A stretch of 36,506 nt of DNA. Origin: Candidatus Hydrogenedentota bacterium. GTDB lineage: Bacteria > Hydrogenedentota > Hydrogenedentia > Hydrogenedentales > JAEUWI01. The notes beneath the pieces are model-generated. The model had not been told where the DNA came from. It searched no databases and saw nothing but the letters and a program-made list of their open reading frames with translations. Shown here piece after piece: positions 1 to 36,506 of the stretch. The translations under genes and the position numbers were made by a program. Every line of letters starts with the position of its first letter. Position 1 is the first letter of the stretch. The DNA is taken from the NCBI GenBank assembly GCA_016182605.1, contig JACPGE010000027.1, positions 1-36,506 on the forward strand. Direction: 5' to 3'.

Positions 1-109
1 TGACAACCATCGCAAGCTCGAAGAAATCACCCAAGAAATGAGAGCTCTCTCCTTAGAGCTGTTGGACGCCACGACCACGGGCGTCCCGAAACGTAAGCCA
101 AACAAGTGA
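1..109 (+). CDS. C-terminal fragment of an unknown protein (5' end outside window)
   Basis: An open frame enters from the left edge (first full codon at base 2) and ends at a TGA at 107-109. It gives 35 residues that are charged and probably helical, with a short KLEEITQEMRAL stretch and a basic PKRKPNK tail. Composition fits real coding sequence, but the piece is too short to assign a family. It could be the end of a DNA-modifying or regulatory protein, which would be a guess. No terminator hairpin with a T-run follows. A short GC hairpin at 137-152 is the nearest structure. Confidence 0.4.
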   Translation, partial: DNHRKLEEITQEMRALSLELLDATTTGVPKRKPNK

Positions 110-183
110 AATGGGATACACTTAAGTAAGCGCCATTCGGGGCTGTCCCCGATACCCATCACAAGCGCTTGGGGATTCCGTGG

Positions 184-210
184 GCGCCGTCAACGCATTC
201 ACAGCTGCGG
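184..210 (+). repeat. 27-bp direct repeat, copy 1
   Basis: A 27-base sequence beginning gcgccgtcaacg and ending acagctgcgg is identical to 366-392. Similarity stops abruptly at both ends. The two copies are 182 bp apart, start to start. Confidence 0.9.
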
Positions 211-297
211 AGAGTGACGGGCTGTCCCCGCCGGCATCACAGACTCCAACCCCGCAGCGCCAGCCCGCACCGGCGAGCCGCCCACACACGCCGCGCC

Positions 298-357
298 CAA
301 GTAGCCCTTCGCTCGCCGAGCGTAGGGATTGCTGGGCAAACCGCGCGGCTTACACAC
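298..357 (+). repeat. dispersed 60-bp repeat, copy A
   Basis: Bases 298-326 match 34910-34938 at 27 of 29 positions (core ttcgctcgccgagcgt). The next 31 bases match at about half the positions without gaps, sharing caaacc and a final cacac. The core is near-palindromic (gctcgccgagc). Two copies more than 34 kb apart, both intergenic, suggest a family of extragenic repeats. Confidence 0.7.
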
Positions 358-365
358 GAACAGCC

Positions 366-392
366 GCGCCGTCAACGCATTCACAGCTGCGG
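366..392 (+). repeat. 27-bp direct repeat, copy 2, overlapping the manC stop codon
   Basis: Identical to 184-210. Because manC is on the minus strand, this copy carries its last codons (Ala-Pro-Gln-Leu-stop). Copy 1 may therefore be a displaced piece of the manC 3' end, or the manC end may have been remodelled by recombination between copies. Confidence 0.9.
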
Positions 393-1505
393 CGCCTGCC
401 GGTCCTTGAGTTGTTGCACGATGGCTTTCACGTCCTGCGCGCGATCTTTGGGAATCACCAAAACCGCGTCCGCGGTCACCACGACGGCCAGGCCTTCGAC
501 GCCGAGCACGCCCACCACCATTTTTTCCGCGCCGGGCTCATTGTAGACGATGCAATTTTTCGCATCGATCAGGATGGGATCGCCGAGGGTGCGGTTGCCC
601 GCCTCGTCGGCGGCCTGGACCTCATCCAGTGCGGGCCAGGAGCCGACATCGACCCAGGGGAAGGTGCCCGGAACCATGAGCACCTTCTGGGCCTTCTCCA
701 TCAGGGCGAAGTCGATGGAGATATCGGGAAGTTCGTTGAAGGCTTCCGTGGCTGCGGCATAGTCTTGCTTGCCAAGCGCGTGCAGGAGCCGGTCGAAGAT
801 GTCCGCGAGCGCGGGCTGGGCCGTGCGCAGTTCACGCAGAAACGCGGAGGCGGGCCAGAAGAACATGCCGGAATTCCAGAAGTAGTCGCCCGAGGCGACG
901 TATTCCCGGGCCTTTGCGAGCGCGGGTTTTTCGTGAAAGGCCTTCACGGGAAAGCCCGGGATCGCGGCGTCTGTTCCCTCCAGCGGTGTGGCGCTGGCGC
1001 GTTGTATATAGCCGAAGCCCGTCTCCGGGTGCGCGGGCACGATGCCGCAGGTTGCCAGGGCATCGTTGGCTTCGGCGGCGCGCAGTGCGGCGTCCACCGT
1101 CGCGCAAAAGAGGCCGGGATTCCCGATGGCGTGATCCGCGGTGGTGACGGCAAAGCTCGCGTTATCCGCGCCCACGCTGGAATGGCGCGCGAGAATGGCT
1201 GCTGTTGCGTAGAGGATGGCGCCCGCGGTGTTCCGCTTGTTGGGTTCGGCGAGCACGTTCTCCGGTGGCAGCCCGATATTCGCTGCGAGGATCGCATCGA
1301 TGAGATGCGGCCCGGTAATGACGTAGATGTGGTCCGCGGGCAGGAGACCCTTCAGCTTTTGCACCGCCTCGTGCAGCATGGTCTGCTGTGGATGGGTGAG
1401 GCAGAGCAACTGCTTGGGGCGGCGCCTGCGCGAGACGGGCCAGAAGCGCTCGCCGGAACCGCCGGCGAGTATGATGCCAAATCGAACTGGGGGTGTCGTT
1501 GTCAT
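381..1505 (-). CDS. manC: mannose-1-phosphate guanylyltransferase
   Basis: Makes GDP-mannose from mannose 1-phosphate and GTP in the cytoplasm, the donor for mannosylated glycans and the precursor of GDP-fucose and related sugars. At 374 residues it has only the nucleotidyltransferase domain, without the C-terminal phosphomannose isomerase domain of bifunctional enzymes. Visible motifs are the pyrophosphorylase signature LAGGSGERFWPVSR (residues 13-26) with Lys31, EPNKRNTA (87-94), the metal-site ADH (123-125), ETGFGYI (161-167), FHEKP (190-194) and DYFWNSGMF near 207-215. A gaaggttctcc stretch precedes the ATG. It lies 94 bp downstream of another minus-strand gene and may be cotranscribed. 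Its stop codon sits inside a 27-bp direct repeat. Confidence 0.93.
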   Translation of the reverse strand: MTTTPPVRFGIILAGGSGERFWPVSRRRRPKQLLCLTHPQQTMLHEAVQKLKGLLPADHIYVITGPHLIDAILAANIGLPPENVLAEPNKRNTAGAILYATAAILARHSSVGADNASFAVTTADHAIGNPGLFCATVDAALRAAEANDALATCGIVPAHPETGFGYIQRASATPLEGTDAAIPGFPVKAFHEKPALAKAREYVASGDYFWNSGMFFWPASAFLRELRTAQPALADIFDRLLHALGKQDYAAATEAFNELPDISIDFALMEKAQKVLMVPGTFPWVDVGSWPALDEVQAADEAGNRTLGDPILIDAKNCIVYNEPGAEKMVVGVLGVEGLAVVVTADAVLVIPKDRAQDVKAIVQQLKDRQAPQL

Positions 1506-1599
1506 GGAGAACCTTCATGGCTGCGCGGCACGGCCAATCCGCCGCAAGAGCGCCTATGGTAGCGTCTGCGCGCGCCTTCGCGCCAATTCGGGGCGGGCG

Positions 1600-3012
1600 T
1601 CACCCGTTTGCGCGGTAGCGCACGGCGAAGCTCCGGCCGGTAATGGGTCCCCGGTAAAATTTTGACGCGCGGGACATCTGCTGTTCACTGAGCAGCCATT
1701 CAACTATTTCCGGATCGCTGCACGCGTAGATGGTGAAGCCCCCGGCAGTGGCCTGGAAATGAAGCGGGGCGCCCGTTTCCGGATCGAGCGGGGGCGCGGC
1801 CAGATAGTCCGGGGCCAGAGCGGCCAGGCTTTCGGGGAACGCGGCGCGATCCTGCCGATGGCGCTCGACTGCGAGGGCCGCGCGGTAGAGCTTGACCAGG
1901 TGCATGCCGAAGAGGGCGCGGTTCATGATGGAGACGGCACTGTCCCGGTAGTAGAATTCGCGGTAGGGGGTGTCGCCGTTGTGCATGCCAGTGACGGTTT
2001 CGCTTTGAATCTTCCAGTAGTCATAAAGCGCTTGTTCGTCCTTCCGGAAGGCCGCCACAGCTTCCAACTCAAACTCGAGCAGTTCCTTCCGGGTGCGTGC
2101 GGTGTTCCAGGTGACGTCCTCCAACTGGAAGCGCGATCGGTGGTGCTTGGGGACCAGTCTGCTGTGATTCTCCATCATCTCCGCCACCAGGGCGGGGTAG
2201 GCCGCAGCGTGCATATCCATTGCCGCGAGCACGGTGTCCAGGGTCTCCAGTTGGGCGGGTGTGGCCCCCCCTGTGCCGAGAAACGCAGCGAGCGGTTCCC
2301 CCACGACCGTGAGCGGGCTTACACCGGCCAGTCCGGGGTCTTGCCGGAACTGTGCGCTAAGCTGAAACATCGTATGCAGTGTTTCAAAGGCTTCGCCCAT
2401 GTTGCCGTCTTGCAAATGAAGCGCCAGGCGCAGTTGCAGGAGCAGGCTGAATATTTTGGACGCACTCCCGCGTGGAAACACTTCGCCACCGGGCTCCACC
2501 ATGACGTATGCACCGCGCGGGACGGCCGCGGCGGCCCCGAGTTGCGCGAAGACCTCCGCGTTGTCCGCCAGGATCTCCTCGATTCTTGCGCGCACTGCCG
2601 GGTCCATCGGGGTATCGTATTCCAGCGCCACGCCATTGTCGTAGAGCGGCAGGCCCACGGTCTTCGCGCCTGGAAGCGGTTTGACGGCCAGGAATGCCGC
2701 GTCAAAATAGGCCCGTGTGTCCAGCGCCGGGGGCACGGGCTCGTAGAGCGCGCCCAGTTCACTGGGCTGCACGGGAACGCCCGCGGCCTTGAGCGCGTTC
2801 GTCGCAGCCGCCACCTGATTGCGCCACCACGCGCGGTACCCCGCGACGAGGGACAGGGGAAGTATGACGAGGAAGAACAACGCCAACACGGTGCGGAATT
2901 GCCGGCGCTTCCACGGGTAGGCGCGTTTGGCTCTTGCGGATGAATTCAATGGCGGGGCCTTTTCCAGTAGGTGCAGGGGGAGGCCCGATCCTATCACATG
3001 ACTGTGCGCCAA
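1600..3012 (-). CDS. membrane-anchored protein of unknown function
   Basis: About 470 residues. A basic N-terminus (KRAYPWKRRQFR) leads into one hydrophobic helix at about residues 42-60 (ALFFLVILPLSLVAGY), so the remainder should be periplasmic. The C-terminal third reads FPESLAALAPDYLAAPPLDPETGAPLHFQATAGGF in short phrases of FPESLAAL, PPLDPETG and GFTIYA. From memory, this resembles a pattern in large anchored proteins of planctomycete-like bacteria and in pseudopilin tails. No catalytic motif is evident. The start is uncertain: the frame opens with TTG at 3012, with a GTG at 2997 as an alternative, and neither has a strong ribosome binding site. It is divergent from the secreted protein at 3098 and upstream of manC on the same strand. 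Confidence 0.75.
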   Translation of the reverse strand: MAHSHVIGSGLPLHLLEKAPPLNSSARAKRAYPWKRRQFRTVLALFFLVILPLSLVAGYRAWWRNQVAAATNALKAAGVPVQPSELGALYEPVPPALDTRAYFDAAFLAVKPLPGAKTVGLPLYDNGVALEYDTPMDPAVRARIEEILADNAEVFAQLGAAAAVPRGAYVMVEPGGEVFPRGSASKIFSLLLQLRLALHLQDGNMGEAFETLHTMFQLSAQFRQDPGLAGVSPLTVVGEPLAAFLGTGGATPAQLETLDTVLAAMDMHAAAYPALVAEMMENHSRLVPKHHRSRFQLEDVTWNTARTRKELLEFELEAVAAFRKDEQALYDYWKIQSETVTGMHNGDTPYREFYYRDSAVSIMNRALFGMHLVKLYRAALAVERHRQDRAAFPESLAALAPDYLAAPPLDPETGAPLHFQATAGGFTIYACSDPEIVEWLLSEQQMSRASKFYRGPITGRSFAVRYRANG

Positions 3013-3097
3013 CCCACTTCATGGCGGGGCGGGCAACGCGTTGCTTTATGCGCGTGGATGCGTTGCGCTACCCTGTCATGAAACATGAGGTTGTACC

Positions 3098-4942
3098 ATG
3101 ATTCGAAGTGCCCTGTTCCTCTTGACCATGCTTGCCGCGGCTGCGGCCTTGCACGCGGCCGCCGAACCCATACCGGAGCACGCCGGACAGGCCACACCGC
3201 CTCCGCATGTGTTGCTGCTCCCCAATCATGATCGCTTTGTCTTCACGATCTACAGCAGCCCCAATGAGCTGAACGAATTGCAGTCGCTGGTGGCCGCGAT
3301 GCAACGCGATCAACTCGGCAATGGTTTCGATCCGGGGCCGCCCGCGGGGGCGCAGTTCAAGCCGCTCTTCGGCTACCTCGCGGAATTGCGCTGGCCCGTC
3401 ATCAGCTATCCGAACTCGGGCGATATGCAGGTGAAAGAAGGCCGGTGCCGCCTTACGGACGAGGACGTGGCCGCATTTCGGGCCTTGGACGATGCAGGGG
3501 TGTTTCACGGGGTTCAACTGGGCGAGTGGGGCTATTTTCTGCACAACCTCTCGTTTTCGGAGGAGTACTTCCGGGGGCTGTACGGCAAGGATTTCGATCG
3601 GTACAAGCACCTCATGAAACCTGCCGATCTGCGTGGCTATGACACCCTGCCCACATCGCGCGGGGAGTGCTACGCGTATGTGAAGGACTACTTCGAAACG
3701 CGCAACCGCTATATGCGCGGCAGGAACATCAGCGTCACGGGCCATTCGCACTACGAGGCGTATGCCCCGGCCTGGGGCGCAAAACTGGTGGGGCTGGAGA
3801 TTGCGGAGAACATTGCTTACACACAATCCAAGTTTGCCTTTGCCCGGGGCGCGTCCCGGCAATGGGGCACACCGTGGTCGGTACAGGTGAGCCCCTGGTT
3901 TCACGGATCCTGTACCACACGCGGGCCGCTCGTGACGGAGGGCAACGTGATGCGTGGTGCGGATGCGGGGCATTCGCTGAGCCTCTACCGGCGGATGTGG
4001 CTTCATGCGTGGTTCGCCGGGGCCGCCATGGTCACGCCGGAAAACAGCATTGAGATTTTTTTTGAACGGAAACACCCTGACTGGACCCTGACGGAACAGG
4101 GCCGTGCCGGGGCGGCGTTCTTCCAGTTCACACAGACGCACGATCGCGGTGTGCCCCATGTGCCCGTGGCTATCGTGCTGGATGAGCTTGCCGGGTTCAA
4201 CGCGTTCATGCGCCGTCCCTGGGGCATACTGGAGAACACGGCCGGCGACCTGGCGCTTTACGACCTTTTCGAGCAGCAGATCTTTCCTGGCTCGGATCAC
4301 TTTCATGCGCCACAGGACCCGGTCAACCCCGAGATTTCCTACTTGCGCCCCACCCCCTATGGCGAGTCGTTTGATGTCTTCCTGTCCACGGCGGCGGGTG
4401 GGCTGCTGCGCGCGTATCCGGCGATCCTGGTGGCTGGGGATCACACGTTTACGCCTGCGTTTGCCGGCGCGCTGGAAGAGGCGCTGCGTGCAGGATCCAG
4501 GGTCCTGCTCCAGCCCGCGCACGCGGATGCGCTGGGTGCGGCGTTTGCGCGGCTCCAGGCGGCGGGCACGGTGGAAGTTTTGGAGGCGTGGACCCACCCG
4601 GCGACGAATCGCCCCGCCGCCATTGCGGATGCGCGGCTTCGGCAGCTTGCGCAGGACTTGCTGCCGATAGCGGTTTCTGGCGATCCCGTGCAGTATCAGA
4701 TCAACCAGACGCCCACCGGCTGGGCGATCGAACTGGTGAACAACCATGGGGTGATCAAGCGCCCGCGCGAGGCCGCGCTAACGGATCCCGCGGGCAGCAT
4801 CACGGTGACGGTGACGCCGAAATTCCAGGCGGAGGTTGCCCGCGAATGGGTGACTGGCGCTGCGCTGGACGCATCGCATCCGATTGCGCTAAGTATTCCC
4901 CCGGGCGAGACGCGCTTTGTGGAATACACCGATGGTGCGTGA
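3098..4942 (+). CDS. secreted protein, possible glycoside hydrolase relative
   Basis: 614 residues with a clear signal peptide (MIRSALFLLTMLAAAAALHAAA, in two parts: basic start then Ala/Leu core, cleavage near residue 21-22). The ATG follows a gagg at 3087-3090. The central part looks like a TIM-barrel carbohydrate-active enzyme: many Trp, Tyr and His, phrases such as GHSHYEAYAP, SVQVSPWFHGS, RMWLHAWFAGAAMV and TPENS, and acidic residues after strand-like stretches (GLEIAENIAY). Residues about 440-510 (AILVAGDHTF then GSRVLLQPAHADAL) resemble the Rossmann-like trimerisation domain of GH42-type enzymes, and a beta-rich C-terminus follows. I cannot name a family. A run of eight T bases at 4056-4063, coding IFF, is a possible slippage site but the frame is intact. 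Confidence 0.85.
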   Translation: MIRSALFLLTMLAAAAALHAAAEPIPEHAGQATPPPHVLLLPNHDRFVFTIYSSPNELNELQSLVAAMQRDQLGNGFDPGPPAGAQFKPLFGYLAELRWPVISYPNSGDMQVKEGRCRLTDEDVAAFRALDDAGVFHGVQLGEWGYFLHNLSFSEEYFRGLYGKDFDRYKHLMKPADLRGYDTLPTSRGECYAYVKDYFETRNRYMRGRNISVTGHSHYEAYAPAWGAKLVGLEIAENIAYTQSKFAFARGASRQWGTPWSVQVSPWFHGSCTTRGPLVTEGNVMRGADAGHSLSLYRRMWLHAWFAGAAMVTPENSIEIFFERKHPDWTLTEQGRAGAAFFQFTQTHDRGVPHVPVAIVLDELAGFNAFMRRPWGILENTAGDLALYDLFEQQIFPGSDHFHAPQDPVNPEISYLRPTPYGESFDVFLSTAAGGLLRAYPAILVAGDHTFTPAFAGALEEALRAGSRVLLQPAHADALGAAFARLQAAGTVEVLEAWTHPATNRPAAIADARLRQLAQDLLPIAVSGDPVQYQINQTPTGWAIELVNNHGVIKRPREAALTDPAGSITVTVTPKFQAEVAREWVTGAALDASHPIALSIPPGETRFVEYTDGA

Positions 4943-5004
4943 GCATGGCGTATGCAATCCCACGGGGGGATAGCAGGAAATGAGAAGCCCGGAAGAAGTC
5001 TCAA

Positions 5005-5021
5005 CCTTTCAAGGTGAAAGG
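5005..5021. terminator. hairpin between convergent genes
   Basis: cctttca at 5005-5011 pairs with tgaaagg at 5015-5021 around a 3-base loop. It lies in the 87-bp gap between a plus-strand gene ending at 4942 and a minus-strand gene ending at 5030. No clear T-run follows on either strand, so termination is inferred from position. Confidence 0.4.
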
Positions 5022-5029
5022 GCTATGCG

Positions 5030-5554
5030 TCAATGTGTGGGTTGTTCGAGAGCGTAGGCTTTTGAGAGTTCCACGACCTTCTGGTGCATCTCGCGCTTGA
5101 AGCCGAGGAGGAAGAAGAGTTCGGCGCAGAGGAAGATGGGGCCGATGACGAGTTGGAAGAGGTTGTCTGCGAGGGCGGGCCGGCGTTTTTCGAAGACGAC
5201 ATGGCCGGCGAGTTGCAGAATCCAGCCACCGGCAAAGGCCGCGAGAAAGAGGAGCGCGCCGTTGCCCAAGGTCCAATTCTGGGCGACGTGGTGCGCCAGA
5301 GCCAGCAGGGGAACGATGAACGCGGCCATGGCGAGACCGAAGACCATGTCGAGCCGGAAGTAATAGCCAAGCACAACGAAGACAAAAACGATGGCCAGCG
5401 TAATGGTGTTGCCGCCGAAGGAAACGCCCAGCCAGCTCATGGGGATGAGAATCGAGAAGATAATGGCCGGAATCCCCACGAAATGCGTCAGTTTATTCAA
5501 CGGATGCTTGTGGTACGCCTCGTAGAACGACATGTGATCTTCGATGGTTTTCAT
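5030..5554 (-). CDS. Mpo1-like (DUF962) membrane protein
   Basis: 174 residues, about four hydrophobic segments, inner-membrane protein. It shows the two family signatures: an N-terminal FYEAYHKHPLNKLTHFVGIP and a C-terminal part with LAGHVVFEKRRPAL followed by IGPIFLCAELFF. Yeast Mpo1, the characterised member, is an Fe(II)-dependent dioxygenase in the alpha-oxidation of 2-hydroxy fatty acids; the His residues in these motifs are the likely metal ligands. Bacterial roles are not settled, so lipid oxidation is inference. I chose the ATG at 5554 (MKTIEDHMSFYEAY) over an upstream in-frame start at 5620 because family similarity begins there and the longer form would overlap mtfA. It lies 50 bp downstream of mtfA on the same strand. 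Confidence 0.85.
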   Translation of the reverse strand: MKTIEDHMSFYEAYHKHPLNKLTHFVGIPAIIFSILIPMSWLGVSFGGNTITLAIVFVFVVLGYYFRLDMVFGLAMAAFIVPLLALAHHVAQNWTLGNGALLFLAAFAGGWILQLAGHVVFEKRRPALADNLFQLVIGPIFLCAELFFLLGFKREMHQKVVELSKAYALEQPTH

Positions 5555-5604
5555 GATGGGAGCGCTCCGTCTTGCCCGATTGCACGGCCCGATTATACGG
5601 ATCG

Positions 5605-6402
5605 TTATAGGGCGCCGCAATCTCCCGCCGCTGCCTGGGTGGCCATGCGCCGCGCGGGATCCTGCCGGTAGAAGGTCCGGAAAGCGTCGTACAACCGGGG
5701 GTGTTGTTGCTGAAGGCGCCGCGGACGATTGAAGAAAGTTTCCGTGCCCACGGCGAAGAACTCCGCCGGATCCTCCGCGCCGTATTCATCAATGAAGGTA
5801 CGGCTTCCTTTCTGCACGGCCTTCAGCAGGCGCGCATACTCGCAATCGAAGCCGTCCAGCCACTGATCGATGGCTTCGCCGTCCAGGTGGGGGGGCCAAT
5901 CGCCGTTGCCATCCATGGGATCGATCTGGTGCGCAAACTCGTGCAGGATGACATTGCGCGGTCCGATGCTGCGGGTGTCTTCCTCGATTTCGCGCCAGGA
6001 AAAGATCACCGCGCCCAGCTCCCAGGACTCCCCCACCAGCTCTTCATCCAACTCACTGACCAATCCCAGATCGTCCTCATAGGTTCGGGGGGCGATGAAG
6101 GTGTCCGGGTAAACCAGGATCGACTTCAGCGAGGGGAAACGTGCGGTCTCCAGATTCAGCAGGAGCAGGGCCGCGTGGGAGGCGATGGTCAGACGCACCC
6201 GGTCGGTGATTTCGAAACCGTTGCAGCCTTCGAAGAATTTTTCATTCAGCAGCGATCCCACGATTGCGTGGAGCCGGCGCTGTTCCCCGGGATCGAGCAG
6301 GCGGTGGCAGGGCATGCATTCGGCAAGCAACGTGCGCCAGGAATCTGGAAATTGTGATTCCCGTGGAGATTCGCCAAACAGCCGGGCAAAAAAACCACTC
6401 AT
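5605..6402 (-). CDS. mtfA: MtfA-family zinc metallopeptidase (M90)
   Basis: 265 residues, the usual length for the family. HEFAH at 154-158 is the HExxH zinc motif, and YGAEDPAEFFAVGTE (about 207-221) carries Glu214, matching the third zinc ligand of E. coli MtfA. Upstream phrases such as ILVYPD and GAVIFSWREI also fit. In E. coli, MtfA is a cytosolic peptidase that binds the repressor Mlc and so affects glucose uptake; no Mlc or PTS gene is visible here, so the substrate is open. A purine-rich aggggag lies about 11 bases before the ATG. It is probably cotranscribed with the downstream Mpo1-like gene. Confidence 0.92.
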   Translation of the reverse strand: MSGFFARLFGESPRESQFPDSWRTLLAECMPCHRLLDPGEQRRLHAIVGSLLNEKFFEGCNGFEITDRVRLTIASHAALLLLNLETARFPSLKSILVYPDTFIAPRTYEDDLGLVSELDEELVGESWELGAVIFSWREIEEDTRSIGPRNVILHEFAHQIDPMDGNGDWPPHLDGEAIDQWLDGFDCEYARLLKAVQKGSRTFIDEYGAEDPAEFFAVGTETFFNRPRRLQQQHPRLYDAFRTFYRQDPARRMATQAAAGDCGAL

Positions 6403-7030
6403 GGACGGGCAATCTCCCCTTGCGCTGGGCGTATGGCAAGAGAAGTACTGTTACACCGGGTGCACGAACGGCTGTTCCGCATCGTGAGTACCCGGCCCAT
6501 CGCCGAATTCGCATTGACATACTTTGTTGTAGCGATCATTGCCCAGCCCATTACTGAAGAGGGCCTCGAAATGTGCGGCGATGTAGCTCTGGGGCTGACT
6601 CTGCCATTTCGGGCCGCCGAGAGTTTTTTGCAGTCTGAACCTATGGGGGATAATACCATGAAGCACCTTCACGTCTTCGAGCGCCTGGCCGGTGGGCATG
6701 GGGGCCGAACGGGCTTTTGGGTATTTTGCGGACTTTTGGAACGGAAATTGCGGAGCTATTCGGCAAAATTGAATCGTGCCAAGGAACACCAAGCCCCGAG
6801 AAGTAGAGTCAAAATGTGTGAGACCGGGCCCGGCTATTTTGACAATGCTCCGGAATAGGAACTACTATCTGAGAGTTAATATCAGGGGAGCGATCATGGT
6901 TTCTTGAGGGGGCGCCCCTTGGTGTCGATGATGAATTAACTTGTGTTCTAACAGAACGTTAGAGGTCTTGGGCAGCCTTCTGAAGAGCCTCCCTCCCGGC
7001 CGTGTGCAACGAATAACTGGAACCCATACG
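6403..7030. other. 628-bp spacer with no confident gene
   Basis: Short open frames exist on both strands: plus 6433-6858, and minus 6451-6792, which opens with TTG. None has a convincing ribosome binding site or recognisable domain, and the region is less GC-rich than its neighbours. It separates the divergent mtfA and lipoprotein genes and contains a good promoter at 6839-6868 and a hairpin at 6947-6963 (tctaac/gttaga). A small gene on the minus strand cannot be excluded. Confidence 0.5.
6839..6868 (+). promoter_or_regulatory. sigma-70-type promoter for the lipoprotein-resB-ccsA operon
   Basis: TTGACA at 6839-6844 and TACTAT at 6863-6868 with an 18-base spacer. It leaves a leader of about 155 bases before the lipoprotein start at 7031, containing a small hairpin at 6947-6963. 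Confidence 0.6.
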
Positions 7031-8683
7031 ATGCGATATAGCTTTGTCTTGTTAGTGGCCTGCCTCCTGAGTGCCTGTGGTGCGGACCGATCGGAGATCA
7101 CCGAAGTCCGGGAACGCAGCGCCGATCGGACCCTGGAGGACACATCTGCTCTGTCCGGAGCAGATCGCCTCGGATTAAACAGGCCGCAGGCGGCGACGGG
7201 TCAGAATCCCCATGGCGACATGGGGATGATGGGAGAGGCGGGCGCGAACGAATACCACTGGGATACGCCCGCCACCTGGACGGAACTCGCTCCGAACGCG
7301 ATGCGTCTGGCGAACTTGCAGGTTACCGGGCAACCGGATACGGAGTGCTATTTTACCGCACTGCCCGGAGAAGCGGGCGGCATCGACGCGAATTTAAACC
7401 GCTGGCGGCAGCAGATGGGTTTGGCGGACTACACGGCGGACGAGATTGCGGCATTGCCGCGGAAGAAGCTGTTGGGGCAGGAAGCCATTTTCGCTTCCTT
7501 CGACGGGACCTATGGCGGCATGCGCGGCGACGTGAAGCTGGACGGCTACCGCATGCTGGGGATGATTCTTATCGCGGATGCGAAGGCCTATTTTGCCAAG
7601 ATGACGGGTCCGGCGGCGGTGCTGGCCAATGAAGAAGCGAATTTCCTGGCCTTTTGCGAATCCCTTCATAAAGGAGATTCGCATGGCGCGGGCGCGCCCG
7701 CAGACGCCGTGCATGGCGCGGCGCCAGCCCCCGAAGCGGCTGCGGCGGGAGCCCCGGCATTTCATTGGACCGCTCCCGAGGGCTGGGTGGACGCGGGCGC
7801 CAACAGCATGCGGCTTGCGAATCTCAAGGTGAGCAGCAACCCGGAGATTGAATGTTACTTCACGATGCTTCCCGGTGGCGGGGGCGGCGTGGATGCGAAC
7901 CTGAACCGGTGGCGCAAGCAGATGGGCCTGGGCGATTATACGCCCGAGGAGCTGGCGGCGCTGCCGAAGCACGCCCTGCTAGGGCAAGAGGGCGTCTTTG
8001 CGAAGCTGGATGGCGCGTACGGTGGCATGCGTGGCGATGTGCAGTTGGCCGGCTACCGCATGCTGGGTGTGATTGCCACGGCGGGCGATCAGGCGTTTTT
8101 CGTGAAGATGACCGGTCCCGCGGCCGCGCTGGAAGCGGAAGAAGCGAATTTCCTCGCGTTCTGCGATTCGATTCATTCGGCGGAGGGCCATGATCACGGC
8201 ACGGCCGGGGCCGCTCCCGCAGCGCCGCCAGCGGTGCCCATGGCAGAGCTTGCGCCCGGTCAGATGACCTGGACGGCGCCGGCGGCGTGGGTACAGGCCC
8301 CGGAGAAGATGATGCGCGTGGTGACCTATACGATGGGCGCACAGAACGAGGCCGAGTGCTATATCAGTGTATTGGCGGGCACGGGTGGCGGTGCGGAGGC
8401 CAACATCAACCGGTGGTTTGCGCAGGTGGGTCAGCCGCCATTGACGCCGGAAGCCATCGAGGCGCTGCCGAAGATCGCGATGATGGGCCAGGAATCGCTG
8501 TTCGTGGATGTTTCGGGCGATTTCCAGGGCATGAGCGCCACGGAGAAGCAGAGTAACTACCGGCTGCTCGGCGTGGTTTGCATGCTGGATGGACAATCTG
8601 TGTTTGTGAAGATGACCGGTCCCGCGGAAGTCGTGGAGGCCGAGAAGGAAAATTTCCTCGCATTTTGCAGTTCCCTGCAATAA
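7031..8683 (+). CDS. lipoprotein with three tandem two-cysteine domains
   Basis: 550 residues. The ATG at 7031 gives a lipoprotein signal (MRYSFVLLVACLLSAC, lipidated Cys16), so I prefer it to an upstream in-frame ATG at 6941. After a linker come three copies of one domain of about 138 residues, at roughly 75-212, 244-381 and 412-550, joined by Ala/Pro/Gly/His-rich linkers. Each copy has a W near its start, MRLANL or a variant, ECYF (ECYI in copy 3), a Gly-rich turn then aNlNRW, LPk....GQE, GGMRGD (altered in copy 3), GYRMLG or NYRLLG, a KMTGPA strand and nFLAFC at the end. Each copy thus holds one Cys near the start and one at the end. Stop-to-start spacing to resB is 15 bp, suggesting a role near cytochrome c assembly in the periplasm. 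Function unknown. Confidence 0.88.
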   Translation: MRYSFVLLVACLLSACGADRSEITEVRERSADRTLEDTSALSGADRLGLNRPQAATGQNPHGDMGMMGEAGANEYHWDTPATWTELAPNAMRLANLQVTGQPDTECYFTALPGEAGGIDANLNRWRQQMGLADYTADEIAALPRKKLLGQEAIFASFDGTYGGMRGDVKLDGYRMLGMILIADAKAYFAKMTGPAAVLANEEANFLAFCESLHKGDSHGAGAPADAVHGAAPAPEAAAAGAPAFHWTAPEGWVDAGANSMRLANLKVSSNPEIECYFTMLPGGGGGVDANLNRWRKQMGLGDYTPEELAALPKHALLGQEGVFAKLDGAYGGMRGDVQLAGYRMLGVIATAGDQAFFVKMTGPAAALEAEEANFLAFCDSIHSAEGHDHGTAGAAPAAPPAVPMAELAPGQMTWTAPAAWVQAPEKMMRVVTYTMGAQNEAECYISVLAGTGGGAEANINRWFAQVGQPPLTPEAIEALPKIAMMGQESLFVDVSGDFQGMSATEKQSNYRLLGVVCMLDGQSVFVKMTGPAEVVEAEKENFLAFCSSLQ

Positions 8684-8698
8684 GGTGAAGTACTTCCC

Positions 8699-9865
8699 AT
8701 GACGATTACGCCAAAATCGGTACTGAATTTTTTCTCGTCGTATGGATTGGCCTGCGTGGTGTTAACGCTGCTGCTGATCCTTACCTTCCTGGGCACGCTG
8801 GAGCAGACGCAGCACGGGCTGTTTGAAGTGCAAAACAAGTACTTCAACTCCCTGTTTCTGGTGCATTGGCTCTTCGACACCGTGCCCATTCCGCTTCCGG
8901 GCGCCTACCTGCTCTCGGGGATACTGCTGATCAACCTGATCTGCGGCGCCATTATCCGCGCGCCCAAAAGCTGGAAGCGGCCGGGCATGTTGATCGCGCA
9001 CTGCGGCATTATCTACATGCTTTTTTCGGGCTTTGTGACCTATCACTATTCCACGCGCGGGCACATGACGCTCTATCCGGAGGAGAGTTCCAGCGAATAC
9101 AAGAGTTTTACGGACTGGGAGATCGCGATCACGGACATCGGCAAACCGGGCAAGGAATATGTCATACCCGGCGAGTCCTTTCTGAAGCTGGACGCGGGCC
9201 AGGAAGTGACCTTTCACCACGCCGGACTGCCTTTTGATTTGCGCCTTTCGGGCATCTGCAAGAATGCCACGATCCGCAAGGCGGCGGTGGATGAACTGGG
9301 CGCCATCGACGGGGTGATGATTCAGGAATTGCCCCTGGAGAAGCAGGCGGAGCGCAATATTGCCGCGGCAATTGCCACGGTGGACTCGGGCGGCACGGTG
9401 CGGCAGGGCGTATTGTGGGGCTTTTCGGAAACCCCGATGACCAAGGGCCCGTGGGTGGCCGAAGCGGGCGATTCCAAGTACAGCATCGACTTGCGGCACA
9501 CGACCTTTGAGGTGCCGTTCACCATCACGCTGGACAAGTTCAACCGCGATTTGCATCCGGGCACGGGCATGGCCGCGAATTTCGAGAGTGAAGTCACCAA
9601 GCGTGAAGGCGGCGTGGAGCGCAAGGTGAACATCCGCATGAATGAACCGTTGCGCCACAAGGGGTACACCTTTTTCCAGGCTTCCTGGGGCCCGGAAAAT
9701 GCGCAGCCGGGCGAGCCCCTTTTCAGCACCTTTGAAGTTGTGAACAATCCCGCGGATCAATGGCCGTTGTACTCGTGCATAGTGATTTCGATCGGGCTGT
9801 TAATCCATTTCCTCCAAAAACTACTGGGCTACTTGCTCCAGGAAAGCCGGAGACGCACCGCATGA
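8699..9865 (+). CDS. resB: ResB-like cytochrome c biogenesis protein
   Basis: 388 residues. ResB (Ccs1) partners CcsA in System II, carrying haem across the membrane and attaching it to apocytochrome c. Hydrophobic segments lie at about 15-33, 66-86 and 95-114, followed by a large periplasmic domain (about 115-355, with LRLSGI, RHTTFEVPF, KFNRDLHPGTG and RHKGYTFFQASW) and a final membrane helix near 357-378. His101 sits in the third helix. LRHKGYTFFQASW is typical of the ResB domain. An aaggtga lies before the ATG. Its TGA overlaps the ATG of ccsA (ATGA), so the two are translationally coupled. Confidence 0.92.
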   Translation: MTITPKSVLNFFSSYGLACVVLTLLLILTFLGTLEQTQHGLFEVQNKYFNSLFLVHWLFDTVPIPLPGAYLLSGILLINLICGAIIRAPKSWKRPGMLIAHCGIIYMLFSGFVTYHYSTRGHMTLYPEESSSEYKSFTDWEIAITDIGKPGKEYVIPGESFLKLDAGQEVTFHHAGLPFDLRLSGICKNATIRKAAVDELGAIDGVMIQELPLEKQAERNIAAAIATVDSGGTVRQGVLWGFSETPMTKGPWVAEAGDSKYSIDLRHTTFEVPFTITLDKFNRDLHPGTGMAANFESEVTKREGGVERKVNIRMNEPLRHKGYTFFQASWGPENAQPGEPLFSTFEVVNNPADQWPLYSCIVISIGLLIHFLQKLLGYLLQESRRRTA

Positions 9866-11847
9866 TCAAGATATCCTCCCCCCTTCGCGCCGCAGCACTT
9901 GCAGGCGCCCTGCTTGTGATACTTGGCCTGAGCGCACCGGCAAACGCGGAGGGCGCGGCCCGGGCGCCGTGGGACGGCACGAGCGTCGATCTTTTCACGT
10001 CGCTGATCATTCAGGACGGCGGCCGCCTGAAGCCGATGGACACCTATGCCCAATTTACCATGCTGCGTTTGAACGGCAAACGGACGCTGCGGCTGGAAGA
10101 CGAGAAGTTGAAGCCGGTCCCGTGGCTGCTGGATTGTATTTTCTACCCGGAGCGCGCCGCGGACTACAAGCAGTTTATTGTGGATGATTCCGAAGCGATC
10201 AGCGCGATTGGCGTGGCTATCCATGACAAGAAGCGCGACCGGTATTCCTACAACGAATTGGCGCCGGGCCGCATGAAGATGTTTCAGCTTGCGGGCGAGT
10301 ACAGCCAGATCGACGCGAAACTGCGCGATCGCATTCAACAAGGGGTTTTAAACCTGGCGTCCAACGTGATGGAGTTCGAAAAGCTCTATCACTTCATGGA
10401 TTTTGCGAAAGACCGCGTGGTGGTGACGGGCGAAACGGCGCTGGCGAAAGCCTTTCCGGAGGCGGAGGGCGTTCCGGTGAGCGTGGCGCTGGTGCGCGCG
10501 CCAGCGGTGTTGCAGGACTTGCGCGCCACATCCGCGACGCTGGACCAGACGGCGCTCGACGCGGAGGTAAAGGCGTTCAGCGGCATGCTGGAACATCTGG
10601 AGCAGCTTGCCGGGGGAGCCCAGGGGCTGGCCATACTGCCGCCGGCCTCGGCGGAAGTCAAAGAGTGGCGCAGCCCGGCCGAAGTCATGGGCGGGGTGTT
10701 TCAGTCCGTGCAGCAACCCGACGAAGCGGGCGTTCAGATGCTGTCTTCGCTGGAAAAGCTGTATGCCGCGCGGGACAACCGCGAGGCCTTCAACCAGGAG
10801 CTGGCACAACTTCACGGCACCGTGAAGGCGGCGGCGGAGGCGCGGGGCGAGTATGCCAAGATTCCGCTGGAGGTGTTCTTCTATCGGCAGCAGTTCCTGT
10901 TCTACTCCCAGTGGCTCTTTGCGCTGAGTTTCATGCTCATCGCGGCATCGTGGCTCTTCAAAAATTCGCCGTGGAATATGATTGTGACGTCCACGGCCGT
11001 AATAATTCCCTTGATTCTGCTCATTGTGGGCATTGCGATCCGGTGCATCATCCGGAACCGTCCGCCCATCACCACGCTGTACGAGACGGTGCTCTTTATT
11101 ACGGCCCTCGCGGTCATCATGTGTCTTGTCATGGAGTTCATGAACCGGCAGCGGATTGGCGTGGCCATGGGCGCGATCCTGGGTGTGATCGGCATGTTCA
11201 TCGCGTTCCGCTATGAGATGATGGAAGGCGTGGACACGATGCCGAGCCTGGTGGCGGTGCTGGACACGAATTTCTGGCTGGCAACGCACGTGACCATCAT
11301 CAATGCGGGCTACTCGGCCGGTGTCCTCGCGGGCGCGCTGGCCCATGTGTATATTGTGGGCCGCCTGATCCGCTGGCGCGAGGACGACAAGCCCTTCTAC
11401 CGCAATTTGAACCGCATGATCTATGGCGCCGTGGCGTTCTGCCTGGTCTTTTCGACGGTGGGCACCATCCTCGGCGGCATCTGGGCCAATGACAGTTGGG
11501 GCCGCTTCTGGGGCTGGGACCCGAAAGAGAATGGCGCATTGATGATCTGCATTTGGACCCTGGTGATGCTGCACGCGAAGATGGGCCGCTATATCAAGGA
11601 TTTGGGCGTGGCCATCAGTTCGGTTTTTCTAGCCATGATCGTGGCATTTTCGTGGTGGGGCGTGAACCAGTTGGGCGTGGGCCTGCACAGCTATGGGTTT
11701 ACCAGCGGCATCATGAATGCGCTGGTGGCGTTCTGGTTGCTTGAGACGGTGCTTATGACGCTGGGCCTGGTGATCTACTTGCGGGAAAAATCCGGCGAAC
11801 AGCCGGCGCACGCCAGCGCCTCTGGAAAGGTTGCGCGCGCCAACTAG
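9862..11847 (+). CDS. ccsA: CcsA-type cytochrome c assembly protein with large N-terminal periplasmic domain
   Basis: 661 residues, the haem-handling partner of ResB. The ATG at 9862 overlaps the resB stop and gives a signal-like N-terminus (residues 1-29, ending SAPANAEG), preferred over an upstream in-frame start. Residues 30 to about 345 are a soluble, probably periplasmic region. About eight hydrophobic segments then include the tryptophan-rich haem motif WGWDPKE at 550-556 and conserved histidines in FWLATHVTII and GLHSYGF. Classic CcsA proteins are about half this length; N-terminally extended forms are known in Planctomycetes-like and Bacteroidetes lineages. The TAG stop lies in the left inverted repeat of a short element. 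Confidence 0.93.
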   Translation: MIKISSPLRAAALAGALLVILGLSAPANAEGAARAPWDGTSVDLFTSLIIQDGGRLKPMDTYAQFTMLRLNGKRTLRLEDEKLKPVPWLLDCIFYPERAADYKQFIVDDSEAISAIGVAIHDKKRDRYSYNELAPGRMKMFQLAGEYSQIDAKLRDRIQQGVLNLASNVMEFEKLYHFMDFAKDRVVVTGETALAKAFPEAEGVPVSVALVRAPAVLQDLRATSATLDQTALDAEVKAFSGMLEHLEQLAGGAQGLAILPPASAEVKEWRSPAEVMGGVFQSVQQPDEAGVQMLSSLEKLYAARDNREAFNQELAQLHGTVKAAAEARGEYAKIPLEVFFYRQQFLFYSQWLFALSFMLIAASWLFKNSPWNMIVTSTAVIIPLILLIVGIAIRCIIRNRPPITTLYETVLFITALAVIMCLVMEFMNRQRIGVAMGAILGVIGMFIAFRYEMMEGVDTMPSLVAVLDTNFWLATHVTIINAGYSAGVLAGALAHVYIVGRLIRWREDDKPFYRNLNRMIYGAVAFCLVFSTVGTILGGIWANDSWGRFWGWDPKENGALMICIWTLVMLHAKMGRYIKDLGVAISSVFLAMIVAFSWWGVNQLGVGLHSYGFTSGIMNALVAFWLLETVLMTLGLVIYLREKSGEQPAHASASGKVARAN

Positions 11848-11994
11848 CAGCCCGTTGCAAAAGTCGCGCGACGGCGAGAACGAGCAATCTTGGCCGAAAT
11901 CAAGGCGTGAGACCGCCGGAAATACGGCTATTTTCAAGGTCTCGCAACGCAGAGTTCGGACAAGAGGGCCGTTCGCAGCCCGCGGGCTGCTAGT
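11843..11994. mobile_element. 152-bp element with 12-bp terminal inverted repeats (MITE-like)
   Basis: actagcagcccg at 11843-11854 is the exact reverse complement of cgggctgctagt at 11983-11994. Inside are further inverted pieces (tgagacc near 11909 against ggtctcg near 11938, and gccg/cggc around gaaata). It has no coding capacity. The left end supplies the TAG stop of ccsA. It could be a non-autonomous transposon, an extragenic repeat or a large terminator. Other genomic copies would be needed to decide. Confidence 0.5.
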
Positions 11995-12341
11995 CCGATG
12001 CGCGGCGCGGCGTTCGGCGCACGCCTGCATGGTGCGTTGGAAATGGGGCCGCATGCGGCGGATATAGGGCGGTGCCTGGCCATGTGTTGGCGCATTCTTG
12101 CTCTGGGGTTCGCACTTGTGCTCAAATTGAACACCGCCAGACCGGTGTTGCTGTGGGGGTTTGCCCATCCACTTGTGATGCGCGGCCCCTTAAAACACGC
12201 GTCGGTAACGGCTTCGCTCCGATCGGCTTGCGATCTGGCACAGCCATTGCTCAACATGCGGAATGCATACGGTAGGCGGGTGTGTACTGCGGAACTTGTG
12301 CCGCACCCTGTCTGCCGAATCCCCCCCAAGGAGTCTGGATC
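11848..12341. other. 494-bp spacer upstream of pckG
   Basis: The first 147 bp belong to the inverted-repeat element. The rest holds a hairpin at 12130-12149 (aacaccg/cggtgtt, loop ccagac) and no credible gene. Frames that continue into pckG lack their own start signals. I could not pick a convincing promoter for pckG. Confidence 0.5.
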
Positions 12342-14180
12342 ATGAATGCCCCGGCGAGCGTAAAGAATGCAAGGTTGAAAGAGTGGGTTGCTTCGATGGC
12401 CGCCCTGTGCAAACCGGACACGGTGCACTGGTGCGACGGTTCGAAAGCAGAGTACGACCGGCTGATGGCCGAGATGGTGGCCAGCGGCATGGCCATCAAA
12501 CTGAACGAGCAGAAGCGTCCCAATTCGTTTCTATTTCGCAGCGACCCGAAAGATGTCGCGCGGGTGGAAGATCGCACGTATATTTGCAGCCGCCGCAAGC
12601 AGGATGCCGGCCCCACGAACAACTGGGTCGATCCGCGGGAGATGCAAGACAAGTTGAACAAGCTTTTTGACGGCACGATGAAGGGCCGTCCGATGTATGT
12701 GATTCCGTTCAGCATGGGTCCCATCGGATCGTCCATCTCCCACATCGGAATTGAGATTACGGACTCGCCCTATGTGGTCGTCAACATGCACATTATGACC
12801 CGGGTGGGCGCCGCGGTGCTCGACGCGCTGGGGGAAGACGGCGAATTCGTTCCCTGCATGCACTCCGTGGGCAAACCCCTGAGCCATGGCGAGAAGGATG
12901 TGCACTGGCCGTGCAACGAAGAAAAATATATCACGCACTTTCCGGAAGAGCGCGCCATTTGGTCCTATGGAAGCGGCTACGGCGGAAACGCCCTGCTGGG
13001 CAAGAAGTGCTTCGCGTTGCGCATCGCCTCGGTGATGGCGCGCGACGAGGGTTGGCTTGCCGAGCATATGCTCATTCTCGGGGTGGAATCCAAAGACGGC
13101 GAGAAGACCTATGTGGGCGCGGCCTTTCCCAGCGCGTGCGGGAAAACCAACTTTGCGATGCTCATTCCACCCGCGGGCCTGAGCGACTACAAAATCACCA
13201 CCGTGGGCGACGATATCGCCTGGATCAAGCCCGGCCGGGATGGAAAGCTCTACGCCATCAACCCGGAGGCGGGTTTCTTCGGCGTGGCGCCGGGCACCTC
13301 ATACGATTCCAATCCCAATGCGATGGAATCGATCAAGCGGGACACCATCTTTACCAACGTGGCGCTCACGGAGGATGGCGACGTGTGGTGGGAAGGCATG
13401 ACGAAGTCGCCGCCCGCGCGCCTCACCGACTGGCAGGGCAACGCCTGGACGCCCGATGGCGGCCACGTCTCATCCCACCCGAATTCGCGCTTCACCGCGC
13501 CCCTGGGCAACTGCCCCTGCGCGGATCCCGCCTACGAGGATCCCAATGGCGTGCCGATCGGCGCGTTCATTTTCGGCGGCCGCCGCAGCACCACGGTGCC
13601 GCTGGTAATGCAGGGCTACAACTGGAATTACGGCGTCTACATGGCCGCGACCATGGGCTCGGAAACCACCGCCGCCGCCACGGGCGCCGTGGGCAAGGTG
13701 CGCCGCGATCCCTTCGCGATGCTGCCCTTCATCGGCTATCACATGGCGGACTACTGGAACCACTGGCTGGACATGGGCCGCAAGATCCACAATCCACCGC
13801 GCATTTTCAGCGTGAACTGGTTCCGGAAGGATGCGGACGGCAAGTTTCTGTGGCCGGGCTTCGGCGAGAACATGCGGATCCTGAAATGGATCGTGGAGAA
13901 GGTGCATGGCCGGGCCTACTCGGAAGAAAGCCCGCTGGGATGGGTGCCGACTTACGCCGACATCGACTGGACCGGCCTCGACTTCTCCGAAGAGAAATTC
14001 AATGAACTCATGTCGGTCGACCGCACCCAATGGGAAGCGGAGATCCTCTCGCATGAGGAACTATTCATCAAACTCTACGACGAACTGCCAAAGGAGTTTG
14101 TGCTGAAACGCCAGTTGATTCTGTCGCAACTCTGGCGCGCCCCGGAACACTGGGAACCCACACACGTCGATGCGCCCTAA
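12342..14180 (+). CDS. pckG: phosphoenolpyruvate carboxykinase (GTP)
   Basis: 612 residues. Converts oxaloacetate and GTP to PEP, CO2 and GDP, the entry step of gluconeogenesis, in the cytoplasm. It is the GTP-type enzyme by length and motifs: P-loop FPSACGKTN (262-270) with the hyper-reactive Cys266, the metal-binding VGDDIAWI that follows about 25 residues later, [12 protein letters not shown], and the C-terminal [21 protein letters not shown] region (guanine site), cited here in parts as [14 protein letters not shown] and GENMRIL. The ATG at 12342 has aaggag 8 bases upstream (12328-12333), better than the in-frame start at 12282. It is monocistronic, ending before a convergent SDR gene across a strong hairpin. 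Confidence 0.97.
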
Positions 14181-14203
14181 TCGGAGCCGGCCCCTTTGAC
14201 ACT

Positions 14204-14240
14204 CACGGGCCGCCTGTGGAACTTCCACCGCCGGCCCGTG
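14204..14240. terminator. bidirectional hairpin between pckG and the SDR gene
   Basis: cacgggccg at 14204-14212 pairs perfectly with cggcccgtg at 14232-14240, with an inner gtgg/ccac (14216-14219 with 14225-14228). It lies in the 85-bp gap between convergent genes. T-runs are short, so it may work with Rho or only protect mRNA ends. Confidence 0.6.
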
Positions 14241-14265
14241 TCTCATTTGCCGAAATGGGCTCTCC

Positions 14266-15024
14266 TCAGATGGAGGAGCCGCCATCGCACGTGATGATGG
14301 CGCCGGTCGTGTAACTGGACGCATCCGACGCCAGGAAAACAGCCGCGCCGGCGATTTCTTCCGGCTGGGCGTGGCGCCCCATGGGTGTGTGCTCCATCTG
14401 ACGCTTGTAGATTTCCTCCGTTTCAATCAGCACCTTGGCAAAGCGCGTCTCGGTGAGTCCCGGGCAGATGCAGTTGCAGCGCACATTCGCCGGTCCGAGT
14501 TCCACGGCAAGCGATTTGGTCAGCATGATGACCGCCGCCTTGGTCATGGAGTAGATGCTCATCATGGGCGAAGGCGTAATGCCTTCGATCGAAGCGATAT
14601 TGATGATGGAGCCTTTTCCCTGCGCCGTCATGAGCTGGGCGGCCTGCTGCGCCATGAGGAAGTAGCCCTTCACGTTCACTTCGAAGGTCTTGTCGAAGGC
14701 CGTTTCCGGCGCGGTGATGAAGGGGCCGAAGTAGGGGTTGGTGGCCGCGTTGTTCACCAGCACGTCGAGCCGCCCAAACTCCGCACGGATTTTTTCGAAA
14801 AGGGCCGCGATCCGATCCGGCTGGCCCGTGTGGCATGCAACCGGCAATGCTGTGCCGCCTTTCGCCCGGATCGCCTGCGCGACGGCGTCCACGCTTTCCT
14901 GCTTCCGCGAAGTCACAACCACCTTTGCGCCGCGCGCCGCGAATTCGAGGGCGAAGGATTCTCCGATGCCCCGGCTCGCGCCGTTCACCAGAATTACCTT
15001 ATCCGTCAGATTGAAATCGGTCAT
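14266..15024 (-). CDS. short-chain dehydrogenase/reductase
   Basis: 252 residues, classical SDR with a C-terminal cofactor and oligomer core. Cofactor loop NGASRGIGE (14-22, the GxxxGxG pattern), VNNAA (90-94), catalytic Ser145, Tyr158 and Lys162 (YSMTK), and a C-terminal SSYTTGAIITCDGG typical of FabG-like reductases. Arg40 after a beta-strand hints at NADP preference, but this is weak. Substrate unknown; FabG-like or glucose-1-dehydrogenase-like enzymes look the same at this level. I chose the ATG at 15024 (MTDFNLTDKV), preceded by agaaagg, over the upstream in-frame start at 15060. The first 22 codons and 5' region recur in decayed form at 16330-16457. Confidence 0.93.
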   Translation of the reverse strand: MTDFNLTDKVILVNGASRGIGESFALEFAARGAKVVVTSRKQESVDAVAQAIRAKGGTALPVACHTGQPDRIAALFEKIRAEFGRLDVLVNNAATNPYFGPFITAPETAFDKTFEVNVKGYFLMAQQAAQLMTAQGKGSIINIASIEGITPSPMMSIYSMTKAAVIMLTKSLAVELGPANVRCNCICPGLTETRFAKVLIETEEIYKRQMEHTPMGRHAQPEEIAGAAVFLASDASSYTTGAIITCDGGSSI

Positions 15025-15167
15025 GGAAGCGTGCCTTTCTGCCTTGAAATCCCGTTGCACTGCGGAGACGAACCCGAAGGGTAGCGAATACGGCGCGCCC
15101 CGATCCAGCGGCGGCGGCGTGGATCACTGCGTGCGGGCCAGAAGCCACCCTGCTCGAGCACCGTTTC

Positions 15168-16151
15168 TTACTCTTGCGCGGTCCCGGCACAACGATCCAT
15201 GCGATCCCGCCAATCCCTTAGAAATTCTTCGCGCCAAATGCTGACTGTTTTCGCGCCGGGGAACTTCCCCTCGACCAAAGCCGGATCGGCGGAATCGGTC
15301 CAATAATGGGGGCCGTGATCCGTTTTCACGAAACTGCCCCCCCAATGCGGGGCTGTGGGATCATCGGGGTCGCCCATCAAGAGATAGAGCACACTTGGGG
15401 AATCGCCCATTTTGATCGCGCCGAGTTTGTCAACGAGGAAATCGCCCAAGGCGCCGTGGCCGCGAACGTGTTGATCGAGGAAGGCCTGGTTGCCCCATTC
15501 CCCTTCTTGCTGTCCGCCAACGTACATTCCCCGGAACGTCGAATCGGCTTCGATCCACCACAAGTCCGGATGCTCCTTGAACAGGTAATCGCGTGAAATG
15601 CGGTCGTTGCCGGTGTTCCAGGAGCCGATCGCGTATACGCGCAATTTGTTCTTGATGGAGGGCGCGTCGTGCACGGCCTGGGCCACATCCGTTATGGATC
15701 CCCAGACCAGTACGTAGAGTGGGCGCGCATCCTTGGCAGAGGCGCGTTCCACGAGCCATCGTGAACCCTCAGTGGGACGGCTGAAGCTTGCGTCTGGGGC
15801 GGGATCCTCAGCGCCCTGTTTGACGAGTCCACGCAGTTGTTCCGGGGCCGGGTAGGCGCTTGAGTACCGGCGCAAGTTGGCGTAGTCTTTTTCGTAGGCG
15901 TCGATCGCGTGCTGGAAATGTTGCGCCCGGCCCTGCTTGGGCGGCGAAGAGATCATGCCCTCCACGTCAAAGCGATCGGCATAGACGAGGAAATGCGCCA
16001 TGGACTGATAGTCGTCGTTGTCCGAACCGCCGATGTCACTGGAGACGGCGACCCGGAGGCGATCTGCCTGCGCAACAGGGCAGGCCAGAACCAGCATCGC
16101 CAGGACGGCGCTCGATATCAAGGCGCATCTATGATGGCACGTCAACTTCAT
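15168..16151 (-). CDS. secreted DUF1593 (nucleoside-hydrolase-like) protein
   Basis: 327 residues. Start ATG at 16151, with a strong gagggaga ribosome binding site, giving a signal peptide (MKLTCHHRCALISS, then a hydrophobic core to VAQA at 26-29). The mature N-terminus reads VSSDIGGSDNDDYQSM, an Asp-rich metal loop like that of inosine-uridine nucleoside hydrolases (DxDxxxDD), followed by VEGMISS. LVWGSITDVAQAV and the C-terminal GSFVKTDHGPHYWTD also fit DUF1593/Sde182-type proteins, which are secreted and often found with polysaccharide-degradation genes. It likely cleaves a glycosidic bond outside the cytoplasm; substrate not deducible. It lies 143 bp upstream of the SDR on the same strand. 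Confidence 0.88.
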   Translation of the reverse strand: MKLTCHHRCALISSAVLAMLVLACPVAQADRLRVAVSSDIGGSDNDDYQSMAHFLVYADRFDVEGMISSPPKQGRAQHFQHAIDAYEKDYANLRRYSSAYPAPEQLRGLVKQGAEDPAPDASFSRPTEGSRWLVERASAKDARPLYVLVWGSITDVAQAVHDAPSIKNKLRVYAIGSWNTGNDRISRDYLFKEHPDLWWIEADSTFRGMYVGGQQEGEWGNQAFLDQHVRGHGALGDFLVDKLGAIKMGDSPSVLYLLMGDPDDPTAPHWGGSFVKTDHGPHYWTDSADPALVEGKFPGAKTVSIWREEFLRDWRDRMDRCAGTAQE

Positions 16152-16512
16152 TAGAATCTCCCTCGTTGAAAAATCCGGGTATCCAGCGTTCCTTAAAAAC
16201 CTTGGCATGAAATGCAATGGTAGAGCCCGCCCGGCTGCCCGGTCAACCACAGCATCTCCTCCCCCTATTTCCGCTTGCGTTACGTAACAATTGCCGTGGC
16301 GCCTCGAACAGGGGGCTCTTGTGCGCGTACTCGCCAATGCCCTGGCTCACGGCGTTCGCCGGAATTACCTTGCCCAACAGCCGAATTCCGGTCATGATAA
16401 GAACCCTGATTCGGATGGGCGCAGCGGCCCTGCGTCGAGGAACTGGATGGGTAGCGAGCGGCGTGAACCCAATTCGGCCGCAGGAACCGCGGTCCCGCCC
16501 GGAGCAAACAAG
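16152..16512. other. 361-bp spacer between divergent genes, with an SDR remnant
   Basis: No intact gene. It carries the upstream region of the minus-strand DUF1593 gene, the decayed SDR start at 16330-16395 with its duplicated 5' flank up to about 16457, and the start region of the plus-strand decarboxylase. Confidence 0.6.
16330..16395 (-). pseudogene. truncated duplicate of the SDR gene start
   Basis: Read on the minus strand from the ATG at 16395, the first 22 codons match those of the intact SDR at 15024 in 12 of 22 residues (shared M-T, KVI, N, S, GIGE) and 47 of 66 bases. After that, similarity ends and the frame runs to a TGA at 16243. The 5' flank also matches: gggtagcga occurs 54-55 bases before the start codon in both copies (15079-15087 and 16449-16457). 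The DUF1593 gene lies between the two copies. Confidence 0.7.
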
Positions 16513-18153
16513 ATGGGAATATCAGCCATGCACATTACCGTCGGACAGTACCTGATTAAGCGGCTGCACGAGGCGGGGGTCCGCCAGGTCTTTGGAATTC
16601 CCGGTGACTATATCCTCGACTTTTATGAGCAGCTCTACGAGGGTCCGCTGGAGCATGTGGGCACGTGTACCGAGTTGGGGGCCGGTTTCGCTGCCGACGC
16701 CTACTCGAGGGTGCATGGTCTGGGGGTGGTATGCGTGACCTATTGCGTGGGCGGATTCAATTGCCTGAACGCCGTGGCGGGAGCCTACGCGGAGAAATCG
16801 CCGCTGGTGGTCATCTGCGGTGCGCCAGGCCTCCTGGAGCGGGGCCGTTCGGCCTTGCTGCATCACCAGGTGAAGGATCATCGCACGCAACTGGATATCT
16901 TCGCGCGGGTGACGGAAGCCGCCGTCGCGCTCGACGATCCGGCGCGCGCTCCCGAAGCGATCGACGCCGTGCTGGACCTGTGCCAGAGGCGGAAGCGTCC
17001 GGTCTACATTGAATTGCCGCGGGATATGGCGCGCGCACGCTGCATGGCGCCGCGGCGTCACAAGCGGACGATGCCCGTGAGCAATCCCGCGACACTGATG
17101 GAAGCGGCGGCGGACGCGGTGGAATTGCTGAACCAAGCGAAACGCCCCGTGATTCTTGCGGGCGTGGAGATACACCGTTTCGCGTTGCAGGATGCACTGG
17201 TGCGTCTTGTGGAGCAAAGCGGATTGCCCGTGGCCGCGACGCTGCTGGGGAAGTCGATCATTCGGGAAGACCATGCCAATTACCTGGGAGTCTACGAAGG
17301 CGCCATGGGACAAGCGAGGGTGCGGCGCGCCGTGGAGCGTTCGGACTGCCTGCTCGTACTCGGCGCATTCATGACCGACATCAACCTGGGCGCAAACACG
17401 GCGCAACTGGATGTGGATTGCACCATCAATGCGTCGTCGGAGCGGATTTCCATCCGGCGGCACCACTACGAAGACGTACGGCTGGACGATTTCATCGCTG
17501 CGCTTGCCAAGGGCCTGCGGCGGCGGCGGAACATTGGGAAACCGCGGGACAGGAAGGCGCCTCCATTCCGCCCGAAGACTGGCCAGCCGATGACCATACG
17601 CAGGCTCTTCAACCGCATCGATGCCTTTCTCACGCGGAATCACATGGTCATCTGCGACATCGGGGACAGTCTCTTCGCGGCGGCCGATCTCATCATACGC
17701 GAACGGACGGAATTCATCAGCCCGGCGTATTACACCTCCATGGGCTTCGCGATTCCCGCGGCGGTTGGCGCGCAGATGGCCGCGCCAAAGCTGCGCCCGC
17801 TGGTCATCGTGGGAGACGGCGCTTTTCAAATGACGGGCCAGGAACTTGCCACCATCGCACGGAACAAGCTCAACCCCATCGTTATCGTGTTGAACAACAA
17901 GGGCTACACCACCGAACGATACATCAAGGACGGCGCCTTTAACGATATTCACGAATGGGCCTACCACCGGATGCCGGACCTGCTGCAGGCGGGCTGGGGC
18001 GCGGAGGTGCACACCGAAGACGAATTCGAAGCAGCGCTGATGACAGCGTCAAAAAATACGTCCGCCTTCTCGATTCTCAACGTGCACCTCGATCCCTGGG
18101 ATCGCTCCAATTCGCTCGAGCGCCTGGGCCAGTCGCTGGCCTCGCGAAAATGA
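16513..18153 (+). CDS. ThDP-dependent 2-oxo acid decarboxylase (pyruvate/indolepyruvate decarboxylase family)
   Basis: 546 residues. Non-oxidatively decarboxylates a 2-oxo acid to an aldehyde using thiamine diphosphate and Mg. Glu54 in CTELGAGFAADAYSR is the cofactor-activating Glu; LLHHQVKD carries the His-His pair (117-118) that marks pyruvate and indolepyruvate decarboxylases rather than acetolactate synthase. GDG at 434-436 through NNKG is the ThDP/Mg motif. The central domain (about 190-340) is the usual Rossmann-like domain. The ATG at 16513 has ggag at 16501-16504; an ATG at 16528 is an alternative, and the long upstream in-frame extension from 16291 is unlikely. Substrate (pyruvate, phenylpyruvate, indolepyruvate or a branched-chain oxo acid) cannot be told. 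Confidence 0.92.
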   Translation: MGISAMHITVGQYLIKRLHEAGVRQVFGIPGDYILDFYEQLYEGPLEHVGTCTELGAGFAADAYSRVHGLGVVCVTYCVGGFNCLNAVAGAYAEKSPLVVICGAPGLLERGRSALLHHQVKDHRTQLDIFARVTEAAVALDDPARAPEAIDAVLDLCQRRKRPVYIELPRDMARARCMAPRRHKRTMPVSNPATLMEAAADAVELLNQAKRPVILAGVEIHRFALQDALVRLVEQSGLPVAATLLGKSIIREDHANYLGVYEGAMGQARVRRAVERSDCLLVLGAFMTDINLGANTAQLDVDCTINASSERISIRRHHYEDVRLDDFIAALAKGLRRRRNIGKPRDRKAPPFRPKTGQPMTIRRLFNRIDAFLTRNHMVICDIGDSLFAAADLIIRERTEFISPAYYTSMGFAIPAAVGAQMAAPKLRPLVIVGDGAFQMTGQELATIARNKLNPIVIVLNNKGYTTERYIKDGAFNDIHEWAYHRMPDLLQAGWGAEVHTEDEFEAALMTASKNTSAFSILNVHLDPWDRSNSLERLGQSLASRK

Positions 18154-18248
18154 CGGCAACGCGCGGGAATCTCACGGGCATGAAGTGGTCTTGCAGCGGG
18201 TGTGACCCGGGTATAGACTAAAAGGCGCGCAGGGCTCCGGTTCTTCTT

Positions 18249-18276
18249 TTGTTTTCCGCGGCGGGGATTCTATATC
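18249..18276 (+). promoter_or_regulatory. candidate promoter for purE-purK
   Basis: TTGTTT at 18249-18254 and TATATC at 18271-18276, spacer 16 bases, about 105 bases before the purE start. A stable hairpin follows in the leader. Confidence 0.45.
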
Positions 18277-18297
18277 ATGTGCGCTGGAAACGGGCCG

Positions 18298-18328
18298 AAG
18301 GCGGGTACATAAACTGAGTACCCGCCTT
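18298..18328 (+). promoter_or_regulatory. 11-bp hairpin in the purE leader
   Basis: aaggcgggtac at 18298-18308 pairs perfectly with gtacccgcctt at 18318-18328 around a 9-base loop. No T-run follows (tcgcccttta), so it is a weak intrinsic terminator at best. It lies between the candidate promoter and purE, which suggests an attenuator or stabilising leader; ending the upstream decarboxylase transcript is the alternative. Confidence 0.5.
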
Positions 18329-18380
18329 TCGCCCTTTATTGGCGCGGCACAGGGCCGAAGTCAGGAGTCCGGAAAGCATC

Positions 18381-18884
18381 ATGGACACGACCGAAAAACC
18401 ACTTGTCGGGATTATCATGGGCAGCAGGTCCGATTGGGAAACCATGGCCCACGCCCATGACATCCTGGAAGAATTCGGCGTGCCCCACGAGTGCGCCATT
18501 GTGTCTGCGCACCGCACACCGGATCGGATGGCGGACTATGGCAAGACGGCGGCGGGCCGGGGTGTGGAGGTGATTATTGCGGGTGCGGGCGGGGCGGCGC
18601 ATTTGCCCGGGATGGTGGCGGCGCAGACAACCCTGCCCGTGCTGGGCGTGCCTGTGCAGAGCCGCGCATTGAGCGGCCAGGATTCGCTGCTTTCCATCGT
18701 GCAGATGCCGGCGGGCATACCCGTGGGCACCCTGGCGATCGGCAAGGCCGGCGCAACGAACGCGGCGCTGCTGGCCGTGTCGATCCTGGCGAACAAATAC
18801 CCGGCGTACCGGACAAAGCTGGAGGCGTGGCGCGCGGCCCAAACGCAACGCGTGATCGAGGACGTGCTGCCATGCAACGAGTGA
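18381..18884 (+). CDS. purE: N5-carboxyaminoimidazole ribonucleotide mutase (PurE class I)
   Basis: 167 residues. Converts N5-CAIR made by PurK to CAIR in de novo purine synthesis. GSRSDW (14-19) and SAHRTP (42-47, with the catalytic His) are the phosphate-binding and active-site motifs, and the loop [10 protein letters not shown] and PVQS complete the site. The ATG at 18381 has ggaaag upstream and gives the normal N-terminus; the in-frame start at 18339 does not. The reading frame overlaps purK by 13 bp, so the two are translationally coupled. Confidence 0.97.
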
Positions 18885-20011
18885 TCCTTCCCGGGGGCAC
18901 CATTGGCGTGCTGGGCAGCGGCCAGTTGGGGCGCATGTTTGCCATCTCCGCACGGCGCATGGGCTACCTGGTGCACACCTATTCCCCCGGCGGCGACACG
19001 CCAACCGGACACATTGCGGACAAGGAATGGGTGGGCTCGTACGACGACCTGGATCAGGTGCGCGACTTCGCCCGCGAGGTGGATGTCATCTCGTTTGAGT
19101 TTGAGAACGTCCATTCGGCCACGGCGGAAGCCGCGGAGGCTATCGTGCCGGTGCGGCCACGGGGCGAGGTGCTCCATATCACCCAGAACCGGTTGCGGGA
19201 GAAGGGCTTTCTCGCGGCGATTGGCTGTCCCCTGCCGCCCTATCGCCCGGTGCACAGTCTGGAGGCGTTGCACAAGGCGATTTCGGAGGTGGGTTGCCCG
19301 GCGGTACTGAAGACGGCGGGCTGGGGCTATGACGGCAAGGGCCAGTGCAAGATTATGGCTCCGGAAGACTGCGACGCTGCGTGGCAGGCCGTGGGCGGGG
19401 GCGAATCGGTGCTGGAGGCCTTTGTGGACTTTGCCCATGAGGCTTCGGTGGTGGCGGCGCGCGGTATCGACGGCTCCTTTGCGCACTACGGCCTGCTGGA
19501 GAACATCCACAAGCACCACATACTCGATATCACGCTCTCTCCCGCGCGCTTCGGGACAGCGCTGGAAGCGGAGGCGGTGGAGATTGCGCGGGCCATTATG
19601 GAAAAGCTGGAGGTTGCAGGCGTGCTGTGCGTGGAGTTTTTCGTGGCGGCGAAAGGCAAGCTGCTGGTAAACGAGGTGGCGCCGCGGCCGCACAATTCGG
19701 GGCACGTGACCTTCGACAACGCGTGCACGAGCCAGTTTGAGCAGCAGGTGCGCGCGGTGTGCGGCCTGCCGCTGGGCGACAGCAAGCGGCTGTGCCCGGC
19801 GGTGATGACCAACTTGCTGGGCGATCTATGGGCGCAGGGCGAACCCAACTGGGCCGCAGCATGCCGCTTTCCGAACGTGAAGCTTCACCTCTACGGCAAG
19901 ACGGAAGCCCGGCCGGGAAGGAAGATGGGGCACTTGACGGCGCTTGCGCCCAGCGTGGATCAGGCGCTTGCCGACGCCCTGTTGAGCCGGGAGGCGCTCC
20001 TGGCGCGCTGA
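18872..20011 (+). CDS. purK: 5-(carboxyamino)imidazole ribonucleotide synthase
   Basis: 379 residues, an ATP-grasp enzyme that uses ATP and bicarbonate to turn AIR into N5-CAIR. Visible parts: N-terminal Rossmann-like loop [11 protein letters not shown] (12-22), [18 protein letters not shown], the ATP-grasp strand [16 protein letters not shown], and the metal-binding [13 protein letters not shown] near the C-terminus. The ATG at 18872 overlaps the end of purE; earlier in-frame starts would put it antisense-free but within purE and are not credible. PurE and PurK together are the usual bacterial two-step route. Confidence 0.96.
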
Positions 20012-20013
20012 AA

Positions 20014-22191
20014 TCACTCCAGTGTGCGGGTGCTTCCGCCAGAGAGGCATTCTTCGAGCATTTGCTGTATGGTGCCGATAAGGAAGGGCTTCCGGAGAAA
20101 TCCGTTCGGGATGCAGCCCTCCATGCCGTCTTCGATTTGTTCGATGTTGTACCCGCTGGAGAGTATGACGGGAAGTGACGGGCAGTCCTTTCTGAGTGCC
20201 TTCAGGACCTCCAATCCAGTCATGCCGGGCAGGGTCACGTCGGAGATGACCAAATCCACGCGGCCGCCATACTGTTGGTAGAGGGCGAGACCCGACTCGC
20301 CGTCTTCGGCAACGAGCACGTTGTAGCCCAGACGCTGCAGGAGGGTCTTGCCGAGTTTAAGCAGCATGGTTTCATCGTCGATGAGGAGGATCAATTTTTT
20401 GGCGCCTGGCTTGGGTTCGGCCGGGGCCACTGTGGGCTCCACCAGGAAACGCGCTTCGCGAAAATAGAGGCTGACCGTGGTGCCCTGGCCGGGCAGACTT
20501 TCCACGTCGACCCATCCGCCCTGCTGTTTCATCAATGCGGAAACGGTGGTCAATCCGAGCCCCAAGCCGGTACCTGGGGCCTTTGTGGTGAAGAAGGGCT
20601 CGAAGACCCGGTAGCGGACCGCCTCCTCCATACCGGCGCCGGTATCGCGGACGAAGAGGTGCGCATATTTGCCAGCGGCCCTTCCTGCCCAAGGGCGCCG
20701 GTTTTCGCCGGCAAGCACCTCCATGCCTTCCACGCCGAGCGTAATGCGCGCAGGCGCACCTGGCTCCGAGGCAAGGCGCTTCTCCACGGCCTCTTTTGCA
20801 TTCATGCACACGTTGAGCAGCACCTGGTGTATCTGATTGGGATCGCCGAGCACGTGCGCGCGATCCGCCCCAAGCCGCAGATCGATCTCCACGGGGGCGC
20901 TGACCAGGCTTTTGAGCAACCGGGCGGTACTTTCCAGAATGGGGGCAGGCTCCGTGGCCTCGGCAACGCCCCGATTGATTTGAGAGAAAGAAAGAAGCTG
21001 GTTCAGCATTTCGGCGCCGCGCAATCCGGCGTTGCGCGCTTCCAGCATCAACCTGCCTGTCTGCTCATCGGCGCAGGCAAGCGATGCGAGATCCAGGTTG
21101 CCGATGATGCCGGTCAGGACGTTATTGAGATCGTGGGCGAGTCCATTGGCAAGGAGCCCCAGGGCTTCGATACGCTGGACTTGCAGGATATGGGCCTCGT
21201 TGCGCAGGTTCTCCATGCTGGTAGGCTGTGCAATGTCGCTTGGCGCGGCTAGGATGAAGAAGGAACAGGGCGTTCCGCTGACCCGGGAGACCGGAATTAC
21301 GTGCCCGTGATGGGCCACGGCCTTGCCGTCCCGCATCAAGACGCGGAAATCGAAGGTGATGGGGTGTTGAAGTCCCTGTGCCTGTGCCAGCACCATCTCG
21401 CAATGACGCAAGTCATCCGGGTGAATCCTGTCGGTCCAGCGCAAGGCCTTGCCCGGGTCTTCCAGATCCTCCAAGCCCAGCTTTCGCACCGCGGAGGCGT
21501 TTGCGGCAACAATCTGGTGGCGATCGTTCAGCGTTACGAAAAGCTCATCAAGCTCGTCTGGAGTGAAGCGGTGCGCCAGTTGGTCGTTCCATTGGATGCG
21601 CAGGGGATCGCGCAGCATAATGGCGGCGGCCCGGGCCACCATCCCCATGATGCGTTCGCTGTCGGGCTGAAAGAAAGCCTCGCGCGAATGGCTTAGATTG
21701 AGCACACCGAGCAGCATGTCGTTGTGCAGCACGGGAAGGCAAAGCATGCTCTTGATCCGGATGCCGCCATCGCCGGATTGCAGGAATTGTTCTTCCTGGT
21801 CGACGTTTTGAATGCGAATGGCCTGCCCGGTGAGCGCCACCCGCCCGGCGATGCCCTCGCCGAGGGAGAATTGGCGTCCGTTCCATTCGCCCGGCGCCAG
21901 ATAGAAACTGTCTTTTTCCAGTTGGCTGGAGACCGCCTGCAACACGAGGGTGCGCTGGTCGTGGGAGAGAAACATGAAGCTCGCATGTTCGGCCGCGCCG
22001 CCATCCGTAATGAAGCGCAGAATTTCGCGTGAGAGGTAGTCCAGCGGATACTGGCCGTGCTGAAGATCCAAGACGCGGTGAAGCACGCCCAATTCGCGCA
22101 CCAGGCGTTCGTAGCGCCGGGATACCTGGCGCAATGCAACCTGCAACGAGGTGCCTTCTTGCCCGGGGGCTTTGGTGCTATCTTCGATCAT
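20014..22191 (-). CDS. hybrid sensor histidine kinase (GAF-PAS-HisKA-HATPase-REC)
   Basis: 725 residues with no membrane segment, so a cytoplasmic sensor. Domain order: N-terminal helical region (1-40), GAF (about 45-195), PAS-like (about 215-320), dimerisation/phosphoacceptor domain with LANGLAHDLNNVLTGI (His353), ATPase domain with NVCMNAKEAVE (N-box, Asn464), DTGAG (516-520) and GTGLGLGL (540-547), then a C-terminal receiver (about 598-715) with Asp605/Asp606, phosphoacceptor Asp651, Ser679 and Lys701. No output domain, so the signal probably passes to other proteins or the receiver tunes the kinase. Its ATG overlaps the TGA of the upstream HDOD gene by 4 bp, implying coupled expression and a shared signal. 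Confidence 0.94.
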   Translation of the reverse strand: MIEDSTKAPGQEGTSLQVALRQVSRRYERLVRELGVLHRVLDLQHGQYPLDYLSREILRFITDGGAAEHASFMFLSHDQRTLVLQAVSSQLEKDSFYLAPGEWNGRQFSLGEGIAGRVALTGQAIRIQNVDQEEQFLQSGDGGIRIKSMLCLPVLHNDMLLGVLNLSHSREAFFQPDSERIMGMVARAAAIMLRDPLRIQWNDQLAHRFTPDELDELFVTLNDRHQIVAANASAVRKLGLEDLEDPGKALRWTDRIHPDDLRHCEMVLAQAQGLQHPITFDFRVLMRDGKAVAHHGHVIPVSRVSGTPCSFFILAAPSDIAQPTSMENLRNEAHILQVQRIEALGLLANGLAHDLNNVLTGIIGNLDLASLACADEQTGRLMLEARNAGLRGAEMLNQLLSFSQINRGVAEATEPAPILESTARLLKSLVSAPVEIDLRLGADRAHVLGDPNQIHQVLLNVCMNAKEAVEKRLASEPGAPARITLGVEGMEVLAGENRRPWAGRAAGKYAHLFVRDTGAGMEEAVRYRVFEPFFTTKAPGTGLGLGLTTVSALMKQQGGWVDVESLPGQGTTVSLYFREARFLVEPTVAPAEPKPGAKKLILLIDDETMLLKLGKTLLQRLGYNVLVAEDGESGLALYQQYGGRVDLVISDVTLPGMTGLEVLKALRKDCPSLPVILSSGYNIEQIEDGMEGCIPNGFLRKPFLIGTIQQMLEECLSGGSTRTLE

Positions 22192-23057
22192 TCGCGCATC
22201 ATCTGTAGCGCGGCCCCTGCATCGGCGCGGTTTTCAGACAAAATCTGAAGCAGTTCGTCCATCTTGGCTTCGGTCAGTTCCAGTTGCAGCATGGCATATG
22301 GGTTGAAGATCGCCGGGCACTCGTCCCCGCCATGGCCAAGACCGGCCTGGCGCGCCATGTCGCTGCACAGGGCCAGAACGCAAATGGCCTTGTGATTCTT
22401 GCCGCGGTGGTGCTCCGGCATGTATTGATAGCCCACGCCTTCGACGATGGCCGGCGGAAACGACCACCGTTCCAGCATCCACGCGCCCAACTGGTCGTGG
22501 CTGATGTGGAGCCGCTCTTCCTCCAGCTCACGTATGGGCCGGGCCCGTTCGCGAGCCTCATCCAGCAGGGCCGGATACGCGTTGGCTTCGCTCAGCGACA
22601 GCATGTACTTGCCCAGATCGTGCAGCACCGCGGCGGTATAACAGGCGTCTCCGGCGGTCATATTCCCAGAGAACCGCGTGAGGAGTTGCGCCGCGCGCCC
22701 CGCCCCCAGGGAATGCATCCAGAAATCTTCGGCATCGAATCCGCGGTTCCATTTCGATTGAAAAGCGTGAAGCACCGACGTGGCGAGGGCAAGTTGCTTT
22801 ACCGCTTCAAATCCGATGGTGATGATGGCGCGCTGAATGGTGTCCACCGAATAGCGGGCGCCGTAAAAGGGGGAGTTGGCCAGGCGGAGCACGCGCGTGC
22901 AAATTGCCGGATCGCAAGCGAGAATAGCCGTGAGATCCGTGGCGTTGGACTCGGAGTCTTCCGCCACGTTAAGGATACGAGCCATTACATCGGGCAACGT
23001 GGGCAGATCGCCCAGGTTTAGGACCCGCTGCACCGTGCTCTGTTTTAGGGTAATCAT
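22188..23057 (-). CDS. HDOD domain signalling protein
   Basis: 289 residues. HDOD domains are HD-like folds that usually lack phosphohydrolase function and act as signalling platforms. The N-terminus LPTLPDVMARILNVAED and DLTAILACDPAICTRVLRLANSPFYG are typical, as is the helix IGFEAVKQLALA. The sequence keeps LHDLGK (His-Asp) and SHDQLGAWML, so part of the HD metal site may persist. A strong aaggag precedes the ATG, with a good promoter at 23149-23177 upstream. It is the first gene of a two-gene operon with the hybrid kinase, overlapping it by 4 bp (ATGA). Confidence 0.93.
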   Translation of the reverse strand: MITLKQSTVQRVLNLGDLPTLPDVMARILNVAEDSESNATDLTAILACDPAICTRVLRLANSPFYGARYSVDTIQRAIITIGFEAVKQLALATSVLHAFQSKWNRGFDAEDFWMHSLGAGRAAQLLTRFSGNMTAGDACYTAAVLHDLGKYMLSLSEANAYPALLDEARERARPIRELEEERLHISHDQLGAWMLERWSFPPAIVEGVGYQYMPEHHRGKNHKAICVLALCSDMARQAGLGHGGDECPAIFNPYAMLQLELTEAKMDELLQILSENRADAGAALQMMRE

Positions 23058-23148
23058 TCGCGTACTCCTTCATTAAAACTGCCTCGCCCCACCGGAATAC
23101 GCGATCGCACTATGTCACTCGCTGCATGCCCTAATTAATCACTTTCTA

Positions 23149-23177
23149 TCTATACCTCTAGCAGTCTTAGTTTTCAA
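23149..23177 (-). promoter_or_regulatory. sigma-70-type promoter for the HDOD-kinase operon
   Basis: On the minus strand, TTGAAA (23177-23172) and TATAGA (23154-23149) with a 17-base spacer. It lies about 90 bases before the HDOD start codon, within an AT-richer stretch unlike the surrounding sequence. Confidence 0.6.
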
Positions 23178-23273
23178 AAGTGCTTTCGCAACAAGCCGCG
23201 CTTCTGAAATTAACACATAACTTTTCGAATGACAAGATAATTTTTTTGTCCGGGGCAAGATGGGGCGCCCAGG

Positions 23274-23293
23274 GGTGTACAAATTTGTACACC
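23274..23293. promoter_or_regulatory. perfect 20-bp palindrome, candidate operator
   Basis: ggtgtacaaatttgtacacc is a perfect inverted repeat with no spacer. It lies 14 bp past the stop of the M48 protease gene and about 97 bp upstream of the -35 of the HDOD promoter. As RNA it could fold (7-bp stem, aaattt loop), but no T-run follows in the direction of the protease gene. The TGTAC half-sites look like a binding site for a dimeric regulator. Confidence 0.5.
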
Positions 23294-23307
23294 ACGATCC
23301 GGTTCGA

Positions 23308-24819
23308 TCACATGAAATGGATTTCACGGCCGCATTGGGCGCACACGGTCTGGGACATTTCAAAGGAAGGGGCCACGTTCTTGACGGCGCCGCACGCGCA
23401 CTGCACGCTTTGCCAGGCGCCGGCATTTCGCTGTGCCATCAGGGGCGCATGCGCGCTGGAACTCGCCGGCTTTCTGCGCCGGGGCGGCGTGCGCGGCGTG
23501 GCGGACGGCTGCGTCACGGGCGCATTTTCCCGCGCGGCGCTCAAGGCTACGCCGGCGTGGCAGCGCGGGCACTGCACGGCTTGCATGGCGAATGCCGGCG
23601 GCAACTTGATGCGCGCGCCACAGGCACAAGAAAGGAACCGAAAGCCGTTGAGGTTGCGCGCGAGATCGCCGGCTTCTCGAAACTGATTGTGGGAAGCTCC
23701 GGCTTGCGCCGCATTTCCTGGGTCCGCCGCACGCAGGGGCGCAGCCGCCACCGCAAGCCCCGATTGCGGAATCAACTGGCCTTTGCCATGAACTTGGTTA
23801 TAGGCGGTCTGATACTTCGCATAGGAAACCCCGCCGGCCAGGCTGCGCAGAATCTGTATGCGCTCCTCCAGCGGCGGGTGGGTGGCGAAGAATCCATGGA
23901 ACGCCCGCGCGCCCTGCAACGGATTGACAATGTACATGGGGGCCGTTGCCTTACTCACTACGAGCTGGTGCGTGTCCGCGCCGATTTTTTCCAGCGCGCC
24001 GGCCAGCCCGCCGGGAAAGCGGGTGTATACCGCCGCGCCTGCATCGGCCAGGTATTCCCGTTTGCGGGACACGGCGAAATAGATCAACTGTGCGAGCAGG
24101 GGCGCAAGCAGTGCAAAGACCAGCGCAATGACGAGCACGATCACCTGGGCGCCTCCGCCACCCTTTTTGCCGCCGCGGTAACGCGCGTTGCCGCCGTGCA
24201 ATCCATGCCGGAACATGCGCAACACCACCTCCGAGAGCATGACCACCGTGCCCGCCATGATGCTGATCATCGTCATGAAGAGAACATCCCGATTGACGAT
24301 GTGGGAGATCTCGTGCGCGACCACGCCTTGCAGTTCGTCGCGGTTGAGCCGTGCGAGCAGCCCTGCGGTAACGGCGACGCAGGCGGTATCGGGATCGCGG
24401 CCTGCGGCAAAGGCGTTCATTGCCATGTCGTCCATGACGTAGACCCTGGGCATCTTGCCGAGACTGGAGGCGATGGTCATCTCTTCCACGACATTGAAGA
24501 GTCGCGGGTGGTCTGCTTTTTCGATCGGCTTGGCGCCGCTGAGGGAAAGCAAGATGGCCCCGCCCCGGAAATACGCCACCATTGCCTGGACCGCCCAGAT
24601 GACGGAAGCGACGGCCATTCCGAGCAGGCCCCCCGGCAGTACGGAGAGCCAATCCATGGCGGGGTAAGCGTGACGGCCATACGGATCGCCATAGTTCAAG
24701 TTAAAGGAAACCGGAAAGAGGGCGGCGCCAATGACGAAGCCCAGCGACAGCATGAGCGCGAGCATGAGCAGCAACAGCGCAACCGAGCGCCGTTTATTTG
24801 CGCGAATCAGTTCCCACAT
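23308..24819 (-). CDS. htpX: HtpX-like M48 metalloprotease with two C-terminal zinc ribbons
   Basis: 503 residues. Membrane segments at about 12-35 and 60-84, then the protease domain with HEISH at 169-173 and the third zinc ligand Glu255 in SRKREYLADA, with further membrane segments at about 183-200 and 225-250. THPPLEERI at 313-321 is typical of HtpX. HtpX proteases degrade damaged membrane proteins. Unusually, a tail of about 170 residues follows, with two ribbons of identical spacing, CxC-x16-CxxC: Cys398, 400, 417, 420 and Cys474, 476, 493, 496, joined by a Pro/Arg/Ser linker. E. coli HtpX is about 293 residues. It is the last gene of an operon with lemA and a zinc-ribbon protein. Confidence 0.92.
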   Translation of the reverse strand: MWELIRANKRRSVALLLLMLALMLSLGFVIGAALFPVSFNLNYGDPYGRHAYPAMDWLSVLPGGLLGMAVASVIWAVQAMVAYFRGGAILLSLSGAKPIEKADHPRLFNVVEEMTIASSLGKMPRVYVMDDMAMNAFAAGRDPDTACVAVTAGLLARLNRDELQGVVAHEISHIVNRDVLFMTMISIMAGTVVMLSEVVLRMFRHGLHGGNARYRGGKKGGGGAQVIVLVIALVFALLAPLLAQLIYFAVSRKREYLADAGAAVYTRFPGGLAGALEKIGADTHQLVVSKATAPMYIVNPLQGARAFHGFFATHPPLEERIQILRSLAGGVSYAKYQTAYNQVHGKGQLIPQSGLAVAAAPLRAADPGNAAQAGASHNQFREAGDLARNLNGFRFLSCACGARIKLPPAFAMQAVQCPRCHAGVALSAARENAPVTQPSATPRTPPRRRKPASSSAHAPLMAQRNAGAWQSVQCACGAVKNVAPSFEMSQTVCAQCGREIHFM

Positions 24820-24851
24820 GGGTGCGTCCCGGTTTCAGCGGTTTGACGTGT

Positions 24852-25430
24852 TCAGGAGAAACTGACCTTGGGAACCGCACGCTCCGCGGCATCCTCAATC
24901 TCAAAGAACTCCGCCGCCTCGAAATTGAAAACGCCGGCCACCAGGCTGCCAGGAAACATCTCGATCTTGTTGTTAAGATGCATGGCCTGATCGTTGTAGG
25001 CCTGGCGTGCGAATCCGATCTTGTTCTCGGTTGACGTCAGTTCTTCCTGGAGCGCCAGAAAGTTGGTGTTGGCCTTCAGATCGGGATAGTTTTCCGCCAC
25101 CGCGAAGATGTTGCTGAGGGCCTGGCCCAATTGGCTTTCCGCTCTTGCGTGTTCGCCGACCGATTGCGCGCCCATGGCCAGATTGCGCGCCTTGGTGATG
25201 TTTTCGAGGGTGTCCCGTTCGTGGGCCATGTAACCCTTGCAGGTCTCGATCAGGTTGGGGATGAGATCGTGACGCCGCTTCAGTTGGACGTCGATCTGCG
25301 ACCACGCATTCTTTACGGCGTTGCGGGCGCGCACCAGGCCGTTGTAGATGCCGGCGCCCCACAGAAAGACGAGCAGCGCGCCCCCGCCAATGACCGCCAG
25401 CACGAGAAACAGCATGGATACGATAATCAT
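24852..25430 (-). CDS. lemA: LemA family protein
   Basis: 192 residues, with one N-terminal membrane helix (about residues 4-28, ending WGAGIYNGLV) and a helical-bundle domain outside. NAWSQIDVQLKRRHDLIPNL, ETCKGYMAHE and QEELTSTENKIGFARQAYND (in parts) are the family signature. LemA proteins commonly sit beside HtpX-type proteases, as here (32 bp upstream), suggesting a shared membrane quality-control role; the molecular function is unknown. The ATG at 25430 is preceded by aaggaag. It lies 23 bp downstream of the zinc-ribbon gene. Confidence 0.94.
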   Translation of the reverse strand: MIIVSMLFLVLAVIGGGALLVFLWGAGIYNGLVRARNAVKNAWSQIDVQLKRRHDLIPNLIETCKGYMAHERDTLENITKARNLAMGAQSVGEHARAESQLGQALSNIFAVAENYPDLKANTNFLALQEELTSTENKIGFARQAYNDQAMHLNNKIEMFPGSLVAGVFNFEAAEFFEIEDAAERAVPKVSFS

Positions 25431-25453
25431 GGATTCACTTCCTTTCGCCGCGG

Positions 25454-25855
25454 TCAGGAATGCGGCGTTTCCTCCGGAAAGAGATCATTCAGCCAGCGCG
25501 CCACGGCTTCGCTCCCGGGGGCCGCGGCGCTTTGCTGCATAAACAGTTTCAATTCATGCCGGTCGAACCACAGGCCGTGGCCACGCCCGCAACAATCGTA
25601 GAGGACCGGCGGCGTGGCCTCCGTCTGGGCCTTGTTCATCGCACCACGGCAGATGGGACAGCGCCGCGTTTGCTCCCGGACTTGAGCGCCTTCACGCATG
25701 GCGCCGAGAAACCGATTGGCGGCGGCGCCCCCGAGGAGCAGCTCCAACTCGCCCTGGTCGAGCCAGATCCCCCCGCAAAGGACGCAATAGTCCACTTCGA
25801 TGCCGTTGTACTCCACCGCGATAAGCGGCTGTTTCATGCAGCGGGGACAATTCAT
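25454..25855 (-). CDS. zinc-ribbon (zf-TFIIB type) protein
   Basis: 133 residues. Two ribbon-like halves: the first has CPRCMK (3-8) and CVLCGGIWLDQGELE, the classic zf-TFIIB pattern; the second has CPICRGAM and a later CCGRGHGLWFDRHELK, a repeat of the same design with a variant second knuckle. Small soluble proteins of this family have no settled function. As first gene of the operon with lemA and htpX it may be an accessory factor, noting that the protease itself ends in two zinc ribbons. Ribosome binding site weak. Divergent from the dprE1-like gene. Confidence 0.88.
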   Translation of the reverse strand: MNCPRCMKQPLIAVEYNGIEVDYCVLCGGIWLDQGELELLLGGAAANRFLGAMREGAQVREQTRRCPICRGAMNKAQTEATPPVLYDCCGRGHGLWFDRHELKLFMQQSAAAPGSEAVARWLNDLFPEETPHS

Positions 25856-26030
25856 GGTTTCATTCTACGGCGGCGTTCATCGCGGTTCAATCGACGCAAT
25901 CAGAAGAGAATACCGGCTCGCGCGCCGGTTTATTCACCCGTGCGGGGCGATGAACTTGGAGGGCCCCGGTGCGGGCGTGTATACTCACCTCTTGCCGTTC
26001 ATATTGACGGGCCAGAGCAAAGGAACCGGT

Positions 26031-27392
26031 GTGGTGGGCGTTCCAAGTACAGAACAACGATTGTCGGGCTGGGGGCGGCTGAATCCAGAGCTGTGCTCGG
26101 TCCACCGGCCGGAAAAGCACCGGACTGTTCGCGAGGCGGTGGAGCAGGCCGGCGGCACGCTGCTGGCCCGCGGACTCGGGCGCAGCTATGGCGACGCGGC
26201 AGTGAATGGCGGCGGCGGCGTGGTGGACATGACGCGCCTGAACCGCTTGCTCGCGTTTGACGCGGAGTCGGGGGTGGTGGAGTGCGAGGCGGGCGTGAGT
26301 CTGGCCGATTTGGTGGCGGCGTTCCTGCCCCGCGGCTGGTTCCTTCCTGTCACACCCGGCACCAAATTTGTCACGGTTGGCGGCGCCATCGCCCACGACA
26401 TCCACGGCAAGAACCACCACCGCGACGGGACCTTTGGCCAGTTTGTGCGCGAGTTCAAGCTGTTGATCGCGAATGGCGAGACCATTTCCTGCTCACGCAA
26501 AGAGAACCAGGACGTCTTCTGGGCCACGATAGGCGGCGCGGGCCTCACGGGAATCATCCTTTCCGCCTCGGTGCGGCTGCAGCCCGTGGAGAGCGCCTAC
26601 TATCTGGTGGACTACCGCCGCGCCAAAAATCTTGAGGACGCCCTGCGCATCTTCGCGGAGACCGATGAGAAGTACCAGTATTCGGTGGCGTGGATCGATT
26701 GCCTGGCGCGCGGAGGATCATTGGGGCGCTCCGTGTTAATGCTCGGCAATTCCGCACCGGTGAGCGCGCTGCCTGCGCACCTGCGCAACAACCCGCTGTG
26801 CCCGCGGGAGAAGCGCAAGACGAATGTGCCCGTGGACATGCCAGAGCTGTTGCTGAATCCCTTGAGCATGAAGATTTACAACACGCTGTTTCATGCGCGC
26901 AATCCGGAGCGCGATGGTGCCGTTGTAGACTTTGACACCTATTACTATCCGCTGGACAGCGTGCACAACTGGAACCGGCTCTACGGCAAGCGCGGCTTCG
27001 CCCAGTTTCAGGCCACGGTGCCGCCGGAGGGCGTTGCGGCGCTGGTGCAGATCCTGGAGCGGATCAGCGCTACGAAGAGCGGCTTCCTGGGCGTGTTGAA
27101 GGCCATGGGCGAACAGAATGAAGGGTTGCTGTCGCACCCGATCAAGGGCTACACGCTCACCCTCGACATCCCCAACCATGGCAAGCTGGGCCCCTTTCTG
27201 CACGGGCTGGACGAGATTCTGCTGGCGCATGGCGGGCGCATCTATCTCGCGAAGGACGCCGTGTCGCGCCCGGAGACGCTGGAGGCGATGTATCCGCGCC
27301 TGAAGCAGTTCCGCGCGGTGAAGGCGAAGGTGGATCCGGAACGGCGCTTCGATTCGAGCCAGGCGCGCCGCCTGGGCATTACAGGAGACTGA
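26031..27392 (+). CDS. dprE1: DprE1-like FAD-dependent sugar oxidase
   Basis: About 453 residues from a GTG at 26031, with aaagga at 26019-26024; this matches the length of mycobacterial DprE1 (461). An ATG at 25950 would add 27 residues but has a poorer site. DprE1 oxidises the 2'-OH of decaprenylphosphoryl-ribose, the first half of epimerisation to the arabinose donor. Shared features: RLSGWGRLNP, ARGLGRSYGDAAVNGGG (FAD binding, 46-62), HDIHGKNHH (122-130, flavin-site His125), FWATIGGAGLTGII, YYYPLD, GFLGVLKAMG and IYLAKDA with Lys408. At the position of mycobacterial Cys387 the sequence GYTLTLDI has Thr377. A DprE2-like gene follows after 4 bp. The true lipid and sugar are unknown. Confidence 0.9.
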   Translation: MVGVPSTEQRLSGWGRLNPELCSVHRPEKHRTVREAVEQAGGTLLARGLGRSYGDAAVNGGGGVVDMTRLNRLLAFDAESGVVECEAGVSLADLVAAFLPRGWFLPVTPGTKFVTVGGAIAHDIHGKNHHRDGTFGQFVREFKLLIANGETISCSRKENQDVFWATIGGAGLTGIILSASVRLQPVESAYYLVDYRRAKNLEDALRIFAETDEKYQYSVAWIDCLARGGSLGRSVLMLGNSAPVSALPAHLRNNPLCPREKRKTNVPVDMPELLLNPLSMKIYNTLFHARNPERDGAVVDFDTYYYPLDSVHNWNRLYGKRGFAQFQATVPPEGVAALVQILERISATKSGFLGVLKAMGEQNEGLLSHPIKGYTLTLDIPNHGKLGPFLHGLDEILLAHGGRIYLAKDAVSRPETLEAMYPRLKQFRAVKAKVDPERRFDSSQARRLGITGD

Positions 27393-27396
27393 CGCC

Positions 27397-28158
27397 ATGG
27401 CCGATGCAACAACGCGCCCGAGCGTAGTCATCCTGGGGGCGACATCCACAATCGCGAAGGCGGCCGCCCATGAATTTGCGCGGCGCGGCCATGCGGTCGT
27501 GCTCGGCGCGCAAGACCATAAAGAGAACAAACGCCACGCATCCGACATTGCCCTGCGCTACAACGTGCCATGTCACGCGCTGCGTTTCGACGCGCAGGAT
27601 TTCAAGAGTCACGCCGCGTGGTTCGAAGAGTGCAAAGCCGCCCTGGGCGGTGTGCCGACGGGCGTCGTGCTCTGCTTCGGGTTTATGGACGAACAAGCGA
27701 ACGCCCAGGCCAGCTTTGAGATTGCACAGAAGACGATCGATATCAACCTCACGGGCGCGGTATCCATTCTGGAGATCGTTGCCGCGGCCTTTGAAATGCG
27801 CAAGAGTGGATTCATCGGCGTGGTGTCTTCCGTGGCGGGCGATCGCGGCCGCCAGACGAACTACATTTACGGCTGTGCGAAGGCGGGCCTCACAACCTAT
27901 TGCCAGGGGCTGCGCAACCGCCTCTTCGCAAGCGGCGTGAGCGTCACCACGATCAAGCCCGGCTTTGTGGACACCAAGATGACCTATGGCCTGCCGCTGC
28001 CCGGCCCCCTCGTGGCCACGCCGGAAAAGGCGGGCGCGATCATCTGCAAGGCCGTGCTCGCGAGGAAGCACGAAGTCTACGTGCCCTTCTTCTGGCGTTT
28101 CATCATGCTGATCATACGCAGCATCCCCGAGTTCCAGTTCAAGAAGATGAAGATTTAG
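27397..28158 (+). CDS. dprE2: DprE2-like short-chain dehydrogenase
   Basis: 253 residues. In mycobacteria DprE2 reduces the keto intermediate made by DprE1, giving decaprenylphosphoryl-arabinose. The cofactor loop is GATSTIA (14-20), a DprE2-like variant of TGxxGIG; DINLTGAV follows, then VVSSVAGDRGR, Tyr158 and Lys162 (YGCAK), and a late KPGFVDTKMT. The C-terminus (FFWRFIMLIIRSIPE) is hydrophobic, which fits a membrane-lipid substrate. An aggag lies just before the ATG, and only 4 bp separate it from the oxidase gene, so the pair very likely works as a two-enzyme epimerase. Confidence 0.88.
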   Translation: MADATTRPSVVILGATSTIAKAAAHEFARRGHAVVLGAQDHKENKRHASDIALRYNVPCHALRFDAQDFKSHAAWFEECKAALGGVPTGVVLCFGFMDEQANAQASFEIAQKTIDINLTGAVSILEIVAAAFEMRKSGFIGVVSSVAGDRGRQTNYIYGCAKAGLTTYCQGLRNRLFASGVSVTTIKPGFVDTKMTYGLPLPGPLVATPEKAGAIICKAVLARKHEVYVPFFWRFIMLIIRSIPEFQFKKMKI

Positions 28159-28166
28159 GCGGGGAT

Positions 28167-28886
28167 TCAGCCGGCCATCAGCCCGGGGAGCGCATCCCGG
28201 AATGCCGCCCAACACGCGAAGGTGTGCTCTGCGGTGGTCGTTTCGGCGAAGCGGCTGTTCACTGCGGTGAAGAGTGCGCCCTGACCGCCAAGACGCTGCA
28301 CCCCCACAATGTCGGTGGGATCGAGATCGCCGATGTGCAAAAGCGCTTGCGGCGCCACGCCAAGTTTTTCCGCGGCTGCATGAAACATGCGCGGGTGCGG
28401 CTTGGCCACGCCCTCTTCGTCTGAGAAGACCGCCGCAGTCAAAAGCCCCGTGAAGCCATGTTCGTCAAGAAAGCGGCGCAACACATATCCGGGGTTCATG
28501 CCGCTGTCGCTGATGACGGCCACGGGCACATGGCTTTGCGCGGCGCGCACGGCGTCGAGCGCGCCCTCGATGGGCACGGGGGGAAAGGTGTAAATCGCCG
28601 TGGCGAAGAGTTCGGTCAGTTCGGTCTCGTCGGTTTCGCCGAGGGCAACACCGAGCCGCGTGGCGGTCATGCGCACGGCATCGACGGGATTGAGGGTGCG
28701 CTGTTCGCGCACGTGCGTGCGGAAGAATTCGGCGTGCACCTCGCCTTGTACTTCGAGCACCCGATCCAGTGCCACGCCGGTGCGGGCAGCGAAGCCTTCA
28801 CAGCGCATGCGGTGGCGCTCTTCACGATTGTCCTCGCGAAAGAGCGTGTTCCAGAAGTCGAAGGTAATGGCCTGGATGCCACTCAC
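28167..28886 (-). CDS. HAD-superfamily hydrolase
   Basis: 239 residues from a GTG at 28886 that overlaps the TGA of the upstream acyltransferase (GTGA). Longer in-frame readings lie out of frame within that gene and are not credible. Motif I is FDFWNTL with nucleophile Asp10; position +2, normally Asp, is Trp12, as in a known DFWxTL subgroup. Motif II is VAVISDSG (Ser126), motif III Lys162 in GVAKPHPRMF, motif IV GDLDPTDIVG (Asp187, Asp192). A helical cap fills residues about 16-95. Likely a phosphatase or related enzyme; the missing general acid could mean altered chemistry. Substrate unknown. Confidence 0.9.
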   Translation of the reverse strand: MSGIQAITFDFWNTLFREDNREERHRMRCEGFAARTGVALDRVLEVQGEVHAEFFRTHVREQRTLNPVDAVRMTATRLGVALGETDETELTELFATAIYTFPPVPIEGALDAVRAAQSHVPVAVISDSGMNPGYVLRRFLDEHGFTGLLTAAVFSDEEGVAKPHPRMFHAAAEKLGVAPQALLHIGDLDPTDIVGVQRLGGQGALFTAVNSRFAETTTAEHTFACWAAFRDALPGLMAG

Positions 28887-29476
28887 TCGTAGCGGTCTTC
28901 CTGGATGCCCTGCTTCGCCACAAGATCGCGGTACTCTTGCAGCTTCGCCTCCGGCACGCCCTCGGTGCGGTGGCCGATCTTGCGCGCGGGGTTGCCCACC
29001 CAGATCTCGAGCGGCCCCACGTCCGAAAGCACCACGGAATGGTTGCCCACCACGGCACTGTCGCCAATGGTGACGCCAGGACCGATAAAGCAACCGCTGC
29101 CGATGAAGGTATTTTCGCCGATGTGCACCGGCGCGGTCTCCACCGGCGCCGCCTGCCACCCGGTCTCCGTATTCTGGAAGCAATAATGGGTGTCGGTGAT
29201 GTACGTGTACTCCGCGATCCCTGCGTAGGCGCCAATCGTCACGAGTTCGTGCGCCTCCACCAGGCAGCCCCAGCTCAGGCCGGTGCGGTTGCCGAAGAGG
29301 ATCTTGCCCTCGCCCCAGGTGCGGCAGGTGGCATTGTTGCGGAAGCGGCACCGATCGCCCATCTCCACGTGGCCGTAGATGTTCACCAACTCAATGGGGA
29401 ACTGGCAGCGCTTGCCCAGGCGGGCAAATTTGCGGCGGTGTTTGAGGCTCAACCACGTGCGGACCAGCGTGTTCAT
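28883..29476 (-). CDS. hexapeptide-repeat (LbH) acyltransferase
   Basis: 197 residues. The ATG at 29476 has aaggag upstream; an in-frame start at 29599 lacks one. Left-handed beta-helix repeats run from about residue 35 to 165, for example VNIYGHVEMGDRCRFR, ELVTIGAYAGIAEY and the strong run VHIGENTFIGSGCFIG then VTIGDSAVVGNHSVV. ITDTHY contains the His used as catalytic base in acetyltransferases of the maltose/galactoside type. A VGNPARKIG end is typical of O-acetyltransferases. It likely acetylates a sugar, perhaps in cell-surface glycan synthesis. Cotranscribed with the downstream HAD gene through a 4-bp overlap. Confidence 0.9.
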   Translation of the reverse strand: MNTLVRTWLSLKHRRKFARLGKRCQFPIELVNIYGHVEMGDRCRFRNNATCRTWGEGKILFGNRTGLSWGCLVEAHELVTIGAYAGIAEYTYITDTHYCFQNTETGWQAAPVETAPVHIGENTFIGSGCFIGPGVTIGDSAVVGNHSVVLSDVGPLEIWVGNPARKIGHRTEGVPEAKLQEYRDLVAKQGIQEDRYE

Positions 29477-29607
29477 GGGGGCTCCTTCGGCGGGTATTGT
29501 AGCCGAAGGGCGCCGGCAGATGCAGCCGGGGCAGGTCTTCGCGTGTATTCGCGGCCACTCTAAGTTTTCGGCGGCCTTAAGTTGAGGGATCGCGGGCATT
29601 ATTGGTG

Positions 29608-29636
29608 TTGTATTGATCGCGGATCAGCCGTATAAT
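29608..29636 (+). promoter_or_regulatory. sigma-70-type promoter for the Ser/Thr kinase operon
   Basis: TTGTAT at 29608-29613 and a consensus TATAAT at 29631-29636 with a 17-base spacer. Predicted transcription starts near 29643, about 105 bases before the kinase ATG. Confidence 0.65.
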
Positions 29637-29747
29637 CAACTCTTGGTGTGATCTGGACGTCAACGTGAGGCAGTGAACGATGGATCTGGGTTGCGGGGTT
29701 GAACTGTATCTGCGCGGTGGCTTTCGCCGCCCCGTGGAGCACGCTGC

Positions 29748-31976
29748 ATGATCGCCGCCAGTCAGCCCCGGCCCGGCGACACGCTCGGCAAATACCAGAT
29801 TCTCTCCGAGATTGGCCGTGGCGGCATGGGGGTGGTTTACCTTGCGCTGGACCAGTCCCTGGATCGGCAGGTGGCCCTGAAAGTATTGCCTCCGAGCCTG
29901 ACGATGGACACGGAGTTCATTCGGCGTTTCCGGCAGGAGGCGAAGACCATCGCGACGATCGCGCATCCCAATGTGGTCCATGTGCATGCGTTTGAGATCG
30001 TGGACGGCATACCCCTTATCGAGATGGAGTATATCGAAGGGGGATCGCTGGCGCGGAAGCTGTACACCGGCGCGGTTTCGCCCGCTGCGGTGGTGCGCTA
30101 TGCCTATGGTGTGGCGGGCGCGCTGGCCTGGTGCCACGGCATGAACGCGGTGCACCGGGACGTGAAGACCTCGAATATTCTAATCGACAACCGGAACCAG
30201 GCCCGTCTGGCGGATTTTGGCATTGCAAAGGCGATGGCGGATACGGAGCTGGATCAGTTTACGCAGTCGCGGTCGGGCAATTTCCGGGGCACGCCCCACT
30301 ATGTGCCTCCGGAGGCGTGGGATGGCCAGGCGCCAACGCCTGCCTGGGATATCTATTCGCTGGGCGTGGTGATGTTTGAGGCGGCGACGGGCACGTTGCC
30401 GTACCCGGCAAACACGCCGCTGGAACTGATCAAGCGTATCGCGTCGTCGCCGCCGCCGTCCGTGCGCGGCACGCATCTGGGCATCTCGGACTCATTGGGC
30501 GCGCTTATCGAGGACATGCTGAAGACGGACCCCGAGCGCCGGGTGGGCGACGCGGCGGCGGTGTGCAAGCGGCTGGAAGACACGCCGGAATATGCCGCGC
30601 CGGGCAACACGCGGAACGACACGCAGGTAATTCCCCGGCCATCGCGCCGTGTGAAGCTTCCCGCACAGGGACCGCGCAGCATTCGATTGGCCACAGCGTT
30701 ATGGTCGGGGCTGCTCTTGCTTGTTCTTGCTGTTGCGTGCGCCTTCTATTTCGCCCCTGCGGGCCGCACCACCGCCTCTGGCACAATGGCGGCCATGGAG
30801 CGGGCGCCACTGCTCGAATACAGCCGGCTGCCGGCAAACTATTCCGATGACATGGTGCTTTCGCATTCCGGCAATGTTGCGGGAGGCGAATACCGGATTT
30901 TTCGCACACATCCGCCCAGTGTTTCCGGCTGGCCGGAAGAATCCTGGCTCGTCAGTTTTGCGGCGGACGGCGCACCTATCGCGGTGGTGGCCTTCAGTCT
31001 GGCGCGATTGGCGGCATTCAGCCTGGCGCCGTCGGGCAATACGGATGAGTACGTTGTTGAGGGACAGTGGGCCGGCTATATGGATGCGCAGGGCGCCACG
31101 TTCCGGCGCGGCGCGGTCCGCGGCCATCTTCAGCTGCCGGTTTCAACGCATCATCTTGTGGGCGTGCTCGAATACACTGCGGAGCAGTTGGGCACCAGTG
31201 TTGAGATACCGGTGACGGCTTCGCTGCACGACACGATCGCGACGGACACCCGCTTCGTCCACGAACTAGAGGCGTCGCCCTATCTGCAACCGTTGCTCTT
31301 TTCCGAGTTGATACCGCGCAGGCAGTCCTGGGTGAATGAGATCGCGTCGCTTTTTCCCTTCCACAATGAAGAGGCCGGAAGGGCCGTGCTGGAGCCGTTG
31401 CCAGAGGGCAGTTTCTCCGTAGACGGCGCTCTGGACGATTCGTTGTGGGCTGCGCGCTTTTCCACGGCGGAGAGTGCGCCGGGGGCGCTGGAAGGCTTGC
31501 CGCATGCGGCACGGCCCCGGATGCACTTCGCCTGCGATGGACAGCAGTTGGCCCTGGGCATGCAGTGCCGGCCTCCCGCCAGTACGGGGAAGCTGTTTTT
31601 CAAGCTGCACTTCATGCCGGCATTTATGGCGCCTCTGCAGGGGAGTCCGGTATTGCGTGTGGCCATCGACATGAGCAGTGGCGAAGCTACCGAGTGGCCT
31701 GGCAGCCGGGATGCGGCGCCAAGACCGGCCCAAGGGGCCTTCGCCGTGAGCCGCTCTGGGGACTGGTGGAATGTGGAGGGGGCGCTGCCGCTCTCCGGCT
31801 TTGGCGAGGCCGTGGCGGCGCCCACGCATGGGAGCCTGTGGCGCTTGAATGCCACCGTGTATGAAGAATTTGAATCGGGTGAGAAAGAGGTGCTGTGCCG
31901 GTGGGGCGGCCCGGACGCTGCGGATCTTGCGCACGGCGCGGTGCTTCGCTTTGAGGAAAAAGGAATGAAGGAATAG
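29748..31976 (+). CDS. transmembrane Ser/Thr protein kinase with outer CBM9-like domain
   Basis: 742 residues. The kinase domain (about 15-280) is complete: GRGGMGVVY loop (23-31), Lys45 in VALKVL, HRDVKTSN with Asp138, DFG (156-158), GTPHYVPPEA and DIYSLGVVMFE. One membrane helix lies at about 315-336. The outer part (340-742) begins with a domain I do not recognise (about 345-550) and ends with VDGALDDSLWAARF at about 558 onward, then GDWWNVEGALPLSGFG and SLWRLNATVYEE near 690-725, the pattern of CBM9/DOMON-like carbohydrate-binding domains. Expected role: sense an extracytoplasmic ligand, perhaps a glycan, and phosphorylate cytoplasmic targets. It lies 6 bp upstream of the ELWxTDGT gene in one operon. 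Confidence 0.92.
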   Translation: MIAASQPRPGDTLGKYQILSEIGRGGMGVVYLALDQSLDRQVALKVLPPSLTMDTEFIRRFRQEAKTIATIAHPNVVHVHAFEIVDGIPLIEMEYIEGGSLARKLYTGAVSPAAVVRYAYGVAGALAWCHGMNAVHRDVKTSNILIDNRNQARLADFGIAKAMADTELDQFTQSRSGNFRGTPHYVPPEAWDGQAPTPAWDIYSLGVVMFEAATGTLPYPANTPLELIKRIASSPPPSVRGTHLGISDSLGALIEDMLKTDPERRVGDAAAVCKRLEDTPEYAAPGNTRNDTQVIPRPSRRVKLPAQGPRSIRLATALWSGLLLLVLAVACAFYFAPAGRTTASGTMAAMERAPLLEYSRLPANYSDDMVLSHSGNVAGGEYRIFRTHPPSVSGWPEESWLVSFAADGAPIAVVAFSLARLAAFSLAPSGNTDEYVVEGQWAGYMDAQGATFRRGAVRGHLQLPVSTHHLVGVLEYTAEQLGTSVEIPVTASLHDTIATDTRFVHELEASPYLQPLLFSELIPRRQSWVNEIASLFPFHNEEAGRAVLEPLPEGSFSVDGALDDSLWAARFSTAESAPGALEGLPHAARPRMHFACDGQQLALGMQCRPPASTGKLFFKLHFMPAFMAPLQGSPVLRVAIDMSSGEATEWPGSRDAAPRPAQGAFAVSRSGDWWNVEGALPLSGFGEAVAAPTHGSLWRLNATVYEEFESGEKEVLCRWGGPDAADLAHGAVLRFEEKGMKE

Positions 31977-31982
31977 CCTTTC

Positions 31983-34817
31983 GTGGGTCCGCACCCGGAT
32001 AGTGCGCGCCAGCGCATGACTGCGCCGCTTCGGCCTTTCGGGTGGTGGCGCAAGAGTCTGAATCTGCCTTGCTGGCCGTCTTTCACGCTTGCCGTATGGG
32101 TTGTGGCGATCCTGTGCCAGGCGCAGACCGCGCAGCGGGAAGGCCTTCTGCTTCCGAACCCCGGGGCCAGCATTGAGGCCATCCATGCGGTCAACGGCCG
32201 GATACTGGTGGATGCGGTCGATCCCATTTTCGGCCGCGAATGGTGGGCCTTCGATCCGGCTGTCAATGAGACATCGCTGGTGCGTGACCTGTTGCCAGGC
32301 CGCACTGGCGGGCATACGATGGACTCCATCGTCATGGGGAATCATGTGTACTTTATCGCGTTGGAGAGCGCCCGTTCGACCAGCCTGTGGCGCACGGATG
32401 GCACGCCGGCCGGAACAGAGTGGGTAGCCTCCATTTGCCCGAATCCCGTCATCGATATAATTGTGCCCCACTTCGCTACGGCGCACGGCCTCATCCTGTT
32501 TGTTGCGGACGACCAGCAGCACGGAACGGAGCTGTGGCGTTCTGATGGAAGCACGGAGGGCACGTGGATGCTCAAGGATCTGCACGCGGGCAATTCGCTC
32601 ACGGGCACTACATCTCCACCGGCACCGTTCCGGGACTATTTCCTCTTCCGTGCGACGCCGGCCGCGGGGCCGGGAGAATTGTGGCGCACGGATGGAAGCA
32701 GGGAGAACACCTATCCGATCGTGGTGGACGGCATGGACTTGAAGGCCTTTCAGGGAGGGATGGCTGCGCTGGGCGATCGCGCGATATTTACCGCAGGCAC
32801 GCCGGAGCAGGGCCTGGAACCCTGGTACACCGATGGCACCGCCGAGGGAACACGGCTGTTGCGCGACATCCTGCCGGGCCCGGGCAGTTCGGATCTGACG
32901 AATCTGTTTGTCTTTCAGGGCATGTGCTATTTCCAAGCAAAGGACGATGAGCATGGCGCGGAACTCTGGCGGACCGATGGCACCCCCGAGGGTACCGGTT
33001 TGTTCAAGGATATAGACCCTGGTGGCGAGGGCGGCACACCCGCGCCGTTCGTTCAATCTGGCGATCGGTTCTACTTCGTCGCGCGCGACGCGGTGCACGG
33101 CAACGAACTCTGGTGTTCCGATGGCACGCCAGAAGGCACCCGTATCGCGGTCGATGTCTACCCGGGCACCATGTCCTCCAATCCTTATCAGATCACCGCG
33201 GCGGAGGGCGGCGTATTCTTCAGCGCGAATGAGCCCGCGCATGGGGAGGAACTCTGGTTCACCGATGGCAGCGCCGCAGGGACCCGGCTCGTTAAAGACA
33301 TCAACCCGGGACCTGCCCTGTCCGAGCCCTATTACTTGTGTTACGCGGGCGGCATACTCTACTTTGAAGCGGATGACGGCCGCCATGGCAGTGAGTTGTG
33401 GCGCAGCGATGGCGCCGAGGCAGGCACCCAGCTCGTCGCGGATATCGCGCTGCCTCCCGCGCCGCTGCCCGCGTCTGAACCAGGAATGCTCACTGCGGGC
33501 GAGGGCCACGTCTGCTTTATTGCCCGAGACCGCGATGCGAACTGGTGCCTGTACCGGACCAATGGGCAAGCTGGGAACCGGACCCTTCACACGGTGTTGC
33601 CGGGTCAGGCCCGCAAGCAGGACGTCTTGCAGATGCTCCATGCGGGCGGGCGCCTCTTTGTGATCCTGCGCACCGGTGAATTGGCCGCGGCCCTCTGGGT
33701 GCTGGAGGAGGCGAGTGGCCGCTTCGAGACGGTGGGGGAAATGGCTTTGCCTCCCGGCGCGGCAACGGACCGGCTGATCGCGCAGGCAGGCGAGACCGTG
33801 TATTTTCCGCGGCAGGACGCGGCGAGCGGAACGGAACTCTGGGCGCTGAACGGAACCACGGGGACGCCGGCCCTCGTGCTGGACCTCAAGTCCGGCGTCG
33901 AGAGCGCCTTTCCCGGGGAGCTTTGCGCGGCAGGATCGGGGGTTTATTTCACGGCGGACGACGGAACGCACGGCATGGAATTGTGGCGGCTTGGACAGGG
34001 CGCACCCGAACTGGTTTTGGACATTGCACCGGGCCGGGACAGTTCCTCACCCTCGGACTTGTGCATGCTGGGCGATACACTCTACTTCATCGCGGACGAT
34101 GGCGTGCATGGTGTGGAGCTGTGGAGCAGCGGGGGCACGGCGGCCACCACCCGCCTCGTGGCGGACATCAATCCGGTACAGGATGCGCGCGCTGTGGCGC
34201 CCGCGCACCTGAGCCCCTTGGATGGCCGGCTTTTTTTCGCCGCCCACGACGGTGTGCACGGCGCCGAGCTTTGGATGGCGCAGGGCGATACACCCACAGC
34301 CGCGTTGGTCCGCGATCTCTATCCCGGTCCGGCCTCCTCCTTTCCTGATGGCTTCATTGCGTTCGCCGGTCAGGTCTATTTTTCCGCAGAAAGCAGGGAC
34401 GATGGCATCGAGCTTTGGGTCAGCGATGGTACCAGCGATGGCACCCACACCACAACGGATCTGACCACAGGCCCGGCAAGCAGCCACCCGCGCCACTTGA
34501 CGGTTTTCGGGAGCCGCCTTTATTTCAGTGCCGCTTCGGGCAATCCGGTCGAGGAGGCCGAGCTGTGGTCTACGGACGGCACAACCTTTGACGGATATCA
34601 CAATATCGCAAATGAGCCGGGCTCCTTTCCCGAGGAACTGACGGTGCTTGGCGATGTGCTGTTGATCACGGCCGATGATCGGGATTTCGGCCGGGAAATA
34701 TGGCGCATCTTCAAGGACCCCACGATGCCGGGCACCCAACGGGAGCTGCTGATTTCCCCGCCACCCAATGCCACGGTGCGCATCCCCTTTGTACCCGCGC
34801 AGCTTCCTGCGCGATAG
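31983..34817 (+). CDS. secreted ELWxTDGT-repeat protein
   Basis: 944 residues from a GTG at 31983, with aagga ten bases upstream; an ATG at 32016 is an alternative that keeps the signal peptide (hydrophobic FTLAVWVVAILC, cleavage after AQAQTA, near residue 50). The rest is about fifteen units of 55-70 residues, each with a strand such as VYFxADDGxHG, then ELWRTDGTxxGT and LVxDIxPGxxSS. Early units fit the motif well (ELWRSDGSTEGT, ELWRTDGTPEGT, ELWCSDGTPEGT); the 8th to 13th are more varied. Such repeats probably form beta-propeller-like folds and occur in secreted or surface proteins of unknown function. Coupling to the kinase suggests a surface partner or ligand. Confidence 0.9.
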   Translation: MGPHPDSARQRMTAPLRPFGWWRKSLNLPCWPSFTLAVWVVAILCQAQTAQREGLLLPNPGASIEAIHAVNGRILVDAVDPIFGREWWAFDPAVNETSLVRDLLPGRTGGHTMDSIVMGNHVYFIALESARSTSLWRTDGTPAGTEWVASICPNPVIDIIVPHFATAHGLILFVADDQQHGTELWRSDGSTEGTWMLKDLHAGNSLTGTTSPPAPFRDYFLFRATPAAGPGELWRTDGSRENTYPIVVDGMDLKAFQGGMAALGDRAIFTAGTPEQGLEPWYTDGTAEGTRLLRDILPGPGSSDLTNLFVFQGMCYFQAKDDEHGAELWRTDGTPEGTGLFKDIDPGGEGGTPAPFVQSGDRFYFVARDAVHGNELWCSDGTPEGTRIAVDVYPGTMSSNPYQITAAEGGVFFSANEPAHGEELWFTDGSAAGTRLVKDINPGPALSEPYYLCYAGGILYFEADDGRHGSELWRSDGAEAGTQLVADIALPPAPLPASEPGMLTAGEGHVCFIARDRDANWCLYRTNGQAGNRTLHTVLPGQARKQDVLQMLHAGGRLFVILRTGELAAALWVLEEASGRFETVGEMALPPGAATDRLIAQAGETVYFPRQDAASGTELWALNGTTGTPALVLDLKSGVESAFPGELCAAGSGVYFTADDGTHGMELWRLGQGAPELVLDIAPGRDSSSPSDLCMLGDTLYFIADDGVHGVELWSSGGTAATTRLVADINPVQDARAVAPAHLSPLDGRLFFAAHDGVHGAELWMAQGDTPTAALVRDLYPGPASSFPDGFIAFAGQVYFSAESRDDGIELWVSDGTSDGTHTTTDLTTGPASSHPRHLTVFGSRLYFSAASGNPVEEAELWSTDGTTFDGYHNIANEPGSFPEELTVLGDVLLITADDRDFGREIWRIFKDPTMPGTQRELLISPPPNATVRIPFVPAQLPAR

Positions 34818-34874
34818 ACCACGCGGCCTGGCCCACATGGCGCCACCTCTTGCAGTCTCCCCCCCCAATCACGC

Positions 34875-34934
34875 CGCTCGGCGAGCAGCGTGCTACTAAT
34901 CAGGCACCACAAGTAGGCCTTCGCTCGCCGAGCG
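34875..34934. repeat. imperfect inverted repeat around the dispersed-repeat core
   Basis: The left arm (34875-34897) read in reverse complement matches the right arm (34912-34934) at 18 of 23 positions, including the last 12 without a break (gctcgccgagcg). Each arm is itself near-palindromic, so the block can fold into a long hairpin or a cruciform. Confidence 0.65.
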
Positions 34935-34969
34935 TGGGCGTGTCCACACAAACCAGCCGCACTGCACAC
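34910..34969 (+). repeat. dispersed 60-bp repeat, copy B
   Basis: Partner of 298-357 in the same orientation: 27 of 29 identical in the first half, about half in the second. Copy B is extended on its left by an inverted arm absent from copy A. Confidence 0.7.
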
Positions 34970-34999
34970 TAACATTCACGCTCCAAACGTTGAAAAAGT

Positions 35000-35015
35000 C
35001 CCCCTTCGAAGGGGG
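35000..35015. terminator. palindromic hairpin after the kinase operon
   Basis: cccccttcgaaggggg is a perfect 16-bp palindrome, preceded by gaaaaagt and followed by gggtaggggggatg. It is about 180 bp downstream of the last gene and lacks a T-run, so it may be an extragenic repeat rather than a true terminator. Confidence 0.4.
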
Positions 35016-35173
35016 GTAGGGGGGATGTAAGAACCTTACGCAAGACCAGACACCAGCATCATTTACCTCTTTAGTTAGCGCCGCGCGGCCTGTCCCCGCT
35101 TGCACCCACCACCCGATTCGGGTAGCGTATGGTGGCTTGACGCTCTCCCCGTCGGCGGAACAAGGATTCGGGC

Positions 35174-36184
35174 ATGGACACCAGAAAAGCCAATGAAGCG
35201 TTTAACGAGGCGCGCCGGCACTTTGAGGGGAAGCGCTACGATCAGGCGCTGACGCTGCTCGATACGCTGGACGCGGCCTTCCCCAGCAACCGGCGCCTCA
35301 TGCTGGCGCGCGCGCGCACGCTCGACAAACTGGGCCGCTATGATGACGCCAGGCGCCTCTGTGAACTGCTCTTGCAGGTGCATGGCTACGAGAAGGTCCG
35401 CCCGCTTTACGAACACCTCTGTGCGCGGAAGGTTTCGTTGGAGATCCCTGCGAGCCTGACGGACACCAGCCCAACGACCGGCCTGGAGAACTGGAGCGCC
35501 GGCGACACCGAAGTGAGGAAGCGCCCGCAGGAGGCGCCGGTGAAGAAGCGCTTTTCGCTTCCCCTGAAACGGTTGATCCTGCTGATCGCGATCGGAGGCG
35601 GCCTCTACTGGCTGCAAGCGCCGCATTGGGTCAGCGCCACGATTGGCGGCGTGTTCGTGACCCTCCTCTTCGTTATTCCCTGGCTGATCGGCAGGCTCTT
35701 GCACCGCCTCTTCAGCGTGCCGTTCAAGATGAAGGGCAAGGCGCTCGCGGGCGCCCAGGCCACCGTGCACGACGTGTACCCCGGCAGGAAGCCCGCACGG
35801 AAAGACGACGAGGAGGACGAGGAAGAAGACCGCTCGAAAGAGCCCGTGGAGTACTACTGGATCGACGTCACCATCACGCCCGGTCCGCCCCAGGGCCGCT
35901 TCACCCATTGGGAGCCCGGCGAACTCGCCTTCCTGCCCCGCGGCAAACGCTTCAAGACGCTGGACGATCATGAGCACTGTTACACCGTCTGCGATGTGCG
36001 CATCGTTGCCGGCGGCGGGGAACGGAACGGCGAGGGAAACGACGGAGAAGACCAGGAGGACGAAGGCATGAAATACGCCGGCCCACTGCGTGTCAAACTC
36101 CTCGCCGGACTCCCGGTGAACTACGAGGAGTTTGAGTTCGTCTATTACCTGGAGCGCTTCGGCCACATCCGCCTGCCGGATTGA
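35174..36184 (+). CDS. TPR-containing membrane protein of unknown function
   Basis: 336 residues. The N-terminal 85 residues form two TPR-like helix pairs (ANEAFNEARRHFEGKRYDQAL, in part, and RLMLARARTLDKLGRYDDAR). Two membrane helices follow at about 132-148 and 153-176, so both ends probably lie in the cytoplasm. The C-terminal part has a very acidic run (KDDEEDEEEDRSKE) and a beta-rich stretch (YYWIDVTITPGPP, GELAFLPRGKRF). An aagga lies 8 bases before the ATG. It stands alone between two repeat or structured spacers. I recognise no family. Confidence 0.85.
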   Translation: MDTRKANEAFNEARRHFEGKRYDQALTLLDTLDAAFPSNRRLMLARARTLDKLGRYDDARRLCELLLQVHGYEKVRPLYEHLCARKVSLEIPASLTDTSPTTGLENWSAGDTEVRKRPQEAPVKKRFSLPLKRLILLIAIGGGLYWLQAPHWVSATIGGVFVTLLFVIPWLIGRLLHRLFSVPFKMKGKALAGAQATVHDVYPGRKPARKDDEEDEEEDRSKEPVEYYWIDVTITPGPPQGRFTHWEPGELAFLPRGKRFKTLDDHEHCYTVCDVRIVAGGGERNGEGNDGEDQEDEGMKYAGPLRVKLLAGLPVNYEEFEFVYYLERFGHIRLPD

Positions 36185-36494
36185 GCCACGGGGGGAGCGA
36201 GGATAGGGCGGGGGTCTGCCACCTGAATGAAATTGCTCACTGCGTTCGAGATGACAGGAGGTGGACCGAACGGATATGCAATACGCCGCGCTATGGGAAC
36301 GTCCCAAGGGGACCGTACCCACCGGTCTCAAATTCTTCGCACACGCAGCGCCATTTCGCACCGGTGGGGACTGTTAGCATGCATAGGCGTGGTTTTTTCA
36401 AGCGGAGATGAAAAAGTGGGAAGCCTCCGGGCAATATTCGCAAATCGAATGGCGTGGACCGACGGGTCGGCCACGAAACCCAAGGAGACTTCCC
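36185..36494. other. 310-bp spacer with inverted repeat and structured leader
   Basis: No gene seen. At 36226-36251 there is a short stretch (gaaattgctcactgcg onward) that from memory resembles common extragenic repeats. A gtacccaccggt block at 36315-36326 is partly inverted by accggtggg at 36360-36368. The last 77 bases fold as a leader for the next gene. Confidence 0.5.
36418..36494 (+). ncRNA. predicted three-way-junction 5' leader masking a ribosome binding site
   Basis: gggaagcctcc at 36418-36428 pairs with ggagacttccc at 36484-36494 (10 of 11 pairs), extended by ggg 36429-36431 with ccc 36479-36481. Inside are hairpin attcg/cgaat (36436-36450) and hairpin gtgg-a-ccgac/gtcgg-ccac (36454-36474). 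The closing stem contains the aaggaga site and ends against the ATG at 36495. It matches no riboswitch consensus I can recall, so it is a candidate cis-regulatory RNA. Confidence 0.5.
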
Positions 36495-36506
36495 ATGAAT
36501 TCACCG
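36495..36506 (+). CDS. start of a gene running off the right edge
   Basis: ATG at 36495 with aaggaga at 36482-36488, an optimal distance. Only four codons (Met-Asn-Ser-Pro) are in the window, so the product is unknown. The case for a gene rests on the strong ribosome binding site and on the folded leader that ends exactly at this start codon. Confidence 0.6.

What the first reader, a model, noticed from the sequence alone, without database searches (positions are those of the whole stretch)
26031..28158. DprE1/DprE2-like pair outside Actinobacteria, with Thr at the Cys387 position
The oxidase matches mycobacterial DprE1 along its length, with the flavin His and active-site Lys kept, and is followed after 4 bp by a DprE2-like reductase. 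This suggests a lipid-linked D-arabinose (or similar 2'-epimerised sugar) donor in a Gram-negative. No UbiA-type phosphoribosyltransferase or arabinosyltransferase is in the window. In GYTLTLDI the residue matching Cys387, the covalent target of benzothiazinones, is Thr377.
Basis: partly seen in the sequence, partly recalled or inferred. Interest (0 to 1): 0.62.

Follow-up and report, generated by a model that had tools for sequence, protein, structure and literature searches.

The report
DprE1/DprE2 arabinose-donor epimerase gene pair
Two adjacent genes in an uncultured outer-membrane bacterium encode the enzyme pair that turns lipid-linked ribose into lipid-linked arabinose, as tuberculosis bacteria do for their cell wall; such pairs are already described in other Gram-negative bacteria, so this is a well-supported new member of a known pathway rather than a surprise.

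Summary
ORF 26031-27392 (+) is a DprE1: it passes the NCBIfam equivalog cut-off (521 vs 500 bits), its only strong PDB matches are mycobacterial DprE1, and the flavin-linking His, Lys418 and other active-site residues are conserved. Four bases on, ORF 27397-28158 (+) is its SDR partner; closest solved protein is M. tuberculosis DprE2. It misses the DprE2 equivalog cut-off but passes PRK07102, the model that SDR partners of DprE1 in Rhizobium, Salipiger and Cereibacter pass. The missing first enzyme, a UbiA-type polyprenyl-phosphoribose synthase, is elsewhere in the genome (contig C56). In 21 of 25 relatives with DprE1 the three genes are adjacent; 43 of 68 genomes of this phylum have DprE1. 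Thr at the Cys387 position is real but normal for the lineage (Thr 17, Ala 8 of 25 relatives; Ala in 15 of 15 other Gram-negatives; Cys in 63 of 64 Actinobacteria). Published work already reports DprE1/DprE2 homologues in Gram-negative arabinofuranose pathways. Best reading: synthesis of a polyprenyl-phosphate D-arabinofuranose donor for an unknown surface glycan. Phosphatase, flippase and arabinosyltransferase are not identified; no arabinose is shown. New member of a known kind.

The parts
26031..27392 (+). dprE1: FAD-dependent polyprenyl-phosphoryl-beta-D-ribose 2'-oxidase (453 aa from GTG 26031; open frame begins at ATG 25800)
   Evidence: NF053785 DprE1 equivalog 521 bits, cut-off 500; PDB DprE1 E=4e-106; active-site residues conserved
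26403..26411 (+). codons for H125-G126-K127, equivalent to H132 (flavin-linked His), G133, K134 of M. tuberculosis DprE1
   Evidence: alignment, invariant in all 106 sequences; codon positions counted from GTG 26031
27159..27161 (+). codon for T377 at the position of Cys387, the covalent target of benzothiazinones
   Evidence: alignment: Thr or Ala throughout the order, Ala in other Gram-negatives, Cys in Actinobacteria
27252..27254 (+). codon for K408, equivalent to active-site Lys418
   Evidence: alignment, invariant
27397..28158 (+). dprE2-like SDR: polyprenyl-phosphoryl-2-keto-erythro-pentofuranose reductase (253 aa)
   Evidence: PRK07102 equivalog 294 bits, cut-off 267; NF053786 DprE2 174 bits, cut-off 250 not met; best PDB match is M. 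tuberculosis DprE2; Ser-Tyr-Lys and SSVAGDRG motif conserved

Best explanation
The two genes encode the DprE1-DprE2 epimerase of a lipid-linked D-arabinofuranose pathway in a Gram-negative, uncultured lineage. [quoted passage not shown] A phosphatase, not identified, removes the 5-phosphate. DprE1, with FAD, oxidises C2 of the ribose to a ketone, and DprE2, with NAD(P)H, reduces it to the opposite configuration, giving polyprenyl-phosphoryl-D-arabinofuranose. A flippase and a GT-C arabinosyltransferase, not identified, then place the arabinose on a surface glycan. Shown by sequence: identity of both enzymes, conserved catalytic residues, presence of the synthase, conserved operon in relatives. 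Inferred: the chemistry, the lipid, and all later steps.
For: DprE1 equivalog cut-off met; full-length match to solved DprE1 and DprE2; active-site residues invariant. Own genome has one DPPR synthase: NF008977 299.5 bits (cut-off 234) and NF008978 215.7 (cut-off 207), while its other two UbiA proteins are heme O synthase and MenA. dprE1-dprE2-synthase adjacent in 21 of 25 relatives with DprE1. All 26 genomes with DprE1 (own plus 25) have the synthase, against 7 of 14 without DprE1. In alphaproteobacteria the same two enzymes sit with UbiA and usually GtrA genes. Published precedent links DprE1/DprE2 homologues to Araf-containing glycans in Gram-negatives (PMC11127046).
Against: The synthase is not linked to the pair in this genome (contig C56 vs C82). 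DprE2 misses the curated DprE2 equivalog cut-off. No GtrA-type flippase and no Emb-type arabinosyltransferase was found. The 5-phosphatase is unassigned. No glycan data exist.
Confidence: 0.87

Rival explanations
1. The oxidase is another VAO-family sugar or lactone oxidase that only resembles DprE1, and the SDR is an unrelated neighbour.
For: The two Pfam hits are the generic FAD_binding_4 and ALO domains; the C-terminal match to ALO is shared by other sugar oxidases.
Against: Other VAO-type models score at most 76 bits against 521 for DprE1; the next PDB matches are at 51 bits against 359; the pair is kept together with the phosphoribosyltransferase across the order.
Confidence: 0.03
2. The pair makes a lipid-linked pentofuranose other than D-arabinose, or the 2-keto intermediate is used for another product.
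For: DprE2 belongs to the PRK07102 group rather than the NF053786 DprE2 group; pocket positions 315 and 385 differ from Actinobacteria.
Against: The same PRK07102-type partner is found with DprE1 in several alphaproteobacteria, and published Araf-containing systems carry DprE1/DprE2 homologues while Xylf systems carry a different epimerase (PMC11127046).
Confidence: 0.08
3. The pair is a relic or recent acquisition and does not work with the distant synthase in this genome.
For: The pair is separated from the synthase here, unlike most relatives.
Against: Both frames are intact with all catalytic residues; the pair's DprE1 nests within the order's own clade, not with a donor lineage; the synthase is intact and over its cut-off; G010 and G033 show the same separation.
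Confidence: 0.02

Closest known systems
[quoted passage not shown]
   Same: Both enzymes, their order, active-site His and Lys, and a partner UbiA phosphoribosyltransferase.
   Different: Thr in place of Cys387; DprE2 of the PRK07102 type; no Emb-type arabinosyltransferase and no GtrA-type flippase found in the genome; arabinogalactan is not expected in an LPS-bearing cell.
Gram-negative pentofuranose (Araf) side-chain systems with DprE1/DprE2 homologues, Kelly et al. 2024, PMC11127046; and the P. aeruginosa D-Araf pilin pathway cited there (Harvey et al. 2011, not held)
   Same: Polyprenyl phosphoribose synthase plus DprE1/DprE2 homologues in a Gram-negative.
   Different: Here the flippase and GT-C are not identified and the acceptor glycan is unknown; the lineage is a separate phylum of fragmented genomes.
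Alphaproteobacterial UbiA-(GtrA)-DprE1-DprE2 clusters (Rhizobium, Sinorhizobium, Salipiger, Cereibacter, Azospirillum)
   Same: DprE1 with a PRK07102-type SDR and a UbiA prenyltransferase.
   Different: UbiA there can be the long PRK08238 type (tested for Rhizobium); GtrA is usually adjacent; the Cys387 position is Ala.

Membership tests
DprE1 (NF053785) | Score above curated equivalog cut-off of 500 bits | tested here: met
   521.1 bits; alphaproteobacterial DprE1 tested fall below it, 318-411 bits
DprE1 (NF053785) | Flavin-linked His132 and active-site Lys418, with Y60, K134, K367, Q334, Q336, Y415 | tested here: met
   all present and invariant across 106 sequences
DprE1 (NF053785) | Cys387, target of covalent inhibitors (a feature of the mycobacterial enzyme, not a requirement of the family) | tested here: not met
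   Thr377; Nocardia brasiliensis has a DprE1 with Ser there (PMC4608729), so this does not exclude membership
DprE1 (NF053785) | Oxidises polyprenyl-phosphoribose at C2 | not testable with these tools
   needs enzyme assay
DprE2, model NF053786 | Score above curated cut-off of 250 bits | tested here: not met
   174 bits; partners of DprE1 in Rhizobium, Salipiger, Cereibacter also miss it, 172-196 bits
PRK07102 SDR group (partner of DprE1 in Gram-negatives) | Score above curated cut-off of 267 bits | tested here: met
   294.5 bits; 323-361 bits in Rhizobium, Salipiger, Cereibacter partners; SC52 partner 230, below cut-off
DprE2-like SDR | Catalytic Ser, Tyr and Lys and conserved SS-x-A-G-x-R motif | tested here: met
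   conserved with M. tuberculosis DprE2 and relatives
Lipid-linked D-arabinofuranose pathway | Polyprenyl-phosphate phosphoribosyltransferase in the genome | tested here: met
   C56:37509-38363, NF008977 299.5 bits, cut-off 234
Lipid-linked D-arabinofuranose pathway | Flippase of GtrA/Rv3789 type | tested here: not met
   no PF04138 match in own genome; other flippase types not searched
Lipid-linked D-arabinofuranose pathway | Arabinosyltransferase of GT-C type | tested here: inconclusive
   no PF04602; 22 PMT_2 matches, none assigned
Lipid-linked D-arabinofuranose pathway | D-arabinose in a surface glycan | not testable with these tools
   needs sugar analysis

The most novel reading that the evidence does not exclude
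A whole little-known phylum with an LPS-type envelope makes a D-arabinofuranose-bearing surface glycan through a DprE1/DprE2/UbiA operon, with a flippase and arabinosyltransferase of kinds not yet described, since no GtrA flippase or Emb-type enzyme was found in the genome.
Probability: 0.3. Interest if true: 0.45.

Novelty: new member of a known kind. Interest (0 to 1): 0.27.

Why it matters
It extends the DprE1/DprE2 pathway to a phylum-level lineage and predicts D-arabinose in its surface glycans. It also shows that Cys387 is essentially an actinobacterial feature in the sequences compared, with Thr or Ala elsewhere, so covalent DprE1 inhibitors would not be expected to act through that residue outside Actinobacteria.

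Tried and rejected
Emb-type arabinosyltransferase in own genome: none. GtrA flippase: none. HAD hydrolase (28167-28835, minus strand) as the missing phosphatase: convergent with the pair, and no homologue near the pair in relatives, so not assigned. PMT_2 GT-C next to the operon in G005 and G006 as arabinosyltransferase: a 45% homologue exists in own genome (C127), but the family is present in 32 of 40 genomes including several without the synthase, and linkage was seen only in those two, so co-occurrence does not support it. MFS_2 transporter next to synthase-glgC as flippase: linked in own genome and six relatives but absent from 21 of 40 genomes, including many with DprE1, so not assigned. 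First readings of L001 and L003 used the wrong strand and were redone. One Pfam batch failed on coordinates and was not repeated in full. Harvey 2011 is not held. Literature searches on rhizobial arabinosylation and on Hydrogenedentes with arabinose gave nothing directly on DprE1.

Full report
What is there. The window is the whole of contig C82 (36506 bases) of a 6.76 Mb, 130-contig genome, 97.9% complete. LpxC is present at 335 bits, so an LPS-type outer membrane is likely. ORF 26031-27392 (+) and ORF 27397-28158 (+) lie four bases apart, with AAAGGA upstream of the first and AGGAG upstream of the second.

Identity of the oxidase. It passes the curated NCBIfam DprE1 equivalog (521 vs 500 bits; next model 76 bits). 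The nine best PDB matches are all mycobacterial DprE1 at 308-359 bits; the next, xylitol oxidase, is at 51 bits. In an alignment of 106 sequences, Y60, G117, H132, G133, K134, L317, Q334, Q336, V365, K367, Y415 and K418 of M. tuberculosis DprE1 are invariant. In a maximum-likelihood tree of 53 sequences the window protein sits in a set of 22 sequences that are all from its own order (99/97), apart from the actinobacterial clade (100/100) and from the alphaproteobacterial and cyanobacterial sequences. Four sequences of family f7 of the order fall outside that set, so a single origin for the order is not shown.

Identity of the reductase. Its closest solved relative is M. tuberculosis DprE2 (E=3.5e-26 over the full length). 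It scores 174 bits against the DprE2 equivalog (cut-off 250) but 294 against PRK07102 (cut-off 267). As a control, the SDRs that partner DprE1 in Rhizobium leguminosarum, Salipiger and Cereibacter behave the same way: PRK07102 323-361 bits, NF053786 172-196 bits; a fourth, from Rhodobacteraceae SC52, misses both. The catalytic Tyr and Lys and the SS-x-A-G-x-R motif are conserved.

The Cys387 position. T377 aligns with Cys387. The residue is Cys in 63 of 64 Actinobacteria (the exception is a Dietzia, L057), Thr in 17 and Ala in 8 of 25 relatives, and Ala in all 15 other Gram-negatives. Substitution of Cys387 makes M. tuberculosis DprE1 resistant to covalent benzothiazinones (PMC6153800), and a natural Ser variant is known in Nocardia (PMC4608729). 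The Thr is therefore a lineage trait.

Rest of the pathway. The genome has three UbiA-family proteins: heme O synthase, MenA, and a polyprenyl-phosphate phosphoribosyltransferase at C56:37509-38363 (-), above its cut-off. Downstream of it lie a GlgC-type nucleotidyltransferase and an MFS_2 transporter. Among 40 genomes (own plus 39 relatives), 26 have full DprE1 matches and all 26 have the synthase; of the other 14, seven have it above cut-off. These counts are not independent, because the genomes are related. In 21 of the 25 relatives with DprE1, dprE1, dprE2 and the synthase are adjacent; the exceptions are G003, G010, G033 and G014, the last at contig ends. Across the 68 genomes of the phylum held, 43 have DprE1. 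No Emb-type arabinosyltransferase and no GtrA flippase was found; 22 PMT_2 matches exist and none could be assigned.

Comparison with what is known. Kelly et al. 2024 (PMC11127046) describe polyprenyl phosphoribose synthases in Gram-negatives, report DprE1/E2 homologues in systems whose glycans contain Araf, and cite the P. aeruginosa D-Araf pilin pathway. Named alphaproteobacterial plasmids show UbiA, usually GtrA, DprE1 and SDR genes together. The kind is thus already known; the lineage and the unidentified later steps are what is new.

Conclusion. The genes most likely make polyprenyl-phosphoryl-D-arabinofuranose. Enzyme identities and gene conservation are shown by sequence; the chemistry, lipid carrier and end product are inferred. 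The phylum could not be named with these tools; that all 68 genomes held for it fall in one order would fit a small candidate phylum such as Hydrogenedentota, but this is a guess from general knowledge and was not tested.

Noticed in passing
G013, G015, G019, G021, G024, G026, G036; loci L148-L154: Seven relatives have the polyprenyl-phosphoribose synthase above its cut-off but no DprE1 match; they may use ribofuranose or another epimerase. In G021 the synthase lies at a contig end, so an assembly gap is possible there.
   Followed up: partly
L100:13502-14845 (own genome C56) and 12 loci of relatives: A GlgC-type nucleotidyltransferase gene lies next to or near the synthase in 13 loci, including when dprE1/dprE2 are elsewhere; its link to the pathway is unexplained.
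   Followed up: partly
L100:12038-13492 (own genome C56); G012, G020, G021, G025, G030, G038: An MFS_2-family transporter gene lies close to the synthase in own genome and six relatives; possible flippase or an unrelated sugar transporter.
   Followed up: partly
L160:1680-3257 and L170:5241-6809: A PMT_2 GT-C-like protein follows dprE1-dprE2-synthase-glgC in G005 and G006; a 45% homologue is in own genome at C127:23554-25047.
   Followed up: partly
window 31983-34817 (+): 944-aa protein with 13 ELWxxDGT repeat stretches, just after a Ser/Thr protein kinase gene (29748-31976).
   Followed up: no
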